Assembly: GCF_029688845.1 (NCBI RefSeq)
Contig: NZ_JARUKW010000006.1
Span: forward strand, 62,001 to 126,000
Source: Natronococcus sp. A-GB1
GTDB lineage: Archaea > Halobacteriota > Halobacteria > Halobacteriales > Natrialbaceae
DNA length: 64,000 nucleotides
Direction of reading: 5' to 3'
A model generated the notes under the pieces. That model did not search any database. It was not told the DNA's origin and saw nothing but the letters and a program-made list of their open reading frames with translations. Shown piece by piece: positions 1 through 64,000 of the stretch. The stretch's first letter is position 1; each line of letters starts with the position of its first letter. The translations under genes were made by a program, and so were the position numbers.

Positions 1-174
1 CAGAACGAACTGAGCCAACTTACAGAGCAAGCTCGATGATGCAGGGATTGATCGGGAGAGTAGGGATCTCCCGGGATGCTGAGGATGGATGGGATGGCTC
101 GGTCAGTTCCGGATTGAGCTGCCTTATGCCGCATCGAGCGACTGAACTTCGACCGTCAATCGATCAATCGAGCC

Positions 175-1041
175 ATGTCAACCATAGATAGCGGTAGCCA
201 AAGGAGTTTCGCTGGGAGTGAGCCGTCTCTCGTACCAGAAGGCGGCGTACCGATCGATGAGCTATCAGGAGAGAAGTTCCATGCTCATGTTCGGTACGCT
301 TCCGAAGATTTTGATTCCTTCCAGGAGATGTCCCTAAGATCCGTCTCAGAACATATCCCGGAAAGCGCGAATTACGTCAGTACAGGAATTTACTTTCTCA
401 ACGAGGATCAGGAGGATCGAGTCCATGAGAGAGTTCCACCGAAGGAAATCCAGAACAAGTGTCTCGATGACGGTAGAGTACTCTGCTCGGTCATAGCCGA
501 GACGGATGATCTTGAGGATGGAAAGACTGTCAGAGAGTGTATAGAAGCTCTCGAGGCCTTCGCTGAGGAGTGGTTGGGAATCAGTGAGTATGGTCTCTAT
601 CACTCCGGAAATCGATCAATCCATCTCGAGACCGATCGGTATGTCACTGTAGAAGGCCTCCCACGGCTCAAGGAGGAAGCTGAGCAGTTCAATCAGTACA
701 GTGAGGTCAAACTCGATACGAGTGTCTACGATCCAAACAGTGTATTCCGAATCGAGGGAGCAGAGCATCGAAAAACGGGACTCTACAAACGAGAGATCCC
801 CTCCGACTCCGACCGATCAGATATCACTCGTAGAATCACCGATCAGATATCACTCGTAGAATCACCGATCAGACTGAGAAAGAGACCTTCCATGATCTCC
901 CGACTCCCGAGGAACACATCGAAGAATCCCATCTCGATAACGATCGATGGGACCGATCGATTCAGAAGCATCCCTACTATACTTCATCCACTAACAGCCA
1001 TACTACAGCACCACAACCACATTGTTGTCCAGGAGATGTAA
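175..1041 (+). CDS. N-terminal fragment of archaeo-eukaryotic primase-like protein
   Basis: This is the part still translated from the original start. Residues 104-112 (VLCSVIAETDD region) sit where primase motif I (metal-binding acidic residues after a hydrophobic strand) is expected. SGNRSIH at 144-150 matches the sxH motif II, and VKLDTSVYD (178-185) followed by FRIEGAEHRKTG (191-202) matches motif III and the conserved Arg region of the superfamily. So the nucleotidyl-transferase core may be complete. From about residue 222 the sequence is read out of frame and ends in basic, low-quality sequence until the stop at 1039-1041. Motif I has Glu where Asp is usual, so catalytic competence is uncertain. 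The role would be priming replication of the element. Confidence 0.65.
   Translation: MSTIDSGSQRSFAGSEPSLVPEGGVPIDELSGEKFHAHVRYASEDFDSFQEMSLRSVSEHIPESANYVSTGIYFLNEDQEDRVHERVPPKEIQNKCLDDGRVLCSVIAETDDLEDGKTVRECIEALEAFAEEWLGISEYGLYHSGNRSIHLETDRYVTVEGLPRLKEEAEQFNQYSEVKLDTSVYDPNSVFRIEGAEHRKTGLYKREIPSDSDRSDITRRITDQISLVESPIRLRKRPSMISRLPRNTSKNPISITIDGTDRFRSIPTILHPLTAILQHHNHIVVQEM
815..872. repeat. 26-bp tandem duplication (two full units plus 6 bases)
   Basis: Bases 815-840 and 841-866 are identical, beginning GATCAGATATC and ending GAATCACC; bases 867-872 repeat the first six bases. The duplication falls inside the primase-like gene and shifts its frame by two bases. Short tandem duplications of this kind can arise and revert by slippage, so the locus could be a reversible on/off switch or simply recent decay. 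That choice is not settled by the sequence. Confidence 0.95.
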
Positions 1042-1076
1042 GTATAGAGTCTATACCCCAAGAATTCGATGACCAG

Positions 1077-1835
1077 TTGCTTTGGGGGTACTTAAAGAAA
1101 AAGGAGGATCAGGACTATCTCGGACTCGATCGGACTCCGGACTACGAGGAGATCGTTCCCTTCTCTCCATACAAGAAGTCGGGGGAGGGGAGCGCCCGCT
1201 CTCTGATCGTTGCTAAGCAGGTTGATGGCCTTCTCTGTCGGAGAGATGATCAGAAGAAGGTCTACCTCCCTGCTGAGATCAAATCCGCTGTAGGCGGGGG
1301 AGACGGCTCTTACAGTCGATCGGATACTGATACCACACTGATCGAACTGTCGAAGCAAGATTACGCTAAGTGGGACTACGAGCCGGGAGATTACGTCGTT
1401 ATCATCGGAGGGAGATCGGGATCATCTCGTATCTTTAATCCCGATGAGAAGACAGCAGGGAGAGTCTACGGAAAGCTCAATCGAGAGGGACGTGAGGCTG
1501 CTTTAGAGTTCCTCTCGGAGAGTGGTTACGAGGTAGGAGAGAGTGGTTACAACGGAGATCGATCTGCTGTGAGTAGCAGTAGTGGAGAGACTGAAGCGAT
1601 GAAAATCAAACACGGGATAGAGAACGGGACTCGGGAGAAAAGCTACGATAACGTCCTGAGAGTGGTCTGTCGGCTGTTAAAGGTTGATGGATGGGATTCA
1701 GCCTATCAGTGGTGTAGAGACGTATTCGGCTCTGAATTCGATCCAGAGAGGACATATCAGCAACTCAGTGGACTCGTAGAGTATTACGACGACTTAGATG
1801 ATGTGAACGTTCCCGAGAAGGGTGATCATCGATGA
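1077..1835 (+). pseudogene. C-terminal fragment of the primase-like protein
   Basis: The fragment has no convincing start of its own (the first usable codon is TTG at 1077), and it is the direct in-frame continuation of the gene starting at 175 once one 26-bp repeat unit is removed. Its middle contains a beta-rich stretch ending in YEPGDYVVIIGGRSGSSRIF. Its last third (GTREKSYDNVLRVVCRLLK onward) looks like the helical PriCT-type domain seen at the end of plasmid and virus primases. Without reversion of the duplication or ribosomal frameshifting it is probably not made. It overlaps the following gene by ATGA. Confidence 0.6.
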
Positions 1836-2215
1836 GTCTGAGTGATCCCTCGGAGGATCTTGATCGTATTCGTTCAGCGAGGGAGGGCAGTACCGAGAAC
1901 TCGGATAGCCCTGCTATTCTCGAGTGTCCTGTTGAGGGATGTGGCCGGGTAACCGTCGGTGATCGAGTTGGTTTATTCTCCCACGTTGCTCAGAGCAGTG
2001 ATGAGGCTCACTCCGGACTCGAGCTGAACGATGAGTTTGAGGTAGTCGAGAGAGGCTCAGATTCGTCTGAGAGCGATTCCTCGAAGAAGGATGATGGAGA
2101 TACTATCGATAGTCCGGAGTCGCCTGATGAGCCTCTCAACGTCTCATGGGGACCGGCGGATTCAACGGACTCATCCGAACGATTACATAATAGGGCTTCC
2201 GACTGTCCTTGGTAA
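1832..2215 (+). CDS. Small acidic zinc-finger-like protein of the element
   Basis: A 127-residue protein whose ATG overlaps the preceding stop (ATGA), so it is probably co-translated with the primase-like gene. Residues from about 32 read CPVEGC, then after about 18 residues H...H (LFSHVAQSSDEAHSG), a pattern of two Cys and two His that could hold one zinc ion as in C2H2 fingers of haloarchaeal virus and plasmid proteins. The C-terminal half is Ser/Asp/Glu-rich and looks disordered. Function unknown; DNA or protein binding is the reasonable guess. No close family was recognised. Confidence 0.6.
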   Translation: MSLSDPSEDLDRIRSAREGSTENSDSPAILECPVEGCGRVTVGDRVGLFSHVAQSSDEAHSGLELNDEFEVVERGSDSSESDSSKKDDGDTIDSPESPDEPLNVSWGPADSTDSSERLHNRASDCPW

Positions 2216-3141
2216 TGAACCTCCCCGATCTCTCTACTCGACAGCAGATGACTCTCATAGGGGTAGCAGCGTTCCTGATCATCACCGTCCCTGATCTGAT
2301 ATATATGTGGCACGGTGAATCAGGTCTACAGTCCACTTCCATCTCGATTTCAGGACTTCTCACTCTCGCTCTTGTCGTTCTATACTTTCAGCAGTACTCT
2401 ACTCAAAGCAAGCAAACGGATCTGATGGAGGATCAACAGTCAGTTCAAAAAAGACAAACGAGTATCATGGAGGACCAGCAATCTATCTGGGAAAGACAGG
2501 CTGAAATCATGGATCAGCAGCGGTCGATCCAAGAGACACAGAACGAACTGATGGAGCGGAGATTGGACTCATCGGTTGCTCGAGTGGGAGAGATTACTGC
2601 TGATGGGGATAAAATCCACCTTAGCCTGAAAAACTCCGGTAGAGGGGCTGTGAAGTTAATGTATCTCCGAAGTGAGATCATAGGAGACACAGGTTCAGTA
2701 GAGGTTGAGCCGGGATATTCTCAGCTGACTGCTGTGGAAGGTGATTCCTCTTTGCCACCCTTCTCCCCTCCGAAAGAGTACAAAGCGAGAGTAGAGATAG
2801 GTCAGACTGGATTAGATGGTAGAGTCAAGGGCTATCCTTTCAAGAAAATCTCAGGCGATTTATCTGAGGCACAAATGGAGGAAGACATAGGAGAGCTGAA
2901 GGTTAGGTTCACACTCGAAATTAACGATGAGAACACTCGCCCTGAAGATTTTGAAACTGTGAAGGAATTCGAACTCGGAGAACAGGAAATCAGAGTACCT
3001 GAGGAGGAAAGACACAAACGTGATGGCGATGACTTAGTAGTGCCACAATCACAGACCTTTTCCGAATCGATTAAGCTGGTAATCACACCGGGAGCTACAA
3101 ACATTCTCCCTGAGGATACTGATCTACTACAGAGTAGCTAA
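2215..3141 (+). CDS. Membrane protein with coiled coil, element-encoded
   Basis: The start is taken as ATG 2215, overlapping the previous stop as TAATG; an in-frame TTG two codons earlier is less likely. Two hydrophobic helices occupy roughly residues 10-30 and 42-62. They are followed by a Gln/Glu-rich coiled coil of about 50 residues built on an imperfect repeat of roughly 14-15 residues (copies of MEDQQS, MEDQQS, MDQQRS). The remaining 200 residues are soluble beta-rich sequence with no recognised domain. Topology suggests an anchored oligomer with a cytoplasmic or external soluble domain. Similar two-helix coiled-coil proteins are common in archaeal plasmids and viruses, but no function can be assigned. 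Confidence 0.65.
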   Translation: MNLPDLSTRQQMTLIGVAAFLIITVPDLIYMWHGESGLQSTSISISGLLTLALVVLYFQQYSTQSKQTDLMEDQQSVQKRQTSIMEDQQSIWERQAEIMDQQRSIQETQNELMERRLDSSVARVGEITADGDKIHLSLKNSGRGAVKLMYLRSEIIGDTGSVEVEPGYSQLTAVEGDSSLPPFSPPKEYKARVEIGQTGLDGRVKGYPFKKISGDLSEAQMEEDIGELKVRFTLEINDENTRPEDFETVKEFELGEQEIRVPEEERHKRDGDDLVVPQSQTFSESIKLVITPGATNILPEDTDLLQSS

Positions 3142-3261
3142 TCCTCATATCGCCATGAGAAGCGATACAATCGATCCTATTTCTCCGTAGTGGAAATAGA
3201 CTCACTTCTCGAAAAGATCGATCAGAACGGAACTCAGCGGTCTTAGAATCGATTGCAGTAG

Positions 3262-4203
3262 TTAGTCGTCAGTAACTCCGAACTGACGGAACGCTTCCCT
3301 CACGTCATCGTTGATCAACTGGAGGTACTCACTGGTTCTCTCGATATCAGCATGGCCCATATGCTTCTGGAGGTTCCTGATATCGATCCCCGACTTCAGA
3401 GCATGAACAGCATGGCCATGACGTAGAGCATGACAGGTGATCCGGTATCGCTTTCGACCTTGCTGATCCTCATACATCACCTCCTGTATATCAGCGTTCT
3501 CAGCGGCCTCTTTGATGATATTCCCGAGTCGATCCTTCTTCAGCTCCCCCTTCTGACCGAGGAATAGGTGATCGGACTCAGCAGCAGCGAGGTAGGAGTC
3601 CCGGTAGCCCCCATCGATCCATTGCTCCATCAGGAGATCGAGAGACGGTTGATAGAACACAGTCCGACTCGATTGAGTTTTCTGACTCCATATCTCGATA
3701 GACCTCTCCTCTCGATTGATATCCTCGAGTTCGATCGATACGAGTTCAGAGCGACGGACTCCAGTTTGAAACATGAGTCTGATGATCAGTTCGTTCCGGA
3801 GAGTTGGCTTTGGAACGTTCTCAGTCATCAGCTCTACATCCTCAGGAGTGACGTAGATCACCTCGCTCTCATCGAATTTCTTCGAGGAGTTCCCGTTCAC
3901 GTAATCCTTCCTCGAGAGCTTCTCAAACGGGGAATCATCGTACTCATCGATATCGGTGAGGAAGTCGTATAGCTCTCGGAGGGATTGGTACTTCGAGGCC
4001 ACAGTGGAAGGAGCGTAGCCCTTGCTGTTCTGCTCGAGGAGATAGCTCTCAATCTGGAGCCAATCGAGGGATGCACAGTCCCCATACCCCTGATCCTCCA
4101 GCCACTCATTGTAGTCCCTGAGATCGACTCTACGCCGCTTGAACGTTCCCTCTGACTTCATCCCCTTCACCCGGTCCAAATGTCGCTCTATGTGGCTATC
4201 CAT
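3262..4203 (-). CDS. Tyrosine recombinase (integrase) of the element
   Basis: A site-specific recombinase of the phage integrase/XerC-D family, expected to integrate and excise the element. An N-terminal SAM-like DNA-binding domain (about residues 1-95) precedes the catalytic domain. Catalytic residues are visible: Arg in TGVRRSEL, His-x-x-Arg in CHALRHGHA, His in HMGHADI and the nucleophilic Tyr in TSEYLQL near the C-terminus. All are present, so it may be active. I place the start at ATG 4203, five bases after the stop of the upstream ribbon-helix-helix gene; an upstream ATG at 4236 would add 11 residues and overlap that gene. It lies close to the right end of the island, as usual for integrases near their attachment site. 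Confidence 0.9.
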   Translation of the reverse strand: MDSHIERHLDRVKGMKSEGTFKRRRVDLRDYNEWLEDQGYGDCASLDWLQIESYLLEQNSKGYAPSTVASKYQSLRELYDFLTDIDEYDDSPFEKLSRKDYVNGNSSKKFDESEVIYVTPEDVELMTENVPKPTLRNELIIRLMFQTGVRRSELVSIELEDINREERSIEIWSQKTQSSRTVFYQPSLDLLMEQWIDGGYRDSYLAAAESDHLFLGQKGELKKDRLGNIIKEAAENADIQEVMYEDQQGRKRYRITCHALRHGHAVHALKSGIDIRNLQKHMGHADIERTSEYLQLINDDVREAFRQFGVTDD

Positions 4204-4207
4204 CGGC

Positions 4208-4807
4208 CTAAGCCTCCTTGTAGAAGCGAGGCTCATCTCCGTTCTCGTAATGCTGAGCCCATCCCTCGATCTCCTCGTTTAGAGTGAGGGAGTGGACTTG
4301 GCTCATATCCTCACGGAGCTTCTCGAGAGCCTGCTGAACCCGATGCTCGCTTTCTTCAAGCTCATGAGCGATATCCTCAGGCTTCCCCGTGTGAGAGATC
4401 GGAGTCCTTGGATCGGGACGGGCTCCCGACTTCTGAATCTTCTTCTCATAGCTGATCAACTCATCTCGCTCAGGGAGAGCAGAGAACACATCCGAAGCGA
4501 GCTTCTTGATCTCAGGATCCTCTCTCACTTCATTCTCGATCGAGCCGACCCGGTTATCGAGTTCATGGATTTGACCCTCCATCCGATTGATCCCCTCGAG
4601 AACTTCTGATAGCTTCTCAGTGACGTTCTCAGAGGCTTCTCGAGACGATGAGTCTCCTTGAACCTCCTTCTGGATACACGTCCTCAGGAACTCACTGAAG
4701 CTCCTGAAGCCTGCTTCATCAGCGTATTCCTCCCACTGCTGCTTCTGTTCCTCCGATGCTACGAAATTGACCTGAGTCCGTTTGGCTGAGTTCTCTGAGT
4801 CTCCCAT
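4208..4807 (-). CDS. Ribbon-helix-helix/coiled-coil DNA-binding protein
   Basis: A 199-residue protein. Residues 10-48 (TQVNFVASEEQKQQWEEYADEAGF then SFSEFLRTCI) look like a ribbon-helix-helix DNA-binding fold with a beta strand and two helices. Residues about 60-105 and 140-175 are predicted coiled coil with heptad spacing. It lies immediately upstream of the integrase on the same strand, so the two are likely co-transcribed. The location suggests an excision-directionality or partition/regulatory factor for the element, but this is inference. It is the last gene before the chromosome junction. Confidence 0.65.
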   Translation of the reverse strand: MGDSENSAKRTQVNFVASEEQKQQWEEYADEAGFRSFSEFLRTCIQKEVQGDSSSREASENVTEKLSEVLEGINRMEGQIHELDNRVGSIENEVREDPEIKKLASDVFSALPERDELISYEKKIQKSGARPDPRTPISHTGKPEDIAHELEESEHRVQQALEKLREDMSQVHSLTLNEEIEGWAQHYENGDEPRFYKEA

Positions 4808-4866
4808 CGTTCTGACTTCGAGTTCAATGGCGATGTTGAAGAAGATTACTATACCGACGAATCGAG

Positions 4867-5625
4867 ATGAAACTCATCATCCAGCAGGTCGTCGGCGAAC
4901 CCGACCGCCCCGGCGAGAAGGTGTACTTCTCGACGCCCGCGGATCCGATCGACTCGGAGCTCTCGACGCTGTACCACCAGAAGACGATCGAGTCGTTCCT
5001 CGGCGATATGGGGTACGAAGCCGAACCCATCAACGAGGGGATGTCCGTTATCTACAGCGAACTCGCGGACAACAACTTTACCGGGCTGGGAATCAGCTTC
5101 GGCGCCGGGATGACGAACGTCTGCCTGGCGTACTACGCGGTGCCGGTGATGAAGTTCTCGGTCGCCCGCGGGGGCGACTGGGTCGACGAGCAGGCCGCCC
5201 GCGCGACGGGGACGCCGGTCGACAAGGTCACCTCGATCAAGGAAGACGACTTCGAACTCGACTTCACGACCGACGTCGGCGGGGTCGAGGGCGCGCTGTC
5301 GATCTACTACGAGAACCTGCTCGACTACGTCATCGAGAACATCGTCAGCGAGGTCGACGAGGAGGACATCGAGGAGGGACCCGACATCCCGGTCGTCGTC
5401 ACGGGCGGGACCTCGAGCCCGCGCGGGTTCGAGAAGCTGTTCCGCGACCACCTTCGCGAGGCGAGCATCCCGTTCTCGATCAGCGGCGTCTCCCACGCCA
5501 GCGAACCGCTGTACAGCGTCGCTCGAGGCGGGCTGGTCGCGGCTCGCTCCGACGAGGATGTCGATCACGAGGAGTCCGAACCCGAACCGGAGCCGGAAGC
5601 GAAACCGGCGCCGCCGAGCGAGTGA
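4867..5625 (+). CDS. Actin-fold (MreB/volactin-like) protein, N-terminus missing
   Basis: The 252 residues contain the second phosphate loop of the actin/Hsp70 ATPase fold ([13 protein letters not shown], about residues 73-85) and the adenosine loop ([14 protein letters not shown], about 175-188), then an acidic Glu/Pro tail. The first phosphate loop (DxGxT type), which in MreB-size homologues sits about 150 residues before the second, is absent, so roughly 80-90 N-terminal residues are gone. The gene begins exactly where the AT-rich island ends, which suggests the integration removed its 5' part. Haloarchaea carry related actin homologues (salactin, volactin) that act in cell shape or partition. 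The ATG used is the first in frame; an in-frame stop lies at 4837-4839. Probably non-functional as an ATPase. Confidence 0.7.
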
Positions 5626-5830
5626 GCTGCTGCGGGCTGTCTCCGTACTGAACGTTTTCTCGAGCCGGCCCGTTCGTGCTCCCGGCCGGCTCGATACGCC
5701 GTTTTCGACCGAGCAGCGGTAGTGTCGTTCTCGCGGTCGATCGCCATCCCCGAGCCATGCCGTTCAACGCCAGCATATTACTTCTGTGCATCAGAAATGT
5801 TTTTGTATGCAGGCCATGTATGCACTCGCA

Positions 5831-6232
5831 ATGAGTACGACGTCCGGTCCCGAACTCGAGTCGCCGATCGACCGCTGTCGACCTGCAGACGTCACGCCGG
5901 TCACGATCGAGGCGACCGCACTGGAATCGACCGCGCCGGAGTACCTCCGGGAACTCAAGCGCGACCTGCACGGCGAGGGGCTCTCGCCGACCGAACTCAT
6001 CCTCGAGGCCTGTTTCGACGAGGACTGCTCGCTCGCCACCCAGGACGAGGTCGACCGCATCCGGAGCTACGTCCGAGCCGGCGCGTTCCTCGGCGTCGAC
6101 GCCGTGACGGTGTCCGCCGACGCCGTCGCGAACGCCGAGAAAGTCCGACCCGCGCTTGCGGCCTGCGCCGAACGCGCGGACCGGGAGGGGATCGCGCTCG
6201 AACTCGACGCACCCATTACGCTCGAGCCCTGA
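5831..6232 (+). CDS. Conserved haloarchaeal protein of unknown function
   Basis: A soluble acidic protein of 133 residues from ATG 5831 (MSTTSGPELE). A longer start at 5786 would add 15 residues (MHQKCF...) lying in the AT-rich promoter region and is less likely. The sequence alternates helices and has a repeated Ala-rich half (SYVRAGAFLGVDAVTV), with no catalytic motif that I recognise. It ends ten bases before the methyltransferase start and may be co-transcribed with it. AT-rich stretches at 5775-5810 upstream could serve as the promoter. Function unknown. Confidence 0.65.
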   Translation: MSTTSGPELESPIDRCRPADVTPVTIEATALESTAPEYLRELKRDLHGEGLSPTELILEACFDEDCSLATQDEVDRIRSYVRAGAFLGVDAVTVSADAVANAEKVRPALAACAERADREGIALELDAPITLEP

Positions 6233-6242
6233 CGCCGGCGTA

Positions 6243-6866
6243 ATGTCCGGTCCCTCCCGGCGAACGCTCGCCCGTCGGCTCGAGTCGCTGGCTGACTTCG
6301 CCGAACCGTCGGCCTCACTCGAGCAGTACCTGACGCCGCCGGAGGTCGCCGCCCACCTCTGTCACCTCGCCGGGCTGCAGGAAGACCTCGAGCGCCGGGT
6401 GATCGATCTGGGCACCGGAACGGGGATGCTCGCGGTTGGGGCCGCGCTCTCGGGGGCCGACCGCGTCGTCGGGATCGACGTCGACGCCGACGCGCTCGCA
6501 CTGGCCAGGGAGAACGCCGGGCGGGTCGGCGTCGCCGACCGCATCGACTGGCTTCGCGGCGACGCGACGCGAGTCCCGCTCGCTTTCGGGGAGGCGACCG
6601 TCGTCTCGAACCCGCCCTTCGGCGCCCAGCGGGGCAACCGCCACGCCGATCGGGCCTTCCTCGAGACAGCACGGGAGATCGGGACCGTCTCCTATACGAT
6701 TCACAACGAGGGGAGCCAGTCGTTCGTCGAGTCGTTCGTCGCCGACGCCGGCGGTACCGTCACCCACGCGTTTCGCGCCGAGTTCCCGATCGAGAGGCGC
6801 TTCGACTTTCACACCGAGAGCGAGCGCACGCTCGAGGCCGAGGTCTTCCGAATCGAGTGGGACTAA
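6243..6866 (+). CDS. METTL5-like N6-adenine RNA methyltransferase
   Basis: A 207-residue class I SAM-dependent methyltransferase. The glycine-rich SAM loop is VIDLGTGTGMLAVGA (about residues 56-70), the acidic ribose-binding residue follows in GIDVDADAL, and NPPFG (about 122-126) is the catalytic motif IV of N6-adenine methyltransferases. Size and motifs fit the archaeal METTL5 group, whose eukaryotic member methylates one adenosine of small-subunit rRNA. The start ATG 6243 follows the previous stop by ten bases. Its 3' end overlaps the convergent rhomboid gene by 4 bases. No dedicated partner (TRMT112-like) is seen here. Confidence 0.85.
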   Translation: MSGPSRRTLARRLESLADFAEPSASLEQYLTPPEVAAHLCHLAGLQEDLERRVIDLGTGTGMLAVGAALSGADRVVGIDVDADALALARENAGRVGVADRIDWLRGDATRVPLAFGEATVVSNPPFGAQRGNRHADRAFLETAREIGTVSYTIHNEGSQSFVESFVADAGGTVTHAFRAEFPIERRFDFHTESERTLEAEVFRIEWD

Positions 6867-8617
6867 TCGTACGTCTCTTCGGCTGCGATCGGAACCTCGG
6901 TCCCGTTCGAAACCGCGTAGATCGTTCCGTCCTCGCGTTCGAACGCGATCCCGTCCGCGGTTGCCAACTCGTTCTCGGCGGGAACCGGTACGATTGCGGT
7001 CTCGTTCTGGTGGCTCACCTCGAGCAGGAACTCGCCGTCCTCGGTCGCGACGGTCACGTTCCGGTCGTCGATCCGCGCGTCGGCGGTCGACTCGGTCGAT
7101 TCGTGGGCGAGCTGGCGCTCCTCGCCGCCGCCCTCGAGCCAGACCTGGTAGACCGTCTCGTTGCCGACGGGCTCCCAGCCGGTTCGCTCGACGGTAACGC
7201 CCTCCCGCCAGCCCGGCCCCCCGACGTACACCGTCTCCTCGCCGCTGAACGCGAGCTGCTGGCTCGACACCGCGTCGAGCCAGACCTGGTGGCGGTCGCT
7301 CGAGACGATTACGCCGCTCGACTCCATCGAGACGGCCTCCTCGAGCGGACCGACGGCGACGGGCGAGACGAGCTGGTTCTGAGCGCCCTCCTCGTAGGTC
7401 ACGGTGTAGCCCTCGATCTCGACGGCGGCGTCGGCGGTCGTCTCCCCGTCGATCACGAGGAGGTTCGTCGGGACGGCGACCCCGGCCAGCGAGGCGGTGA
7501 CGAGCAGGACGGCCAGAAACGCCGCCCGCTTGTGGTGTCGGCGCCCGACGTTCGCTCCCCCGGCTATCGCGGCGACGCGCTCGAGGCGGGCGCCGGTTCG
7601 GTCGGCGCTCCGCCGGGCGAGTTCGAGCGCGCGGTCGGCTGTCGTTCGGTCGACCGATCCCTCGCTTCGGCGGAGGCGACGCGGGAGCAGCGGCGTCGCG
7701 GAGCCGGTAACCGCAACCGTGACGACGACCGCGAGGATCGCCACGACGACGATCCCGGGGCCACGCAGCAGGACGAACGTGTTCTCGCCGCCGAACCAGT
7801 AGATCGCCCACAGCGACTTGCCGAATCCGAACAGCAGGATGGCCAGCCAGAGATGGAGGGGGTTCGGGCGTCGGCTCCGTCGCTCGAGCACCAGCACGCC
7901 GAGGACGATCCCGATAAAAAAGCCGAGGCCGTGGCCCTGGATGGCGATCGTCGCCCACGACGGCGGCTCCGGGGGGCTCGCCTCGGCGACGTGGACGGTG
8001 ATCGGGCTCTGGAGGGCCTGCAACACCGTCAGCAGCGCTCCCTGCAGGCCGACCGTCCCGATCAGGGTCGGGATCGGGTAGTGGACGATCGCGAAGCCGG
8101 CGAACGCGAAGACGATCCCCGAGAAGCCGATCACCGGGCCGAGCGCGAAGAGGCTGGTCGCCAGCCCGACGGCGACGACGACGAGGGGGAACACGACCAG
8201 CGCGCGCACTCGAGGGTCGGCCAGCCGCGAGCCCCGCTCCTTGTCCGGGTAGTGTCCCCAGGCGTACTCAGCGATCGGTGCGACGACCGCGGCCCCGGCC
8301 AGGTTTCCCAGCAGGTGGCTCGGACCGGCGTGGGAAAAGGACGCGGTGAGCATCCCCAGCGGAGCGAAGTACGACCAGGCGCGGTAGGGAATCGTGACGG
8401 GATCGGCGAAGTCGGTGATCCCGTCCTGGACGAACAGGTAGACACAGCAGACCCCGACGAGGACGACGATCGACCCCCAGGGAACGCCCCACAGGAGTCG
8501 GGCCCGTGCGGCCTCGCCCCAGGGCCGCTCCGGGCGGTAGAGCCGTCTGACGACCGCCACCGAACCCAGCAGCGTCGCCAGCACGGCGAGTCCGAAGCCG
8601 ACCGCGATCGGATCCAT
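6863..8617 (-). CDS. Rhomboid-family intramembrane serine protease with large C-terminal domain
   Basis: A 584-residue protein from ATG 8617. Its N-terminal 260 residues contain six or more hydrophobic helices with the rhomboid signature: HLLGN (structural His/Asn), GFSG (nucleophile Ser) and QGHGLGF (catalytic His). After the rhomboid core come two further hydrophobic segments and a roughly 200-residue beta-rich region (from about residue 380 to the end) expected outside the membrane. Rhomboids cleave transmembrane segments of other proteins. The substrate here is unknown. An upstream ATG at 8701 would add 28 poorly conserved residues across the rpo11 promoter and is rejected. Confidence 0.85.
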
Positions 8618-8709
8618 ACCCAGTGGTTCGACCGAACCCGTATAGGAATTGCTGCCGTGCGGGGGTCGAAAAGGAAAGGTACAAGCGCCCGACGGCCCCA
8701 CTGGCGGGT

Positions 8710-8994
8710 ATGGAACTGCGGGTCACCGAGAGCAGCGAGACCGAACTCTCGATCGAGATCGCCGGCGAGGACCATACGTTCATGAACGTGCTGAAGGGGA
8801 CGCTCCTCGAGCGCGAGGACATCGCCGCGGCGACCTACGACGTCAACCCCGAACAGTCGGGCGGCCAGACCGAGCCGATCCTGACGATCAAGACCGAAGG
8901 CGGCGTCGACCCCCTCGAGGCGCTCGAGGCGGCCGCGGCCGACGTCCGCGAGAAGACGACGGCGTTTCGCGACGCGTTCGAAGCGGCCGCGTAG
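8710..8994 (+). CDS. rpo11: DNA-directed RNA polymerase subunit Rpo11 (L)
   Basis: A 94-residue archaeal RNA polymerase subunit L, the partner of Rpo3 in the assembly platform (counterpart of eukaryotic Rpb11). The conserved alpha-like motif is plain: [18 protein letters not shown] then [11 protein letters not shown]. Length is normal. The start ATG 8710 lies about 28 bases after an AT-rich element (GGTACAAG at 8678-8686), consistent with a leaderless transcript. It is divergent from the rhomboid gene. Confidence 0.93.
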
Positions 8995-9049
8995 ACCGGC
9001 TTTCGACTGTTCTTCTCGGTACCGTTTCCGAACGGAGCCACGCGTTCGA

Positions 9050-9874
9050 TCAGCAGGCTGCGTAGACGACGTGGACCGTCCCGTCGACGACGTGGAGGTC
9101 GAGCCCCTCGCCGGGCGGCCCGGCCAGGATCGCGTCGCCGTCGTCCGTTCCCGCTAGCGCAGCCGCGACGTCGTCGGCGAGGGCGGCCTCGTCGTCGTAG
9201 TCGTCGACCGTGGACTCGAGTGTGAACTGGACGCCGACGAACTCCGCCTCGCAGTCGACCCCGAACTCCCCGGGATCGGCGGGACTCGGCTCCGCGTCGT
9301 CGTACTCGCTCGCGACGAACGCCCGATTCTGGTACTCCGCGAACGCCGCGAGGTCGTCGTCGTACGCGCTCGAGCCGTCGGCTCGTTCGGCCTCGAGTCG
9401 CTCGTGAACGGTGAGTTCGGTCTCCTCGAGGTCGATCCCGGCTGCCTCGGTCCCCTCGCCGGGGGCATCGGGCGGCGATGGCGAGCCGATCCCCGGCAGC
9501 ACCGACGGCGAGATGATCCCCGTCGCAAAGAGCAGGACGACGACGCCGATCACGGCGAACACCGGCAGGTAGGGTTTCGCCACGTCGACCCAGCCCGGGA
9601 CCTCAAGGTCCCGGTCGACGTCATCGTAGCGCTGCTCGACCTTCTCCAGGTCGTGGCCGTTACAGCGCGAACACGGCGGATTGTTCTTGACGTGGTCCCG
9701 ACCACAGTTCTGACAGCGCCAGACGTACGTCGTCCCGGTGTCGACGGTATCCGTCCGCGGCTCTGCCTCGTCCTCTCGGACGACCGCCTTCTCGAAGCTG
9801 TTGTGTCCGCACTCGCGACACGGGGGGTCGTTCTCGTCGTGTGGTTCCCCACACCAGGTACACCGCCACTTCAC
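9050..9874 (-). CDS. Zinc-ribbon membrane protein of unknown function
   Basis: 274 residues. Two zinc ribbons in tandem occupy the N-terminus: CTWCGEPH...CRECGHN (residues 5-25) and CQNCGRDH...CSRCNGH (about 54-74). They are followed by one transmembrane helix (VFAVIGVVVLLFATGII, about 105-122) and a roughly 140-residue acidic external or lumenal domain with two Cys (one in GVDCEAEF and the C-terminal Cys). The ribbons would be cytoplasmic. This looks like a haloarchaeal membrane protein family with unknown role; I recognise no catalytic motif. Confidence 0.7.
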   Translation of the reverse strand: MKWRCTWCGEPHDENDPPCRECGHNSFEKAVVREDEAEPRTDTVDTGTTYVWRCQNCGRDHVKNNPPCSRCNGHDLEKVEQRYDDVDRDLEVPGWVDVAKPYLPVFAVIGVVVLLFATGIISPSVLPGIGSPSPPDAPGEGTEAAGIDLEETELTVHERLEAERADGSSAYDDDLAAFAEYQNRAFVASEYDDAEPSPADPGEFGVDCEAEFVGVQFTLESTVDDYDDEAALADDVAAALAGTDDGDAILAGPPGEGLDLHVVDGTVHVVYAAC

Positions 9875-10002
9875 TGGTAGAAGGGCACGACCGCGACGAG
9901 ATAAGCGTACTGGATCGCGAGGTCTTCGCCCGGGACCGCCATCGCATCCGTGTGCTCGCAGCGCGGGAACAGCCTTTCGGCGCTCGCCGCCGTCCTCGGC
10001 GT

Positions 10003-10431
10003 ATGCAACCGGAAGAACGGGCGTTCCTCGAGCGCGCCCGCGTCGGACGGCTGGCGACGGTCGACGACGGGGGCCGACCCCACGCCGTCCCGATCTGTTA
10101 CGCCCTCCCCGACGGATCGCGGCTCGTCTCCGCGGTCGACGAGAAGCCGAAGTCGACCCGAGAGCTCCGTCGCGTTCGAAACGTCAGGTCGAACCCGCGG
10201 GTCGCGGTGGTCGTCGACCGGTACGTCGAGGACTGGGCGCGGCTCGCGTGGGTGCAGGTCCGGGGCCGAGCGACGGTCCTCGAGTCGGACGCGGCGGACT
10301 ACGACGCTGCCGTTTCCGCACTCGAGACGAAGTACGATCAGTACGCCGACCACGACCTCTCCGGACGACCCGTCCTCGAGATAGAGATCGGTTCGACGGT
10401 CTCGTGGGGGAGCCTCGACGGGGTTCCGTAG
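10003..10431 (+). CDS. PPOX-type F420-dependent oxidoreductase
   Basis: A 142-residue split-barrel flavin/deazaflavin-binding protein of the pyridoxamine-phosphate-oxidase-like superfamily. It starts at ATG 10003 with the family's opening pattern (FLERARVGRLATVDDGGRPHAVPICYAL), followed by KPKSTRELRRVRNVRSNP, which in F420-binding members contacts the cofactor phosphate. Members of this group reduce or oxidise varied substrates with F420. The substrate here is unknown. It is convergent with hisF, with no space between the two stops. Confidence 0.8.
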   Translation: MQPEERAFLERARVGRLATVDDGGRPHAVPICYALPDGSRLVSAVDEKPKSTRELRRVRNVRSNPRVAVVVDRYVEDWARLAWVQVRGRATVLESDAADYDAAVSALETKYDQYADHDLSGRPVLEIEIGSTVSWGSLDGVP

Positions 10432-11250
10432 CTACTCGAGTCGGACCGGAACGCCGCGCTCGTCCAGGTACGCCTTCGTGTCCTCGATCGAGTACTCGTC
10501 GAAGTGAAAGATCGAGGCCGCCAGCCCCGCGTCGGCGTCGGCCTCGGTGAACACCTCGTACATGTCCTCGGGGCTGCCACAGCCCGAAGAGGCGATGACA
10601 GGGGTGTCGACGGTGTCACAGACGGCCTTCGTCAGCGGTACGTCGTAGCCATTCTTGGTGCCGTCCTTGTCGATCGAGTTGACGAACAGCTCGCCGGCAC
10701 CCCGCTCTTCGGCCTCGGCGGCCCACTCGAGGACGTCGATCCCGGTTCCCTCGCGGCCGCCCTTCTTGGTACACTCGAACCAGCAGGACTCGCCGTCCAC
10801 CTCGACGTAGTGTTCGCCGTCCTCGTCGAACCGACGACGGGCGTCGACGCTGATGACGATACACTGGCTGCCGAAGGCGCGGGCGCCCTCGGTGATGAGT
10901 TCCGGTCGCTCGAGGGCGCCGGTGGTGATCGAGACCTTGTCGGCTCCCGCCCGCAGCGTCTCCTTGATGTCGTCGGTCGTGCGGATCCCCCCACCGACGG
11001 TCAGGGGAATGAACACTTCGTCGGCGACGTCGTTGACGACGTCGAGCATCGTCTCGCGGCCCTCGGCCGACGCCGTGATGTCCAGAAAGACGAACTCGTC
11101 GGCGCCGGACTCGTTGTACGCCTTGGCCATCTCGACGGGGTCGCCGGTGTACTCGAGGTCCTCGAAGTGGACGCCGGTGTACACCGCCGGGTTCCCGTCC
11201 TCGTCGAGGTCGACGTCGATACACGGGATGACGCGTTTCGTCAGGGTCAT
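10432..11250 (-). CDS. hisF: Imidazole glycerol phosphate synthase cyclase subunit HisF
   Basis: Histidine biosynthesis step that joins PRFAR and ammonia (from HisH) into imidazole glycerol phosphate and AICAR. The (beta/alpha)8 barrel of 272 residues has the two catalytic aspartates in IPCIDVD near the start and in VISVDARR in the middle, the phosphate-binding loops VGGGIRT and SSGCG, and normal length. Start ATG 11250; a longer frame from 11271 adds seven residues only. The partner hisH is not in this window. The gene stands alone, not in a his operon. Confidence 0.95.
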   Translation of the reverse strand: MTLTKRVIPCIDVDLDEDGNPAVYTGVHFEDLEYTGDPVEMAKAYNESGADEFVFLDITASAEGRETMLDVVNDVADEVFIPLTVGGGIRTTDDIKETLRAGADKVSITTGALERPELITEGARAFGSQCIVISVDARRRFDEDGEHYVEVDGESCWFECTKKGGREGTGIDVLEWAAEAEERGAGELFVNSIDKDGTKNGYDVPLTKAVCDTVDTPVIASSGCGSPEDMYEVFTEADADAGLAASIFHFDEYSIEDTKAYLDERGVPVRLE

Positions 11251-11363
11251 TCGTTGTGCGAGGGTTGGCACCCCGGGTAGTAAAGCCGTCTGGATCGGGC
11301 AGTCACCGCTCCTCGTCGACGCGTGTAGGTGTCTTTAAGAAGCCGACTCGAGTAGACGCGAGT

Positions 11364-11552
11364 ATGGCAGACGACAGCGAGACAGATCCGGCGGTCGATC
11401 ACGACTCGGGAGCCGACGTCGGCCACGACCTCGAGGCCGAGCGAACTACTGCACCGATGGGTGAGTACACCGCACGCGACGTCGGTATCGGCTTCGTCGT
11501 CGCACTGGTTGGCCTTCTGGTGACGTTCGGGATTCCCCTGCTCGCGATCTAG
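11364..11552 (+). CDS. Small single-span membrane protein
   Basis: A 62-residue protein from ATG 11364. An acidic cytoplasmic N-terminus of about 40 residues (ending ERTTAPMGEYTARDVG) is followed by one transmembrane helix (IGFVVALVGLLVTFGIPLLAI) at the very C-terminus. Such tail-anchored peptides are conserved in haloarchaea with unknown function. Its stop overlaps by a few bases the end of the convergent RHH gene. An AT-rich element (TCTTTAAGAAG at 11332-11342) lies about 27 bases upstream of the ATG, so it is likely leaderless. Confidence 0.75.
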   Translation: MADDSETDPAVDHDSGADVGHDLEAERTTAPMGEYTARDVGIGFVVALVGLLVTFGIPLLAI

Positions 11553-11773
11553 AAGACGTACTCGTCGTCGTGGCCCATCATCCCGTCGTCCTCGAGGCCA
11601 CTGCCCATACCCTCGTCTTCGTCTTCCATCGGACCGCTCGTCTTGTACGCCTTGATTCCCGTCGACAGGAGGTCCTCGATCGCTTCCTCTCGGTTGACGA
11701 ACTCTCCCCGCTCGACCATCTGTGCGATCTGCATCTCGAGATGTTCGGGGATGGTGATCTCTACTTTCGGCAT
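11549..11773 (-). CDS. Ribbon-helix-helix (CopG/Arc-type) regulator
   Basis: A 74-residue protein. The first 45 residues (KVEITIPEHLEMQIAQMVERGEF then NREEAIEDLLSTGIKAY) match the ribbon-helix-helix fold: a short beta strand for DNA recognition and two helices for dimerisation. The C-terminus is acidic with repeated Met/Gly/Asp. There is no toxin gene beside it, so it is more likely a stand-alone transcription regulator than an antitoxin. It is convergent with the small membrane protein gene. Confidence 0.8.
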   Translation of the reverse strand: MPKVEITIPEHLEMQIAQMVERGEFVNREEAIEDLLSTGIKAYKTSGPMEDEDEGMGSGLEDDGMMGHDDEYVF

Positions 11774-11941
11774 CTGATTCGGCTTTCGGCGAGGGGGTAT
11801 TTAGCTCTGGCGGGGAATCTACGCCGACGTGAAAGAAAAGATCTCTCGGGTGCAACTATTGTTTCCGGTCCCGTGACGTCGAGAGGCGGTTCGCGGCGCC
11901 CGCTATCGGTTTCGTCGACGAACCGCCCGCAGTGGTGACAG

Positions 11942-12241
11942 TTACTTGTTACCCATCATCGAGTCGATGGCGCTCTTGAGTGTCGTTCCGGGTCGAGTGA
12001 TCGTATCCATCTGCTGGCGCATCTTTCGCTGGTTGAAGTAGCTCGCGAACGCGAGGATGGTGGGCGGCCAGAGGCCAACGAAGATCCCTCTCTCTCGGTC
12101 GCCGCGCATGAAGAAGTAGTACCACGAGAGGCCCACCGAGGCGACGGCCGCCATGAACGCGGGTCCCATCGCTTGTTTGCCGACTTCCTCGGTTGCACGC
12201 CCGGAGACATCCCGTTCCGTTAGCTGTTGTTTGCCTTCCAT
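11942..12241 (-). CDS. Small two-helix membrane protein of unknown function
   Basis: 99 residues with a charged N-terminus and two hydrophobic helices (about 28-46 and 54-70, the latter containing FVGLWPPTILAFASYF), then a basic amphipathic tail (FNQRKMRQQMDTITRP). No known domain. It is conserved-looking (regular codon use, long frame without competitors). The upstream 12242-12479 region is a divergent promoter region shared with the molybdopterin oxidoreductase gene. Confidence 0.65.
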   Translation of the reverse strand: MEGKQQLTERDVSGRATEEVGKQAMGPAFMAAVASVGLSWYYFFMRGDRERGIFVGLWPPTILAFASYFNQRKMRQQMDTITRPGTTLKSAIDSMMGNK

Positions 12242-12479
12242 ACACTGCTTCGGTCGACGAGGCCGTACTAAGGGGTGGCGAGGGTTTCGAGACGTACCTT
12301 CGGATTACCGAACGGTTTCGATCGTTTCGAACGGTTCCGGCGTCCCCTGCGTCCGTCGAATCGATCGTTTCCGTCGCGATAGGAACCACCCCCGACCAAA
12401 CCGTCGCCACCCTCGATCCGGACGATCCGGCAACCGCCCGCAACGTCAGACCTACGTGACCGCAACTCGAGGATCGAAC

Positions 12480-13079
12480 ATGGACGACGTAACCGACGTC
12501 ACGGAGCTCTACCTCGAGTTCGGCGACGAACGCCTCCCGCCTGGCCAGCGCGAGACGACGGCGTTTCCGGTGCTCTCGAAGAGCGGGACACCGAAGTTCG
12601 ACCCCGAGACGTGGGAGTTCACCGTCACGGGGGCCGTCGAGGAGGAACTCGCCCTCTCCTGGGAGGAGTTCCGCGAGCTGCCGACCGTGACCCAGCGTCA
12701 GGACTTTCACTGCGTTACCGGCTGGAGCAAGTTCGACTGCGAGTTCACGGGCGTTCCCTTCACCGAACTCGCCGAACGCGCCGGAGTGCGAGACGACGCC
12801 GTTCACGTCATGTTCTCGGCGCTGGACGACTACACGACCGACCTCCCGCTCGAGGACTGCATGCGCGAGGAGGTGTTGCTGACATGGGCGTACGACGGGG
12901 AGGAGCTGCCGGCCGACCACGGCGGCCCGCTCCGGGTCGTCACCCCCCACAAGTACGCCTACAAGGGCGCCAAGTGGGTCGACGGGATCGAGTTCCTCAC
13001 CGATCCAGAGCCGGGTTACTGGGAGCGACGCGGCTACTCGGAGACAGCCGATCCCTGGAGCGAGGAACGATACAGCTAG
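12480..13079 (+). CDS. Molybdopterin-dependent oxidoreductase (sulfite-oxidase fold)
   Basis: 199 residues from ATG 12480. It is a single Mo-cofactor domain of the sulfite oxidase/YedY superfamily: DFHCVTGWSKFD carries the cysteine that ligands molybdenum, and PLRVVTPHKYAYKGAKWVDGIEF is the conserved cofactor-binding end. There is no signal peptide, no heme domain and no dimerisation domain, so it is a cytoplasmic minimal enzyme. Its substrate is unknown; methionine-sulfoxide-reductase-like or sulfite-like chemistry is possible. No molybdenum-cofactor genes are adjacent. Confidence 0.85.
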   Translation: MDDVTDVTELYLEFGDERLPPGQRETTAFPVLSKSGTPKFDPETWEFTVTGAVEEELALSWEEFRELPTVTQRQDFHCVTGWSKFDCEFTGVPFTELAERAGVRDDAVHVMFSALDDYTTDLPLEDCMREEVLLTWAYDGEELPADHGGPLRVVTPHKYAYKGAKWVDGIEFLTDPEPGYWERRGYSETADPWSEERYS

Positions 13080-13134
13080 GCTCATTCCTGGTGAATAGTT
13101 AGGCTGAAGGCGGGCCAGTCCTGACGTTCCCTCG

Positions 13135-14484
13135 ATGGACCGAACGTTGGGCGGGCGACAACCGACCGGCGACTCGAGGCCCGCAGACGGGAGCGACGAC
13201 ACCGGGCTGGCGAGTCGGAGTCGCGAACTCGAGGACGTTTCCTTCGGTGCGATCAGCGAGGCCGACGGCACCTGTCGCGTCCAGTGGGCGACCCCGGAGG
13301 GGCTCGAGGTCGTCGGACGCGGCGTCGCGGCTCGGCTTACGGCCCGCGGCCCCGAACGGTTCGAGAGGATCCGCGAGCGGGCCGCCTCGGTCTTCGGAGG
13401 ACTGGATCACACCGGTCCGGACGCCGCCCGCCCGCGCGCCTTCGGGGGCTTTTCGTTTCACGACGGCCACGAGCCGGTCGCTCCCTGGACGGGGTTCGAG
13501 GCCGCCTCGTTCGTCGTCCCCGAAGTACTGGTGAGTCGGAGCGACGAGGGGACGTGGCTCACCGCGGTTGGCGCCGACGCCATGGAAGCGACACACCGAC
13601 TCGAGGAGTGGCACGACGGTCTGCTCGAGCTACCGGCGATGCGTCCGAGCGGCACGGGTCCCGGCGTCGCCTCGACCCGGCGGACCACACCCCTCGAGAG
13701 CTGGCGAGAACAGGTCGAGCAGGCGCTCGATCGGATCGAGGACGGCAAGCTCACGAAGGTCGTCCTCGCGCAGGCGCTATCGGTCAACCTCGAGGGGCCG
13801 ATCGACGTCCCCGCGACCGTCGAACGGCTACGCCGGCAGTATCCGAACTGCTACCGGTTTCTCGTCGGCAACACGACTGGCGGCACGTTCTTTGGCGCCC
13901 CGCCGGAGCGGCTGGTGTCGAAACGCGGTGACCGGGTCGAGACCGAGGCGCTCGCGGGCTCGGTGCCCCGCGGCGAGACTCCCGAGGAGGACGACGAACA
14001 CGCCGAGCGGATGCTCGACAACGAGAAGTTCCGGCGCGAGCACGGACTCGTCGTCGAGTCGATCCGCGACCAGCTCGCCCCCCTCGCGAGCGAGCTCACG
14101 GTCGACGACCGGACGATCCGCCGCCTGGCGACGATCCAGCACCTGCAGACCCCGATCGAGGCGACCCTCGAGGCCGAACACCACGTCCTCGAGCTCGTCG
14201 AGGCGTTGCATCCGACGCCAGCTGTCGGTGGCGTCCCCCCCGAGACGGCTCTCGAGACGATCCGCGAGACCGAATCGTTCGACCGGGGCTGGTACGCCGC
14301 TCCGATCGGCTGGTTCGACGCCGACGGCGACGGCGAGTTCGCAGTTGGCCTCCGGTCGGGCGTGGCGACCGACGAGACCGTGACGCTGTTCGCGGGCAAC
14401 GGGATCGTCGCCGACAGTGATCCCGACGAGGAGTGGGAGGAAGTACAGCTGAAGTTCCGTCCCATCCTCGACGAGCTGCGATGA
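13135..14484 (+). CDS. menF: Isochorismate synthase MenF
   Basis: Converts chorismate to isochorismate, the first committed step to menaquinone. The chorismate-binding domain fills the C-terminal 270 residues: KLTKVVLAQAL, FLVGNTTGGTFFGAPPERLVSK, ALAGSVPRG and LHPTPAVGGVP are all family signatures, with the conserved Glu in FAGNGIV...EEWEEVQLK at the end. The 449-residue length is normal. The stop overlaps the menD start as ATGA, so the two are co-translated. The first 30 residues are poorly conserved and the true start could be slightly downstream. Confidence 0.93.
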   Translation: MDRTLGGRQPTGDSRPADGSDDTGLASRSRELEDVSFGAISEADGTCRVQWATPEGLEVVGRGVAARLTARGPERFERIRERAASVFGGLDHTGPDAARPRAFGGFSFHDGHEPVAPWTGFEAASFVVPEVLVSRSDEGTWLTAVGADAMEATHRLEEWHDGLLELPAMRPSGTGPGVASTRRTTPLESWREQVEQALDRIEDGKLTKVVLAQALSVNLEGPIDVPATVERLRRQYPNCYRFLVGNTTGGTFFGAPPERLVSKRGDRVETEALAGSVPRGETPEEDDEHAERMLDNEKFRREHGLVVESIRDQLAPLASELTVDDRTIRRLATIQHLQTPIEATLEAEHHVLELVEALHPTPAVGGVPPETALETIRETESFDRGWYAAPIGWFDADGDGEFAVGLRSGVATDETVTLFAGNGIVADSDPDEEWEEVQLKFRPILDELR

Positions 14485-16268
14485 GTGCGCCCAACCGCGC
14501 GACGCTGTGGGGTCGGACGCTCGTCGACGAGCTCGCGAAGGGCGGGCTCGAGGCGGTCTGCATTTCGCCAGGGAGCCGATCGACGCCCCTGACCGTCGCC
14601 TTCGCCGAGAGCGATATCGAGGTCTTCTCGCACCTCGACGAGCGCTCGGGGGCTTACTTCGCACTCGGTCGGGCCCGACGCACGGGCGAGCCGACGGCGC
14701 TGGTCTGTACCTCCGGCACCGCAGCCGCAAACTTCCATCCCGCGGTCATCGAGGCCGATCAGGCTCGAGTCCCGCTGCTCGTGCTGACCGCCGACCGGCC
14801 CCACGAGCTTCGCGACAGCGGCGCGAACCAGACGATCGACCAGGTCAAGCTGTACGGCGACGCCGTCCGCTGGTACGCCGAACTCCCCGACCCCGAGGCC
14901 GACGAGCGGAAGGTCCGGAATCTGCGGACGACCGCAGCCCGCGCGCTCTCGGAGACGGTCGGGACCCCCGCGGGACCGGTCCACCTCAACTGCCCGTTCC
15001 GGAAACCCCTCGAGCCGACCGAGACCGAGGAGATCCCCGACTCGTTCGCCGAGACGCTCGCCGGACGGGGACGGGAGAGCGCGTTCGTCGAGGCCCATAC
15101 CGGGCGGCCGACCCTCGAGCCCTCGAGCGACGCGGTCGGCGCCCTCGCGGAGGCGCTCGCGACGGCCGACCGCCCACTGATCGTGGCGGGCCCCGCCGAT
15201 CCCGTCGACCTCGTCGAGCTCGAGCCCGCGACGGTTCTCGCAGTCGCCGACCGCGTCGGCGCCCCCGTACTTGCGGACCCGCTCTCGGGGCTGCGGTTCG
15301 GTGAGGGTGTCGCCGACGGACTGGTCTACGGCGGCTACGACGCCTATGCCCACGTCCTCCCGGAGCCCGACGTCGTCGTCCGGTTCGGTGCCTCGCCGAC
15401 CTCGAAGTCCCTTCGGGGAGCCCTCGAGACGGCCGACGCCGACCAGTACCTGCTCGACCCCGCCGGGGAGTGGCGCGAGGCGACGTTTACCGCGACCGAC
15501 CTGCTGGCTGCGACGCCGGAGTCGGTGTTCGAAAGCGTCCGCGAACGCCTCGAGGAGTCCGGCGAGGACGTCTCCGTCGGTGCCGACGACGAGTGGCTCG
15601 AGCGGTTCGATCGGGCCGAACGCGCCCACTGGGAGGTTCTCAAGCGTGCCCTCGAGGCCGACGCGCTCGAGCGCGACCCCTTCGAGGGGGGCGTCTTCGC
15701 GACCGTGTTCGCCGAGGCGCCCGATCCTGCGACGATAGCCGTCGCCAACAGCATGCCGATTCGGGATGCAGACCGGTTCGCTCGGCCTCGAGCGGCCGAT
15801 CTCACCGTGCTCGGAAACCGCGGCGCCAGCGGCATCGACGGCACCGCGAGCACGGCCCTCGGTGCCGGCAGCGCGACCGACGACCCGCTCGTGCTCGTCA
15901 CCGGCGACCTCTCCTTCTATCACGACTCGAACGGTCTGCTGGCGGTCGGTCGCTGCGGCGTCGACGCGACGATCGTCCTGCTGGACAACGACGGCGGCGG
16001 GATCTTCCACAAGCTGCCGATCGCCGACTTCGAGCCCCCCTTTACGGAGCAGTTCGAGACGCCTCACGGCCTCGAGTTCGAGCCCCTCGCGGAGCTGTAC
16101 GGCCTCGAGTTCGAGCGCGTCGCACCCGTCGACTTCGCGACGGCGTACCGACGGTCGCTCGAGCGTGCGGGGACGCAGGTGCTCGCCCTCGAGTTCGACT
16201 CCGGGGCGAACCACCGGCGCCGCGAGGAGCTAGAGACGCGACTCGAGGCCGCGCTCACGACCGACTGA
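14481..16268 (+). CDS. menD: MenD, SEPHCHC synthase
   Basis: A thiamine-diphosphate enzyme joining 2-oxoglutarate and isochorismate to give 2-succinyl-5-enolpyruvyl-6-hydroxy-3-cyclohexene-1-carboxylate. 595 residues. The N-terminal pyrimidine-binding domain has CISPGSRSTPL and CTSGTAAANFHPAV. The C-terminal pyrophosphate domain has GNRGASGIDGT, VTGDLSFYHDSNGL and LLDNDGGGIF, which bind the cofactor's diphosphate and Mg. Start ATG 14481 overlaps the menF stop. A menH (SHCHC synthase) is not recognised next to it, although an alpha/beta hydrolase occurs later in the window. Confidence 0.95.
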   Translation: MSAPNRATLWGRTLVDELAKGGLEAVCISPGSRSTPLTVAFAESDIEVFSHLDERSGAYFALGRARRTGEPTALVCTSGTAAANFHPAVIEADQARVPLLVLTADRPHELRDSGANQTIDQVKLYGDAVRWYAELPDPEADERKVRNLRTTAARALSETVGTPAGPVHLNCPFRKPLEPTETEEIPDSFAETLAGRGRESAFVEAHTGRPTLEPSSDAVGALAEALATADRPLIVAGPADPVDLVELEPATVLAVADRVGAPVLADPLSGLRFGEGVADGLVYGGYDAYAHVLPEPDVVVRFGASPTSKSLRGALETADADQYLLDPAGEWREATFTATDLLAATPESVFESVRERLEESGEDVSVGADDEWLERFDRAERAHWEVLKRALEADALERDPFEGGVFATVFAEAPDPATIAVANSMPIRDADRFARPRAADLTVLGNRGASGIDGTASTALGAGSATDDPLVLVTGDLSFYHDSNGLLAVGRCGVDATIVLLDNDGGGIFHKLPIADFEPPFTEQFETPHGLEFEPLAELYGLEFERVAPVDFATAYRRSLERAGTQVLALEFDSGANHRRREELETRLEAALTTD

Positions 16269-16296
16269 GTCTCGACGTGTGGTCGAACCGGATCGA

Positions 16297-16317
16297 GTAC
16301 ACCGTATTCCGGTGTAC
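16297..16317. other. Perfect 8-bp inverted repeat after menD
   Basis: GTACACCG at 16297-16304 and its exact complement CGGTGTAC at 16310-16317 flank a 5-base spacer (TATTC), 29 bases past the menD stop. It could fold into an RNA hairpin that trims or ends the menFD transcript, or be a protein-binding dyad in the 240-bp gap before the gamma-glutamyltransferase gene. There is no T-tract directly after it. T-rich patches appear further on (16366-16372, 16431-16437). Confidence 0.55.
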
Positions 16318-16508
16318 CGACTCCAGTCGATCGGCTCCGAACGCTGACGATCGAATTCAACCGTCGGTTTTGCTTCAGGGCGGGATAGGGCCGGACAACT
16401 GTAGCTGCTCGAGCGGTCTCGACGGCGGATTTTCTTCCCGATCGGGAGGTCGTAGTTTCCGAAACGGTTTTGCGTACGAGTAGTGAGTGTCCGGATGGCA
16501 GAAAAGTC

Positions 16509-18323
16509 ATGTCACGAGATGACAACCCACGGCGAGCGGAGGGACAGACGGGCAAACGGGCGACCTCCTCGAGGCTTCGGCGTCGGGCCTTCCTCTCGAG
16601 TGCGGGGGTCGCTGCGGGGGCGCTAGCGTTTGGAACGCCGACGGTCGCGGCCGACGACTACCAGCCGGTCACCGACGTCCCCGGGTTCAGTTGCGATCAG
16701 CCGCAGTTCACCTGTGGACGGGAGGTCACCGCCGCAGACGGGATGGTCTCGACGGTCGATCCGATCGCCTCGGGGGTCGCAGCGCAGATCCTTCGGGAGG
16801 GCGGGAACGCGATCGACGCAGCCGTCGCGATCCAGTACGTGCTGACGGTGACCCAGCCCCACGGGTCGGGGATCGGCGGCGGCGGGTTCATGGTCGTTTA
16901 CGACGCCGACTCGGATACGGTCGAGTGCGTGAACAGCCGGGAGCGCGCCTCCCAAACCGCGTCGCCGGAGCTGTACCACTACGACGGCGAGTACGATCAA
17001 GACATCGAAACCGGCGAGGCGATGGGGACGCCGGGGACGGTCAAGGGCCTCGAGACGGCCCGCGAACGGTACGGGAGCTGCTCGCGCCGGCGGCTGATCG
17101 ACCCGGCGATCCGCCTCGCACGCGACGGGTTCACCGTCGACTGGTTCCTCGCCGAGGAGATCGCCGAAAACACCGACAAGTTCAACGACGCGGCCATCGA
17201 GACCTACAGCGACGACCAGGGGAACCTCTACGAGGAGGGCGACACGATGACCAACCCGGACCTCGCGGACACCCTCGAGTGCATCCAACGACGAGGGGCC
17301 GACGGCTTCTACGAGGGCCCGGTCGCGGCGGACATCGCCGCGACGATCCGGGAGTACGCTCGCGACCCCGACCAGGTCGTCGACGAGGACGACCTCTCGA
17401 GGTACGACGTCACGATCGACGACCCGGTCCGCAAGGAGTGGCGCGACGTCGAACTCGTTGGCCAGCCGATGCCGAGTTCGGGGCCGACGGTCGTCGCGAT
17501 GGTTCTGCGGATGCTCGAGTTCCTCGAGGTCGAGGAGTACGACATCCGCTCGGCGGAGAAGTACCACCTGATCGCCGAGTCGATCTACTCCGCCTGGGCC
17601 GATCGGATGGAGTACATGGGCGACGACGAGTTCGTCGACGTCCCCGTCGACGCCCTGCTCGACGACGACTACCTCCAGTCGCGGGCCGACCCCATCGAGT
17701 TCGGGGAGACGGTCTTCCCCGACGACGACGAGATGGGGCCGGGCCAGCCCGGGGAGACGACCCACTTCTCGGTCATCGACAAGTGGGGCAACGCCGTCTC
17801 CTACACCTCCACGATCGAGCAGTTCATGGGCTCGGGCAAGATGGTTCCCGGCCGCGGGTTCCTGCTCAACAACGAGCTTACCGACTTCGACGACGAGCCG
17901 GGCGGCCCGAACGAGCCCGACGCCTGGAAGCGCCCGCTGAGCAGTATGAGTCCGATGATCGTGATGCGGGACGGGAAACCGGAGTTTACGGCCGGCTCGC
18001 CGGGCGGCTGGGCGATCGTCAGCGCGACGTTCCAGTCGATCCTCCACCGCTACGACTACGGGCTGAGCCCGCTCGAGTCGATCACCGAGCCGTCGATCTA
18101 CACCCATCACTTCGGGGGTATCGAGTGGGACGAAGGGGTCCCGTCCGAGGCCCGAGACACCCTCACCAAGTGGGGCCACGAGGTCGACGACGAGCCGAGC
18201 GAGATCGGCAACGTCCAGGTCATCGCCAGCGAGGACGGCGTGCTGACGGGTGCGGCAGACCCGAACCGCGACGGGCAGGCCGTCGGCTTCGACCGTGCTC
18301 CCGGGCAAAGAAGCGACGACTGA
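16509..18323 (+). CDS. ggt: Gamma-glutamyltransferase, Tat-exported
   Basis: Hydrolyses or transfers the gamma-glutamyl group of glutathione-like peptides outside the cell. From ATG 16509, residues 20-49 form a twin-arginine signal (RRRAFLSSAGVAAGALAFG). The precursor is then expected to self-cleave at the Thr of GETTHFSVIDKWGN (the nucleophile of the small subunit). Other family features: SGIGGGGFMVVYD, ERASQTA, GTPGTVKGLE, PLSSMSPMIV and GSPGGWAI. Length 604 is normal. Haloarchaea use gamma-glutamylcysteine rather than glutathione as thiol, so that or poly-gamma-glutamate is a likely substrate. The gene sits between menD and menB and has no obvious link to quinone synthesis. Confidence 0.93.
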   Translation: MSRDDNPRRAEGQTGKRATSSRLRRRAFLSSAGVAAGALAFGTPTVAADDYQPVTDVPGFSCDQPQFTCGREVTAADGMVSTVDPIASGVAAQILREGGNAIDAAVAIQYVLTVTQPHGSGIGGGGFMVVYDADSDTVECVNSRERASQTASPELYHYDGEYDQDIETGEAMGTPGTVKGLETARERYGSCSRRRLIDPAIRLARDGFTVDWFLAEEIAENTDKFNDAAIETYSDDQGNLYEEGDTMTNPDLADTLECIQRRGADGFYEGPVAADIAATIREYARDPDQVVDEDDLSRYDVTIDDPVRKEWRDVELVGQPMPSSGPTVVAMVLRMLEFLEVEEYDIRSAEKYHLIAESIYSAWADRMEYMGDDEFVDVPVDALLDDDYLQSRADPIEFGETVFPDDDEMGPGQPGETTHFSVIDKWGNAVSYTSTIEQFMGSGKMVPGRGFLLNNELTDFDDEPGGPNEPDAWKRPLSSMSPMIVMRDGKPEFTAGSPGGWAIVSATFQSILHRYDYGLSPLESITEPSIYTHHFGGIEWDEGVPSEARDTLTKWGHEVDDEPSEIGNVQVIASEDGVLTGAADPNRDGQAVGFDRAPGQRSDD

Positions 18324-18428
18324 CGGACAGGGCGTCCTCGGTCGTGCACCAGACGAGTTGATTCGGAAATGAATTCGAGCTAGAATCTCCTTCTTTCCGA
18401 GTGTGGGACGAGAAGTCCAGTAGCTAGC

Positions 18429-18456
18429 TTTATTCTGACTGCATGCATTGGTGCAT
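18429..18456 (+). promoter_or_regulatory. vapBC promoter with operator dyad
   Basis: TTTATT at 18429-18434 is a TATA box about 27 bases before the vapB ATG (18459), predicting a leaderless transcript. Between the two lies a dyad, ATGCA-TTGG-TGCAT (18443-18456), covering the expected start site. Its position is what is expected for autorepression by the ribbon-helix-helix antitoxin, alone or with VapC. The protein-DNA contact is inferred. Confidence 0.6.
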
Positions 18457-18458
18457 AC

Positions 18459-18686
18459 ATGAGCACCTCGATCCGGCTTTCGGAGGAGGCAAAGTCACGA
18501 TTAGATCGATTCAAACGGGAGGGAGAGAGCTACAACGACGTGATCCTCCGTCTCACATCGGAGGATAAGTGGGCCGGGTTCGGGATCGCGTCGAGCGATT
18601 CGGAGCGGTCGAAGGAGGGAATAGAGGAGATCCGAGAGCAGATGCGAAGCCGCATGGATCACCGAGTCGAGGAGAGCGATCGATGA
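18459..18686 (+). CDS. vapB: VapB-type antitoxin
   Basis: A 75-residue protein. Its first 40 residues (TSIRLSEEAKSRLDRFKREGESYNDVILRL) form a DNA-binding N-terminal domain of the type common in archaeal VapB antitoxins. The C-terminal charged helix (EGIEEIREQMRSRMDHRVEE) would wrap the toxin active site. The stop overlaps the toxin ATG (ATGA), the usual arrangement that couples toxin translation to antitoxin. Codon use is less GC-biased than the flanking men genes, consistent with acquisition. Confidence 0.85.
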   Translation: MSTSIRLSEEAKSRLDRFKREGESYNDVILRLTSEDKWAGFGIASSDSERSKEGIEEIREQMRSRMDHRVEESDR

Positions 18687-19093
18687 CAGTACTCGTCTTC
18701 GACAACAACCTCCTCAGTGACTATCTCAACGGCGTCGACGACGCGAGATCGTTCCTCGAAGAACACGAACGAGATCCGTGGGGTGTGCCGTCTATCGTTC
18801 TCTTCGAAGCCCTCATGGGGAGTCTGTACGGCTATATCGACGCGCCTCCGGAAGAAATCATCCACTCCGTAACGACATCTATGGAGATCCTCGAGACCAC
18901 CCGGGAAACAGCAACCGAAGGCTACGAGCTGCAGCAAGCGCTCCAGAAACGAGGCGCACCCGTGGATCAACTCGATGCGTTGATCGCGGCGTCTGCCCGA
19001 GAGCACGGCGGACGATTTGCAACGGCTGAAAAGCAGTTCTGGACGGACGACGTCCGAGCCGTACTGGACGTCGAGGAGTACGATCCGTACTGA
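18683..19093 (+). CDS. vapC: VapC-type PIN-domain ribonuclease toxin
   Basis: A 136-residue PIN domain. The acidic metal-binding residues are visible: Asp in VFDNNLLSDYL near the start, Glu in SIVLFEALMG, Asp in VDQLDALIAASAREHGG, and a final Thr/Glu in FATAEKQFW. VapC toxins cleave specific tRNAs or rRNA and are neutralised by VapB. The start at ATG 18683 overlaps the antitoxin stop. One oddity is N-N in place of the usual D-T/S after the first Asp (DNNLLSD); the catalytic set otherwise appears complete. Confidence 0.88.
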   Translation: MTVLVFDNNLLSDYLNGVDDARSFLEEHERDPWGVPSIVLFEALMGSLYGYIDAPPEEIIHSVTTSMEILETTRETATEGYELQQALQKRGAPVDQLDALIAASAREHGGRFATAEKQFWTDDVRAVLDVEEYDPY

Positions 19094-19170
19094 CGGAGGG
19101 TGACTGGCCCGAGTACGCTCTCGACCGGCGACGCGAACCTATTTGACGCGACGGCGACCACACTCGAGCG

Positions 19171-20064
19171 ATGGTTTCGGAACTCTTCGACGAGGCGCGC
19201 TGGGAGCCGATCGAGGACGTCGATCGGGACTTTCGCGACATCACGTACCACCGGGCGGTCGACTCGGGAACGGTCCGGATCGCCTTCGATCGGCCTGACG
19301 TTCGCAACGCCTTCCGGCCGGGCACGGTCGACGAGCTGTACGACGCACTCGAGCACGCGAAACGCCAGACGGACGTCGGCTGCATCCTGTTGACGGGGAA
19401 CGGCCCCTCGCCGAAGGACGGCGGCTGGGCGTTCTGTTCGGGCGGGGACCAGACGATTCGCGGGGAGGACGGCTACCAGTACGAGGGTGACGAAGAACGA
19501 GCCTCCGAGCAGGGTCGCTTGCACATCCTCGAGGTCCAGCGGCTGATCCGCCACATCCCGAAGGTCGTGGTCTGCGTCGTCCCCGGCTGGGCCGTCGGCG
19601 GCGGGCACTCGCTGCACGTCGTCTGCGACCTCACGCTCGCGAGCGAGGAACACGCGAAATTTCTCCAGACCGACCCCGACGTCGCGAGCTACGACGCCGG
19701 CTTCGGCTCCGCGTATCTCGCCAAACAGATCGGCCAGAAGAAGGCTCGCGAGGTCTTCTTCCTCGGAAAAACGTACTCGGCCGAGGAGGCCGCAGAGATG
19801 GGAATGGTCAACGAAGCCGTTCCCCACGACGAGCTCGAGGAGACCGCCCTCGAGTGGGGCGACCGTATCAACTCGAAGAGCCCGACGGCGATGCGGATGC
19901 TCAAGTACGCGTTCAACATGACCGACGATGGGATGGTCGGCCAGCAGGTGTTCGCGGGCGAGGCTACCCGACTGGGTTACATGACCGACGAGGCGGCGGA
20001 GGGCCGGGACGCCTTCGTCGAGGGCCGCGAGCCCGACTTCGACGACTACCCCTGGCACTACTGA
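19171..20064 (+). CDS. menB: 1,4-dihydroxy-2-naphthoyl-CoA synthase MenB
   Basis: A crotonase-fold enzyme that cyclises o-succinylbenzoyl-CoA to 1,4-dihydroxy-2-naphthoyl-CoA. 297 residues. Markers: RPDVRNAFRPGTVDEL, CSGGDQTIRGEDGYQ (oxyanion hole Gly-Gly-Asp typical of MenB), VVPGWAVGGGHSLHVVCDLTLAS, a conserved Tyr in ASYDAGFGSAYLA, and the C-terminal EGREPDFDDYPW that is specific to MenB. It follows vapBC rather than menD, so it needs its own promoter in 19094-19170. Confidence 0.95.
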   Translation: MVSELFDEARWEPIEDVDRDFRDITYHRAVDSGTVRIAFDRPDVRNAFRPGTVDELYDALEHAKRQTDVGCILLTGNGPSPKDGGWAFCSGGDQTIRGEDGYQYEGDEERASEQGRLHILEVQRLIRHIPKVVVCVVPGWAVGGGHSLHVVCDLTLASEEHAKFLQTDPDVASYDAGFGSAYLAKQIGQKKAREVFFLGKTYSAEEAAEMGMVNEAVPHDELEETALEWGDRINSKSPTAMRMLKYAFNMTDDGMVGQQVFAGEATRLGYMTDEAAEGRDAFVEGREPDFDDYPWHY

Positions 20065-20172
20065 GGAAAGATTGCCGCTATCGGCAACGATCGTCTCCAT
20101 ACCGTCGCCGACGGCGGTCGAAACCGACGGCGTGAGAAACCCATATGGCGCCTACGCCCCGACACTGGGGTA

Positions 20173-21477
20173 GTGTCCCTCCCCGATCGATCCGCGCTCT
20201 CCCGCCGTGAGTACGTTCGCGCGCTGGTCGCTACCGGCGGAGCGACGGCGCTGAGCGCCTGTCTCGAGCTGTCGGACAGCGAGAACGAGGACGAAGATCA
20301 GGTTCCCGCGGGCGTCGACGACCCGTCGTCGCTGCCCGAACGCCAGCACGCCTGGGACGGGTCCCTCCCGGCAGACGGGGACGAGAACGTTCGCCCGGCT
20401 GCACACCACGTCCTCGTCGCGCTGTCGCTGAACGACGGCGTCGAGAACGGAGGCGGTATCGATCCCGACGTCCGGGAGACCGTCGAGAACGCCCTCCAAA
20501 CGCTCGAGCGGGCCTACGAGCGGAGCAACGACGGCCTGTTGTTCACGATGGGGTACACGCCGTCGTACTTCGATCGGCTCGAGGAGCCGCTGCCGGAGTC
20601 GGTCGATCTCCCCGAACCCGAGCCGCTCCGCGAGGGTGAGACGCCCGCGCTCGACGAGTTCGACGCTCTCCTGCACCTCGCGAGCGATCGGCCCGAGGTC
20701 GTCCTCGAGGCCGAGGAGGGGCTGTTCGGCGAGCGGGAGTCGGTCAACGGGGTCGAACCCGAGGCGGAGCTCTCGGGAGTTTTCGACCGCGAGGACGACC
20801 GCCGTCGGACGGGGTTCGTCGGCGACGGGCTGCCGGCCGAACGGACCGACATCCCCGGCGTTCCGGAAACCGTCCCCGGGGATGCACCCTTCTTCATGGG
20901 GTTTCGCTCCGGGTTCGCCGACAGTCAGGCGAGCGAGGACCGCGTGACGATCGAGTCGGGGCCGTTCGCGGGTGGGACGACCCAGCAGGTGTCCTCGATG
21001 GAGATCAACCTCGAGCAGTGGTTCGACCAGGAGAACCACTACCAGCGCGTCTCGAAGCTGTTCAGCCCCAAACACGCCGACGAGGAGGCCGTCGGCGAGG
21101 TCGGGGAGGAACTCGGCGCAACGAACGGGCTGACGGACGAACGCATCGCGGCGACCGAGGACGACGCCCGAGGGCGGGGCGTCGTCGGCCACGCTCAGAA
21201 GGCCGCGCGGGCTCGAGAGGACGGCGAGCCCCCGCTCCTGCGACGGGACTTCAACACCGTCGACGGCGACCGACCCGGCCTCCACTTCCTCTCGCTGCAG
21301 CGGGAGATCGCCGACTTCGTCCGGGTTCGCGAGGCGATGAACGGGACGGATCTGGACGTCGCGACGGCGAACAACGGCATCCTACACTACCTCTTCGTCG
21401 ACCGGCGGGGGAACTATCTCGTCCCGCCGCGATCGCTGCGAGCGCTCCCGCCGGCCGATCCGGGCGATGATAGCTGA
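20173..21477 (+). CDS. DyP-like haem peroxidase lipoprotein
   Basis: 434 residues beginning at a GTG. The signal region RREYVRALVATGGATALSAC has twin arginines and a lipobox Cys (residue 31), so a Tat-exported lipoprotein is expected. The mature part has features I associate with dye-decolourising-peroxidase relatives: QWFDQENHYQRVSKLFSPKH, then PPLLRRDFN and GLHFLSLQREIADFVRVREAMNG, and a C-terminal FVDRRGNYLVPPRSLRALPP. The peroxidase call is by resemblance only, and the haem-ligand His was not fixed with certainty. It is followed 18 bases later by a P19-like lipoprotein gene. In bacteria, exported DyP proteins (EfeB) work with iron uptake, which suggests the same theme here. Confidence 0.6.
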   Translation: MSLPDRSALSRREYVRALVATGGATALSACLELSDSENEDEDQVPAGVDDPSSLPERQHAWDGSLPADGDENVRPAAHHVLVALSLNDGVENGGGIDPDVRETVENALQTLERAYERSNDGLLFTMGYTPSYFDRLEEPLPESVDLPEPEPLREGETPALDEFDALLHLASDRPEVVLEAEEGLFGERESVNGVEPEAELSGVFDREDDRRRTGFVGDGLPAERTDIPGVPETVPGDAPFFMGFRSGFADSQASEDRVTIESGPFAGGTTQQVSSMEINLEQWFDQENHYQRVSKLFSPKHADEEAVGEVGEELGATNGLTDERIAATEDDARGRGVVGHAQKAARAREDGEPPLLRRDFNTVDGDRPGLHFLSLQREIADFVRVREAMNGTDLDVATANNGILHYLFVDRRGNYLVPPRSLRALPPADPGDDS

Positions 21478-21495
21478 TCACGGTGCGAACGATAC

Positions 21496-22839
21496 ATGAA
21501 ACAGGAACGATACGACACGCGACGGACGATCGACCGCCGGACGCTCGTCCGGCGAACTGGCGCGCTCGCCGGAGCGGTCGCGCTTGCCGGCTGTACCGGA
21601 ACCGACGGAGACGGAACGGACGACGAGAACGGAGCCGACGACGGGAACGAGGACGACGACGTCGAGGCCGTCCCCGAGATCGTCGAGGTCGAGGACCCGC
21701 CCGAGGCGGTCTACGTGCCGACCCACCGCGAGCAGATGCGAACGCTCGAGCCGATCGAGGACGGCGACGTCGCGATCGCGCCGATGCTGTCGTACCCCCA
21801 TCCGTTCTGGATCGTCGCCGGCGGCGGCGAGGACTCGGTCGAGCGCGTCGACCCGGAGGAGGGCCACGGCGTCCATATGATGTTCACCGCCTGGGACCGG
21901 GAGACGGGGACGGTCCTCCCGGTCGACGACGGGGCGGAGCTCCGGGTGTTCCAGGACGGCGAGCAGGTCGGCTCGCCGCTGTCGCCCTGGACGATGCTCT
22001 CCCAGGAGATGGGCTTTCACTTCGGCGACAACGTCTCCTTGCCCGGCAACGGTAGCTACACCGTCGAGGTCGAGATGCCGGCGCTCTCGACCCGAAAGAC
22101 GGGTGGGCTCGAGGACCGACTGACCGAGGCTGCGAGCGCCAGCTTCGAGTTCGAGTACGACGAGGCGTTCCGCGAGGAGGTCGTCGACGGGGTCGAGTAT
22201 CTGGACGAGGAGCTGTGGGGCGAACGGGGCGCACTCGAGCCGATGGATCACGGAGAGCACGACCATCACGGCGAGGCTGACGATCACGGTCACGAAGACC
22301 ACAGCCACGACGACCACGGCGACGGGGGCGACCACGACGACCACGAACACGGCGACGAGAACGAGCACGCCCACCACGAGATCCCCTACTCCCAGCTCCC
22401 GCCGGCCGAGGAGTACCCCGGAACGCTGCTCCGCGAGGACGGCGCCGACGGGACCGAACCGCCGGACGACGCCGATCTCCCCCGAAGCGGGGACGCGGCG
22501 ATCGTCGCGACGCTGCTCGAGTCAGAGTCGCGGCTCGCGGGCGACGAGCGGTACCTGCTGGTCTCCCCGCGGACGCCGTACAACCGGGTGCCACTGGCGG
22601 ACGCAACGCTGGCCGCAACGGTCGAGCGCGATGACGGGTCCGGCACCGACACCGTCCTCGAACAGACCCTCGACGGCGAGTACGGACTTCACTACGGAGC
22701 CGAGGTCGCAGCCGAACCGGGCGACGACGTGACGGTGTCGTTCGAGGCGCCACCGCAGGTCGCCCGCCATCAGGGGTACGAGACCGCCTTCCTCGAGATG
22801 GAGCCCCTCGAGCTGACGGTGCCGGAGGAGACGGAATGA
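21496..22839 (+). CDS. P19/Tp34-like metal-binding lipoprotein with His-rich insert
   Basis: 447 residues. The Tat lipoprotein signal is RRTLVRRTGALAGAVALAGC (lipobox Cys about residue 33), followed by an acidic linker. Residues about 70-225 resemble the periplasmic high-affinity iron/copper-binding P19 fold (GHGVHMMFTAWDRETGTVLPV, and EMGFHFGDNVSLPGNGSYTVEVEM, which carry Met and His ligands). A stretch of about 43 residues (about 254-296) contains roughly 15 histidines with Asp and Glu and should bind transition metals. A second beta-rich domain of about 130 residues follows. Its stop overlaps the next gene (ATGA). Metal handling is inferred from fold and His content; iron is the best guess, copper possible. 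Confidence 0.7.
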   Translation: MKQERYDTRRTIDRRTLVRRTGALAGAVALAGCTGTDGDGTDDENGADDGNEDDDVEAVPEIVEVEDPPEAVYVPTHREQMRTLEPIEDGDVAIAPMLSYPHPFWIVAGGGEDSVERVDPEEGHGVHMMFTAWDRETGTVLPVDDGAELRVFQDGEQVGSPLSPWTMLSQEMGFHFGDNVSLPGNGSYTVEVEMPALSTRKTGGLEDRLTEAASASFEFEYDEAFREEVVDGVEYLDEELWGERGALEPMDHGEHDHHGEADDHGHEDHSHDDHGDGGDHDDHEHGDENEHAHHEIPYSQLPPAEEYPGTLLREDGADGTEPPDDADLPRSGDAAIVATLLESESRLAGDERYLLVSPRTPYNRVPLADATLAATVERDDGSGTDTVLEQTLDGEYGLHYGAEVAAEPGDDVTVSFEAPPQVARHQGYETAFLEMEPLELTVPEETE

Positions 22840-23666
22840 ACCCCGATCGGACGCGACGGGCGTTCGCGATCGTACTGGCCGCGCTCCTCGCCGTCGGCGT
22901 CCTCCTCCCGGCGACGGCGCTGGCCGGCGACAACGCGACGAGTTTCTACTTCGACGACGACGAGATCGCGGCCGAGCCGGGCGAGACGGTCGAACTGGAG
23001 CTGATCGCCAGCGATCACGGCGACCTCCACGGCAACGGGATCGACGAGCTCGAGGCGACCCTCGCATACGAGAGCGACCTCTTCGAGGTCGTCGACGTCG
23101 AACACGGTTCGATGCTCGCCGCGGGCGACTCCGACGCCGAGGTCGAGGGCTCGAGCAGCGTCGACGAGGGGACGGGGACGGTGACGATCGAACAGGAGCG
23201 AACGCCATCCGGCGACGGCGCGACCGCGTCCGACGTCGCGGCGACGATCACCCTCGCGGTCGCCGAGGACGCGGAAGCGACGAGCGAGACGATCGAGATC
23301 GCCGACGCGTCGACGACGCTGGTCACGGACTACCCGCAGGCGTCGTTCGAGTACGACGCAACCATCCACGTCGCCGGCGGTGACGGAGACGTGGCGGACG
23401 ACGAGGCTGACGACGCCGAGACCGACGGCGTGACCCTCGCCGACGACGTCGAGGAATCGAACGGCGACGACACGGACGCGGACGATGACAGTACGGTCGA
23501 CTCGGGCGATACCGCCGGAGCCGACGAGAACGGGACGGCCGACGACGCTGCGGACGACGCGGAGTCGAGCGGCGACGCCGACTCGGTCCCCGGCTTCGCC
23601 GTTCCGGCCGCCGTCGCCGGACTCACGCTCACGATCGCGCTCCTCGTCGCTCGCCGCCGAGTCTGA
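22836..23666 (+). CDS. Cohesin-domain surface protein with PGF-CTERM anchor
   Basis: 276 residues: a Sec-type signal peptide (about 1-31, ending ALAG), then a cohesin-like beta-sandwich (about 32-185; FDDDEIAAEPGETVELELIASD opening). A long Asp/Glu/Thr/Ser spacer follows (about 186-248), and the C-terminus is VPGFAVPAAVAGLTLTIALLVARRR. That end is a PGF-CTERM signal: the PGF motif, one helix and a basic cluster, which archaeosortase A removes to attach a lipid. The protein would therefore sit on the cell surface. It is co-translated with the P19-like gene and may present or scaffold it. Confidence 0.8.
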   Translation: MNPDRTRRAFAIVLAALLAVGVLLPATALAGDNATSFYFDDDEIAAEPGETVELELIASDHGDLHGNGIDELEATLAYESDLFEVVDVEHGSMLAAGDSDAEVEGSSSVDEGTGTVTIEQERTPSGDGATASDVAATITLAVAEDAEATSETIEIADASTTLVTDYPQASFEYDATIHVAGGDGDVADDEADDAETDGVTLADDVEESNGDDTDADDDSTVDSGDTAGADENGTADDAADDAESSGDADSVPGFAVPAAVAGLTLTIALLVARRRV

Positions 23667-23770
23667 GAGACGATTCTGTGTCGGGAGCAACGGCGGTTCG
23701 ACCGCGGGCTGAACGTCCGGTCGGCGTCAATGCCAACGTTGACACTTCCTCGAGTCGGAGTAGTCGGACA

Positions 23771-24712
23771 ATGAGTACGGCGGAGTTCGACATCTCGCGG
23801 ACGAAGGCGTGGGTGATGGCCGCGCGCCCGCAGACGTTGCCCGCGGCGGCGGCGCCGGTCATCGTCGGGGTCGGGATCGCGATCCACGAGGGCGTGTTCG
23901 CCCCGCTGCCGGCGCTGATGGCCTTCGTCGGCGCGGCGCTGATCCAGATCGGCACCAACTTCGCGAACGACTACTACGACGCGATCAAGGGGGCCGACAC
24001 GGAGGACCGAGAGGGGTTCACTCGAGTCACCCAGTCGGGGCTGATCCCGGCCGAACGGGTCAAGCTGGCGACGATCGTTACCTTCGGGCTGGCGATCCTC
24101 TCGGGGACCTACCTCGTCTACGTCGGGGGCGTGCCGATCCTCGTGATCGGCCTCGTCAGCGTTCTCTGCGGATGGGCCTACACGGGCGGTCCCTACCCGC
24201 TGGGGTATCACGGTCTCGGGGATCTGTTCGTGTTCGTCTTCTTCGGACTGGTCGCGGTGGTCGGTACGTTCTACGTCCAGGCTGCGGCCCAGCTCGAGCC
24301 GTTCATTACGACGTTGCCCGAGGGGACCGTGACCCGCGAGGCGATCCTCGCGAGCCTCCCGATCGCGGGACTCTCGACGGCGATCATCGTCGTCAACAAC
24401 GTCCGCGACAGGGAGACCGACGCCGAGACCGGGAAGCGGACCCTCGCCGTTCGACTGGGGTACCGGTGGAGTCGCCTCGAGTATCTCGCCCTGCTCGGGC
24501 TGGCGTATCTCGTCCCGCTGTGGTTCTGGCTCGGCGAGGGGTTCGACCCCGCAGTCCTGGTGCCGCTGGTTACGCTCCCCTACGCCGCAATGATCGGCCG
24601 CACCATGCTGACCCGCACCGACGGCGAGGCGCTCAACCCCGCCCTCGAGCAAACCGGAAAGCTGCTCGCGCTGTACGCCGTCCTGTTCGCCGGAGGGCTG
24701 GTGCTGGGATGA
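23771..24712 (+). CDS. menA: 1,4-dihydroxy-2-naphthoate prenyltransferase MenA
   Basis: Membrane UbiA-family enzyme attaching the isoprenoid tail to dihydroxynaphthoate. 313 residues with about eight or nine hydrophobic helices. The first Asp-rich metal site is NFANDYYDAIKGADT and the second is NNVRDRETDAETGKRTLAV, as in MenA. ATG 23771 is preferred over an upstream frame start at 23678, which lies in non-conserved sequence. The stop overlaps menC as ATGA. Confidence 0.95.
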   Translation: MSTAEFDISRTKAWVMAARPQTLPAAAAPVIVGVGIAIHEGVFAPLPALMAFVGAALIQIGTNFANDYYDAIKGADTEDREGFTRVTQSGLIPAERVKLATIVTFGLAILSGTYLVYVGGVPILVIGLVSVLCGWAYTGGPYPLGYHGLGDLFVFVFFGLVAVVGTFYVQAAAQLEPFITTLPEGTVTREAILASLPIAGLSTAIIVVNNVRDRETDAETGKRTLAVRLGYRWSRLEYLALLGLAYLVPLWFWLGEGFDPAVLVPLVTLPYAAMIGRTMLTRTDGEALNPALEQTGKLLALYAVLFAGGLVLG

Positions 24713-25758
24713 GCCGATACGATCTCGAGTATCGGTCGTTCTCGCTGTCGCTCGTCGAACCGCTCGAGACCGCCAGCGGCGCGATCGAGTCCCGAGACGG
24801 CTTCCTCGTCCGCGTAACCCGCACCGACGACGACGCCGTCGGCTACGGCGAGGCGACCCCGCTGCCGGGGTGGACCGAGTCGCTCGCGGACTGCGAGGCC
24901 GCCCTCGAGCGCGCGCAGACGGCGCTCGATTCCGACGAGGACGACGTCCTCGAGGCCGTTGACGAGGCCGTGGCCGCCCGGTACGGCGTCTCGCTCGCGC
25001 TGGCCGACCTCGAGGCCTCGAGCGAGTCGACCCCGCTGTACCGGTACTACAGCCCGGACGCGCTGGTCGCCCGGGTGCCGGTGAACGCGACCGTCGGCGA
25101 CGGCTCGACCGAGGACACCGTCGCCGCCGCCCGGGACGCCGTCGAGCGCGGCTTCGGCTGCTGTAAGCTCAAAGTCGGTCGCCGGAGCGTCGATGCCGAC
25201 GTCGAGCGGATGCGGCGGGTGCGGGAGGCCGTCGGTCCGGAGATCGAACTCCGGGCCGACGCGAACGGCGTCTGGGACTACGAGGAGGCGCTCGAGGCGA
25301 TCGAGGCCTTCGACGATCTCGAGGTCTCGCTCGTCGAACAGCCCCTGCCCGCGGGCGCCCTCGAGGGCCACGCCGACCTCCGGGGGCGGGGCGTCGGGAT
25401 CGGCCTCGACGAGGGGCTGCTCGAGCACGGCGTCGACGCGATCTGCGAGGCACAGGCCGCCGACGCCGTCGTCCTCAAGCCGATGGCGCTGGGCGGACTC
25501 GACGTCGCCCAGCAGGTCGCGACGTGGGTCGACCAGCTCGGCGTGACGCCGCTGGTGACGACGACGATCGACGGCGTCGTCGCCCGGGCCGGCGCCGTCC
25601 ACCTCGCGGCGTCGCTGCCCGATCCGCCGGCCTGTGGGCTGGCGACCGGCGACCTGCTCGCCGAGGACCTCGGCCGGGATCCCGTCCTGTTCGAGAACGG
25701 CGCGGCGGTCGTCCCCCAGGCCAAGGGGCTGGGCGTCGAGGGGGTGTGGACCGAGTGA
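24709..25758 (+). CDS. menC: o-Succinylbenzoate synthase MenC
   Basis: Enolase-superfamily dehydratase that makes o-succinylbenzoate from SHCHC. 349 residues. The catalytic set is visible: KxK in CCKLKVG, metal ligands Asp in RADANGVW, Glu in VEQPLP and Asp in GLDEGL, and the second Lys in VVLKPMALGG. Both ends overlap neighbours (ATGA with menA, GTGA with menE), so menA-menC-menE form a tightly coupled unit. Confidence 0.93.
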   Translation: MSRYDLEYRSFSLSLVEPLETASGAIESRDGFLVRVTRTDDDAVGYGEATPLPGWTESLADCEAALERAQTALDSDEDDVLEAVDEAVAARYGVSLALADLEASSESTPLYRYYSPDALVARVPVNATVGDGSTEDTVAAARDAVERGFGCCKLKVGRRSVDADVERMRRVREAVGPEIELRADANGVWDYEEALEAIEAFDDLEVSLVEQPLPAGALEGHADLRGRGVGIGLDEGLLEHGVDAICEAQAADAVVLKPMALGGLDVAQQVATWVDQLGVTPLVTTTIDGVVARAGAVHLAASLPDPPACGLATGDLLAEDLGRDPVLFENGAAVVPQAKGLGVEGVWTE

Positions 25759-27326
25759 GTCCCCTCGAGTGGCCCGCCCGGGACCTCGTGAGCCACCGCG
25801 TCGCCTCGACGTCCGGACGGACCGCCGTGATCGACGCCGGCGCCGACAAATCGTGGACGTTCCGCGAGCTCGACCGACGGGTCGAGACGGCCGCACGCGA
25901 GCTTCAGGAGCTCCTCGAGGTCCCCCGCGAGGACCGTCTCGGACTCCTGCTCGATACCCGGCCCGCGTTCGCGACGCTGTTTTTCGCCGCGATGCGACTC
26001 GGCACGACCGTCGTCCCGCTGAACGTCCGTGAGACGACCGCCGAACTGGCCGGGAAGGCCGAACGCACCGGGATCGACGCCATCGTCTGCGAGCACGAGA
26101 CGGAGGCGGCCGCCCTCGAGCTGGCCGACGCGCTCGAGGACGCTCCGACTCCGGTTCGTTCGGTCGACGAACCGACCTCGGGTCGGGTACGGACGCTGGC
26201 GGTCGGCGAGGAGCCGACACACGGCGAGTTCCGCCCTGCCGTCGAACCCGCCAAACTCGAGCCCGACGACGTCCAGCTGATCCTCTTTACTTCCGGCACC
26301 TCCGGCGAGCCGAAGGGAGTTCGGCTGACCGTCGGCAACCTCGTCGCCAGCGCGACCGCGTCGGCGTTTCGCCTCGGCGTCGACCGCGAGGACCGGTGGC
26401 TGTGCTGTCTCCCGATGTACCACATGGGCGGCCTCGCGCCCGTCGTCCGTTCGGCGCTGTACGGCACGCCCGTCGTGATCCAGCGGGAGTTCGGTCCACG
26501 GAGGACGGCGCGAGCCCTCGAGCGCTTCGAGGCCACCGGCGTCTCGCTGGTGCCGACGATGTGTACGCGCCTGCTCGAGGCCGGCTGGGAACCCCCAGAA
26601 CGGCTGCGGTTCGTCCTGCTGGGTGGTGCACCCGCCTCGAGCGAGTTGCTCGAGCGCTGCCGCGAGGCCGGCGTTCCGGTCCACCCGACCTACGGGATGA
26701 CCGAGACGGCCTCACAGATCGCCACCGCGACGCCCGCCGAGACCGAAACTCACGAGGGAACCGCGGGCCAGCCCCTGTTGTTCACCGACGTGACCGTCGT
26801 CGACGAGTCGGGCGAACCGGTTCCTCGGGGTGAGATTGGCGAGTTCGTCGTCTCCGGGCCCACGGTGACGCCGGGCTACCTCGAGGCCGAGCGGACCGAG
26901 GCGGCGTTCGGTGAGCGCGGGCTCCACACCGGCGACGTCGGCTACGCGGACGCCGACGGCCGGCTGTGGGTGCTCAACCGCCGGAGTGACCGGATCGTCA
27001 CCGGCGGGGAGAACGTCGATCCCGGCGCGGTCGCCGACGTCCTCCGGGGCCACCCCGCGGTCGCGGACGCGGCCGTCGTCGGCCTCGAGGATCCCGAGTG
27101 GGGCGAGCGCGTCGCTGCGCTGCTCGCTGCCGAGGCGGGATCCGTCGATCTCGAGTCGGTTCTCGGCCACTGCGACGACCACCTGGCAGGCTTCAAACGG
27201 CCGAAGACGATCGCCGTAGCCGAATCGTTACCGCGAACTCACTCGGGGACCGTCGACCGCGAGGTCGTCCGGACGCGGCTGCTCGAGTCGGGGACGGACG
27301 TCTCGACGTGGTCGCGCAGGGAGTGA
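25755..27326 (+). CDS. menE: o-Succinylbenzoate-CoA ligase MenE
   Basis: Adenylate-forming enzyme activating o-succinylbenzoate to its CoA ester. It starts at GTG 25755, overlapping the menC stop as GTGA. 523 residues. Core motifs: FTSGTSGEPKG (phosphate loop), PTYGMTETAS (adenine/Thr-Glu motif), TGDVGYADADGRLWVLNRRSDRI and GGENVDPG. The C-terminal A10 motif reads LPRTHSGTVDRE: Thr499 occupies the place of the catalytic Lys of the usual SGK, the residue that promotes adenylation in this superfamily. Either haloarchaeal enzymes use another residue or activity is altered. The gene context makes the MenE assignment firm. Confidence 0.92.
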   Translation: MSPLEWPARDLVSHRVASTSGRTAVIDAGADKSWTFRELDRRVETAARELQELLEVPREDRLGLLLDTRPAFATLFFAAMRLGTTVVPLNVRETTAELAGKAERTGIDAIVCEHETEAAALELADALEDAPTPVRSVDEPTSGRVRTLAVGEEPTHGEFRPAVEPAKLEPDDVQLILFTSGTSGEPKGVRLTVGNLVASATASAFRLGVDREDRWLCCLPMYHMGGLAPVVRSALYGTPVVIQREFGPRRTARALERFEATGVSLVPTMCTRLLEAGWEPPERLRFVLLGGAPASSELLERCREAGVPVHPTYGMTETASQIATATPAETETHEGTAGQPLLFTDVTVVDESGEPVPRGEIGEFVVSGPTVTPGYLEAERTEAAFGERGLHTGDVGYADADGRLWVLNRRSDRIVTGGENVDPGAVADVLRGHPAVADAAVVGLEDPEWGERVAALLAAEAGSVDLESVLGHCDDHLAGFKRPKTIAVAESLPRTHSGTVDREVVRTRLLESGTDVSTWSRRE

Positions 27327-27374
27327 GGCTCAATCGGACGCGAAGTTAAGACCCTCCCGTTCTTACCCCCGCCC

Positions 27375-28139
27375 GTGTGTACGCTCACGCTCGCCTGGCA
27401 GGTCTTCGACGACGCGCCGGTGGCGGTCGCCGCCAACCGCGACGAATCGCTCGAGCGCGAGTCCCTCCCGCCCGGCGTCTACCGCGATAGCCCCCGAGTG
27501 ATCGCGCCTCGAGACGCCGAGGCCGGCGGCACCTGGATCGGCGCCAACGAGCACGGCCTGTTCGTCGGGGTTACGAACCGCTGGGGAACGCCCGAGCTCG
27601 CCGCCGAGCGCTCTCGGGGACTGCTCGTTGCCGACGCCCTCGAGGCCGAGTCGGCAGCCGAGGCGACCGCACTCGTCGAAGAGGAGACCGCAGCACGGGA
27701 GTACGACGGTTTCTACCTCGTCCTCGCCGACGAGCGCGACGCGCTCTGCCTGCAGTGGAACGGCGCCCTCGAGCGAACCGACTTCGAGCCGGGGGTCCAC
27801 GTCGTTGTCAACGCCGCGGTCGACGACGACGTTCGCCTCCCGTCCGAGCGAACCGAGGCGGCCCGCGAACAGGCTCGAAACGCCCGCAGGGTGCGTCGAG
27901 AGCTGACCGTCGGCCGCGAGGAACAGGTCGACGACTGGCTCGAGCGGGCGGGCGGGGTCCTCGGCGACCACGACTACGGCGTCTGCGTCCACGGCGACGG
28001 CTACGGCACCCGCTCCTCGTCGCTGATCGCGCTCGGCGCGAACTCGCGGTACCTGTTCGCGCCGGGACCGCCCTGCGAGACGACCTACGAGCCCGTCGCC
28101 GCCGCGGCCTCCGATGGGAACCGCGAAGGGCACATTTAA
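27375..28139 (+). CDS. NRDE/TANGO2-family protein
   Basis: 254 residues from GTG 27375. The N-terminal MCTLTLAW (Cys2 as possible N-terminal nucleophile after Met removal) and VAANRDESLER match the NRDE family named after that motif. GGTWIGANEHGLFVGVTNR and SRGLLVADAL are also conserved. TANGO2 proteins are linked to lipid and haem handling in eukaryotes, but the biochemical role in archaea is unknown. It follows menE by 48 bases and may have its own promoter. Confidence 0.85.
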   Translation: MCTLTLAWQVFDDAPVAVAANRDESLERESLPPGVYRDSPRVIAPRDAEAGGTWIGANEHGLFVGVTNRWGTPELAAERSRGLLVADALEAESAAEATALVEEETAAREYDGFYLVLADERDALCLQWNGALERTDFEPGVHVVVNAAVDDDVRLPSERTEAAREQARNARRVRRELTVGREEQVDDWLERAGGVLGDHDYGVCVHGDGYGTRSSSLIALGANSRYLFAPGPPCETTYEPVAAAASDGNREGHI

Positions 28140-28164
28140 GCGGCTCGCTCCACCTGATACAGGT

Positions 28165-28212
28165 ATGCACGCACTTGCGCCCGTAGCGGCGAGCACGGGG
28201 TGGTCGCAGTGA
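28165..28212 (+). CDS. 15-residue leader ORF upstream of HTH regulator
   Basis: ATG 28165 opens a 15-codon frame (peptide MHALAPVAASTGWSQ) whose TGA at 28210-28212 overlaps a GTG at 28209, the probable start of the following HTH gene, as GTGA. A TATA-like TTTAAG (28135-28140) lies about 27 bases before the ATG, so the transcript would begin at or next to this ATG and the leader would be the first thing translated. Its position suggests translational coupling or a control peptide. No protein evidence is available, so it could also be chance. Confidence 0.45.
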   Translation: MHALAPVAASTGWSQ

Positions 28213-28559
28213 GCGTCTCCGAAATCGAGGCCGAGCTCTCCGCGGACGAGCGGGCCGGGCTCGAGCTCGTCCGCGACAGCGGAGGGATCCACCAGAGCGA
28301 CTTCTGGAAGGAACTCGACGTCTCCTCGCGGAAGGGGAGCCGGATCGTCGAATCGCTCGTCGAGAAGGGGCTGGTCGACCGGGAGGACACGATCTACAAC
28401 GGGCACAACACCTACTACATCACGCCGATCGCCCGCGACCTCGATTTTACGCTGCTGATGGCCGGCGACATGCTCTCGCCGTTTATCGGCGAGGACGAGG
28501 TCGACCCCAACAGCGACGCCTTCTCGCAGTGGATCATGAACCTCGCCTACGAGGAGTGA
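28209..28559 (+). CDS. Winged-helix transcription regulator (MarR/Lrp-like HTH)
   Basis: 116 residues if started at GTG 28209 (another GTG at 28200 adds three residues). Residues 12-70 contain a winged helix: AGLELVRDSGGIHQSDFWKELDVSSRKGSRIVESLVEKGLVDRE, where the second helix-turn-helix pair is clear, followed by a beta wing (YNGHNTYYITP). The C-terminal 40 residues may form a dimer helix. No ligand domain. Such short HTH proteins are abundant in haloarchaea; the target is unknown. Confidence 0.8.
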   Translation: MSVSEIEAELSADERAGLELVRDSGGIHQSDFWKELDVSSRKGSRIVESLVEKGLVDREDTIYNGHNTYYITPIARDLDFTLLMAGDMLSPFIGEDEVDPNSDAFSQWIMNLAYEE

Positions 28560-28577
28560 CGGCCCTCGAGGACTCGC

Positions 28578-28991
28578 TTAGCCGTCTCGTTCGAAGCGCT
28601 CGATAAGCACGAACGGCTCTTTCTCGCGGTTCGTCGCCGACGGTTCGCCGACGATCGCCTCGAGCAGCCGCCGGTGAACGTCTCGGGCCGCCCGCCGTTC
28701 GGCGACCTCGAGGCCGTGGCGCTCTCCAATTCCGGTCCAGAACCCCGACTCGAGCCACAGCACCGTTTCGTCGTTCGACCGGTAGCAAACGTCGCGATCC
28801 GGGAGCGTGCCGTCGATCGCGGACTGCCGGCCGCTGAGCTGAACCCGGGCGAGCACGGCGACGAGCTGTGGGCGCGAGACGGGAGTCTCGAGCGCAACGG
28901 CGTCGACGGTCTCACCGAAGTACGCCGCGACGAGATCGCAGGCTCGAGCGAACTCGTCGAACCGAACCGCCTCGTCTGCCGTGAGCTTCAT
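28578..28991 (-). CDS. Conserved haloarchaeal hypothetical protein
   Basis: 137 residues, mainly helical, with a DETVLWLESGFWTGIGERHG stretch and a basic helix (ERRAARDVHRRLLEAIVGE). No recognised domain or catalytic motif. It stands alone between the convergent HTH regulator gene and gatA. Regular haloarchaeal codon usage supports it as a real gene. Function unknown. Confidence 0.6.
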   Translation of the reverse strand: MKLTADEAVRFDEFARACDLVAAYFGETVDAVALETPVSRPQLVAVLARVQLSGRQSAIDGTLPDRDVCYRSNDETVLWLESGFWTGIGERHGLEVAERRAARDVHRRLLEAIVGEPSATNREKEPFVLIERFERDG

Positions 28992-29063
28992 TGGAATCGA
29001 CCGGCGACGCGCCGATAGGTCACCAGTTGTCAGCGGGTTAGCAAAAAGCTGCGGGCCGATCGC

Positions 29064-30335
29064 TTACTCGAGAGCGCTCGCGGTCCGGATCAGTCGCTCC
29101 TCGCCGAAGGCGGGACCGACGAGTTGGAGTCCGACAGGGAGACCGTCGGTCTCGCCTGCGGGAACCGAGATTGCCGGCAGGTCGGCGAGGTTGACCGGGA
29201 CGGTGTTGGCGTCGGCGAGGTACATCTGGAGGGGATCCTCGAGGCTCTCGCCGCGCTCGAACGGCGGCACGGGCATCGTCGGCGAGGCGAGCACGTCGGC
29301 CTCCTCGAGGGCCTCGTCGAAGTCCTGCTTGACCCAGGCCCGGGCGTCCTGGGCCTTCTTGTAGTACTTGTCGTGGTACCCCGCCGAGAGGGCGTAGGTG
29401 CCGAGCAGGATCCGGCGTTTGACCTCGTCGCCGAACCCCTCCCTGCGGGCCTGCGCGAAGGTCTCGTTCCAGTTGCCGTCGGCGTCGGCGTCGTGTCCGT
29501 ACCGCACCCCGTCGAACCGGGCGAGGTTCGAGGAGGCCTCCGACATCGCGATCACGTAGTAGGCCTCGACGGCGTGCTCGACCGACGGCAGCGAGACCTC
29601 ACGGTACTCCGCGCCCTGCGCCTCGAGATCGGCGATGGCATCCCAGAACGTCTCGACGACGCCCTCGTCGGCACCCTCGAGCAACTCGGTGGGGACGCCG
29701 ATCGTGAGCCCGTCGACGTCGCCCGTCGCGGCGTCGGCGTAGGTCGCACCCTCGAGTTGCGGCTCGCGGGTCGTCGCGTCCCGCTCGTCGTTCCCCGCGA
29801 CGACGTCAAGCAACGCGGCGGCGTCCTCGACGGTGTTTGCGAACGGGCCGATCTGCTCTAAGCTGTTGCCGTAGGCGACGAGTCCGTACCGCGAGACCAG
29901 GCCGTACGTCGGCTTGATGCCGACGACGCCACAGAAAGCGGCGGGACAGCGGATCGATCCACCGGTGTCGGAGCCAAGCGCGAGGTCGGCCTCGCCGGCG
30001 GCGACGGCGGCGGCGGAGCCACCGGAGGAACCGCCCGGAACCCGCCCCGGCGCGGCCGGGTTCTCGGTCGCGCCGAAGTGCGACGTTTCGGTCGTCGACC
30101 CCATCCCGAACTCGTCCATGTTGGCCTTGCCGACGATCGTCGCGCCGGCCTCCTTGAGCCGCGAAACTGCGGTCGCGTCGTAGGGGGGGACATACTCCTC
30201 GAGCATCCGCGATCCACAGGTCGTCCGGACGCCTTCGGTGGATATGTTGTCCTTGACGGCGACGCTCTTCCCTGCAAGGGGGCCGTCGTCGTCGCCCTCG
30301 ATCGTCTCCTCGGTAATGAAGACGTTCTCGCTCAT
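29064..30335 (-). CDS. gatA: Asp-tRNA(Asn)/Glu-tRNA(Gln) amidotransferase subunit A
   Basis: Amidase subunit that releases ammonia from glutamine for tRNA-bound Asp or Glu. 423 residues. The Ser-cisSer-Lys triad is in SVAVKDNI (Lys), PGGSSGGSAAAVA (Ser) and LGSDTGGSIR (nucleophile Ser), with the amidase signature complete. The start ATG 30335 overlaps the gatC stop, so C and A are co-translated. gatB is not in the window, which is common in haloarchaea. Confidence 0.95.
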   Translation of the reverse strand: MSENVFITEETIEGDDDGPLAGKSVAVKDNISTEGVRTTCGSRMLEEYVPPYDATAVSRLKEAGATIVGKANMDEFGMGSTTETSHFGATENPAAPGRVPGGSSGGSAAAVAAGEADLALGSDTGGSIRCPAAFCGVVGIKPTYGLVSRYGLVAYGNSLEQIGPFANTVEDAAALLDVVAGNDERDATTREPQLEGATYADAATGDVDGLTIGVPTELLEGADEGVVETFWDAIADLEAQGAEYREVSLPSVEHAVEAYYVIAMSEASSNLARFDGVRYGHDADADGNWNETFAQARREGFGDEVKRRILLGTYALSAGYHDKYYKKAQDARAWVKQDFDEALEEADVLASPTMPVPPFERGESLEDPLQMYLADANTVPVNLADLPAISVPAGETDGLPVGLQLVGPAFGEERLIRTASALE

Positions 30336-30610
30336 GAGACGTTCGGCCCCTTGAAGTAGCCGTCCTCCGTTTCGGGTGCGTTCCGCAGCGCCGCCTCCCG
30401 GTCCAGTGAGTCGCGTTCCTCGTCGGGCCGCATCACGTTCGTGAGGTCGGCCTCGCGGTCGACCTCGGGCACCTCGTCGAGGCTGTCGAAGTACTCGAGG
30501 ACGTCCGCGAACTGTCGGGTGAACTGGTCGACCTCCTCGTCGGTCAGGTCGACGCGAGCCAGCTCCGCGACGTGGCGGACCTCCTCGGCACTGACGGCGT
30601 CGTCGGTCAT
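30332..30610 (-). CDS. gatC: Amidotransferase subunit C
   Basis: A 92-residue scaffold subunit that wraps GatA and GatB. It opens VSAEEVRHVAELARVDLTDEE with the family pattern, and the C-terminal REAALRNAPETEDGYFKGPNV is the conserved tail inserting between the other subunits. Start ATG 30610. Upstream is the divergent promoter region shared with tfb. Confidence 0.93.
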   Translation of the reverse strand: MTDDAVSAEEVRHVAELARVDLTDEEVDQFTRQFADVLEYFDSLDEVPEVDREADLTNVMRPDEERDSLDREAALRNAPETEDGYFKGPNVS

Positions 30611-30684
30611 ACCAGATCCCACCGGCCTCCGGAGAGTAAGGGTTTCGATACCGCGGGAACGGCGATCGGTGTCTCCCGCCCATC

Positions 30685-30699
30685 GTAATCGCGTATTAC
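30685..30699 (-). promoter_or_regulatory. Dyad at probable gatCA promoter
   Basis: GTAAT-CGCGT-ATTAC is a perfect 5-bp inverted repeat over the AT-rich element that would be the TATA box (TAATACG on the - strand) about 85 bases before the gatC ATG. A start site near 30668 would give a leader of roughly 58 bases. Role inferred from position. Confidence 0.4.
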
Positions 30700-30722
30700 C
30701 GTTCGGGCGCGGCAAGGACGAT

Positions 30723-30739
30723 CGGAGTACTTAACTCCG
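30723..30739 (+). promoter_or_regulatory. Dyad across the TATA box of tfb
   Basis: CGGAGTACTTAACTCCG is a perfect 6-bp inverted repeat with a 5-base centre, and its centre (ACTTAA) is the likely TATA element of the tfb gene (ATG at 30804, leader about 45-50 bases). A repressor or TFB/TBP-related autoregulation could act here. It is a sequence observation only. Confidence 0.45.
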
Positions 30740-30803
30740 TCGAATCCTTGAAGCGGGAACGGAAACGGTCTCCGGTCGGCACACCGGCCGGATTCTCCCC
30801 ACG

Positions 30804-31778
30804 ATGACAGACTCACGAATCCGACCCCGGAGCGACGAGCGACGCTCGAGCGAGCGTGAGGAGTCGACCGAACAGGACGAACGCGAGCGGTGTCCCGAAT
30901 GCGGCGGCCGGCTGCGCTCCGACAGCGAACACGCCGAGACGGTATGTCAGGACTGCGGGCTCGTCGTCGACGAGGGCGAGATCGACCGCGGCCCCGAGTG
31001 GCGCGCCTTCGACTCAAGCGAGAAAGACGAGAAGTCCCGTGTCGGCGCCCCGACGACGAACATGATGCACGACCAGGGACTGTCGACGAACATCGGCTGG
31101 CAGGACAAGGACGCCTACGGCCGCTCGCTCTCGAGCCGCCAGCGCCAGAAGATGCAGCGTCTTCGCACCTGGAACGAGCGCTTCCGCACCCGCGACTCCA
31201 AGGAACGCAACCTCAAGCAGGCCCTCGGCGAGATCGACCGCATGGCCAGTGCACTCGGCCTCCCCGAGAACGTCCGCGAGACAGCAAGCGTCATCTACCG
31301 GCGGGCCCTCGAGGAGGACCTCTTACCGGGGCGCTCGATCGAGGGCGTCGCCACTTCTGCGCTGTACGCCGCGGCTCGCCAGGCCGGTACTCCTCGTAGC
31401 CTCGACGAGATCGCTGCGGTGTCACGGGTCGAGAAGGACGAGATCGCCCGCACCTACCGCTACGTGATCCGCGAGCTGGGCCTCGAGGTTCAGCCCGCCG
31501 ACCCCGAGAGCTACGTGCCCCGATTCGCGAGCGAGCTCGAACTCTCCGACGAGACCGAACGGCGTGCCCGACAGCTCCTCCAGACGGCCAAGGAGGAGGG
31601 GGTTCACTCGGGGAAGTCGCCGGTCGGGCTCGCGGCCGCCGCCGTCTACGCCGCGGCCCTGCTCACCAACGAGAAGGTCACACAGAACGACGTCAGCGAG
31701 GTCGCCAGCATCTCCGAAGTGACGATTCGGAACCGGTACCACGAGCTGCTCGAGGCCGAGGGCGGCGCGCCGGTCTGA
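30804..31778 (+). CDS. tfb: Transcription initiation factor TFB
   Basis: Archaeal TFIIB homologue recruiting RNA polymerase to TBP-bound promoters. 324 residues: zinc ribbon CPECGG...CQDCGLVVDEGEID (about 30-60), the B-reader/linker region with GAPTTNMMHDQGLSTNIGW, then two cyclin-like repeats (about 125-215 and 225-318) ending with a recognisable HTH (TQNDVSEVASISEVTIRNRYHE) that reads the BRE. Haloarchaea encode several TFBs; which paralogue this is cannot be told. All core elements are present. Confidence 0.95.
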   Translation: MTDSRIRPRSDERRSSEREESTEQDERERCPECGGRLRSDSEHAETVCQDCGLVVDEGEIDRGPEWRAFDSSEKDEKSRVGAPTTNMMHDQGLSTNIGWQDKDAYGRSLSSRQRQKMQRLRTWNERFRTRDSKERNLKQALGEIDRMASALGLPENVRETASVIYRRALEEDLLPGRSIEGVATSALYAAARQAGTPRSLDEIAAVSRVEKDEIARTYRYVIRELGLEVQPADPESYVPRFASELELSDETERRARQLLQTAKEEGVHSGKSPVGLAAAAVYAAALLTNEKVTQNDVSEVASISEVTIRNRYHELLEAEGGAPV

Positions 31779-31889
31779 GGGCGCTCCGTGGAATCGGGAC
31801 GGGCCGTTGAGGCGCTCGAGGGGAGTTCGGCGCTCGGCGCGTTTTCCGCGACCAGTACGTAAATCAGCCGTCGGCTCGCATCGTCGCCC

Positions 31890-32804
31890 GTGCAGACGAC
31901 ACCATCGCCCCTCGAGACGGACGCCTCGCTGCTCGCGTTCGACGGCGCGCGATCGACCTCGCGGGTCGTCAACGGACTCAGAGAACACGTCGTCGTGGCC
32001 GGCGAGGCGGACGACCCCCTCGTCGTCCTGCTACACGGGTTTCCCGAGTTCTGGTACGAGTGGCGCGAACAGATCGAGCCGCTGGTCGAGGCCGGCTACC
32101 GCGTCGTCGTCCCCGACCAGCGGGGGTACAACCTGAGCGAGAAACCCCGAAAGGCCCGAGCGTATCAGCTCCGGGATCTCTCACGGGACGTCGCCGATCT
32201 GATCGCGAGCGAGGGTCGGGAGCGCGCCCACGTCGTCGGCCACGACTGGGGCGGCGTCGTCGCCTGGGACCTCGCGCGTCGCTACCCCGACCGGGTCGAC
32301 CACCTCGGGATCATCAACGCACCCCATCCGACCGTCTACCGCCGACAGCTCCGGTCGAACCTCGAGCAACTCCGTCGAAGCTGGTACGCGATGGCGTTTC
32401 AGCTCCCGTGGCTGCCCGAACGACTCTGCCGGTACGACGACTTTCGCCTCCTCGAGCGGGCCCTCCGGGACACCGCGGCTGAGGGGACGTTCACCGAGCG
32501 GGAGCTGACCCACTACCGACGGGCCTGGGCCCGCGAGGGCGCGCTGACGGGCTCGCTGAACTGGTACCGGGCGATGGCGCGACATCCGCCCGAGGCGTCG
32601 CGGGATCGAGTCGAGCAGCCGACGCTCGTAATCTGGGGCGAGGCCGACAACGCGTTCGTTCCGGAACTGGGCCCGGCGAGCGTCCGGTTCTGTGATCGGG
32701 GACGTCTCGAGCGCCTGCCGGAGACGAGCCACTGGGTGCCCCACGAACGGCCGGCCCGGACGACCGAGCTGCTGTGTGACCACCTCGACGGGAGCGAGGA
32801 CTGA
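31890..32804 (+). CDS. Alpha/beta hydrolase, epoxide-hydrolase-like
   Basis: 304 residues starting at GTG 31890. HGFPEFWYEWREQ is the oxyanion-hole motif of epoxide hydrolases and haloalkane dehalogenases. GHDWGGVVAWDLA carries the nucleophilic Asp, PTLVIWGEADNAF the acid, and TSHWVPHERP the catalytic His. A helical cap lies at about 140-225. With Asp as nucleophile an epoxide or haloalkane is the expected substrate. MenH in the men pathway is also an alpha/beta hydrolase but uses Ser, so this is not an obvious MenH. Confidence 0.88.
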   Translation: MQTTPSPLETDASLLAFDGARSTSRVVNGLREHVVVAGEADDPLVVLLHGFPEFWYEWREQIEPLVEAGYRVVVPDQRGYNLSEKPRKARAYQLRDLSRDVADLIASEGRERAHVVGHDWGGVVAWDLARRYPDRVDHLGIINAPHPTVYRRQLRSNLEQLRRSWYAMAFQLPWLPERLCRYDDFRLLERALRDTAAEGTFTERELTHYRRAWAREGALTGSLNWYRAMARHPPEASRDRVEQPTLVIWGEADNAFVPELGPASVRFCDRGRLERLPETSHWVPHERPARTTELLCDHLDGSED

Positions 32805-32871
32805 GCTCGACAGCCGTCGAAACCGGTCGTACTCCACGACATTTAGCGGGAGCACGCCCGTATGTTCCATT

Positions 32872-32893
32872 CCCACGCGATAGGAATCGTGGG
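32872..32893 (+). other. Hairpin in the leader of the Bat-type regulator gene
   Basis: CCCACG (32872-32877) pairs perfectly with CGTGGG (32888-32893) around a 10-base loop. An alternative pairing ATTCC (32869-32873)/GGAAT (32883-32887) overlaps it, so the two stems exclude each other. A TATA-like ATTTAG at 32841-32846 predicts an RNA starting just before this structure and about 70 bases of leader before ATG 32941. A regulatory role is inferred. Confidence 0.4.
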
Positions 32894-32940
32894 GGATATC
32901 TTGCTCCCGTGTCCCATAGGTTCTACCCGAACTGGTTCGC

Positions 32941-33618
32941 ATGGCCCAGGCAACACTCACCATCACGCTGCCCGAACAGGTCTGGATCCAGCAGGTGTCG
33001 ACGGCGTACCCGGAGGCGACGTTCCGTGTACTCGCCGCCGTTCCCGGCAACGAATCCGGGTTCGCGCTCGTTCGCCTCGCGGGGTCGGCGGTTCCCGAGA
33101 TGATCGACGAGATCGAGGCCCACCCGCAGGTCCTCGAGATCACGGTCGTCCAGCGGAGCGAACGGGAGGCGACGATCCACTTCGAGACGACGGCACCCCT
33201 GCTGTTGTTCTCCTCGCGGGAGTCCGGTATCCCGATCGAACTCCCCGTCGAGATCCGGGGCGGCGAGGCGACCATCGAAGTCACCGGCTCGCGCGAGCGT
33301 CTCGCTGAACTGGCCGAACAGCTCGAGCAGTTCGGGCTCCAGTACCGCATCGAGCAGGTCCAAGAACACCTCCACCAGAGCCAGCTCCTCTCCGAGCGCC
33401 AGCTCGAGGTCGTCGCCGCCGCCGTCGACGAGGGGTACTACGACACGCCGCGGCGCTGTTCGCTGACCGAGCTGGCTGGCCACCTCGGGATCGCCAAATC
33501 GACCTGTAGCGAGACGCTACATCGGGCGGAGGAGGCAATTGTCAAACACTTCGTCGAGGACCTCCCGGCGCTCCACGACGACGACGAGATGATCGAGAGA
33601 CCGCTCGCGGGAGACTGA
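32941..33618 (+). CDS. Bat-type HTH transcription regulator (DmsR-like)
   Basis: 225 residues. The C-terminus holds the HTH_10 domain typical of haloarchaeal Bat/DmsR regulators: LSERQLEVVAAAVDEGYYDTPRRCSLTELAGHLGIAKSTCSETLHRAEEAIVKHFVED. The N-terminal 150 residues form a beta-alpha ligand or sensory domain without PAS or GAF hallmarks. It lies 280 bases upstream of, and in the same direction as, a membrane redox operon, so control of that operon (anaerobic respiration or electron transfer) is the natural inference, as with dmsR beside dms genes. Confidence 0.85.
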   Translation: MAQATLTITLPEQVWIQQVSTAYPEATFRVLAAVPGNESGFALVRLAGSAVPEMIDEIEAHPQVLEITVVQRSEREATIHFETTAPLLLFSSRESGIPIELPVEIRGGEATIEVTGSRERLAELAEQLEQFGLQYRIEQVQEHLHQSQLLSERQLEVVAAAVDEGYYDTPRRCSLTELAGHLGIAKSTCSETLHRAEEAIVKHFVEDLPALHDDDEMIERPLAGD

Positions 33619-33743
33619 CCCAGATCGCCTTCCGACCTCGGATCCGAACCCGGGTTCGATTCGTCCAGCGAACGCCGTCGCGAATCGCAGTGCCGAACCG
33701 AACGAGTGCTAAAGGATTTCGGTTCTGGTCATTAATATGCTGA

Positions 33744-33755
33744 CGAACATGTTCG
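33744..33755. promoter_or_regulatory. Perfect 12-bp palindrome upstream of the redox operon
   Basis: CGAACATGTTCG is a complete palindrome placed directly after an AT-rich element (CATTAATATGC, 33730-33740) in the 280-bp gap between the Bat-type regulator and the Fe-S protein gene. It may be an operator for the upstream regulator. From this TATA the leader would be about 140 bases. The rest of the gap shows no ORF worth calling. Confidence 0.45.
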
Positions 33756-33879
33756 GACCCGTTCTCAGAAGTTGGAAATCGCCTCGATGGTTCAACACCA
33801 TCTAGTTGCGAGTGCGGGATAGAGGCTACAGATATGGCTGTATTCAACTTCGTACCGACGTGTAATCGAACCGTTCCGA

Positions 33880-33894
33880 CGAGAGGTGTTCTCG
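33880..33894 (+). promoter_or_regulatory. Hairpin holding a Shine-Dalgarno-like GGTG in its loop
   Basis: CGAGA (33880-33884) pairs with TCTCG (33890-33894); the 5-base loop is GGTGT and the ATG of the Fe-S gene begins at 33899. GAGGTG is a reasonable ribosome binding site, so the fold could modulate its access. Inference from sequence only. Confidence 0.4.
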
Positions 33895-33898
33895 GGGA

Positions 33899-35650
33899 AT
33901 GAGTGCGGACGACGAGTCGTTCCACCCACTCGGCGAGGAGTGGGAGAACGACCTCGAGGGGATGCTCGACGACACCGAGTACGACACCGATCTCGGGATG
34001 GCGATGGCAGAGGACGCCATGCGGGTCACTCGCGGCGAGCTCTCGGAGGCCGATTTTCACGAGAAGTACCACGATGACGTCCTCGAGGAGTTCGGCGAGG
34101 ACAACCGCCCGACCCAGGAGGCCTACGAGAAGGCCCAGGAGGAAGCGAAGGGGACCGTCGGCAGGATGCTCTCTCGCTTCGATGGTGACGGTGAGGAACC
34201 CCGCCGCGACGTAATGAAAAAGATGGGCGCCGGCGCGGCCGCAGTCGGTCTCGGCGCCTGGGCGACCGTCGACGACGGCGAGCAGCAAGCGGCCGCCGCC
34301 CAGGACGACGAGGATGAGTCCGGCGCGCCCGAGGGCGGCGAGGGCGACTTTCAGTGGGGGATGGCCATCGACCTCGAGCGCTGTGACGGCTGTCTCTCCT
34401 GTGTGACCGCCTGCTCCTCGGAGAACAACCTCGACCAGGGTGTCAACTGGATGTACGTCCTCGAGTTCGAGGACCCCGGTGCGTCGAGCACGACGAGCCG
34501 AAACCGGATGGTTCGTCCGTGTCAACACTGTACCGACGCGCCGTGTGAGAAGGTCTGTCCGACGACGGCCCGCCACACGCGGGATTCGGACGGCCTCGTA
34601 CTGACCGACTACGACGTCTGTATCGGCTGCCGATACTGTCAGGTCGCCTGTCCCTACGGCGTCAACTACTTCCAGTGGGACGAACCCGACATTTCGACCG
34701 ACGAGATCGCGGAGTTCCACGAGGACCACGAGGGCGATCACATGACGACCGACGACGGCTACGGCAGCGAGCGCTGGGTCGACAGCCGCGCGCCAAGAGG
34801 CGTCATGAGCAAGTGTACCATGTGTCCGACCCGTCAGGACGGTCAGATGGGCGACGAGATGATTGGGACGACCGCCTGCCAGGAGGCCTGTCCACCGGAC
34901 GCGATCCAGTTCGGCAACATGCACGACGAGACGAGCGACCCGCAGACGTACGCCGCCAACCCGGCCCGCGGTCGGACTCTCGCACAGATCAACCCACCGT
35001 CGGCCGACGAACTCGAGGAGGACCTCGAGGGTGCCGACGACGACCTCGAATCCGTCCTCGAGGCGGCCGAACTCGACGAGGAAGAGCTCGCGCTGATGAT
35101 CGCGGTGCAGATCACCGGCGGCGACGAGATGGGTGAGGGTGACGGCAACGTCGCAGAGCTCGAAAACGACGTCACCGAGGCGCTGGCTGCGATCGAAGAC
35201 CATGGACTTGGCCTCGCGAGCCAGGAGGTCCTCGCGGAACTCGACCTCGCCGACGAACCCGACCTCGAGGAGCCGGCCGACGGCGACGAGGAGGGTGTCG
35301 ACGTCGACGACGAAGACGACGAAGAGGAGAACGGGGACGACGACGAGGACGAGGACGACGACAACGGGTTCGAGCCGGACGAGGAGGCCGCACAGTTCCT
35401 GCTCGAGCAGTTCGCCGGCACGCCGGCCTCGAACTTCAAGCTCCTCGAGGAGCAGGGAACGAACCCCAATATCATCTACCTCGGCAACGAGCCCGGCCCG
35501 CAGGCCGAACAGATCGAGCCGACGGGAACGGGCGTCAACTACGAGGACATCAGCTACGAGCGCGCCGACGGCGAGTCCGTCGAAGCCGTCGACAACCGCA
35601 AGGACGTTCTCGACGAGGGTACCGTCGGTGACGCCGGGGTGTCCCTATGA
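33899..35650 (+). CDS. Four-cluster ferredoxin-type electron transfer subunit (DmsB/PsrB-like)
   Basis: 583 residues. After a 100-residue acidic N-terminal domain there is an internal Tat-like signal (EPRRDVMKKMGAGAAAVGLGAW, about 100-121). The iron-sulfur domain (about 150-340) carries four Cys groups: CDGCLSCVTAC (162-172), CQHCTDAPCEKVC (208-220), CIGCRYCQVAC (241-251) and CTMC...CQEAC (306-331), i.e. 16 Cys for four [4Fe-4S] clusters. Residues about 370-520 are an unusually long helical and Asp/Glu-rich insert, after which a conserved end (FAGTPASNFKLLEEQGTNPNIIYL) returns. Its stop overlaps the NrfD-like gene (ATGA). It should pass electrons between a quinone subunit and an unidentified catalytic protein. 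Confidence 0.9.
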   Translation: MSADDESFHPLGEEWENDLEGMLDDTEYDTDLGMAMAEDAMRVTRGELSEADFHEKYHDDVLEEFGEDNRPTQEAYEKAQEEAKGTVGRMLSRFDGDGEEPRRDVMKKMGAGAAAVGLGAWATVDDGEQQAAAAQDDEDESGAPEGGEGDFQWGMAIDLERCDGCLSCVTACSSENNLDQGVNWMYVLEFEDPGASSTTSRNRMVRPCQHCTDAPCEKVCPTTARHTRDSDGLVLTDYDVCIGCRYCQVACPYGVNYFQWDEPDISTDEIAEFHEDHEGDHMTTDDGYGSERWVDSRAPRGVMSKCTMCPTRQDGQMGDEMIGTTACQEACPPDAIQFGNMHDETSDPQTYAANPARGRTLAQINPPSADELEEDLEGADDDLESVLEAAELDEEELALMIAVQITGGDEMGEGDGNVAELENDVTEALAAIEDHGLGLASQEVLAELDLADEPDLEEPADGDEEGVDVDDEDDEEENGDDDEDEDDDNGFEPDEEAAQFLLEQFAGTPASNFKLLEEQGTNPNIIYLGNEPGPQAEQIEPTGTGVNYEDISYERADGESVEAVDNRKDVLDEGTVGDAGVSL

Positions 35651-37026
35651 GCACCAAGTCGCCGACCGAGGCGGACATCCTGCGTCCGATCCAGAACGTC
35701 TCGAAGCTGTACTTCATCATGTTCGCGCTCGCCGGGCTGGCGCTCGGCGGGTTCCTCGTCGCCTGGGGCTACCAGCTGTACCAGGGGCTCGTCGTCACCG
35801 GACTCTCCGACTGGGGGAGCGGTGGCGGCGTCACCTGGGGGCTGTACATCGGCGCGTTCATCTGGTGGGTCGGGATCGCCCACGGGGGGATCATCCTCTC
35901 CGCGGCGGTCAGACTCCTCGGAATGGAACGGTACATGCCAGTCGCCCGTCTCGCCGAGCTGCTGACCCTCGCCGGCCTCTCCGCGGCAGGATTCTACATC
36001 CTCGTCCACATGGGCCGTCCCGACCGGATGGTCACGAGCGTCCTCGGCCACTACCACATCACGGTCAACAACTCGCCGCTGGTGTGGGACGTTACCGTCA
36101 TCACCGCCTACTTCGTGTTGACGGCGACCTACCTCGCGCTGACGATCCGCTACGACGTCACGCGGCTGCGCGACCAGCTGCCTGACCGCTTCGACCCGAT
36201 CTACGACGGGCTGACCCTCGGTTACTCCGAGAAGGAGGACCAGATCATCGATCGGATGGTCTGGTGGGTCGCCCTCGCGATCATCATTATGGCCCCGCTC
36301 CTGCTTCACGGCGGTGTGATTCCGTGGCTGTTCGCGGTGCTGCCGAACTACCCCGGCTGGTTCGGCGCGGTGCAGGGCCCGCAGTTCCTCACCATCGCGC
36401 TGACCTCCGCGATCAGCGGCGTGATCCTGCTGTCGGCCGCCTTCCGGCGCGCCTACGACTGGGATCACATCATCACGGACGACATCTTCCGCGGCCTCCT
36501 GCTGTGGCTCGGGTTCTTCTGCATGTTGTTCCTCTGGCTCCAGCTCCAGCAGCTCACCGCCGGGAGCTTCCACCCGACGATCGACCACGGCGAGGCGACC
36601 GCCTCGAAGTTCACGCACCCGCTGTACATCATCCCGATTGGGGGCGTCCTCGGCGTGCTGGGATTCATCTTCGCGACGACGATCCGTCCCGCGCTGTTTA
36701 CGAAGCTCCGAGCGATGGTCGCCAGCGTGATCGTGCTGACGGCGACGCTGGCCGAGAAGCTCTACTTCGTCCTTTCGGGCTTCTGGTACCCCTCGTTCAG
36801 CATCTACGAGGCGACGCCCGGCGACTACTTCCCGAGCGCGATCGAACTCTCCTCGCTGCTCGGCACGATCGGCCTGGTCGTGTTGTTCTTCCTGGTCGTC
36901 GCGAAGGTCATCCCCGTGGTCGAACTCCACGCGATCGAACACCTTCGTGGCGATCACGGACACGGTCACGAACACGAGCACGAACCGGTAGAGGAAAGTA
37001 CGAAGCAGCCGGAGGTTGAAGCATGA
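35647..37026 (+). CDS. NrfD/PsrC-like integral membrane quinone-site subunit
   Basis: 459 residues with about nine or ten hydrophobic helices. The family pattern is present: GLYIGAFIWWVGIAHGGIILSAAVRLL in helix 2, FYILVHMGRPDRM and VNNSPLVWDVTVI between helices 3 and 4. It is a membrane anchor of the polysulfide/nitrite/DMSO reductase type that binds menaquinone at the outer face and passes electrons to the Fe-S partner. The C-terminal tail is His/Glu-rich (HGHGHEHEHEPVEE). ATGA overlaps at both ends tie it to the genes before and after. Confidence 0.92.
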   Translation: MSTKSPTEADILRPIQNVSKLYFIMFALAGLALGGFLVAWGYQLYQGLVVTGLSDWGSGGGVTWGLYIGAFIWWVGIAHGGIILSAAVRLLGMERYMPVARLAELLTLAGLSAAGFYILVHMGRPDRMVTSVLGHYHITVNNSPLVWDVTVITAYFVLTATYLALTIRYDVTRLRDQLPDRFDPIYDGLTLGYSEKEDQIIDRMVWWVALAIIIMAPLLLHGGVIPWLFAVLPNYPGWFGAVQGPQFLTIALTSAISGVILLSAAFRRAYDWDHIITDDIFRGLLLWLGFFCMLFLWLQLQQLTAGSFHPTIDHGEATASKFTHPLYIIPIGGVLGVLGFIFATTIRPALFTKLRAMVASVIVLTATLAEKLYFVLSGFWYPSFSIYEATPGDYFPSAIELSSLLGTIGLVVLFFLVVAKVIPVVELHAIEHLRGDHGHGHEHEHEPVEESTKQPEVEA

Positions 37027-37337
37027 TCTCGGCACCGGCTGTCGCAAACGCCCTCTCCCATATCATGTACCACGGGTACGACGGCACCGAGGGTCTCACC
37101 GGATTCCCCAACATCGGGACCTACCTGATCTTCGGGGTCGTTCTCGTGCCGGTCTACGTGATGGTCGCCGCGTGGTTCCTCGGCGAACCCCGCGATACGA
37201 GCACCGGACTGCTCGGTGTCGGCTACCTCGTCGGAATCACGGCCCAGATGTGGATCGGGATGTTCATCCTGACCATGATCATCGCGGTCCTGTTCTACGG
37301 CGGACTGCCGGAACCGTTCGCGTCACCGGGTCCGTAA
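37023..37337 (+). CDS. Small membrane subunit of the redox operon
   Basis: 104 residues, three hydrophobic helices (about 34-54, 66-82, 80-97) joined by short loops. The ATG overlaps the NrfD-like stop (ATGA), so it is very likely part of the same complex. I recognise no domain. The short N-terminal segment (SHIMYHGYDGTEGLTGFPNIG) has two His. The 166-base gap that follows (37338-37503) has no gene; it separates the operon from the Mrp ATPase. Confidence 0.75.
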   Translation: MISAPAVANALSHIMYHGYDGTEGLTGFPNIGTYLIFGVVLVPVYVMVAAWFLGEPRDTSTGLLGVGYLVGITAQMWIGMFILTMIIAVLFYGGLPEPFASPGP

Positions 37338-37503
37338 CCCGGACGATCGCCCCGACCGAACCGACGTTCCTTTCTTTGCGCCGATACCGACCGAGCCCCG
37401 CGTTCGCCCCCGCTGGTCGTTCTCGGCCACCGTTTCGCCCACCGAACCATCACACGTATCCCGTTGCACACCCTACCGATCGTCGAACACGCCTCCACCC
37501 AGT

Positions 37504-38595
37504 ATGAGCATCACAGAATACGAACTCAAGATCGAACTCGAGGGCATCGAGGACCCTGACATCGACGAGGACATCGTCACGCTCGGCCTGGTCAACGACG
37601 TCACGATCGACGACGAGACCGCCCGGATCTCGCTCGCGTTCAACACGCCCTACGCTCCCGCCGAGATGGAGATCGGCAACCGGATCCGCGAGGTCGTTCA
37701 GGAGGCCGGCCTCGAGCCCGACCTGCGCGCCCACGCCGGCGCCGAGCACGGGTTCGACGATGAGGTCCTGCCGCGGGTTCGTAACGTCATCGCGGTCTCC
37801 TCGGGGAAAGGCGGCGTCGGCAAGACGACCGTCGCGGCCAACCTCGCGGCGGGCCTCGAGAAGCGCGGGGCGATGGTCGGCATCTTAGACGCCGACATCC
37901 ACGGCCCGAACATTCCCCGCATTTTGCCCGTCGAGAGCGACCCTGGCGTCACGCCCAACGAGGACATCGTCCCGCCCCGATCGGACGGCGTCCGCGTGAT
38001 CAGCATGGGCTTCATGATGGAAGAAGAGGACGACCCGGCGATCCTCCGGGGGCCGATGGTCAACAAGTTCATGATGAAGTTCTTGGACGGCGTCGAGTGG
38101 GGCCGGCTCGACTACCTCATCGTCGACCTCCCGCCGGGCACCGGCGACGCCACGCTGAACCTGCTGCAGTCGATGCCCGTCACGGGAGCCGTCGTCGTCA
38201 CCACGCCCCAGGAGATGGCCTTGGACGACACCCGAAAGGGGATCCAGATGTTCAACAAACACGACACGCCCGTCCTCGGCGTCGTCGAGAACATGAGCAC
38301 GTTCATCGCCCCGGACACGGGCAAGGAGTACAGCCTCTTTGGCACCGACGGCGCCCAGCAGATCGTCGACAACTACGACGTCCCGCTGATCGGCCAGATC
38401 CCGATCCACCCCGACTTCGGCGCCGACGGCAGCAAGGGGACCCTCGTCAAGGACGACGACAGCGAAGTCCAGGAGACCCTCGAAGAGCTGGTCGCCAACG
38501 TCGCCGACCGCGTCAGCGAGGCCAACCGCCGGACCGTCTCGGAGAACACCTCTGATACGCCCGACGACGCCCTGCCGACCGAACTCGAGGACTAG
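37504..38595 (+). CDS. Mrp/NBP35-family P-loop ATPase (Fe-S carrier type) lacking CxxC
   Basis: 363 residues. An N-terminal MIP18/DUF59 domain (about 1-85) is followed by the deviant Walker A SSGKGGVGKTTVAANLA (about 99-115), Walker B VDLPPGTGDATL and the conserved GFMMEEEDDPAILRGPMV. The family assembles or carries [4Fe-4S] clusters bridged by a CxxC pair that follows VENMS. Here that segment reads VENMSTFIAPDTGKEY: Ala269 and Thr272 replace both cysteines. So either cluster binding is lost or another ligand is used. The gene follows the Fe-S/NrfD operon, which suggests but does not prove a maturation role for it. Confidence 0.9.
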   Translation: MSITEYELKIELEGIEDPDIDEDIVTLGLVNDVTIDDETARISLAFNTPYAPAEMEIGNRIREVVQEAGLEPDLRAHAGAEHGFDDEVLPRVRNVIAVSSGKGGVGKTTVAANLAAGLEKRGAMVGILDADIHGPNIPRILPVESDPGVTPNEDIVPPRSDGVRVISMGFMMEEEDDPAILRGPMVNKFMMKFLDGVEWGRLDYLIVDLPPGTGDATLNLLQSMPVTGAVVVTTPQEMALDDTRKGIQMFNKHDTPVLGVVENMSTFIAPDTGKEYSLFGTDGAQQIVDNYDVPLIGQIPIHPDFGADGSKGTLVKDDDSEVQETLEELVANVADRVSEANRRTVSENTSDTPDDALPTELED

Positions 38596-38621
38596 GCGGA
38601 CTGTCGGAACGATTTTCTCGG

Positions 38622-38798
38622 TTACTGCTCGTCGACGTCGGCAGGCTCGTCGATCGCAGTCGCCGGAAGCGCGAACCGTCCGGCGTCGGTGAAATTGCCG
38701 CCGAAGAACGACTGCAGCGCGAGCTTCGCACCGACGTACGAGCCGACGGCGACGTCCAGAAACGAGAGGAGAAATCCGAACGCGAACGCCACGATCAT
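38622..38798 (-). CDS. Small membrane protein of unknown function
   Basis: 58 residues from ATG 38798 (MIVAFAFGFLLSFLDVAVGSYVGAK...). One or two hydrophobic stretches fill the first 35 residues, then a short soluble acidic tail. Its convergent position 26 bases after the Mrp stop and good codon usage support it, but the size leaves doubt. No family recognised. Confidence 0.5.
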   Translation of the reverse strand: MIVAFAFGFLLSFLDVAVGSYVGAKLALQSFFGGNFTDAGRFALPATAIDEPADVDEQ

Positions 38799-38944
38799 AC
38801 GATCTATGTCGCCTGATTCCCCATCTGGTTTTTGGCACGATCGCCGCGAGGCTCGCGACACGTGGGCTCTCGCGAGTAGTCTGTACCCGTTCCGTGCCGA
38901 GTCATGACCGACACTTTTGGCCGCGGGGACCGAATCCGAACCCG

Positions 38945-39274
38945 ATGACACTCGATAGCTACACCGACGCGGTCGCTGACCTCGAGCCCGCAGACGGCGA
39001 GGTCGAGAGCACGGAACTGGTCGTCGAGGACGACGTCCTCGTCAAAGCGTTCGCCCTCGGACCGGGTGCGACCCTCGAGCCCCACGAACACGGCGACAGT
39101 ACGAACGTCTTCCACGTCCTCGAGGGGACGGTGACGGTGCTGCGGGACGACGAGCGCGAGGAACTCGAGGCACCGGGTGTGGTGCTCAACGAGCGCGGCG
39201 TCGAACACGGCGCGGAGAACGAGACCGACGAGACGGTAATCTTCACCGCGAGTCTCTGCCCGCTGCCGTCCTGA
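38945..39274 (+). CDS. Cupin-domain protein
   Basis: 109 residues from ATG 38945. A single conserved beta-barrel cupin with both motifs: GPGATLEPHEHGDSTNVFHVLEGTVTV (His-x-His and Glu-type metal ligands) and APGVVLNERGVEHGAENETDE (second His). It probably binds one metal ion; the substrate is unknown. It stands alone. Confidence 0.85.
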   Translation: MTLDSYTDAVADLEPADGEVESTELVVEDDVLVKAFALGPGATLEPHEHGDSTNVFHVLEGTVTVLRDDEREELEAPGVVLNERGVEHGAENETDETVIFTASLCPLPS

Positions 39275-39427
39275 CGGACGCACTTCTTGTGGTTTGATCG
39301 CGAGACTCCGCGAGAGAGCGGGTTCGGCGGCCGAACGGTCGTCGCTGCCGACAGCGTCGGCTGTCGTCTGTGAGTGCTCCAAAAAAACGAATCGCCGTTC
39401 ACCGTCTTCCAACGGAGAGAAGCGAGA

Positions 39428-39622
39428 TTAGTTGCGGACGACGTTCGTCGCGCGGGGGCCCTTGGGGGCCTGTTCGATGTCGAATTCGATCTCTTCGCCT
39501 TCCTCGAGGTCCGGGCCGCCGACGTCTTCCATGTGGAAGAAAACGTCCTCGTCCGCGTCGTCCGTGGAAATGAAACCGTAGCCGCCTGTATCGTTGAAGA
39601 AGTCAACGTTACCTTTCGCCAT
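39428..39622 (-). CDS. cspA: Cold-shock domain protein
   Basis: 64 residues. A single cold-shock (OB-fold) domain that binds single-stranded RNA/DNA: RNP1 is GGYGFIST and RNP2 is DVFFHM, and the end (APKGPRATNVV) is typical. Start ATG 39622; the longer frame to 39700 is non-conserved. An AT-rich CTTATG element lies about 33 bases upstream on the - strand. Short T-rich sequence follows. Likely an RNA chaperone. Confidence 0.92.
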   Translation of the reverse strand: MAKGNVDFFNDTGGYGFISTDDADEDVFFHMEDVGGPDLEEGEEIEFDIEQAPKGPRATNVVRN

Positions 39623-39706
39623 TACAACTAACGGTAGGGCTATCGCCTGCATAAGCGTTCCGAGAGTCACGGTATCACGACCGCCGCCTTCGATTCCCAC
39701 GTCTTC

Positions 39707-40798
39707 TCAGGCCTCGAGCAGCGACTCGACGTACTTCGTCACGTGATCATCCATCCGCCGTTTGTACCCCGCCTGGCGGGCCAGCCGATCGAGCTCGCGG
39801 GCGACGAGGCTGCCATACTGGACGGCCTTCTTGTCCCGCATCGCCACCGCCTCGGGCAGGGACTCGCTCGCCACCCGCCGGAAGCCCCGCTTTCGGACTT
39901 CCTCGTCGGCGAGCAACTCGTCCGGCAAGCGGAGCGCGGCGTCGACGACGCTGTCGTGGAGCAGGGGTGCGACGGGCTCGAGCCCCGTCGCCTCGACGGC
40001 GCGGACGTCTCGAGGGAGCTGTTCGGGGAGACTGGCAATCTGTTCGCGGACGGCTTCTCGAACCGTCTCGGCTTCGACCCGGTGGTCGAGGCGAACCACT
40101 TTCTCGTAGCCGCCAAACAGTTCGTCGGCACCCTGGCCGACCGCCAGCGCCTCGTACCCGTCGCGAGCGACGGCCTCGCCGGCCAGGTACAGCGGCAGGG
40201 CGATCTGGACGTCCATCGCGTTCGTCCGCCCGATCGCGCGGGCGACATCGGGAACCGCTCGCTCGAGGTCGGCGGGCTCGAGTTCGACGACGGTGAGCTC
40301 GCGGTCCATCGCCACGGCTGCCGTGCGGGCGGCCTCGACGTCGTGGCTGTCCGGGAAGCCGACGACGTAGATCGGCGCGTCGAGGAGCTCGGCGACCAGT
40401 GCGGAGTCGACGCCGCCGGAGAACGCAACCGCAATATCGAGGTCGCGCTCGCGGACGCGGTCAATCGCCGTCCGAAGTGCTCGACCGAGGCCTTCGAGGG
40501 CGGCCCCGGGTTCGGCGGGCGTCGGCTTGGGAAGCGACCAGACGTTCGACGGTGGCTCGCCGGGAGCCGCGATCGAGCCCGCAGGAAAGAGCGCGGGGTC
40601 CGCGAGCGAGCCGGGCTCGAAGGCCCACGCGTCGGTCGAGTGGTCGGCACCCCGCTCGACGAATAGCGGAACCCGTCCCAGCACGTCTCGAACGAGTCGG
40701 CCGTCGACCTCGCCCGCGAAGCCGAACGTCCCCGGCAGCGGCTCTCCGGTCTCGAGGGCTCCGCGGACGGTGTCGGGATCGGTCCCGCGAAGGGTCAT
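39707..40798 (-). CDS. Asparagine-synthase-like ATP pyrophosphatase without glutaminase nucleophile
   Basis: 363 residues. The AsnB-type synthetase domain is present: AVAFSGGVDSALVAELL (PP-loop, about residue 121-137), GQGADELFGGYEKV, and the C-terminal FRRVASESLPEAVAMRDKKAVQYGS. The N-terminal 110 residues resemble a reduced glutaminase-like region but start MTLRGTDP, with no Cys at position 2, so it cannot release ammonia from glutamine in the usual way. It may use free ammonia or amidate/adenylate another substrate. It overlaps the upstream PHP gene by ATGA, pointing to a joint role. Confidence 0.85.
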   Translation of the reverse strand: MTLRGTDPDTVRGALETGEPLPGTFGFAGEVDGRLVRDVLGRVPLFVERGADHSTDAWAFEPGSLADPALFPAGSIAAPGEPPSNVWSLPKPTPAEPGAALEGLGRALRTAIDRVRERDLDIAVAFSGGVDSALVAELLDAPIYVVGFPDSHDVEAARTAAVAMDRELTVVELEPADLERAVPDVARAIGRTNAMDVQIALPLYLAGEAVARDGYEALAVGQGADELFGGYEKVVRLDHRVEAETVREAVREQIASLPEQLPRDVRAVEATGLEPVAPLLHDSVVDAALRLPDELLADEEVRKRGFRRVASESLPEAVAMRDKKAVQYGSLVARELDRLARQAGYKRRMDDHVTKYVESLLEA

Positions 40799-41481
40799 CT
40801 GAGAAGTCCGAGCGCGGTGTTTCTAATACGGCGCGTGACACCCCCACCGAACTGGCGGAAGCTGATGTGCCACGGCGTTCGTTTCCCCTCGACCGACGTC
40901 CTGCCCTCGTGGATCGCCTCGAGGATCGCCGTGGCCGAGCGCTCGTCGGCGTCGACGCGGGTGACCGCCTGTCCGACCATCTCGCTGATGTGGGCGTCGC
41001 TGCCCGCGGTCATCGGCATCCCGTGATTCCGGGCGAACCGCCTGGCCTGGCGGTTGGCTCGCCCGGTCAACAGCCGCGAGTTGTACACCTCGATCGCGTC
41101 CGCCTTCGTGAGCTCCTCGGACGCGATTCGTGCGGTCACGCCGTGGCGTGACTGCTGGAATGGGTGGGGGATCACCGCTAACCCCCCCTGCTCGCGAATC
41201 CGCTCGAGGGTCGTCTCGTAGGACAGCCCCGGCGGCACGGCCTCCTCGATGCCCAGCCCGAGGATGTGTCCGGCCGCACTCGAGATCTCGATCGCCGGAA
41301 CGCCGACGAGTCCGTACTCGGGGGCACGTTCTGCGGCCTCGAGGCTCGCGTCGATCTCGTCGTGATCCGTAATGGCGATCGCGTCGAGGCCGACGGCCTC
41401 CGCTTGTTCGAGGATGAGCTCGACGGAGTCCCGGCCGTCGTAGGACAGCGACGAGTGGGCGTGAAGTTCGACCGACAGCAC
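40795..41481 (-). CDS. PHP-domain metal-dependent phosphoesterase
   Basis: 228 residues. Metal-binding motifs of the PHP fold are clear: ELHAHSSLSYDGRDS near the start, ITDHDEI, a conserved Glu in GVPAIEISSAAGHILGLG, VIPHPF, and the final GSDAHI. PHP proteins hydrolyse phosphoesters (histidinol phosphate, nucleotides, 3'-phosphoadenosine). The C-terminal FRQFGGGVTRRIRNTALGLL is amphipathic and may touch the membrane. Its stop overlaps the asparagine-synthase-like start, so they are co-translated. A 272-base divergent gap to purL contains promoters only. Confidence 0.88.
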   Translation of the reverse strand: MLSVELHAHSSLSYDGRDSVELILEQAEAVGLDAIAITDHDEIDASLEAAERAPEYGLVGVPAIEISSAAGHILGLGIEEAVPPGLSYETTLERIREQGGLAVIPHPFQQSRHGVTARIASEELTKADAIEVYNSRLLTGRANRQARRFARNHGMPMTAGSDAHISEMVGQAVTRVDADERSATAILEAIHEGRTSVEGKRTPWHISFRQFGGGVTRRIRNTALGLLR

Positions 41482-41710
41482 GAGTACGCCTTTTCACCGG
41501 TCGGTCAAAAACACCCCGATCGGCGGCTCGAGCCCGTGGGCCGGAGCCGCGGCTCGACGGTCGACGGATCGGACCCGAGCGGAGCGGTCCCACTTCGAGC
41601 AGGAAATGAAAACGGAAACGTAAACGGATGCGCAAACGCTCGTTCCCGTGAGTCCGTCGCGGACCCGCAGTCGGGAGCGTTCTCGAGCCACTCGGTGGTC
41701 ACGAACGTGC

Positions 41711-41753
41711 ATATAGAAACCCCTATACTCCCCGACTTTCATCACCTAGATGA
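41711..41753 (+). promoter_or_regulatory. purL promoter region with small dyad at the start codon
   Basis: Two TATA-like elements, ATATAG (41711-41716) and CTATAC (41723-41728), precede ATG 41754. The second is at the spacing expected for a leaderless mRNA. A perfect stem TTCATC (41738-41743)/GATGAA (41749-41754) with loop ACCTA ends on the A of the start codon. Confidence 0.45.
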
Positions 41754-43961
41754 ATGAGCCTTGCCGATTCGGACCGCGAACTCGTCGTCGAGGAGCTCGG
41801 ACGGGAGCCGACGCCGGCCGAGGCGGCGCTGTTCGAGAACCTCTGGAGCGAACACTGCGCGTACCGCTCCTCGAGGCCCCTGCTGTCGGCGTTCGACAGC
41901 GAGGGTGAGCAGGTCGTTGTCGGGCCGGGCGACGACGCGGCGGTCGTCGCGCTGCCAGACCCCGAGACGGGCGAGAACGGCGACACCTACGTCACGCTGG
42001 GGATCGAGAGCCACAACCACCCTTCCTACGTCGACCCGTTCGACGGCGCCGCGACCGGCGTCGGGGGAATCGTCCGGGACACGCTCTCGATGGGCGCCTA
42101 CCCGATCGCGCTCGCGGACTCGCTGTACTTCGGCGAGTTCGACCGCGAGCACTCGAAGTACCTGCTCGAGGGCGTCGTCGAGGGGATCAGCCACTACGGC
42201 AACTGTATCGGGGTCCCAACCGTCGCGGGTAGCGTCGACTTCCACCCCGACTACGAGGGGAATCCGCTGGTGAACGTCGCTTGCGTCGGACTCACCGACG
42301 AGGACCGACTCGTCACCGCCGTGGCCCAGGAGCCCGGCAACGAGCTCGTGCTCGTGGGTAACGCCACGGGACGGGACGGGCTGGGCGGCGCGAGCTTCGC
42401 CAGCGAGGACCTGGCGGAGGACGCCGAGACGGAGGACCGACCCGCCGTCCAGGTCGGTGACCCGTATGCAGAAAAACTGCTGATCGAGGCCAACGAGGTC
42501 CTCGTCGAGGAGAACCTCGTGGAGTCGGCCCGCGACCTCGGCGCGGCCGGGCTGGGCGGCGCCTCGAGCGAACTCGTCGCCAAGGGCGGACTCGGTGCCG
42601 AGATCGAACTCGAGCGGGTCCACCAGCGCGAACCGAACATGAACGCCTTAGAGATCCTGCTCGCGGAGTCCCAGGAGCGGATGTGTTACGAGGTCACGCC
42701 GGAGAACGTCGATCGGGTTCGCGAGATCGCGGAACGGTTCGATCTGGGCTGTTCGGTCATCGGCGAGGTTACCGACGGAAACTACACCTGTACCTTTAAC
42801 GGGGACACGGTCGTCGACGTCGGCGCCGAGTTCCTCGGCGAAGGCGCGCCGATGAACGACCTGCCCGCCGAGGAGCCCACCCAGCCCGAGACGGACCTGC
42901 CCGAGGTCGACCTCGAGGACGCCCTCGAGACCGTCGTCTCGAGCCCGAACACGGCGTCGAAGCGGTGGGTCTACCGCCAGTACGACCACGAGGTTGGCGT
43001 TCGGACGGCCGTCGGGCCGGGCGACGACGCGGCGATCGTCGCCATCAGAGAGGCAAGCGCAGAGCCACGCTCCGCGGACGAGTCGAGCGGTGGTAACCGC
43101 GAGACCGACACCGGGCTCGCGATCTCCTCGGGCGCCGCCCCGAACTGGACCGCGACGGCGCCGTACGAGGGCGCTCGAGCGATCGCCCTCGAGAACGCGA
43201 CGAACGTCGCGGCCAAGGGCGCGACTCCGCTCGCGGCGGTCAACTGTCTCAACGGCGGCAATCCCGAGAAGCCCGACGTCTACGGCGGCTTTACGGGGAT
43301 CGTCGACGGCCTCGCCGAGATGTGCGCCGAGCTGTCGACGCCGGTGGTCGGCGGAAACGTCTCGCTGTACAACGACTCCGTTGCTGGACCGATCCCGCCG
43401 ACGCCGACGCTGGCCCTCGTCGGCACGAAGGCGGGGTACGACGCCCCGCCGCTGTCCATCGAGTCCGAGGGGGACCTCCTGCTCGTCGGTGACCGCGGTC
43501 TCGAGGCCGACGAGTTTAGCCTTGGTGGTTCGGAGTACCTCGCACGGTTCGACGGCAGCGATCGCTTCCCCGCCCTGCCCGAGGAGCCGGCGGCCCTGAT
43601 CGAGACGGTCGCTGACGTCGCAAACGCCGACTCGACGCTCGCGGTTCACGACGTCAGCCACGGCGGGCTCGTCGTCGCGCTCGCGGAGATGATCACCGAA
43701 GACGTTGGCCTCGAAGTTACCGTCCCCGGCAGCGACCCAACTGGCGCGCTGTTCCACGAGCAGCCGGGGCGCGCGCTGATCCAGACCGACGATCCGGACG
43801 CTGTCCGCGAGGCGTTCGACGGCGTGGCCCCGGTCCGCGAACTCGGCACCGCGACGACGGACGGGACACTCACCGTTCGGGACGCCGACGGCGAGAGCTT
43901 CGAGGTCGGCGCGGCCACGATCGCCGACTGGCGGGCGACGATCGAACGCGAACTCCACTGA
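41754..43961 (+). CDS. purL: Phosphoribosylformylglycinamidine synthase subunit PurL
   Basis: Purine biosynthesis enzyme converting FGAR to FGAM with ATP and ammonia supplied by PurQ via PurS. 735 residues, the small archaeal/Bacillus type. Landmarks: [14 protein letters not shown] at the start, [24 protein letters not shown], the second repeat domain, and GGNVSLYN and HDVSHGGL toward the end. purS and purQ are not adjacent. Start ATG 41754 is likely leaderless. Confidence 0.95.
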
Positions 43962-44087
43962 TCCCCCGGCTGTGGACGTGGACGTTCGTGCTGCAGCCGT
44001 GTCCCGCTCCGTAGACGGGCCCGGTATCTTGATATACGACCGGACCGAACGCTACGACGAACTGATAGCTCCTGGTTCGTCCGTCAA

Positions 44088-44669
44088 ATGGATACCGACA
44101 CCCCCTCCGTGCTGATCGTCGAGGCCGAGCCCGACCTCGCCGAGCTGTACGCCTCCTGGCTCGAGGGCGCCTACCACGTCGAAACGGTCCGCGACGAGTC
44201 GGCGGTCGGTGCGGTCGTCGACGGGGGGTTCGATGTCGTCATTGTCGACTGTCACCGCCTGCCGGACGGGCCGAGCAGCGAGCTGTGCGATTCGATCAGC
44301 TCCCGAGGGATCGACAGCCAGGTTGTGGCCGTTACGGGAGTCGAACCCACTGTCGACCCCGAAGACGCGGCGTTCGACGACTATCTCCTCAAGCCGATCT
44401 CGCGGGACGACCTCCGACACAGCGTCGAAAACCTGCTGTTGCGACGCACCTACGACGAGCAACTCGGCGCGTACTTCGAACTCGCCTCGAAGAAGGCATC
44501 CCTCGACGGACGGCTCAGCGAGGCCGAACTCCAGTCGAGCCAGGAGTACGCCGAGCTCGAGGATCGGATCGCGGTCCTTCGTACCAAGGTCAACGAGACG
44601 CGCTCGCAGCTTCTCGAACGGGACCACAATCGACTGCTCTATCAGGACGTCTCGTCGGCCCCCGACTGA
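44088..44669 (+). CDS. Response regulator with HalX domain
   Basis: 193 residues. A receiver domain (about 6-115) with acidic pocket VEAEPD, the phospho-acceptor Asp in VVIVDCHRLPDG, a Thr in VAVTGVEP and the conserved Lys in YLLKPISRDDL. The C-terminal HalX domain (about 120-180) is a coiled helical element found with haloarchaeal receivers. No DNA-binding domain. Its 3' end overlaps by 28 bases the end of the convergent PAS/GAF pseudokinase gene. Confidence 0.88.
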   Translation: MDTDTPSVLIVEAEPDLAELYASWLEGAYHVETVRDESAVGAVVDGGFDVVIVDCHRLPDGPSSELCDSISSRGIDSQVVAVTGVEPTVDPEDAAFDDYLLKPISRDDLRHSVENLLLRRTYDEQLGAYFELASKKASLDGRLSEAELQSSQEYAELEDRIAVLRTKVNETRSQLLERDHNRLLYQDVSSAPD

Positions 44670-46477
44670 CCGCCCTCCTCGCCGTACTGGAGGGTCGCGA
44701 TCCCCGCTAGTTCGATCCGTCTTCTACCCCGTTCGTCGCGCCCGATTGCGGGTCGCCAGCCGTGGGCGCGGGCGATCGCCTCGAGGACCGCCAGCTCGAG
44801 CCCGCGGGTATCGTCGACCCGGTCTTCGGGCTGGGTCGCGTCGTCGCGAACGACGAGTCCGCGCGACTCGGACTCGAGGCGCCCGATCTCGACGGTCACG
44901 TCCGCACCGTCGGCTCGGGCGGCGATCTCGTCAAACGCCGACTCGAGGAGGTGGCCGAACCGCTCGCGGTCGGCCCGGAGCGTCGCCGGCTCTTCGAGGG
45001 TGATCGCGTTAGCGTCGAGTCGCGACGATGCGACCGCCGACTCGATCGCGGTTCCCAGATCGATCCGGGATCGCGCGCCGACGGCAGAGGCCTCGCGGGC
45101 GAGTTCGCGAACGTCGTCGACGAGTCGATCTGTTCGCTCGAGGGAGGCCTCGATCTCGGATTCGGCCAGCGGGAGCTCCCGGTCGTCGTCAGCGTCGAGG
45201 ATCGAGGCTACCTGCTCGAGCTGGTACTGCAGATCTCCCGAGAGGATCCGCGCGATCTCCTCGAGACGTTCGGTCTGGCGTTCGATTCGCTCAGTTCGCT
45301 CGCGGAGGACCCGTTCCCTGTCTGTTCGGTCGAGTGCAGCCCGAGTGTTCTCGATTAGCGTCGAGAGCAGCTCGACGTCAGTCTCGTCGAACGCCCTTGG
45401 CTCGAACGATCCGGTCATGAGCACGCCGTGGGTGCCGATCGGCGCGATGATCTCCGAGCGCAGCGGCGTGTCGGGGTTGTACAGGTCGTCGACGGTCCGG
45501 AGGTCGTCGAAGCGCTCGATCTCGCCGTCTTCGAAGACGTCCCAGACGATCCCCTCGCCCGGGCGAAATCGGGGAAATCCGCCGAACTCGTCGTACGCCT
45601 CGGCCGTCCCGGCGACCGGCTCGAGGTAGCCCCGTTCCTCCTCGAGCAGCCAGACGCCGCTGATCGGCAGGTCGAGCAGGTCGCTGCCGGCGCGGACGGC
45701 GACGGCACAGATCTCCTCGGGGTCGTCGGCCTCGAGGAGCCAGCGGGTCACCTCGTGGAGGGATTCGACGACCCGTTCGTACTCGCGGCGATCGGTGACG
45801 TCCCTGACGACCGCCGCGGCGGTCGCGGTTCCGTCCCGCACCGGAACGATCCGCAGCTCGCCGATCCGTTCGCTCCCGTCGCCGTCGGTAATCGGGAGCT
45901 CGAACCGGCGCTGTCGGGCCAGCCCCGACTCGACGTCGCCGATGCCCCGGCGGATCGCCTCGCAGTCGTCCTCGCTGATGCCGGCGAGCTCGGCCAGCGT
46001 CTCGACGCGTTCACCGACGATCGAGCCGCGGTCGGCGCCCAGGAACTCGATCATCGCCCCGTTGACGGCGACGATTCGCCGGTTGCCGTCGATCGTTACG
46101 ACGCCGTCGTCGATCGCCTCGATGACCGCGGCGTGGTGGTTGACGCTTCGCCGTCGGTCGTCGAGCTCGAGTACGAACGCGGAGAGCCCCTCCTCGGCGG
46201 GGTACGCTCGCAGCTCGAACCGCGCTTCCCGCTCGTGGTGATAGAACTCGAACGTCGTCGGAAGCTCGTCGTCGACCGTCCGGTAGAACGCCTCGGGGAA
46301 CTGACTCTCGAGGGTCGCGGGTACTCCCTCCTGAACGGACCGACCCAGCAGCTCCTCGCTCGAGGCGTCGAACAGTGCCGCCGCCTCGTCGTTGAGGTAG
46401 GTGAACTGGAGCGACGCGTCGAGCGCGAAGACGCCGTCTGCGATCCGATCGGCGAACGGAACCGAGCGAACCGTCAC
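44642..46477 (-). CDS. PAS-PAS-GAF sensor with degenerate histidine-kinase domain
   Basis: 611 residues, soluble. Two PAS domains (about 8-105 and 115-230) and a GAF domain (about 240-385) are followed by a coiled coil and a region that aligns with a histidine kinase but has lost its key residues. The phospho-acceptor His of the H-box is replaced (ILSGDLQYQL at 411-420, Gly where His is expected). The N-box Asn is missing (AFDEIAAR), and the G1/G2 boxes are eroded (VRDDATQPED, GLELAVLEAIARAHGW). It is therefore probably a pseudokinase or signal platform. It converges on the HalX response regulator, and the two overlap by 28 bases at their 3' ends. Confidence 0.85.
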   Translation of the reverse strand: MTVRSVPFADRIADGVFALDASLQFTYLNDEAAALFDASSEELLGRSVQEGVPATLESQFPEAFYRTVDDELPTTFEFYHHEREARFELRAYPAEEGLSAFVLELDDRRRSVNHHAAVIEAIDDGVVTIDGNRRIVAVNGAMIEFLGADRGSIVGERVETLAELAGISEDDCEAIRRGIGDVESGLARQRRFELPITDGDGSERIGELRIVPVRDGTATAAAVVRDVTDRREYERVVESLHEVTRWLLEADDPEEICAVAVRAGSDLLDLPISGVWLLEEERGYLEPVAGTAEAYDEFGGFPRFRPGEGIVWDVFEDGEIERFDDLRTVDDLYNPDTPLRSEIIAPIGTHGVLMTGSFEPRAFDETDVELLSTLIENTRAALDRTDRERVLRERTERIERQTERLEEIARILSGDLQYQLEQVASILDADDDRELPLAESEIEASLERTDRLVDDVRELAREASAVGARSRIDLGTAIESAVASSRLDANAITLEEPATLRADRERFGHLLESAFDEIAARADGADVTVEIGRLESESRGLVVRDDATQPEDRVDDTRGLELAVLEAIARAHGWRPAIGRDERGRRRIELAGIATLQYGEEGGQSGADETS

Positions 46478-46609
46478 GGCCGTTCCCCTCGATCGTCTCG
46501 CCCCCGCCCGTCACCTCGAGTCGAACGGGTCTGGTTTCCGATCATCGATACAAAAAACCGTTCGGGACGGGGGGATTTGAGTTCCGCGGCCGCACCTGCC
46601 ACGTCGGGC

Positions 46610-47596
46610 CTACAGCGGGTTCTCGGTCCCCAGGTCGGCCTCGAGCGCCCGGTCGTAGACGAACCCTGCCGTCGCGGCGTCGAGCACCGCGGAGCCGACG
46701 CTCGCGGCGACAACGATCTCGTCGGGCGACTCCCGGTCGAACTCTCCCGCGAGGACCCCGCCAAGGGGCACCAGCTCCCGGTCGCCGTGCTCGCGCAGAT
46801 CGCCCGTCTCGGCCGCCTCCTCGGGGACGTCGGCGACGATCGTCGCCGCGCGGTCGACCGTCGTCGCGTCCAGCTCTCGCATCTCTGGCGTGTAGGCTCC
46901 GACCGCGACGACCAGCGTCCCCGCCGAAAGCGCCTCCCCCGGGAACACCGGCTCGGTGCTGGTCGTCGCCGTCACGACGACCGACGCTTCCTCGACCGCC
47001 TCGCGGGGCGTCCCGACCGCGTTCGCCGGAACGTCGAGTTCGCTCTCGAGTTCCTCGGCGCAGGCGACCTTCGAGTCGCTGGGCGAGTACACACGGATCG
47101 CCTCGAGTCGGGAGCCCACCGCGGCCGCGATCGCCCGCGTCTGCCAGCGGGCCTGCGTGCCGGCGCCGATCACGCCTACCTCGACCGGTCCCGACGGCGC
47201 CAGCTCGCGGGCGGCGAGCCCCCCGATACAGCCCGTTCGGGCGCTGGTGATCCGGTTTGCGGCCATGTACGACAGCGGCTGACCGGTCTCGGCATCGGTG
47301 AGCGCGAGCTGGGCGGTGACCGTCGGCAGCCCGCGGTCGGGGTTGTCCGGACAGACCGTCGCCAGCTTCGTGACGGCGTAGGGCTCGCCGTGGATGTACG
47401 CGGGCATACAGAGCCCCGTCCCGGTCGGCTCCGTCGGGTCGTCGGAATCGAGCCCCGTCCCGATCGGGTAGTGGGGTCGCTCCGGGCGTTCGACCTCGCC
47501 CGCGTACTGCCTCTCGAAGGCCTCGCCCAGCACCGGAAGCAGCTCCTCGAGCTCGAGCACCGACGCCACGTCCGTATCGGAAAGTACGCGTACCAT
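46610..47596 (-). CDS. Ornithine cyclodeaminase/mu-crystallin family dehydrogenase
   Basis: 328 residues, NAD(P)-binding. Rossmann loop GVIGAGTQARWQ (about 137-148) and the family pattern AANRITSARTGCIGGLAARELA. The related enzymes include ornithine cyclodeaminase, alanine dehydrogenase and ketimine reductases, and these cannot be separated by eye. It is divergent from two FAD amine oxidase genes, so amino-acid or imine metabolism is likely. Confidence 0.85.
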   Translation of the reverse strand: MVRVLSDTDVASVLELEELLPVLGEAFERQYAGEVERPERPHYPIGTGLDSDDPTEPTGTGLCMPAYIHGEPYAVTKLATVCPDNPDRGLPTVTAQLALTDAETGQPLSYMAANRITSARTGCIGGLAARELAPSGPVEVGVIGAGTQARWQTRAIAAAVGSRLEAIRVYSPSDSKVACAEELESELDVPANAVGTPREAVEEASVVVTATTSTEPVFPGEALSAGTLVVAVGAYTPEMRELDATTVDRAATIVADVPEEAAETGDLREHGDRELVPLGGVLAGEFDRESPDEIVVAASVGSAVLDAATAGFVYDRALEADLGTENPL

Positions 47597-47706
47597 GTGC
47601 CGACTATCGTCGGCCCCCTACTTCATACGGACTGCTGTACGTCATCGACGGCACACTCGCGAGCGCGGCGGGAAACGACTGTATTCCCGGCCCCCGAAGG
47701 GAGCGT

Positions 47707-48795
47707 ATGCACACCGTCATCGTCGGCGGCGGGATCGTCGGAACTGCGATCGCCGCCCGCCTCGGTCCGACCGACCGCGAGGTCACGCTGCTCGAGCGAG
47801 CCGAAATCGGCGAGGAGACGACGGCCGCCTCCGCCGGACTGCTGATGCGGACCGTCGTCGACCCCGACCCGTTCGACCTTCGGATCCGTGAGCGCGCCCA
47901 CGCCCGGTACCGGGAGCTCCGCGAGGACGGCGACCTCGAGACCGATCGGATCGGCATCGTCTACGTCGCCGAAACTGCGGCGTTCGCCGACCGCCTCGCC
48001 GACTCCGCGAGGGCGCTTCGCGAGGCCGGGATCGACGCCTCGTTTCTCGAGCCCGACGAACTCGTCGGAGTCGGGATCGAGCCCGACGGCCTCGAGGGCG
48101 GGCTCTACACGCCGGAGGATCGGGTCTGCGATCCCGAAGCCGCGGCGACCCTGTTCGCCGAGCGCGCGCGCTCGGTGGGCGTCGACGTCCGGACCGGCGT
48201 TTCGGTCACGAACGTCGAGACTCGAGACGGCGCCGTGACGGCAATCGAGACGGGCGAGGGTCGGCTCGCGGCCGATCGGGTGATCAACACGACCGGTCCG
48301 TGGGCGCCGCAGCTGAACGAAACGGTCGGGGTCGAGCTACCGCTGTGTCACACCCGCGGGCCGATGCTCGCGGTCGAGACGGGCGACACCCTCGAGGGGC
48401 CGACGGCGATCTTCGAGTCCAAACGGTACGTCCGACCCACCGAGACGGGCGCCTGGCTCGGCGCCTACCGAACCGACTACACCGAGGACCAGCGCTACGA
48501 CCTTGCGGACCGATCGATCTCCGCGTCGTTTCGCGACTCCGCTCGGGAACTCGAGGCGTTCGTCCCCGGCCTCGAGGGCGCGACGATCGTCGACGACTGG
48601 GTCGGCTACCGGACGGTCACGCCCGATGGCCGCCCGCTCGTCGGCGAGACCGAAATCGACGGCTACCTCGTCGCGGTCGGGCTGAGCGGCCAGGGGATCA
48701 CGCTGGCGCCCGCGGTCGCCGACGTCGTTCACGGGCACCTCGAGGGCGACGTCGACCCTGAGTACCGGCGTCGGCTCTCGCCGACCAGGTTCTGA
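47707..48795 (+). CDS. FAD-dependent amine/amino-acid oxidoreductase (DAO family) 1
   Basis: 362 residues. The ADP-binding start is IVGGGIVGTAIAARL followed by LLERAEIGEETTAASAG. The second FAD-contact region is VINTTGPWAPQL, and the end has GYRTVTPDGRPLVG and VAVGLSGQGITLAPAVADVV, as in glycine/sarcosine/D-amino-acid oxidases. The substrate cannot be told. It is followed 45 bases later by a second member of the same family. Confidence 0.88.
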   Translation: MHTVIVGGGIVGTAIAARLGPTDREVTLLERAEIGEETTAASAGLLMRTVVDPDPFDLRIRERAHARYRELREDGDLETDRIGIVYVAETAAFADRLADSARALREAGIDASFLEPDELVGVGIEPDGLEGGLYTPEDRVCDPEAAATLFAERARSVGVDVRTGVSVTNVETRDGAVTAIETGEGRLAADRVINTTGPWAPQLNETVGVELPLCHTRGPMLAVETGDTLEGPTAIFESKRYVRPTETGAWLGAYRTDYTEDQRYDLADRSISASFRDSARELEAFVPGLEGATIVDDWVGYRTVTPDGRPLVGETEIDGYLVAVGLSGQGITLAPAVADVVHGHLEGDVDPEYRRRLSPTRF

Positions 48796-48840
48796 GACGG
48801 ACGACGAACGCTTATCCCGACCCGTGCCAACGTACCTCGT

Positions 48841-50007
48841 ATGCGCACCGTCGTTATCGGTAGCGGGATCGTGGGACTCGCGAGCGCGCTCGAGCTCGCG
48901 GAGCGCGGGCTCGAGGTCGTCGTCTGCGAGAAGGGGTCGATCGGGAGCGGCAGCACGGAGCGGGCCGCCGGCGGGATCCGCGCGCAGTTCTCGACGCCGA
49001 CGAACGTCGAACTCTCGCTCGCGAGCATGGCCGTCTGGAACGGGTTCGAGGAGCGGTTCGACGTCGACATCGACTACCGGCGGAACGGCTACCTGTTTCT
49101 CGCTCGAACCGACGAGACCGCCGCAACCCTCGAGACGGCCGTCGAGATGCAGAACGAACGGGGGGTGCCGAGTGAGGTGCTCGAGCCCGAGGCTGCCTGC
49201 GAGCGCTGTCCGGGAATCGATTCCCAAAAATTCGTGGCGGCGACGTACTCCCCGACCGACGGCTTCGCGGACCCCCATCTCGCGCTGCAGGCCTACGCCC
49301 GGGCCGCTGCCGACGCGGGCGTCGACGTCAGGACCGGAACGCCCGTTACCGACGTCCTGCGCGAGGACGACGGGACCGAATCGGGCGGACGCGTCGTCGG
49401 CGTCGAGACGCCCGACGGCCGCCTCGAGGCCGAGTACGTCGTCAACGCCGCGGGGCCGTGGGCGCGTCGGGTCGCCGCGATGGCCGACGTCGACTTGCCG
49501 ATCGCGCCCAAGCGCCGCCAGATGATGGTCGTCGACTCCGAGACGCCCGTTCCCGAGACCGACCCGCTGACGGTCGACCTCGAGACGGGCACCTACTTCC
49601 GGCCCGAACGCGACGGCGAGGCGCTGGTTGGGGGCCACCTCGCGAACGACGATCCGGACCGGGACCCCGACGGCTACGACCGGGGGATCGACTTCGACTG
49701 GGCGGCCGACGTCCTCGAGACGACCGCGGAGTGGGCGACCTACTTCGGACCCGACTCGCGGATCAAGCGCGGCTGGGCGGGGCTGTACGCCGTCACTCCC
49801 GACGACAACGCCGTCCTCGAGGAGACGGTCCCCGGCCTGATCACGGCGGCGGGTTTTTCGGGCCACGGCTTCCAGCACGCCCCCGCGACGGGACGGATCG
49901 TCGCCGAGTTGATCGCCGACGGCGAGGCCTCGCTGGTCGATATCGGCGCGCTCTCGAGCGATCGGTTCGGGACCGAGCGCGAGCGGCTCGAGCGGAACGT
50001 CGTCTAG
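48841..50007 (+). CDS. FAD-dependent amine/amino-acid oxidoreductase (DAO family) 2
   Basis: 388 residues, related to the preceding gene product. VIGSGIVGLASALELAERG binds ADP of FAD; the GSTERAAGGIRAQF stretch is typical of sarcosine-oxidase-beta/dimethylglycine-type enzymes. The C-terminus has GWAGLYAVTPDDNAVL and AAGFSGHGFQHAPATGRIV. Tandem placement suggests the two oxidise related amines or replace each other. A 234-base gap without ORFs follows, then a 2Fe-2S ferredoxin gene. Confidence 0.88.
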   Translation: MRTVVIGSGIVGLASALELAERGLEVVVCEKGSIGSGSTERAAGGIRAQFSTPTNVELSLASMAVWNGFEERFDVDIDYRRNGYLFLARTDETAATLETAVEMQNERGVPSEVLEPEAACERCPGIDSQKFVAATYSPTDGFADPHLALQAYARAAADAGVDVRTGTPVTDVLREDDGTESGGRVVGVETPDGRLEAEYVVNAAGPWARRVAAMADVDLPIAPKRRQMMVVDSETPVPETDPLTVDLETGTYFRPERDGEALVGGHLANDDPDRDPDGYDRGIDFDWAADVLETTAEWATYFGPDSRIKRGWAGLYAVTPDDNAVLEETVPGLITAAGFSGHGFQHAPATGRIVAELIADGEASLVDIGALSSDRFGTERERLERNVV

Positions 50008-50241
50008 CGTCGGGACTTCGATTCGTGATCCTGGCTCGGGCCAACACGACGTCCTCGTGTACGATCACAATAACTGGCCTCCCGTTCGGTCGGCCAGTCG
50101 ACAGCGTACGCCACCACAGCCAGACCGGGACTCGAACGGTTCCATTCGGGAGGAGAAGCGAGAGACAGACTGCAGTACTCGACAGCAGTTCCAATCCGTC
50201 GTTCCAGTAGAACCACGTGGCGTGAAACCGTACCGAAACCT

Positions 50242-50574
50242 ATGGCCGAGGGAATTCCGGTACGGGTCGTCGCCGGAAACGAGGAAACGAGTATCGAGGT
50301 CGAACCCGGCACGAACCTCCGGGAGGCGTTGCTCGAGCGCGACTTCCCGGTGTACGGCACGGTGTCGCAGTACGCCAACTGCGGCGGCCGAGGACTCTGT
50401 TCGACGTGTACTGTCGAGGTCGATCCCGCACCGGAACCGGTCCACTGGCACGACGCTGCCGCCGTTCGGTTCGGCTATCCGCGGCTCTCCTGTTGTATCA
50501 CGGTCGAGGAGCCGATGACGGTCAGACTCCTCGACAAACACGTCTGGGGACAGGTCGTTCCGCGCCGGTTCTAG
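50242..50574 (+). CDS. 2Fe-2S ferredoxin
   Basis: 110 residues. A beta-grasp ferredoxin with the cluster ligands in YANCGGRGLCSTCTVEV (three Cys, CxxxxxCxxC spacing close to plant type) and a fourth in RLSCCITVEE. The N-terminus EGIPVRVVAGNEETSIEVEPG is the first hairpin. It would shuttle electrons, perhaps for the upstream flavoenzymes. Its 3' end overlaps the convergent acetyltransferase gene by 4 bases. Confidence 0.88.
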   Translation: MAEGIPVRVVAGNEETSIEVEPGTNLREALLERDFPVYGTVSQYANCGGRGLCSTCTVEVDPAPEPVHWHDAAAVRFGYPRLSCCITVEEPMTVRLLDKHVWGQVVPRRF

Positions 50575-51770
50575 AAGAAATGCCCGAAGTAGACGTCCGT
50601 CTCGGGAAAGAGCGTCTCGAGCGACCCCACCGTCTCACTGTCAGCCTCGAGCCGGCCCGCGTACGCGAGATCGCTCGCCGAGCGGGCGCCGACGGCGAGC
50701 TGTGAGAGCGCGCCGACGTCGAGGGCCGCGACGGGCTCGCCGTCCGGGTCGTTGCCAGCTCGCTCGCAGGTCGCGGTTCCATCGGCCGTCTCGAGGACGA
50801 ACCGATCGTCGTTCCAGTCGGCAAGCGGGTCCGCGACCTCGAGTGAGAGCGCCGCGTCGACCTCGCCCGACGTCAGCGCGGGAAGCCCTTCGACGACGTC
50901 GACGAGCCGGACCATCGGGCCGTTCTCGACGGTCGTCTCGATCTCGTCGGGCTCGAGTGCGAGCTCCCGAACGGGGACTGCCTCGGAGACCCGCAGCTCC
51001 ACGCGGTCGACCTGCGAGTCGTGGTCGGCACAGAAGGCAAACAGCGCGAGCAGCGCTTCGCCGTCGACCGCCGCCAGCTCCGAAACCCGCATCGTCCGCG
51101 CGCCGTCGTCGCGTTCGATGCGGTAGACGAGGTAGCCCGCGGGCTCGCCGTTGCGCTCGTAGCCGTAGACGAACGGATCCGTCTCGTGGCCCGCGAAGAT
51201 CCGGTGGCGCCACCACGCCTCGTCGCGCTCGAGCGCCAGGCCCTCGCTCGCGGCGTCGTACACCGGCTCGAGGACGTCGTACTCGTCGGCTGCGAGCGGG
51301 CGGAACGAACCGTCGTCGGCACCCCTGGCGAATGCGAACACGTCGGGCGACGCGGCGTGGGTGACGATCCGGTTGGCGGTGTCCCAGCCGTACTTGCGGT
51401 AGAAGCGGTACTGGAACGGCCAGAGGATCGAGAGGCGGTCGCCCCGGTCGCGGTACTCCTCGAGCGAGCCCGCCAGCAGCTCGCGGACGTTGCCCTCCCG
51501 GCGGTACTCCGGGGGCGTCGCGACCGACGCCAGTCCAGCCACCGGATAGGTGTCGTCCCGGACGCGGGCCTCGAGCCAGTAGTGACGGCAGACGGTTCGC
51601 GGTCGGTCGTCGCCCGCTACGAAAACCCCGCGGCGAGCGCCTCGCGTCGACCGGGGATCCTCGTGCTCGTCGGGGTCGTAGGGTGGGATGCCCCCTTCGG
51701 GCCTGAACGCGTAGCTGCGGTACTCGTGGAAGATCTCCGGCTCGTCCGGGATCGGGCGATAGTCGGCCAT
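50571..51770 (-). CDS. Eis-like GNAT acetyltransferase
   Basis: 399 residues. The N-terminal half is a GNAT domain: VAGLASVATPPEYRREGNVRELL has the acetyl-CoA pyrophosphate-binding pattern (R/Q-x-x-G-x-G/A-like). A second degenerate GNAT-like part (about 200-300) and a C-terminal SCP2-like region with a terminal free carboxylate (DVYFGHFF) match the three-part Eis family. Such enzymes acetylate amines. The physiological substrate in haloarchaea is unknown. Confidence 0.85.
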   Translation of the reverse strand: MADYRPIPDEPEIFHEYRSYAFRPEGGIPPYDPDEHEDPRSTRGARRGVFVAGDDRPRTVCRHYWLEARVRDDTYPVAGLASVATPPEYRREGNVRELLAGSLEEYRDRGDRLSILWPFQYRFYRKYGWDTANRIVTHAASPDVFAFARGADDGSFRPLAADEYDVLEPVYDAASEGLALERDEAWWRHRIFAGHETDPFVYGYERNGEPAGYLVYRIERDDGARTMRVSELAAVDGEALLALFAFCADHDSQVDRVELRVSEAVPVRELALEPDEIETTVENGPMVRLVDVVEGLPALTSGEVDAALSLEVADPLADWNDDRFVLETADGTATCERAGNDPDGEPVAALDVGALSQLAVGARSASDLAYAGRLEADSETVGSLETLFPETDVYFGHFF

Positions 51771-51815
51771 ACGAACGACCGCGTCGCCGGCGGAAAAGAA
51801 GGTTCTGGAGCGGGC

Positions 51816-52991
51816 CTACGTGTTGTTCTCGACGAACGACTCGATACGGGCCAGGGCCTTCCGGAGGTCCTCGAGCCCCGTCGCGTAGGAGATCCGCAGG
51901 TGGCCCTCCCCGCCGGGGCCGAAGACGTCGCCGGGGACGACGGCGACCCCTTCCTCGCGGAGGACCTCCTCGGCGAACTCCTCGGCGGTCCAGCCCTCGG
52001 GCACCTCGGGGAAGCAGTAGAAGGCGCCCTTGGCCTCGAAGACGTCCATCCCGATCTCCCGGAACCGCGAGAGCACGAACCGACGTCGGCGGTCGTACTG
52101 GTCGACCATGTCGCGGACGTCGTTCTCGCAGGACTCGAGGGCCTCGAGGGCGGCGTGCTGGGCGGTCGTCGGCGCCGACAGCATCGTGTACTGGTGGATC
52201 TTGTTCATCGCACCGATCGCCTCGCTCGGTCCGAGCGCGTAGCCCAGCCGGAGCCCGGTCATGGCGTGGGCCTTCGAGAACCCGTTGAAGACGATCGTTC
52301 GCTCGCGCATCCCGGGCAGGGTCGCGATCGACGTGTGATCGACGCCGTCCTTGCCGTCGTCGCCGTACGTTAGCTCAGCGTAAATCTCGTCGGACAGGAC
52401 GGTCATGTCGTGCTCGCGGACGAACTCGGCGATCGGCTCGAGATCGCTCTCGCGCATGATCGCCCCCGTCGGGTTGTTCGGGTAACAGAGCACGAGGACG
52501 TCGGCCTCGTCGGCACCCGCCGCCTCGAGGGCGTCGACGGTGAGCCGAAAGTCGTCCGTCTCTTTCGTCGGCACCGACAGCACCTCGCCGCCGGCGAAGA
52601 TCACGCCGGGCTCGTAGGAGATGTAGGAGGGCTGGGCGACGGCGACGGTGTCGCCGGGATCGACGAAGGCTCGAAAGGCCAGGTCGACGGCCTCGCTCGC
52701 GCCCGCAGTAACGAGGATCTCCTCGGCCGGATCGTACTCGAGGTCGAACCGGTCGGCGACGTACTCGCCGATAGCCTCGCGGAGCTCCCTCGTCCCGCGG
52801 TTTGCGGTGTAGGAGGTCCGCCCTCGCTCGAGGGAGGCGATCGCGGCGTCGCGGGCGGCCCACGGCGTCGAGAAGTCGGGCTCGCCGACGCCCAGCGAGA
52901 TGACGTCGTCGCGCTCCTCCGCGATCTCGAAGAACCGCCGGATACCCGAGGGTGGCACCTCCTGGACCCGCTCGGAGAGTTCGAACGTCAT
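51816..52991 (-). CDS. PLP-dependent aminotransferase, class I
   Basis: 391 residues. Fold-type I aminotransferase: SLGVGEPDFSTPWAARDA at the start, CYPNNPTGAI, SDEIYAELTY, and the PLP lysine in FNGFSKAHAMTGLRLGYA, with Arg in LRISYATG. The group includes aspartate and aromatic aminotransferases. It is co-translated with the Lrp-type regulator upstream (ATGA overlap), which suggests it is controlled by amino-acid levels. Confidence 0.92.
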   Translation of the reverse strand: MTFELSERVQEVPPSGIRRFFEIAEERDDVISLGVGEPDFSTPWAARDAAIASLERGRTSYTANRGTRELREAIGEYVADRFDLEYDPAEEILVTAGASEAVDLAFRAFVDPGDTVAVAQPSYISYEPGVIFAGGEVLSVPTKETDDFRLTVDALEAAGADEADVLVLCYPNNPTGAIMRESDLEPIAEFVREHDMTVLSDEIYAELTYGDDGKDGVDHTSIATLPGMRERTIVFNGFSKAHAMTGLRLGYALGPSEAIGAMNKIHQYTMLSAPTTAQHAALEALESCENDVRDMVDQYDRRRRFVLSRFREIGMDVFEAKGAFYCFPEVPEGWTAEEFAEEVLREEGVAVVPGDVFGPGGEGHLRISYATGLEDLRKALARIESFVENNT

Positions 52992-53473
52992 GGCGAGAAC
53001 GAGAGCCGGTCGTCCTCCTCGCCGTCGCCGAACTCGATCCCGTTCTCCTTGTAGGAGGTCATCACGTAGTGGGTGACCGTCTGCGTGATCTCGGGGACCG
53101 GGGCGACCTTCTCGCTGACGAACTGCGAGACCTCCCGGATCGAGTCGCCCTCGACCTCCATATCGAAGTCGTAGTCCCCGCTGACCAGCCGCAAGGCGGT
53201 CACCTCGGGAAACCGTGCGAGGCGCTCGGCGATCTCGCCGTAACCCGTCTCCCGGTCGAGGTGGACGTTGAGCTCGACCTCGGCCCGGACGCGCTCGTCC
53301 TCGAGTTTGTCCCAGTCGACGACGGCCTGGTAGCCACGAACTACGCCCGCTGCCTCGAGCTCCTGGATGGTCTCCTCGACCTCGCGCTCCTCGAGGTCGG
53401 TCATTCGCGCGATGTCGTCGGCCGAGTACCGCGCGTTCTCACGGAGCAACTCGAGCACCTCGCGTTCGCTCAT
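52988..53473 (-). CDS. Lrp/AsnC-family regulator
   Basis: 161 residues from ATG 53473. An N-terminal winged HTH (VLELLRENARYSADDIARMTDLEEREVEETIQELEAAGVVRGYQAV) is followed by the RAM/ligand domain (about 70-145, RLVSGDYDFDMEVEGDS). Lrp proteins sense amino acids as octamers. Its stop overlaps the aminotransferase ATG, so the pair is an operon and the aminotransferase is the probable target. A longer frame to 53683 is not supported. Confidence 0.92.
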   Translation of the reverse strand: MSEREVLELLRENARYSADDIARMTDLEEREVEETIQELEAAGVVRGYQAVVDWDKLEDERVRAEVELNVHLDRETGYGEIAERLARFPEVTALRLVSGDYDFDMEVEGDSIREVSQFVSEKVAPVPEITQTVTHYVMTSYKENGIEFGDGEEDDRLSFSP

Positions 53474-53565
53474 ATCCCTCCCAAGCGCGAGGGTGAAGTA
53501 AAACGTTGTCCATCCCCGGTTTTTTGCGTCCGGCGAGGCCCGGACGAGCCGGCGGAGTCGTCGCC

Positions 53566-54270
53566 CTACCGATAGTTCTTGAACAGCAGCGCGCGAACGT
53601 CGTCTTTCGTCTGGACCGTCTCGACCGAGCCGTCCGGGAGCGTGACCGCATACCTCGCCTCGCCCGACGGCGCCTCCTCCCACTTGTCGTCGTGGGTCCG
53701 AAGGAGGTTCATCATCTCGTCTAACATCTCGTCGTCGTCGGCGGCGCCGTCCGTTCCGTCGCCGAGCGGTTCGGGGTCGTCGTCGCCGTCGGTTCTGTCG
53801 CCAGGCGGTTCGGACTCGTGGTCGTCACCGGAATCGCCGTCGGCCGGCACGCCTGGCGTTCCCGCGAGCCCCTCGTCAGCGGAGGTGGCCGTGTCGTCGG
53901 CTTCCCGGTCGACGGACGGTCCCGGTTTCGCGTCGCCGTCGCCGGTGATCGGTTCGTCGGAGTCGACGGCGGAGGCATCCCGGCTCTCGGCGGGTTCGGC
54001 GTCGCGTCCCTCGTCGACCGACTCCGCCTCGTCGTACGAGACCGTCTGCAGGTCCGCGTCGTCGGCAGCGGTGACGTCCTCGCTTACCTCCACGTCGTCG
54101 CTTGCCGTTCCGGGCTCGAGCTCGAGTTCGTCGTGGAGGTTGTCGATCAGGAACTGCACGGCGTCGCGTTCCCGGACGTGGCCGTACTTGCCGACGACGT
54201 GGTCGCCGATCTCCTCGCGTAGCTGCTGGACGATCGCGTACTGGTCGTCGGTTACCTCGAGTGCCTGCAT
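53566..54270 (-). CDS. Acidic haloarchaeal protein with conserved ends
   Basis: 234 residues from ATG 54270. The first 50 residues (ALEVTDDQYAIVQQLREEIGDHVVGKYGHVRERDAVQFLIDNL) are a helical domain. The middle 120 residues are Asp/Glu/Ser/Gly-rich and disordered. The last 45 (MLDEMMNLLRTHDDKWEEAPSGEARYAVTLPDGSVETVQTKDDVRALLFKNYR) form a folded end. No known function. An AT-rich region (54290-54330) is its promoter. Confidence 0.7.
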   Translation of the reverse strand: MQALEVTDDQYAIVQQLREEIGDHVVGKYGHVRERDAVQFLIDNLHDELELEPGTASDDVEVSEDVTAADDADLQTVSYDEAESVDEGRDAEPAESRDASAVDSDEPITGDGDAKPGPSVDREADDTATSADEGLAGTPGVPADGDSGDDHESEPPGDRTDGDDDPEPLGDGTDGAADDDEMLDEMMNLLRTHDDKWEEAPSGEARYAVTLPDGSVETVQTKDDVRALLFKNYR

Positions 54271-54440
54271 ACCGGACCAGTCACCCTGCTGGTACAAATA
54301 TATTCCTGGGGATTCAATACAGAATACTATAACGTAAGGGAGCGCGGCGTTCGCGAAGAGACGGTCGTTCCCGACGCGGCGACGGCGACTCGACGGCCGA
54401 CGGCGTATCCTATAAGGGCGAATGGCTGTTACGTGCGGGT

Positions 54441-55004
54441 ATGGCACTCCAGTCCGATTCCGAACTCGAGGCCGGTGACGTTGCCCCCGACTTCGAACTC
54501 GAGGGCGCGGATGGCGAGACGCACACGCTCGAGGAGTTCGCCGACAGCGAGGCGCTGCTCGTGGTCTTCACCTGCAACCACTGTCCGTACGCGGAGGCGA
54601 AGTTCGACCTGCTGAACGAGCTAGCCGACGAGTACGACGCGGTTTCGGTCGTCGGGATCAATCCCAACGACGCCGAGGAGTACCCCGAGGACTCCCTCGA
54701 GAAGATGCGCGAGTACGTCGCTGACGGTCGCATCGCCTACGACGCCTACCTCCGCGACGAGAGCCAGGACGTCGCTCGAGCCTACGGTGCTGTCTGTACG
54801 CCGGATCCGTTCCTGTTCGAACAGGACGACGGCGCGTTCCGGCTAGTTTATCAGGGTCGACTCGACGACGCGTTGAATCCCGAGGACGAACCGACCCGAT
54901 TCCACATCCGCGAGGCCATCGAGAGCGTCCTCGCCGGCGAGGAGGTCGACCTCGAGTGGCAGCCCTCTCAGGGCTGTTCGATCAAGTGGACCGACGACGC
55001 GTAG
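54441..55004 (+). CDS. Thioredoxin-fold protein (AhpC/TSA-like)
   Basis: 187 residues. FTCNHCPYAEAKFD (about residues 50-58) gives the CxxC active site at the end of the first strand; GAVCTPDPFLFE is the conserved cis-Pro region. The family joins alkyl hydroperoxide reductases and thiol-disulfide exchange proteins. No signal peptide, so it is cytoplasmic. The substrate is unknown. Confidence 0.85.
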   Translation: MALQSDSELEAGDVAPDFELEGADGETHTLEEFADSEALLVVFTCNHCPYAEAKFDLLNELADEYDAVSVVGINPNDAEEYPEDSLEKMREYVADGRIAYDAYLRDESQDVARAYGAVCTPDPFLFEQDDGAFRLVYQGRLDDALNPEDEPTRFHIREAIESVLAGEEVDLEWQPSQGCSIKWTDDA

Positions 55005-55103
55005 GATCGAAACCGTCGGTGAACGACTCCGGACGATCCGACCGCCGCCGGACCACAAGAGATTCGTGTCCGGACCACCGTTCGTCTGACAGACTCCGCT
55101 CGC

Positions 55104-56270
55104 ATGGCCGTCGATCTCTCCCTCCTTCCGTCGTCGCTCCCGCTCGACCTCGTGCTCCAGCCCGACGTCGTCGAGTGGATCCAGGAGACTTACCTCGACA
55201 CGCTCGGCCCGAAGCTGCTTGCGACGGCTCTGCTTCTCGTGCTGATTCTGATCGGCGCCGCAAGCGCCTCTCGGGTCTATGACGCGCTCCGCCAGCGATA
55301 CGGGCCGAAGCTCGGCGAGGTCGTCTCGCTTCTCATCCTCGGTATCGTGATCGTGATCGTCGTCTACAGCTTCAGCGCGATCTGGGAGGTGCTGTTCGTC
55401 CTCGAGTTCACCCTCCAGACGGCGACGATCGACCGGTGGGAGGCCGCCCAGCAGATCATCACGCTCGGCATCGCGGCCACCACGTATCTGGCGATCCGGT
55501 TCGTCAATCGCTCGATCGACACGCTCGCGGAGACGAGTGCGGTTACGAAACACCAGAGCGAGGTCGCCCACCACGTCGCCGACGTCGCGATCATCGCCGC
55601 GGCGGCGACGGTGATCCTCTCGCTGTGGGGGATCAACCTCACGAACATCTTCCTCGGCGCAGGCGCGATCACCGCGATCGTCGCACTGACCGCCCGAGAG
55701 ACGCTGGCGGCGATGCTCGCGGGCTTCGTCCTGCTGTTCTCACGTCCGTTCCACGTCGGCGACTGGATCGAGGTCAACGAGACCAACGGGATTGTCACCG
55801 ACGTCACCATCTTCACAACCAAGATCCAGACGTTCGACGACAAACACGTCCTCGTCCCGAACGACGAGGTGACGAGCAGTCAGCTGACGAACTACTCGCG
55901 GAACAACCAGCTCCGCGTCGAGGTCGAGGTCGGTGTCGACTACGACGCCGACGTCTCACGAGCTCGAGAGATCATCGTCGAGGCGGTCGACGACCTCGAG
56001 ATTATCAAGAGTTCGCCGAACCCTCAGGTCGTCACGAAGGCGTTCGGCGACTCCTCGATCCTGCTCGAGTGTCACGTCTGGATCGGGAACCCGACGAAGC
56101 GCCGCACCCACGACGCCCGCACCGCGGTCATCGAGGCCGTTGCGGACGCGTTCGACCGGGAGGACATCTCGATCCCCTACCCCCATCGCGTTCACTCCCC
56201 GCGCGGGGACGGGTTCCGGATCGAGAACGGGACCCGCGAGGAGGCGGGAATCTCGACGACCGACGACTGA
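55104..56270 (+). CDS. MscS-family mechanosensitive ion channel
   Basis: 388 residues. Four or more hydrophobic helices (about 35-55, 72-95, 108-130, 150-215), the last containing the pore-lining Gly/Ala-rich segment (GAGAITAIVALTARETLAAMLAGFVLLFSRPFHVGDWIEV), then the beta domain and the alpha/beta C-terminal domain (VEVGVDYDADVSRAREIIVEAV). It relieves osmotic shock. The length is normal for archaeal members. Confidence 0.92.
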   Translation: MAVDLSLLPSSLPLDLVLQPDVVEWIQETYLDTLGPKLLATALLLVLILIGAASASRVYDALRQRYGPKLGEVVSLLILGIVIVIVVYSFSAIWEVLFVLEFTLQTATIDRWEAAQQIITLGIAATTYLAIRFVNRSIDTLAETSAVTKHQSEVAHHVADVAIIAAAATVILSLWGINLTNIFLGAGAITAIVALTARETLAAMLAGFVLLFSRPFHVGDWIEVNETNGIVTDVTIFTTKIQTFDDKHVLVPNDEVTSSQLTNYSRNNQLRVEVEVGVDYDADVSRAREIIVEAVDDLEIIKSSPNPQVVTKAFGDSSILLECHVWIGNPTKRRTHDARTAVIEAVADAFDREDISIPYPHRVHSPRGDGFRIENGTREEAGISTTDD

Positions 56271-56385
56271 GGCCCCTGTCCGGTCGTCGTCGTGGGTCAC
56301 TCGTCTCGACTCGTTCGGCGTCGCGTGCCGGTCGACTCGTCTCGAGGCGTCGATCGGAGAACCACCCCATCCCGCCGGAAAAGCG

Positions 56386-56838
56386 CTATTCGACGCGGAT
56401 TTCGCCTTCCATGCTGCCGTGGGGTCGACACCGGTAGGCGGCCATCTCTTCAGTGGCCGTGATCGTGAGGATCTGGTCGTCGCCGGGGTCGTCGGTGAGG
56501 TCGGTCTCGTAATCGTCGACGACGTCGCCGTTCTCGTCCCAGATCTCGATGTTGTGCCGAACACCGTCTCCCTCCGGCCAGCCGATTTCGTACTCCTCGC
56601 CCTCCTCGAGGATCAACGTCGGGTTCTGCTCGCCCTCGATCGCTTCGGGCTCGATACCGACCCAGCCGCTCGTCCGCCCCTCGAACAGGATCGTCGTTCC
56701 GGGCTCGATCTCGTAGCCGTCGTCGGTCTCCTCGGCGCCGCCGTCGTCGTCGCCGTTGCTGGAACAGCCGGCGGCCGCCGTCACGAGGAGAGTCGCACCT
56801 GCACCTTTGAGCACCGTTCGTCGCGTCGGTCGCGTCAT
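56386..56838 (-). CDS. Blue-copper (halocyanin/plastocyanin-like) lipoprotein
   Basis: 150 residues. The Tat lipoprotein signal (TRRTVLKGAGATLLVTAAAGC, lipobox Cys 25) and an acidic linker are followed by a cupredoxin fold. Copper ligands are in VRHNIEIWD (His) and AAYRCRPHGSMEGEI (Cys, His, Met). It is a small electron carrier on the outer side of the membrane. Partner respiratory complexes are not adjacent. Confidence 0.9.
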   Translation of the reverse strand: MTRPTRRTVLKGAGATLLVTAAAGCSSNGDDDGGAEETDDGYEIEPGTTILFEGRTSGWVGIEPEAIEGEQNPTLILEEGEEYEIGWPEGDGVRHNIEIWDENGDVVDDYETDLTDDPGDDQILTITATEEMAAYRCRPHGSMEGEIRVE

Positions 56839-56944
56839 ACCCAGTCTTGGTATCGAGGAACCAGAACGTTATCGATGACTCCCGGAAAGCGGGAGCGGTT
56901 CGATCGCGATCCGAGTTCGACTCGAGTACTCGAGCCGACTCGAG

Positions 56945-58036
56945 CTACTTGACGGCGCGTCGGTACTGGATCGGCCAGGACTCGGGCTCGTCGGCGAGTT
57001 CGTCGGCGGCCCGGAGCCCGAAGTACGGGTTACGAAGGAACTCCCGACCGACGAGGACAAGATCCGCGCGGCCGTTCCGAACGATCGCGTCGGCCTGCTC
57101 GGGCTCGGTGATTCCGCCGACCGCGCCGACGGCGATCCCGGTCTCCGCCCGGATCTGCTCGGCGAGGGGGACCTGGAAATTCGGTCCGCCGGGCGGGTTC
57201 TGGTCGGGGTGGAGCCCGCCCGAACTGACGTCGATCAGGTCGGCGCCGAACTCCTCGAGTTCCCGGGCCAGCCGAACGGACTGCTCGATATCCCACGACG
57301 GACGGTCGTCGAGCCAGTCGGTGCCCGAGATCCGAACGAACACGGGCTTGTCCTCGGGCCAGACCTCCCGGACGGCCTCGGTCACCTCGCGGACGAGCCG
57401 CGTGCGGTTCTCGAAGTTTCCACCATAGTCGTCCTCGCGGCGGTTCGTCGCCGGCGAGAGGAACTCGTGGAGCAGGTAGCCGTGGGCCGCGTGGACCTCG
57501 GCAATCTCGAAACCGGCCGACAGCGAGCGCTCGGCCGCGGTCCGGTAGGCGTCGATCACGCCCTCGATATCGTCGCGAGTCGCCTTCCGGATCGAGGGGT
57601 CGTCGCCGTCGAACGGCGGGTAGCCCGCTGGCGAAGGCGAGAGCACTTCCCAGGCCTCGTCGGTCTCCTCGGGACGGATCGGAACGTTCCCATCCCACGG
57701 ACGGGTCTTGCTCGCCTTGTGGCCCGCGTGGGCGAGCTGGATCGCGGGGATGCTGCCCTGCTCGCGGACGAACTCGGTGATCGGCTCGAGCGCCGCGGCG
57801 TGTTCGTCGCTCCAGATCCCCAGGTCGGCGGGCGTGATCCGCCCGCGGGGTTCGACGGCCGTCGCCTCGGTCATCACGATCCCGGCGCCGCCGACGGCGC
57901 GGCTGCCGAGGTGGACCCGGTGCCACTCGGTCGCCAGCCCGTCCGGCTCACAGGAGTACTGGCACATCGGCGAGACGGCGAGCCGGTTCGGTACCTCCAG
58001 ATCGCGCAGCGACAGCGTCGAGAACAGCTCTGACAT
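56945..58036 (-). CDS. Old-yellow-enzyme family NADH:flavin oxidoreductase (YqjM-like)
   Basis: 363 residues. FMN-binding TIM barrel with the YqjM-type start (LSLRDLEVPNRLAVSPMCQYS), ITPADLGIWSDEH, QLAHAGHKAS (substrate His), the catalytic loop HAAHGYLLHEFLSPATNRREDDYGG and the FMN phosphate region GAVGGIT. It reduces activated C=C bonds; the natural substrate is unknown. Confidence 0.92.
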   Translation of the reverse strand: MSELFSTLSLRDLEVPNRLAVSPMCQYSCEPDGLATEWHRVHLGSRAVGGAGIVMTEATAVEPRGRITPADLGIWSDEHAAALEPITEFVREQGSIPAIQLAHAGHKASKTRPWDGNVPIRPEETDEAWEVLSPSPAGYPPFDGDDPSIRKATRDDIEGVIDAYRTAAERSLSAGFEIAEVHAAHGYLLHEFLSPATNRREDDYGGNFENRTRLVREVTEAVREVWPEDKPVFVRISGTDWLDDRPSWDIEQSVRLARELEEFGADLIDVSSGGLHPDQNPPGGPNFQVPLAEQIRAETGIAVGAVGGITEPEQADAIVRNGRADLVLVGREFLRNPYFGLRAADELADEPESWPIQYRRAVK

Positions 58037-58145
58037 CGGTCGTCGTTACGACTCTCGAGGGTTAACCACCCCGGAGGCCGACGCGCTTGCCGGTGTGTGA
58101 CGGGAGAACGGACCGCTTATTTCGTCTCCGGAGACAGGAGACGGT

Positions 58146-58997
58146 ATGATCGGCGACTGCGGTACGGCCACCGACTTCCTCGAGCGCTTCGACGCCTCCC
58201 GTCCCGTTATCGGAATGGTACACCTTCCCCCGCTCCCCGGCGCGCCGGGGTACGACGCGGACGCTGGCCGCGAAGCGGTCCACGAGCGAGCCCTCGAGGA
58301 CGCCCGCCGGCTCGAGGCCGGCGGGATCGACGGGATCGTCGTCGAGAACTTCGGTGACGCCCCCTTCTACCCCGAGGACGTGCCGAGCCACACCGTCGCG
58401 GAGCTGACCGCTGTCGCCGCAGAGCTGACCGACGCGGTCGACGTCCCGGTCGGCGTCAACGTGCTCCGCAACGACGCCGAGGCTGCGCTCTCGGTCGCCG
58501 CGGCCAGCGGCGCCGACTTCGTTCGGGTCAACGTCCACGTCGGGACGGCGGCTACAGACCAGGGCCTCCTCGAGGGCCGGGCCCACGAGACCGTGCGCCT
58601 CCGCGAGCGGATCGCTGCCGACGTCGCGCTCCTCGCTGACGTCCACGTCAAGCACGCGGCGCCCGTCGGCGGGGACGACATCCGACGGGCCGCCCTCGAG
58701 ACCACAGAGCGAGGCTGTGCCGACGGCGTGATCGTCTCGGGACCCGGAACGGGTGCGGAGACCGCCCTCGAGGACGTCGAGCGAGTCGCCGAGACACTCT
58801 CGGAACACGGGCACGAGGTACCGTTGTTCGTCGGCAGCGGCGTGACGAGCGAGACGGTCGGGGACTGTCTCGCAGCCGGCGCCGACGGCGTCGTCGTCGG
58901 CACGGCGCTCAAAGAGAGCGGTGAGACGACGAACCGAGTCTCGAGCGAACGGGTCGAGGAGCTCGTCGCGGCGGGTCGAGAGTTCGAGTCCGAGTAG
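58146..58997 (+). CDS. BtpA/SgcQ-family TIM-barrel protein
   Basis: 283 residues. The family opens with the PVIGMVHLPPLPGAPGYDAD motif and continues with GIDGIVVENFGDAPFYP, GVNVLRNDA and ADGVIVSGPGTGAET. BtpA homologues were first linked to photosystem I biogenesis; in archaea the role is unknown. It is a stand-alone gene, convergent with the permease gene. The 188-base gap after it holds an inverted repeat of 7 bases (CCACGGA/TCCGTGG, about 59115-59145) but no gene. Confidence 0.88.
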   Translation: MIGDCGTATDFLERFDASRPVIGMVHLPPLPGAPGYDADAGREAVHERALEDARRLEAGGIDGIVVENFGDAPFYPEDVPSHTVAELTAVAAELTDAVDVPVGVNVLRNDAEAALSVAAASGADFVRVNVHVGTAATDQGLLEGRAHETVRLRERIAADVALLADVHVKHAAPVGGDDIRRAALETTERGCADGVIVSGPGTGAETALEDVERVAETLSEHGHEVPLFVGSGVTSETVGDCLAAGADGVVVGTALKESGETTNRVSSERVEELVAAGREFESE

Positions 58998-59185
58998 CGG
59001 TGAAATTCCGGTTCCAGCGTTCGTGGCGTTTGAGCACGACTATTCACGCGGGTCGCCCAACTGCGGTTTCGCGCTCCGCTCGCTCGCTTCGTTTGCTCGT
59101 CCCTTCCACGGATTCGAGCCGCCTCGAGCGACCCGGTCCGTGGCGCGTGCCGAGGGACGGCTCGAGGTCACACTGCTAGTTACGT

Positions 59186-60415
59186 CTAGATCCCGAACAT
59201 CAGCGGACCGATCAGCACACCCATCAAGTGGACCCGTCTGGCCCGGAGCCGAACGGGGACCATCCCGATCGCCGCCGCGACGACGAAGACCAGGATCCCG
59301 AGAAGGCCGGTAAAGAGGTAGGAGAGAACGACCAGCAGGCCCAGAACCGCCGCCGAGATCTTCCAGTACTCCGTTCGGCCGACGAGCTCGAGGTAGGCGT
59401 CCCCCGCGGTGATCACGACGACGAAGCCGACGACGCCGGCGATGAGCACGCCCGACAGCAGGACGGGAAGCTCGAGGGGCGCGCCGACGTTCTCGAAGGC
59501 GACCATCACTCCGGTCCGGGGCTGACCGATCGCGAGCAGGGCAAACAGTGCAAAAATGGTGTTCGCCGTGTCGACCCCGCTGGTGGCGACGATGTACCCC
59601 CGGTCCCCCGCGTCGCCGGGGACGAACACGAGCACCGCGACGGCGGCGATCGCGGCTGAGATTCCCGGCAGGTAGCCGACGACCGCGCCCGCGACGGCGC
59701 CGGCGAGTGCGGTCGCGCCGACGAGCCAGCGCGGCATCGCGATCGTCGCCGACTCCTGGGGCGGGATCCCGCTGCCCCGGATCGCGTCGATCAGCACCGG
59801 CGCGCCGAACAGCCCCGCGAACAGCGGCGCGAGGGTACCCCCGGCCTCGAGCGGTGCGTCCGGCGAGAGGTCGAGCGTCGCCGCGCCGAGGAGCGCTGCG
59901 AGGGCAAAGGAGAGCGTGCCGCCGGCTCGGCCGCGCCAGGTTCGTTCGGAGGCGATCAGCGCGACGACGATCGCCGCGAGCAGCAAGGAGAGGTTGCTCC
60001 TGATCGTCGGATACGCCGCGGTCACGCCCCAGGTGATCGGCACCGCGAGCGGGATCGCGACGAGGACGGCGAGCAGGCTGCCGAGCGCCGAGAGGCGGAT
60101 CGCCTCGTACCCCCGCCCCGCGAGCACCATCCGGTGGCCCGGCAAGGCGGTGACGGCCATCTCGGCGTCGGGAACGCCGAGCGCCATCGCGGGCACGGCG
60201 TTCAGAAAGGTGTGGACGACGCCGGCCGCGAGCATCCCCGCGCCGACGAACAGCGGCGGTCCGGGAACCGCGGGGGCGATCCCGGCGAGCAACAGCGCGA
60301 AGTTGTTGGCGTGGAGCCCGGGCACGAGCCCGCTCAGCGTGCCCAGCGCCGAGCCCGCGAGGATCCAGGCGAGCAGGTGTAGCGCCAGCCCCGGATCTCC
60401 GACGAGCTCGACCAT
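59186..60415 (-). CDS. TctA-like (tripartite tricarboxylate transporter) permease
   Basis: 409 residues with about 11 hydrophobic helices. LAWILAGSALGTLSGLVPGLHANNFALLL at the start and GYLPGISAAIAAVAVLV in the centre are the two conserved inverted halves of the family (PGxxxN/A repeats). Partners TctB and TctC are not visible, as in other archaeal members, so its transport mode and substrate (carboxylates by analogy) are unproven. Confidence 0.85.
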   Translation of the reverse strand: MVELVGDPGLALHLLAWILAGSALGTLSGLVPGLHANNFALLLAGIAPAVPGPPLFVGAGMLAAGVVHTFLNAVPAMALGVPDAEMAVTALPGHRMVLAGRGYEAIRLSALGSLLAVLVAIPLAVPITWGVTAAYPTIRSNLSLLLAAIVVALIASERTWRGRAGGTLSFALAALLGAATLDLSPDAPLEAGGTLAPLFAGLFGAPVLIDAIRGSGIPPQESATIAMPRWLVGATALAGAVAGAVVGYLPGISAAIAAVAVLVFVPGDAGDRGYIVATSGVDTANTIFALFALLAIGQPRTGVMVAFENVGAPLELPVLLSGVLIAGVVGFVVVITAGDAYLELVGRTEYWKISAAVLGLLVVLSYLFTGLLGILVFVVAAAIGMVPVRLRARRVHLMGVLIGPLMFGI

Positions 60416-60533
60416 CGCCGCAGTTGGCCCCGGCTTCGGATTTAAATTCGAGCGCCGATCCGCCGCGCGGCGCTATCGCTGAGACGTCGCGGCTCGAAAA
60501 ATACGGGATCGATCGAAGTCGTCGCGTCGCGAC

Positions 60534-60872
60534 TTAGCCGAAGAGCTCGCCGAGGCCCTCGCCACCGGCGTCCTCGTCGTCGTCGTCGTCGTCCTCTTCT
60601 TCCGCTTCGGCCTCGTCGGCCTCGTCGGCTTCCTCGTCGGCTGCGCCCTCGTCGGCTGCAGCGCCGCCCGCGGCGGCGCCGCCAGCGGCGGGGACGGCTG
60701 CGGCTTCCGAGACCGCGTCGTCGATGTCGACGTCCTCGAGCGCGGCGACGAGCGCCTTGACGCGGGACTCCTCGACGTCGACGCCGGCGGCGTCGAGCAC
60801 GTTCGTCAGGTTGTCTTCGTTGATCTCTTCGTCCGTCTCGTTCAGGATGAGTGCAGCGTAAACGTATTCCAT
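60534..60872 (-). CDS. rpl12: Ribosomal protein P1 (L12 of the stalk)
   Basis: 112 residues. An N-terminal dimerisation helix bundle ([30 protein letters not shown]), an Ala/Gly hinge, an Asp/Glu tail and the archaeal stalk end [10 protein letters not shown] that contacts translation factors. It is the last gene of the L1-L10-L12 operon, 19 bases after the L10 stop, with a ribosome binding site GAGGTAA six or seven bases before the ATG. Confidence 0.95.
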
Positions 60873-60891
60873 TGTAGTTACCTCGAGTTAG

Positions 60892-61932
60892 TTATCCGAA
60901 CATCGCGCCGAGTCCTTCGCCGCCGGCACTGTCGTCGTCGTCATCGTCATCGTCGTCGTCGCCGTCGGCCTCGGCTTCCTGGTCGTCTGCCGGTTCGTCT
61001 GCCTCGTCCGTGTCGTCAGCCGACGCGGGCTCGGCGGGTGCCTCGACGCCCTGCAGTTCCTCGGGCAGGGCGTCCTCGTCGTCGATCTGGGCCGCGAGCG
61101 CGCGAAGCTGCGCGTCGGCCTTGCTGACGAGGTCGGGCATGAGCGCCTCGTCCTCGATCGCGGCCTGCAGGCCGAGGCTCTTGGCCTCGCCCGTGGCCTT
61201 GGCGATGAGGGTCGGCGCGGTCGCCTCGGTCGGGTAGCTCGCGTTGATCGAGAGGTTCCGGGCGCCGGCGGCGGCGGCCTGGATGTCGCTCTCGTAGGCC
61301 TCGACGTCGATGTCGAGATCCTCGGGGTCGAAGAGGGTCCCTTCGGCCACGACGGCGCGAAGGTCGAGCCCGACTTCCTTGGGCTCGATACCCAGCTCGT
61401 TGAGGACGTTCGCGAGGTCGGCGGAAACCTCCTCGCCGGCCTCGAGGACCGTCGAGTCCTCCATGACCTTGATCGAGCCGTCCTGAATCCGAGCGTTGGC
61501 GCCGATGCTCTGGAGCTCACCGACGAACGGCCCCGGGTCGACACCGGTGTCCCCTTCGGGGATCACGATGTCGTTGGGCGCCACCTCGCCCTCGTTGATC
61601 GGGGCGGGAGTCTTCGACGCCTCGAGCTCCTTGTAGAGCGCGAACGGGTTGTCGTTCGTGCCGACGAGCCCGACCTGTCCCTCGATCTGTTCGACGAGGT
61701 CGTCGAGGTCGGCCTCCTCGAGCGCACGGACCTGCAGGGTGTTACGGCTGACTCGCAGCTCGGCGCTGCCGTGCAGGTCGCGACGCATGTCCTGGAGCTG
61801 CTTGCTCGGAATGCCGGCGATGCCGACGATACCGACGCTCTCGTAGCTCTCGATGAGTTCGCTGAGCTCGTCGACCTCCTCTTTCTTCCACTGGGGAAGA
61901 TTCTGGGTCTTACGCTCGGCCTCTGCGCTCAT
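60892..61932 (-). CDS. rplP0: Ribosomal protein L10 (P0)
   Basis: 346 residues. An rRNA-binding N-terminal domain (about 15-115, [23 protein letters not shown]), an insertion domain, then helices that anchor P1 dimers and an Asp-rich tail ending [10 protein letters not shown], the same stalk motif as in P1. The ATG follows the L1 stop after one base (TGAGATG) and has a strong ribosome site GGAGGTGG inside the end of L1, showing translational coupling. Confidence 0.95.
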
Positions 61933-61933
61933 C

Positions 61934-62566
61934 TCAGGCCACCTCCACGGACGGGCCCATCGTCGTCTTTACAAAGACGGAGTCGATGTTCTGGGGGCCC
62001 TTCTCGAGGTCGGCGTGCAGGCGCCGGAGGATCACGTCGATGTTGTCCGAGATGTCCTCGGCGTCCATGTCCTCGGCACCGACGCGCGTGTGGAACGTGC
62101 GGCGGTCCCGGGAGCGGATCTGCACGGTGTTTTTGAGCCGGTTGACGGTCTCGACGACGTCGTCGTCGGGACCGAGCGGGTCCGGCATCTTCCCTCGAGG
62201 ACCCAGGACGGTACCCAGGTATCGAGCGATATCTTGCATCATCGCCTCCTCGGCGATGAAGAACTGAGTCTCGTCCGCGAGGTCTTTGGCCTCGTCGTCG
62301 TCCAGATCGGCCACGTCGCTCTCCGAGAGTACCTCGTCCGCGACCTCTTCGGCGCGGACTGCGGTCTCGCCCTCGGCGATGACGACGATCTTGGTCTCTT
62401 GGCCGGTTCCGGACGGCAGGACGACCGACTCATCGACACGGTTCGACGGTTCGTTCAGGTCGAGATCGCGCAGGTTAATCGCGAGGTCGACCGTCTCGGT
62501 GAAGTTCCGATCGGGTGCGTCCTCGAGTGCGCGAGTGACTGCTGTTTGAATATCCGAATCTGCCAT
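61934..62566 (-). CDS. rpl1: Ribosomal protein L1
   Basis: 210 residues. Two-domain L1 with conserved [30 protein letters not shown] (signature) and [10 protein letters not shown] at the end. In archaea L1 also represses its own mRNA by binding a site mimicking its rRNA target; the structured leader upstream fits this. It starts at ATG 62566, with GGAGGTGA at 62577-62570 as ribosome binding site. Confidence 0.95.
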
Positions 62567-62659
62567 CGTTCACCTCCGTAGTACGCAGGAGTGCTCCTAC
62601 GGGTCAGTGAAACAGGCTGCGCCTGTCTCTGTTGAACGAAGTGGGATGCCGGACTTAAA
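62567..62659 (-). promoter_or_regulatory. Promoter and structured leader of the L1-L10-L12 operon
   Basis: On the - strand TTTAAG (62659-62654) is the TATA box. A start near 62630 gives a leader of about 64 bases. The leader folds a perfect 6-bp hairpin ACAGGC-GCA-GCCTGT (62626-62612) and a second AGGAG-CA-CTCCT (about 62598-62587), and ends with GGAGGTGA, three bases before ATG 62566. Known biology: archaeal L1 represses its operon through a leader site. Which hairpin binds L1 here is not shown. Confidence 0.6.
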
Positions 62660-62755
62660 CCCGTCGAACTGTCCTGCCCGTGTGTCTCCGGCCCGTAGCC
62701 GGGCGACGAGCCCGCGCGCCGAAAGGCGTTTTTCCCTGCTTCCGGTACGTTCGGT

Positions 62756-63136
62756 ATGGCCGACCCCGCCGCCGACCTCGAGCTCGAGTCGCTCACACCG
62801 ACCCACTGGGCGGCGATCGGACTGGCCGCGGTAACTGCCGCGGTCCACCTGCTCCTCGGCCTCTCCTTTCTCCCCCACTGGATGGGCGGCGCCTTCCTGG
62901 TCGCGACCGCGGGGTTCCTGGTCGGACTCTGGTTCATCCTCACCGACCGCCGACGCCGTCTCGTCTATCTCGCCGGCATTTCCTTTACCGGCGCCCAGAT
63001 CGTCCTCTGGTACGTCGTCAACGAGCCGACGGGAATTGGCGACGTCACGGTCGCCGGCGCAGTCGACAAGGTCGCACAGACGCTGTTGATCGTCGCGCTC
63101 GTCGTTCTGCTGGTCCGTGGGGAGCGAGGGCCGTGA
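62756..63136 (+). CDS. Four-helix membrane protein of unknown function
   Basis: 126 residues with four hydrophobic helices (about 18-38, 42-62, 68-86, 100-120) and a basic loop (TDRRRRLVYLA) that should face the cytoplasm. No domain recognised. Its stop is overlapped by the next gene's GTG (GTGA), so it is translated together with the CDP-alcohol phosphatidyltransferase and may serve lipid metabolism. Confidence 0.7.
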   Translation: MADPAADLELESLTPTHWAAIGLAAVTAAVHLLLGLSFLPHWMGGAFLVATAGFLVGLWFILTDRRRRLVYLAGISFTGAQIVLWYVVNEPTGIGDVTVAGAVDKVAQTLLIVALVVLLVRGERGP

Positions 63137-63882
63137 CGACCGATCCCCTCGAGCGACGACGCCGAACCATCCCCCAGTGGGGACGGGCCACGGCGGGCTG
63201 TGTCACGGCCGCGCTCCTCGCGCTGGTCGCCCTCGAGACGGTCTGGACAGACGGGCCGTCAATCGCCTTTCTGGGGGTCGTCACGGGCGTTCTCGTCCTC
63301 GAGTCCGTGCTGTTGTTCCGGACGATCGATCGCGCCAGCGCCCGGCCACTTACATCCGCGACGTGGGTGACCCTGACACGTGGCGGGGCGGTCGCGGTTC
63401 TGGCCGGGTTCCTCGTCGTCCCGACGCCCGACGGCCCCGCTGCGTGGGCGCCGGCGGTCCTCTTCGCGCTCGCGGCCGGGCTCGACGCCGTCGACGGCCT
63501 CATCGCGCGGGCGACCGACTCGGCGACCGAACTGGGCGCGCGACTCGATGTTGAGATGGACGGGCTGGTCGTCCTCGTCGGCTCGGTCGTCGCCGTCGTC
63601 GCCGACGCGGTTCCGCTCGCGTTTCTCGCCGTGGGCGCGGCCCGGTATCTGTTCGTGCTGGGCTCGTGGTGGCGACGGCGACGCGGCCGGTCCGTGCTCG
63701 AGTTGCCGCCCAGCCGGGTGCGGCGCCCGCTCGGCGCGCTGGCGATGATCGCCGTCTGGCTCGCGGTGGCGCCGGTTCCCGGTCGGCCGATCTCCTACGC
63801 GGTCGCCGCGGTCGTAACGGTGCCATTTCTTGCGAACTTCTGTCGGGACTGGCTCGCGGTCTGTGGCTACGACTTACCGTAG
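63133..63882 (+). CDS. CDP-alcohol phosphatidyltransferase
   Basis: 249 residues from GTG 63133. The family's metal-binding signature is complete: DAVDGLIAR, then after eight residues G, then LDVEMD, i.e. D-x2-D-G-x2-A-R-x8-G-x3-D-x3-D (about residues 117-142). Six or so hydrophobic helices. The enzyme would transfer a CDP-activated diether lipid to an alcohol headgroup in the membrane. The headgroup cannot be read from sequence. Confidence 0.88.
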   Translation: MTTDPLERRRRTIPQWGRATAGCVTAALLALVALETVWTDGPSIAFLGVVTGVLVLESVLLFRTIDRASARPLTSATWVTLTRGGAVAVLAGFLVVPTPDGPAAWAPAVLFALAAGLDAVDGLIARATDSATELGARLDVEMDGLVVLVGSVVAVVADAVPLAFLAVGAARYLFVLGSWWRRRRGRSVLELPPSRVRRPLGALAMIAVWLAVAPVPGRPISYAVAAVVTVPFLANFCRDWLAVCGYDLP

Positions 63883-63926
63883 CACGGACAACGACCAAGT
63901 ATCTTCCCGCGGAACCGTCCCGTACC

Positions 63927-64000
63927 GTGACCGATCGCTACGACGAACCGGACGCCTCCGTTGACGTCGATGCCGACGCTGACGCTCGAGGGAACGAATG
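63927..64000 (+). CDS. Start of a gene truncated by the window edge
   Basis: GTG 63927 opens a frame of 24 codons without a stop to the window end (begins MTDRYDEPDASVDVDADADARG). It is acidic, as haloarchaeal N-termini often are, and follows the previous stop by 44 bases. No family can be named from this much sequence. Confidence 0.35.
   Translation, partial: MTDRYDEPDASVDVDADADARGNE

Follow-up and report, generated by a model that had tools for sequence, protein, structure and literature searches.

Three consecutive genes of Natronococcus sp. A-GB1 encode what we read, with about an even chance of being right, as an extracytoplasmic copper-handling module of haloarchaea rather than an iron-uptake system. 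Its function is probably copper capture and delivery, tied to the maturation of respiratory enzymes. The computed basis comprises predicted folds, residue conservation, co-conservation across genomes, the linkage of the P19-like family to SCO1, and the absence of FTR1; copper binding, the direction of transfer and the roles of the haem and cohesin proteins are what we infer. The genes span positions 20173–23666 of the window, i.e. the whole 64,000-nt stretch analysed (NZ_JARUKW010000006.1, positions 62,001–126,000), and all features described here lie on its forward strand. The three open reading frames, denoted P0001, P0002 and P0003, are all real, with coordinates as first noted.

The cluster in the window runs menD, GGT, menB, the trio, menA, menC and menE, and a position between menB and menA is shared by the trio across the Natrialbaceae. 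This menaquinone cluster is an addition to the first-pass annotation, which had omitted the men genes. The upstream neighbour menB (19171..20064) is conserved in this family and is considered context rather than a working part. It is separated from the trio by a 108-bp gap (20065..20172), near-identical in the closest relatives and presumably containing the promoter. Downstream, menA (23678..24712) is likewise a conserved neighbour. Its true start is probably the ATG at ~23772; upstream sequence is retained in another locus, L084. The proximity of the trio to menaquinone genes suggests a link to respiration. The window's own locus adjoins men genes only, no copper genes, and the earlier observation that no permease is adjacent holds in this genome. 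HerA/NurA, 5′-nucleotidase and beta-propeller neighbours, named partly by eye, were considered as partners and set aside as local rather than general.

P0001 (20173..21477, 434 aa) begins with a GTG codon and carries a Tat motif (SRREYVR) and a lipobox (LSAC). It matches the DUF7405 profile at 505.8 bits; the Dyp_perox_C profile gave 15.7 bits, under the family cut-off of 20. Because a sequence search of solved structures returned DyP peroxidases only marginally, the assignment was based on fold comparison. The AlphaFold model (pLDDT 90) aligns with EfeB, its top structural match, and with other DyPs; the highest Z, 26.7, covers 319 residues, and Foldseek paired it with DyPs at a probability of 1.00. 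The proposed resemblance to DyP peroxidases holds for the fold and extends to the haem ligands. The presumed proximal ligand H340 (21190..21192) is His in 52/52 sequences, albeit its hhalign alignment to the SHVR..ILRRG region of EfeB needs a one-residue gap. R357 and R358 (21241..21246) are equally invariant (52/52) and align to the EfeB LRRG region, so that LRRD in P0001 is the equivalent of the DyP LRRG motif with its distal Arg. Conversely, the catalytic Asp of the GxxDG motif was sought in the family and found replaced by Ser in 50 of 52 sequences (codon 246, 20908..20910), with GF(R/K)SG standing against GFKDG in EfeB proteins (hhalign). On these alignments, the P0001 family keeps the presumed haem ligand and the distal Arg and has lost the GxxDG Asp.

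P0002 (21496..22839, 447 aa) is a second Tat lipoprotein (Tat motif; lipobox LAGC), built from a P19 domain, a His-rich linker and a DUF7350 domain. It matches the Pfam Iron_transport/P19 profile (PF10634) at 26.4 bits, over a cut-off of 21, and DUF7350 as well. Residues 79–230 (21730..22185) are modelled as a P19/FetP/FtrA fold with Z 12.2, as the first-pass annotation had supposed. Six residues are invariant in this domain 1: H102, H127, M129, M167, M172 and H175. Alignment to eight bacterial P19s (hhalign) identified H127, M167 and H175, conserved in 57/57 sequences, as the P19 copper ligands. Their counterparts in C. jejuni P19 are His42, Met88 and His95; the fourth copper ligand there is His132, and an equivalent is missing from domain 1. 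The acidic iron-site residues of P19 are Glu44, Asp46 and Asp92 (PMC9174327). All three positions are replaced in P0002: by M129 (57/57), by T/S/V/A at 131, and by M172 (57/57). As the copper ligands are kept while the acidic iron-site residues are lost, two of them now being Met, the His/Met site of domain 1 would suit copper, probably as Cu(I).

The linker (22249..22377) contains exactly 15 His in residues 252–294, the best 43-residue stretch, in agreement with the earlier count of about 15. It holds 10–28 His in most cohesin-linked loci and is Met-rich (PMEMEM-like) in most others; His-rich linkers bind Zn and Ni as well. Domain 2 (DUF7350, 22420..22818) aligns with domain 1 at an hhalign probability of 95%, which identifies it as apparently a degenerate P19-like duplicate. 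Its invariant R424-H425 pair resembles the His132 site, at a weak alignment of domain 2 to P19 (hhalign probability 10%). In a VIA-align comparison of the P0002 model no row with Z >8 covered domain 2, indicating neither a new nor a known fold.

The proposed lipid-anchored metal system at the cell surface is supported. Bacterial P19 binds copper while serving iron uptake, and for this reason copper ligands by themselves leave room for iron. The trio could acquire iron in the manner of EfeUOB or FetMP/FtrABCD, with the DyP and P19-like parts feeding some other permease. EfeUOB consists of the DyP peroxidase EfeB, the cupredoxin/M75 protein EfeO and the FTR1 permease EfeU; here, too, a Tat-exported DyP-fold protein adjoins one that is likewise exported and has the fold of a copper site, so that DyP and copper-binding lipoprotein stand together much as EfeB and EfeO do. 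EfeB being the top structural match of P0001, the P19 fold of P0002, and the RefSeq name "iron transporter" on many P19-like proteins all speak for iron. P0002 shares this fold and the aligned copper ligands with the bacterial Fe2+ uptake systems P19/FetMP and FtrABCD. However, the FTR1 permease profile scored above cut-off in none of the 61 haloarchaeal genomes although controls matched, whereas the annotated neighbours of the bacterial P19 genes examined include FTR1. The FecCD iron ABC permease was found near 0/95 P19-type genes. P0002 further differs from EfeO in being P19-like without a Pfam M75 match, from FetMP and FtrABCD in its replaced iron-site acids and its tandem two-domain build with a His/Met linker, and P0001 differs from EfeB in the Ser for Asp exchange. 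We thus regard iron acquisition as quite unlikely. The iron side of the earlier iron-or-copper proposal, membership in an EfeUOB- or P19-type uptake system, is not borne out by these results, nor by the linkage to SCO1 described below.

The copper reading gains from the distribution of the genes. Among 80 named haloarchaeal loci, P19 lies ≤3.5 kb from DyP in 69, and the two genes stay together on plasmids, in otherwise unrelated gene contexts and across several families. Chance does not account for the grouping, since many genera conserve these genes. That three surface proteins merely share an operon in Natrialbaceae is therefore hardly credible, and contradicted for the DyP–P19 pair, though the presence of cohesin in only part of the loci would fit it. 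The expected co-conservation of a triad holds for this pair; a cohesin gene is found in 27/80 DyP loci. The two outcomes by which the first-pass annotation would have been refuted, a lack of co-conservation and a lack of both haem pocket and P19 ligands, were not observed.

P0003 (22836..23666, 276 aa) overlaps the end of P0002 by ATGA, as noted before. It has a cohesin domain (PF00963, 31 bits; cut-off 24.1) and a C-terminal PGF-CTERM-like anchor. The cohesin assignment stands; the archaeosortase signal is a weak match (17.5 bits, cut-off 24.5), and an ArtA-type archaeosortase (TIGR04125) is encoded in the same genome. Domain and anchor signal recall cohesin/dockerin surface assemblies, but the Dockerin_1 profile had no match in the window's genome (matches turned up in 6 of the 21 genomes scanned). 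Given its patchy occurrence and this lack of a partner, cohesin is an add-on inessential to the unit.

In 11/80 loci DyP has no P19 neighbour, and L084 and a second locus, L104, retain DyP while the P19 and cohesin genes are missing. Such loci are suggestive of a mainly haem- or peroxide-related system, in which DUF7405 binds or handles surface haem and the P19-like protein is accessory. Still, there are P19-type genes accompanied by SCO1 that lack a DyP neighbour, from which a metal role of their own follows, and the DyP catalytic Asp is lost; this option appears distinctly improbable.

SCO1/SenC is located ≤3.3 kb from 16/95 P19-type genes, in 16 genomes, where 0.41 would be expected by a Poisson test that treats related genomes as independent. 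The linkage is found mostly at P0002 paralogues, not at the cohesin trio. It takes the form of a conserved divergon: on one side stands P19, in many cases together with a membrane protein, and on the other SCO1 with a thioredoxin resembling ResA and a membrane protein resembling CcdA. More than twelve haloarchaeal genomes have P19-like paralogues divergently adjoining this SCO1/SenC–ResA/TlpA–CcdA set. To our knowledge, neither P19-like nor DyP-like proteins belong to the copper insertion set as described. DsbD_2 adjoins DyP in several loci; as a general P19 partner it was rejected, one genome-wide occurrence near P19 against 0.35 expected being no enrichment. CtaG, sought because a DUF2243 gene adjoins the second P19 paralogue, is absent from all 61 haloarchaeal genomes. 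In the Haloarcula pNG600 locus a heavy-metal P-type ATPase is present, which speaks for copper handling in general. Copper or silver detoxification, with the lipoprotein serving as a copper sponge outside the cell while the DyP-like protein removes copper-made peroxide, would be compatible with the His/Met-rich linker, with this ATPase, and with a weaker structural match of P0002 to the copper-resistance fold CrdA (Z 8.9). Yet the main linked set is typical of copper insertion, not efflux, and the co-location with menaquinone genes suggests respiration, so detoxification is considered unlikely.

In the copper-handling module we favour, P0002 would be anchored in the membrane and have its origin in the P19/FetP/FtrA fold; its linker may capture copper and its domain 2 may complete the site through Arg-His, as a partner subunit may in the P19 dimer. 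P0001 would bind haem in a DyP fold that lacks the canonical distal Asp, and is probably a redox partner that destroys H2O2 near Cu(I) or sets the redox state of copper. P0003 may serve as an optional surface tether or scaffold. Copper would be caught outside the membrane and then passed on, most likely for insertion into respiratory enzymes. A literature search on DUF7405/DUF7350 and haloarchaeal DyP returned nothing on this system. More tentatively, the trio may represent an undescribed extracytoplasmic system by which archaea acquire and deliver copper. In it, a copper protein built of tandem P19-derived domains would be paired with a haem protein of DyP fold lacking the catalytic Asp, in some lineages with a linked membrane protein of an unnamed family as permease candidate, and with SCO1, thioredoxin and CcdA-like proteins as receivers.

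Respiratory and denitrifying enzymes need copper, and how haloarchaea capture and place it outside the membrane is little known. If the copper reading is true, proteins that now carry an iron-transport annotation throughout the haloarchaea would form a copper family, the P19 fold would have exchanged its iron/copper site for a Met/His copper site, and the trio would offer a DyP-fold haem protein whose tie to copper, not iron, can be tested.

The three open reading frames first reported at 20173–23666 are present on the forward strand, and the second and third overlap by ATGA as described. P0001 (20173..21477, 434 aa) and P0002 (21496..22839, 447 aa) each carry a Tat motif followed by a lipobox, and the cohesin-domain protein P0003 (22836..23666, 276 aa) begins with a Sec-type signal. 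As to the archaeosortase signal claimed for P0003, its C-terminal tail consists of PGF, a helix and Arg, and a matching archaeosortase is encoded in the genome, but the score falls below the curated PGF-CTERM cut-off. The trio is housed in a menaquinone cluster in the order menD, gamma-glutamyltranspeptidase, menB, trio, menA, menC, menE (gene names assigned by sequence reading), an arrangement shared by about 30 of the fetched loci and 24 of the 80 named loci. The closest named match of the window is N. amylolyticus (95% identity). The Tat-exported gamma-glutamyltranspeptidase-like gene (16470–18323) was seen, among the fetched loci, in Natronococcus relatives only. As the 108-bp gap 5' of P0001 is near-identical among the closest relatives, and N. 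jeotgali retains the sequence immediately upstream of menA while missing P0002 and P0003, the trio is probably transcribed from a promoter of its own.

The resemblance of P0001, a DUF7405 protein, to DyP peroxidases is borne out by an AlphaFold model (52 sequences, pLDDT 90), whose structural matches are DyP peroxidases throughout, the best being EfeB (Z 26.7 over 319 residues). In a profile alignment with six EfeB/DyP-type proteins, GF(R/K)SG of the P0001 family falls on the DyP GxxDG, and the position of the catalytic Asp is occupied by Ser in 50 of 52 sequences. Two other elements do not vary: H340, which aligns with the proximal His once a one-residue gap is opened ahead of it, and R357/R358, which align with the LRRG region. 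Thus, P0001 shares the fold of canonical DyPs but differs in the Asp to Ser replacement; judged from the aligned haem-site positions, it should retain haem binding, but it is not a canonical DyP.

The model of P0002 (57 sequences, pLDDT 88) comprises a P19/FetP/FtrA domain (Z 12.2), a linker and a second beta domain, in agreement with the P19-type fold of the first-pass annotation. Profile alignment against eight bacterial P19s (probability 97%) placed HLM of P0002 on HLE of P19, and PMLSQEMGFHFGDN-type segments of P0002 on PMVASDGPHYGDN-type segments of the bacterial proteins. The copper ligands of C. jejuni P19 are His42, Met88 (the latter named in a PDB title as well) and His95; their counterparts here are H127, M167 and H175, invariant in 57/57 sequences. 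The proposed iron-site residues of P19 are Glu44, Asp46 and Asp92 (PMC9174327); the family has M129 (57/57), T/S/V/A131 and M172 (57/57) at these positions. Whereas the bacterial site combines His/Met with acids, the aligned P0002 site is His/Met only. Nearly all cohesin-linked proteins have 10–28 His in the linker, and most of the remaining proteins have a Met-rich one; in P0002 the reported His-rich segment spans residues 252–294, with 15 His in 43. An invariant Arg-His is retained in domain 2 (DUF7350), which is similar to domain 1 by hhalign (probability 95%), but is lost from the corresponding place in domain 1. If the fourth copper ligand of P19 is contributed by the partner subunit, we hypothesize by analogy that domain 2 would provide such a ligand within one chain. 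The window's genome encodes a further P19/DUF7350 protein (L170:8795-10459), which has a separate His-rich linker and adjoins a DUF2243 membrane protein; no CtaG was found in this genome.

Of 61 genomes, 52 have DUF7405 and 54 have the P19-like protein, and all 26 DUF7405-carrying genomes of a phylum-wide sample belong to the window's order. A distant relative (34.7% identity) is found outside the haloarchaea in Streptomyces (L159:4998-6074), where it is plasmid-borne with no annotated P19 neighbour. A search for the conserved triad in haloarchaea had been proposed. Co-conservation held for the DyP–P19 pair, as 69 of 80 named DyP loci have a P19-like gene no more than 3.5 kb away (same-strand and directly downstream in 46), but not for the cohesin gene, present in only 27. 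The pair is therefore the core unit, to which the cohesin is added mainly in Natrialbaceae. Two loci, L084 and L104, retain the DyP gene and lack the P19 and cohesin genes, and 3' of the DyP gene in L104 a short stretch (8434–8600) reads as the C-terminal tail of a cohesin gene. This pattern appears to be loss, the L104 stretch being what apparently remains after a deletion of P19 and most of the cohesin. A stretch with one DyP gene and a pair of P19-like genes is 100% identical across five assemblies whose names place them in different haloarchaeal species and genera (L142, L144, L145, L146 and L147, whole, 19,272 bp each), due to either recent plasmid spread or assembly cross-contamination; Haloarcula pNG600 has the same kind of locus.

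Of the two metals initially considered, copper is favoured. FTR1 permease gave no match above cut-off in 61 genomes, where controls did match. SCO1/SenC is located no more than 3.3 kb from 16 of the 95 P19-like genes, spread over 16 genomes (0.41 expected, related genomes not being independent of each other). In a frequent divergon, P19, often with a membrane protein, faces SCO1, a ResA-like thioredoxin and a CcdA-like membrane protein (assigned by eye; Pfam gives no match). The iron control FecCD was found near none of the P19-like genes (0.48 expected), and DsbD_2 near one (0.35 expected, not significant); Halovenus and its relatives nevertheless repeatedly show the gene order DsbD_2–DyP–P19 together with a His-rich lipoprotein. 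In six loci, the gene directly downstream of DyP–P19 encodes a Tat lipoprotein (about 180 residues; L107:9804-10379, L108:11396-11938 and relatives) that contains the motif HWH/HYH...HWHF and has no Pfam match. In pNG600 the pair adjoins a second P19 gene, with a heavy-metal P-type ATPase nearby. Taken together, FTR1 absence, SCO1 linkage, lack of FecCD linkage and the pNG600 context favour copper over iron. The case is limited by the SCO1 link being carried mainly by P0002 paralogues, by the relatedness of the genomes, and by bacterial P19, which binds copper too, though serving iron uptake.

No permease is adjacent to the trio, as noted on first-pass annotation. A membrane protein of about 500 residues without Pfam or NCBIfam match is present in 29 genomes; in about a dozen of these, its neighbour is a P19-like or DyP gene. 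The protein (e.g. L176:8619-10136) has around ten hydrophobic segments, and its His403, His450 and His458 are conserved. It is a candidate partner of these proteins in other genomes, and is absent from that of the window. As the latter also yields no Dockerin_1 domain match, a cellulosome-like role for the P0003 cohesin is unlikely. One haloarchaeal genome of the same order (G039) stands out with 56 Dockerin_1 matches, where each of the other 20 genomes searched has two at most; no DUF7405 was seen in G039.

P0001 and P0002 belong to known sequence families, and RefSeq names some members 'Dyp-type peroxidase' or 'iron transporter'. The literature searched yielded no mention of DUF7405 or DUF7350, and no description of the DyP–P19 pairing, the missing catalytic Asp, the replacement of acids by Met or the SCO1 link. 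Folds, conserved residues, pairing, SCO1 linkage and FTR1 absence were computed; beyond these, we infer a mechanism in which P0002 would capture copper via its linker and His/Met site, P0001 may protect or set the redox state, and P0003 may act as a tether. The copper would then be handed on to the respiratory copper-insertion apparatus, and the placement of the trio among menaquinone genes is weakly consistent with such a respiratory role.
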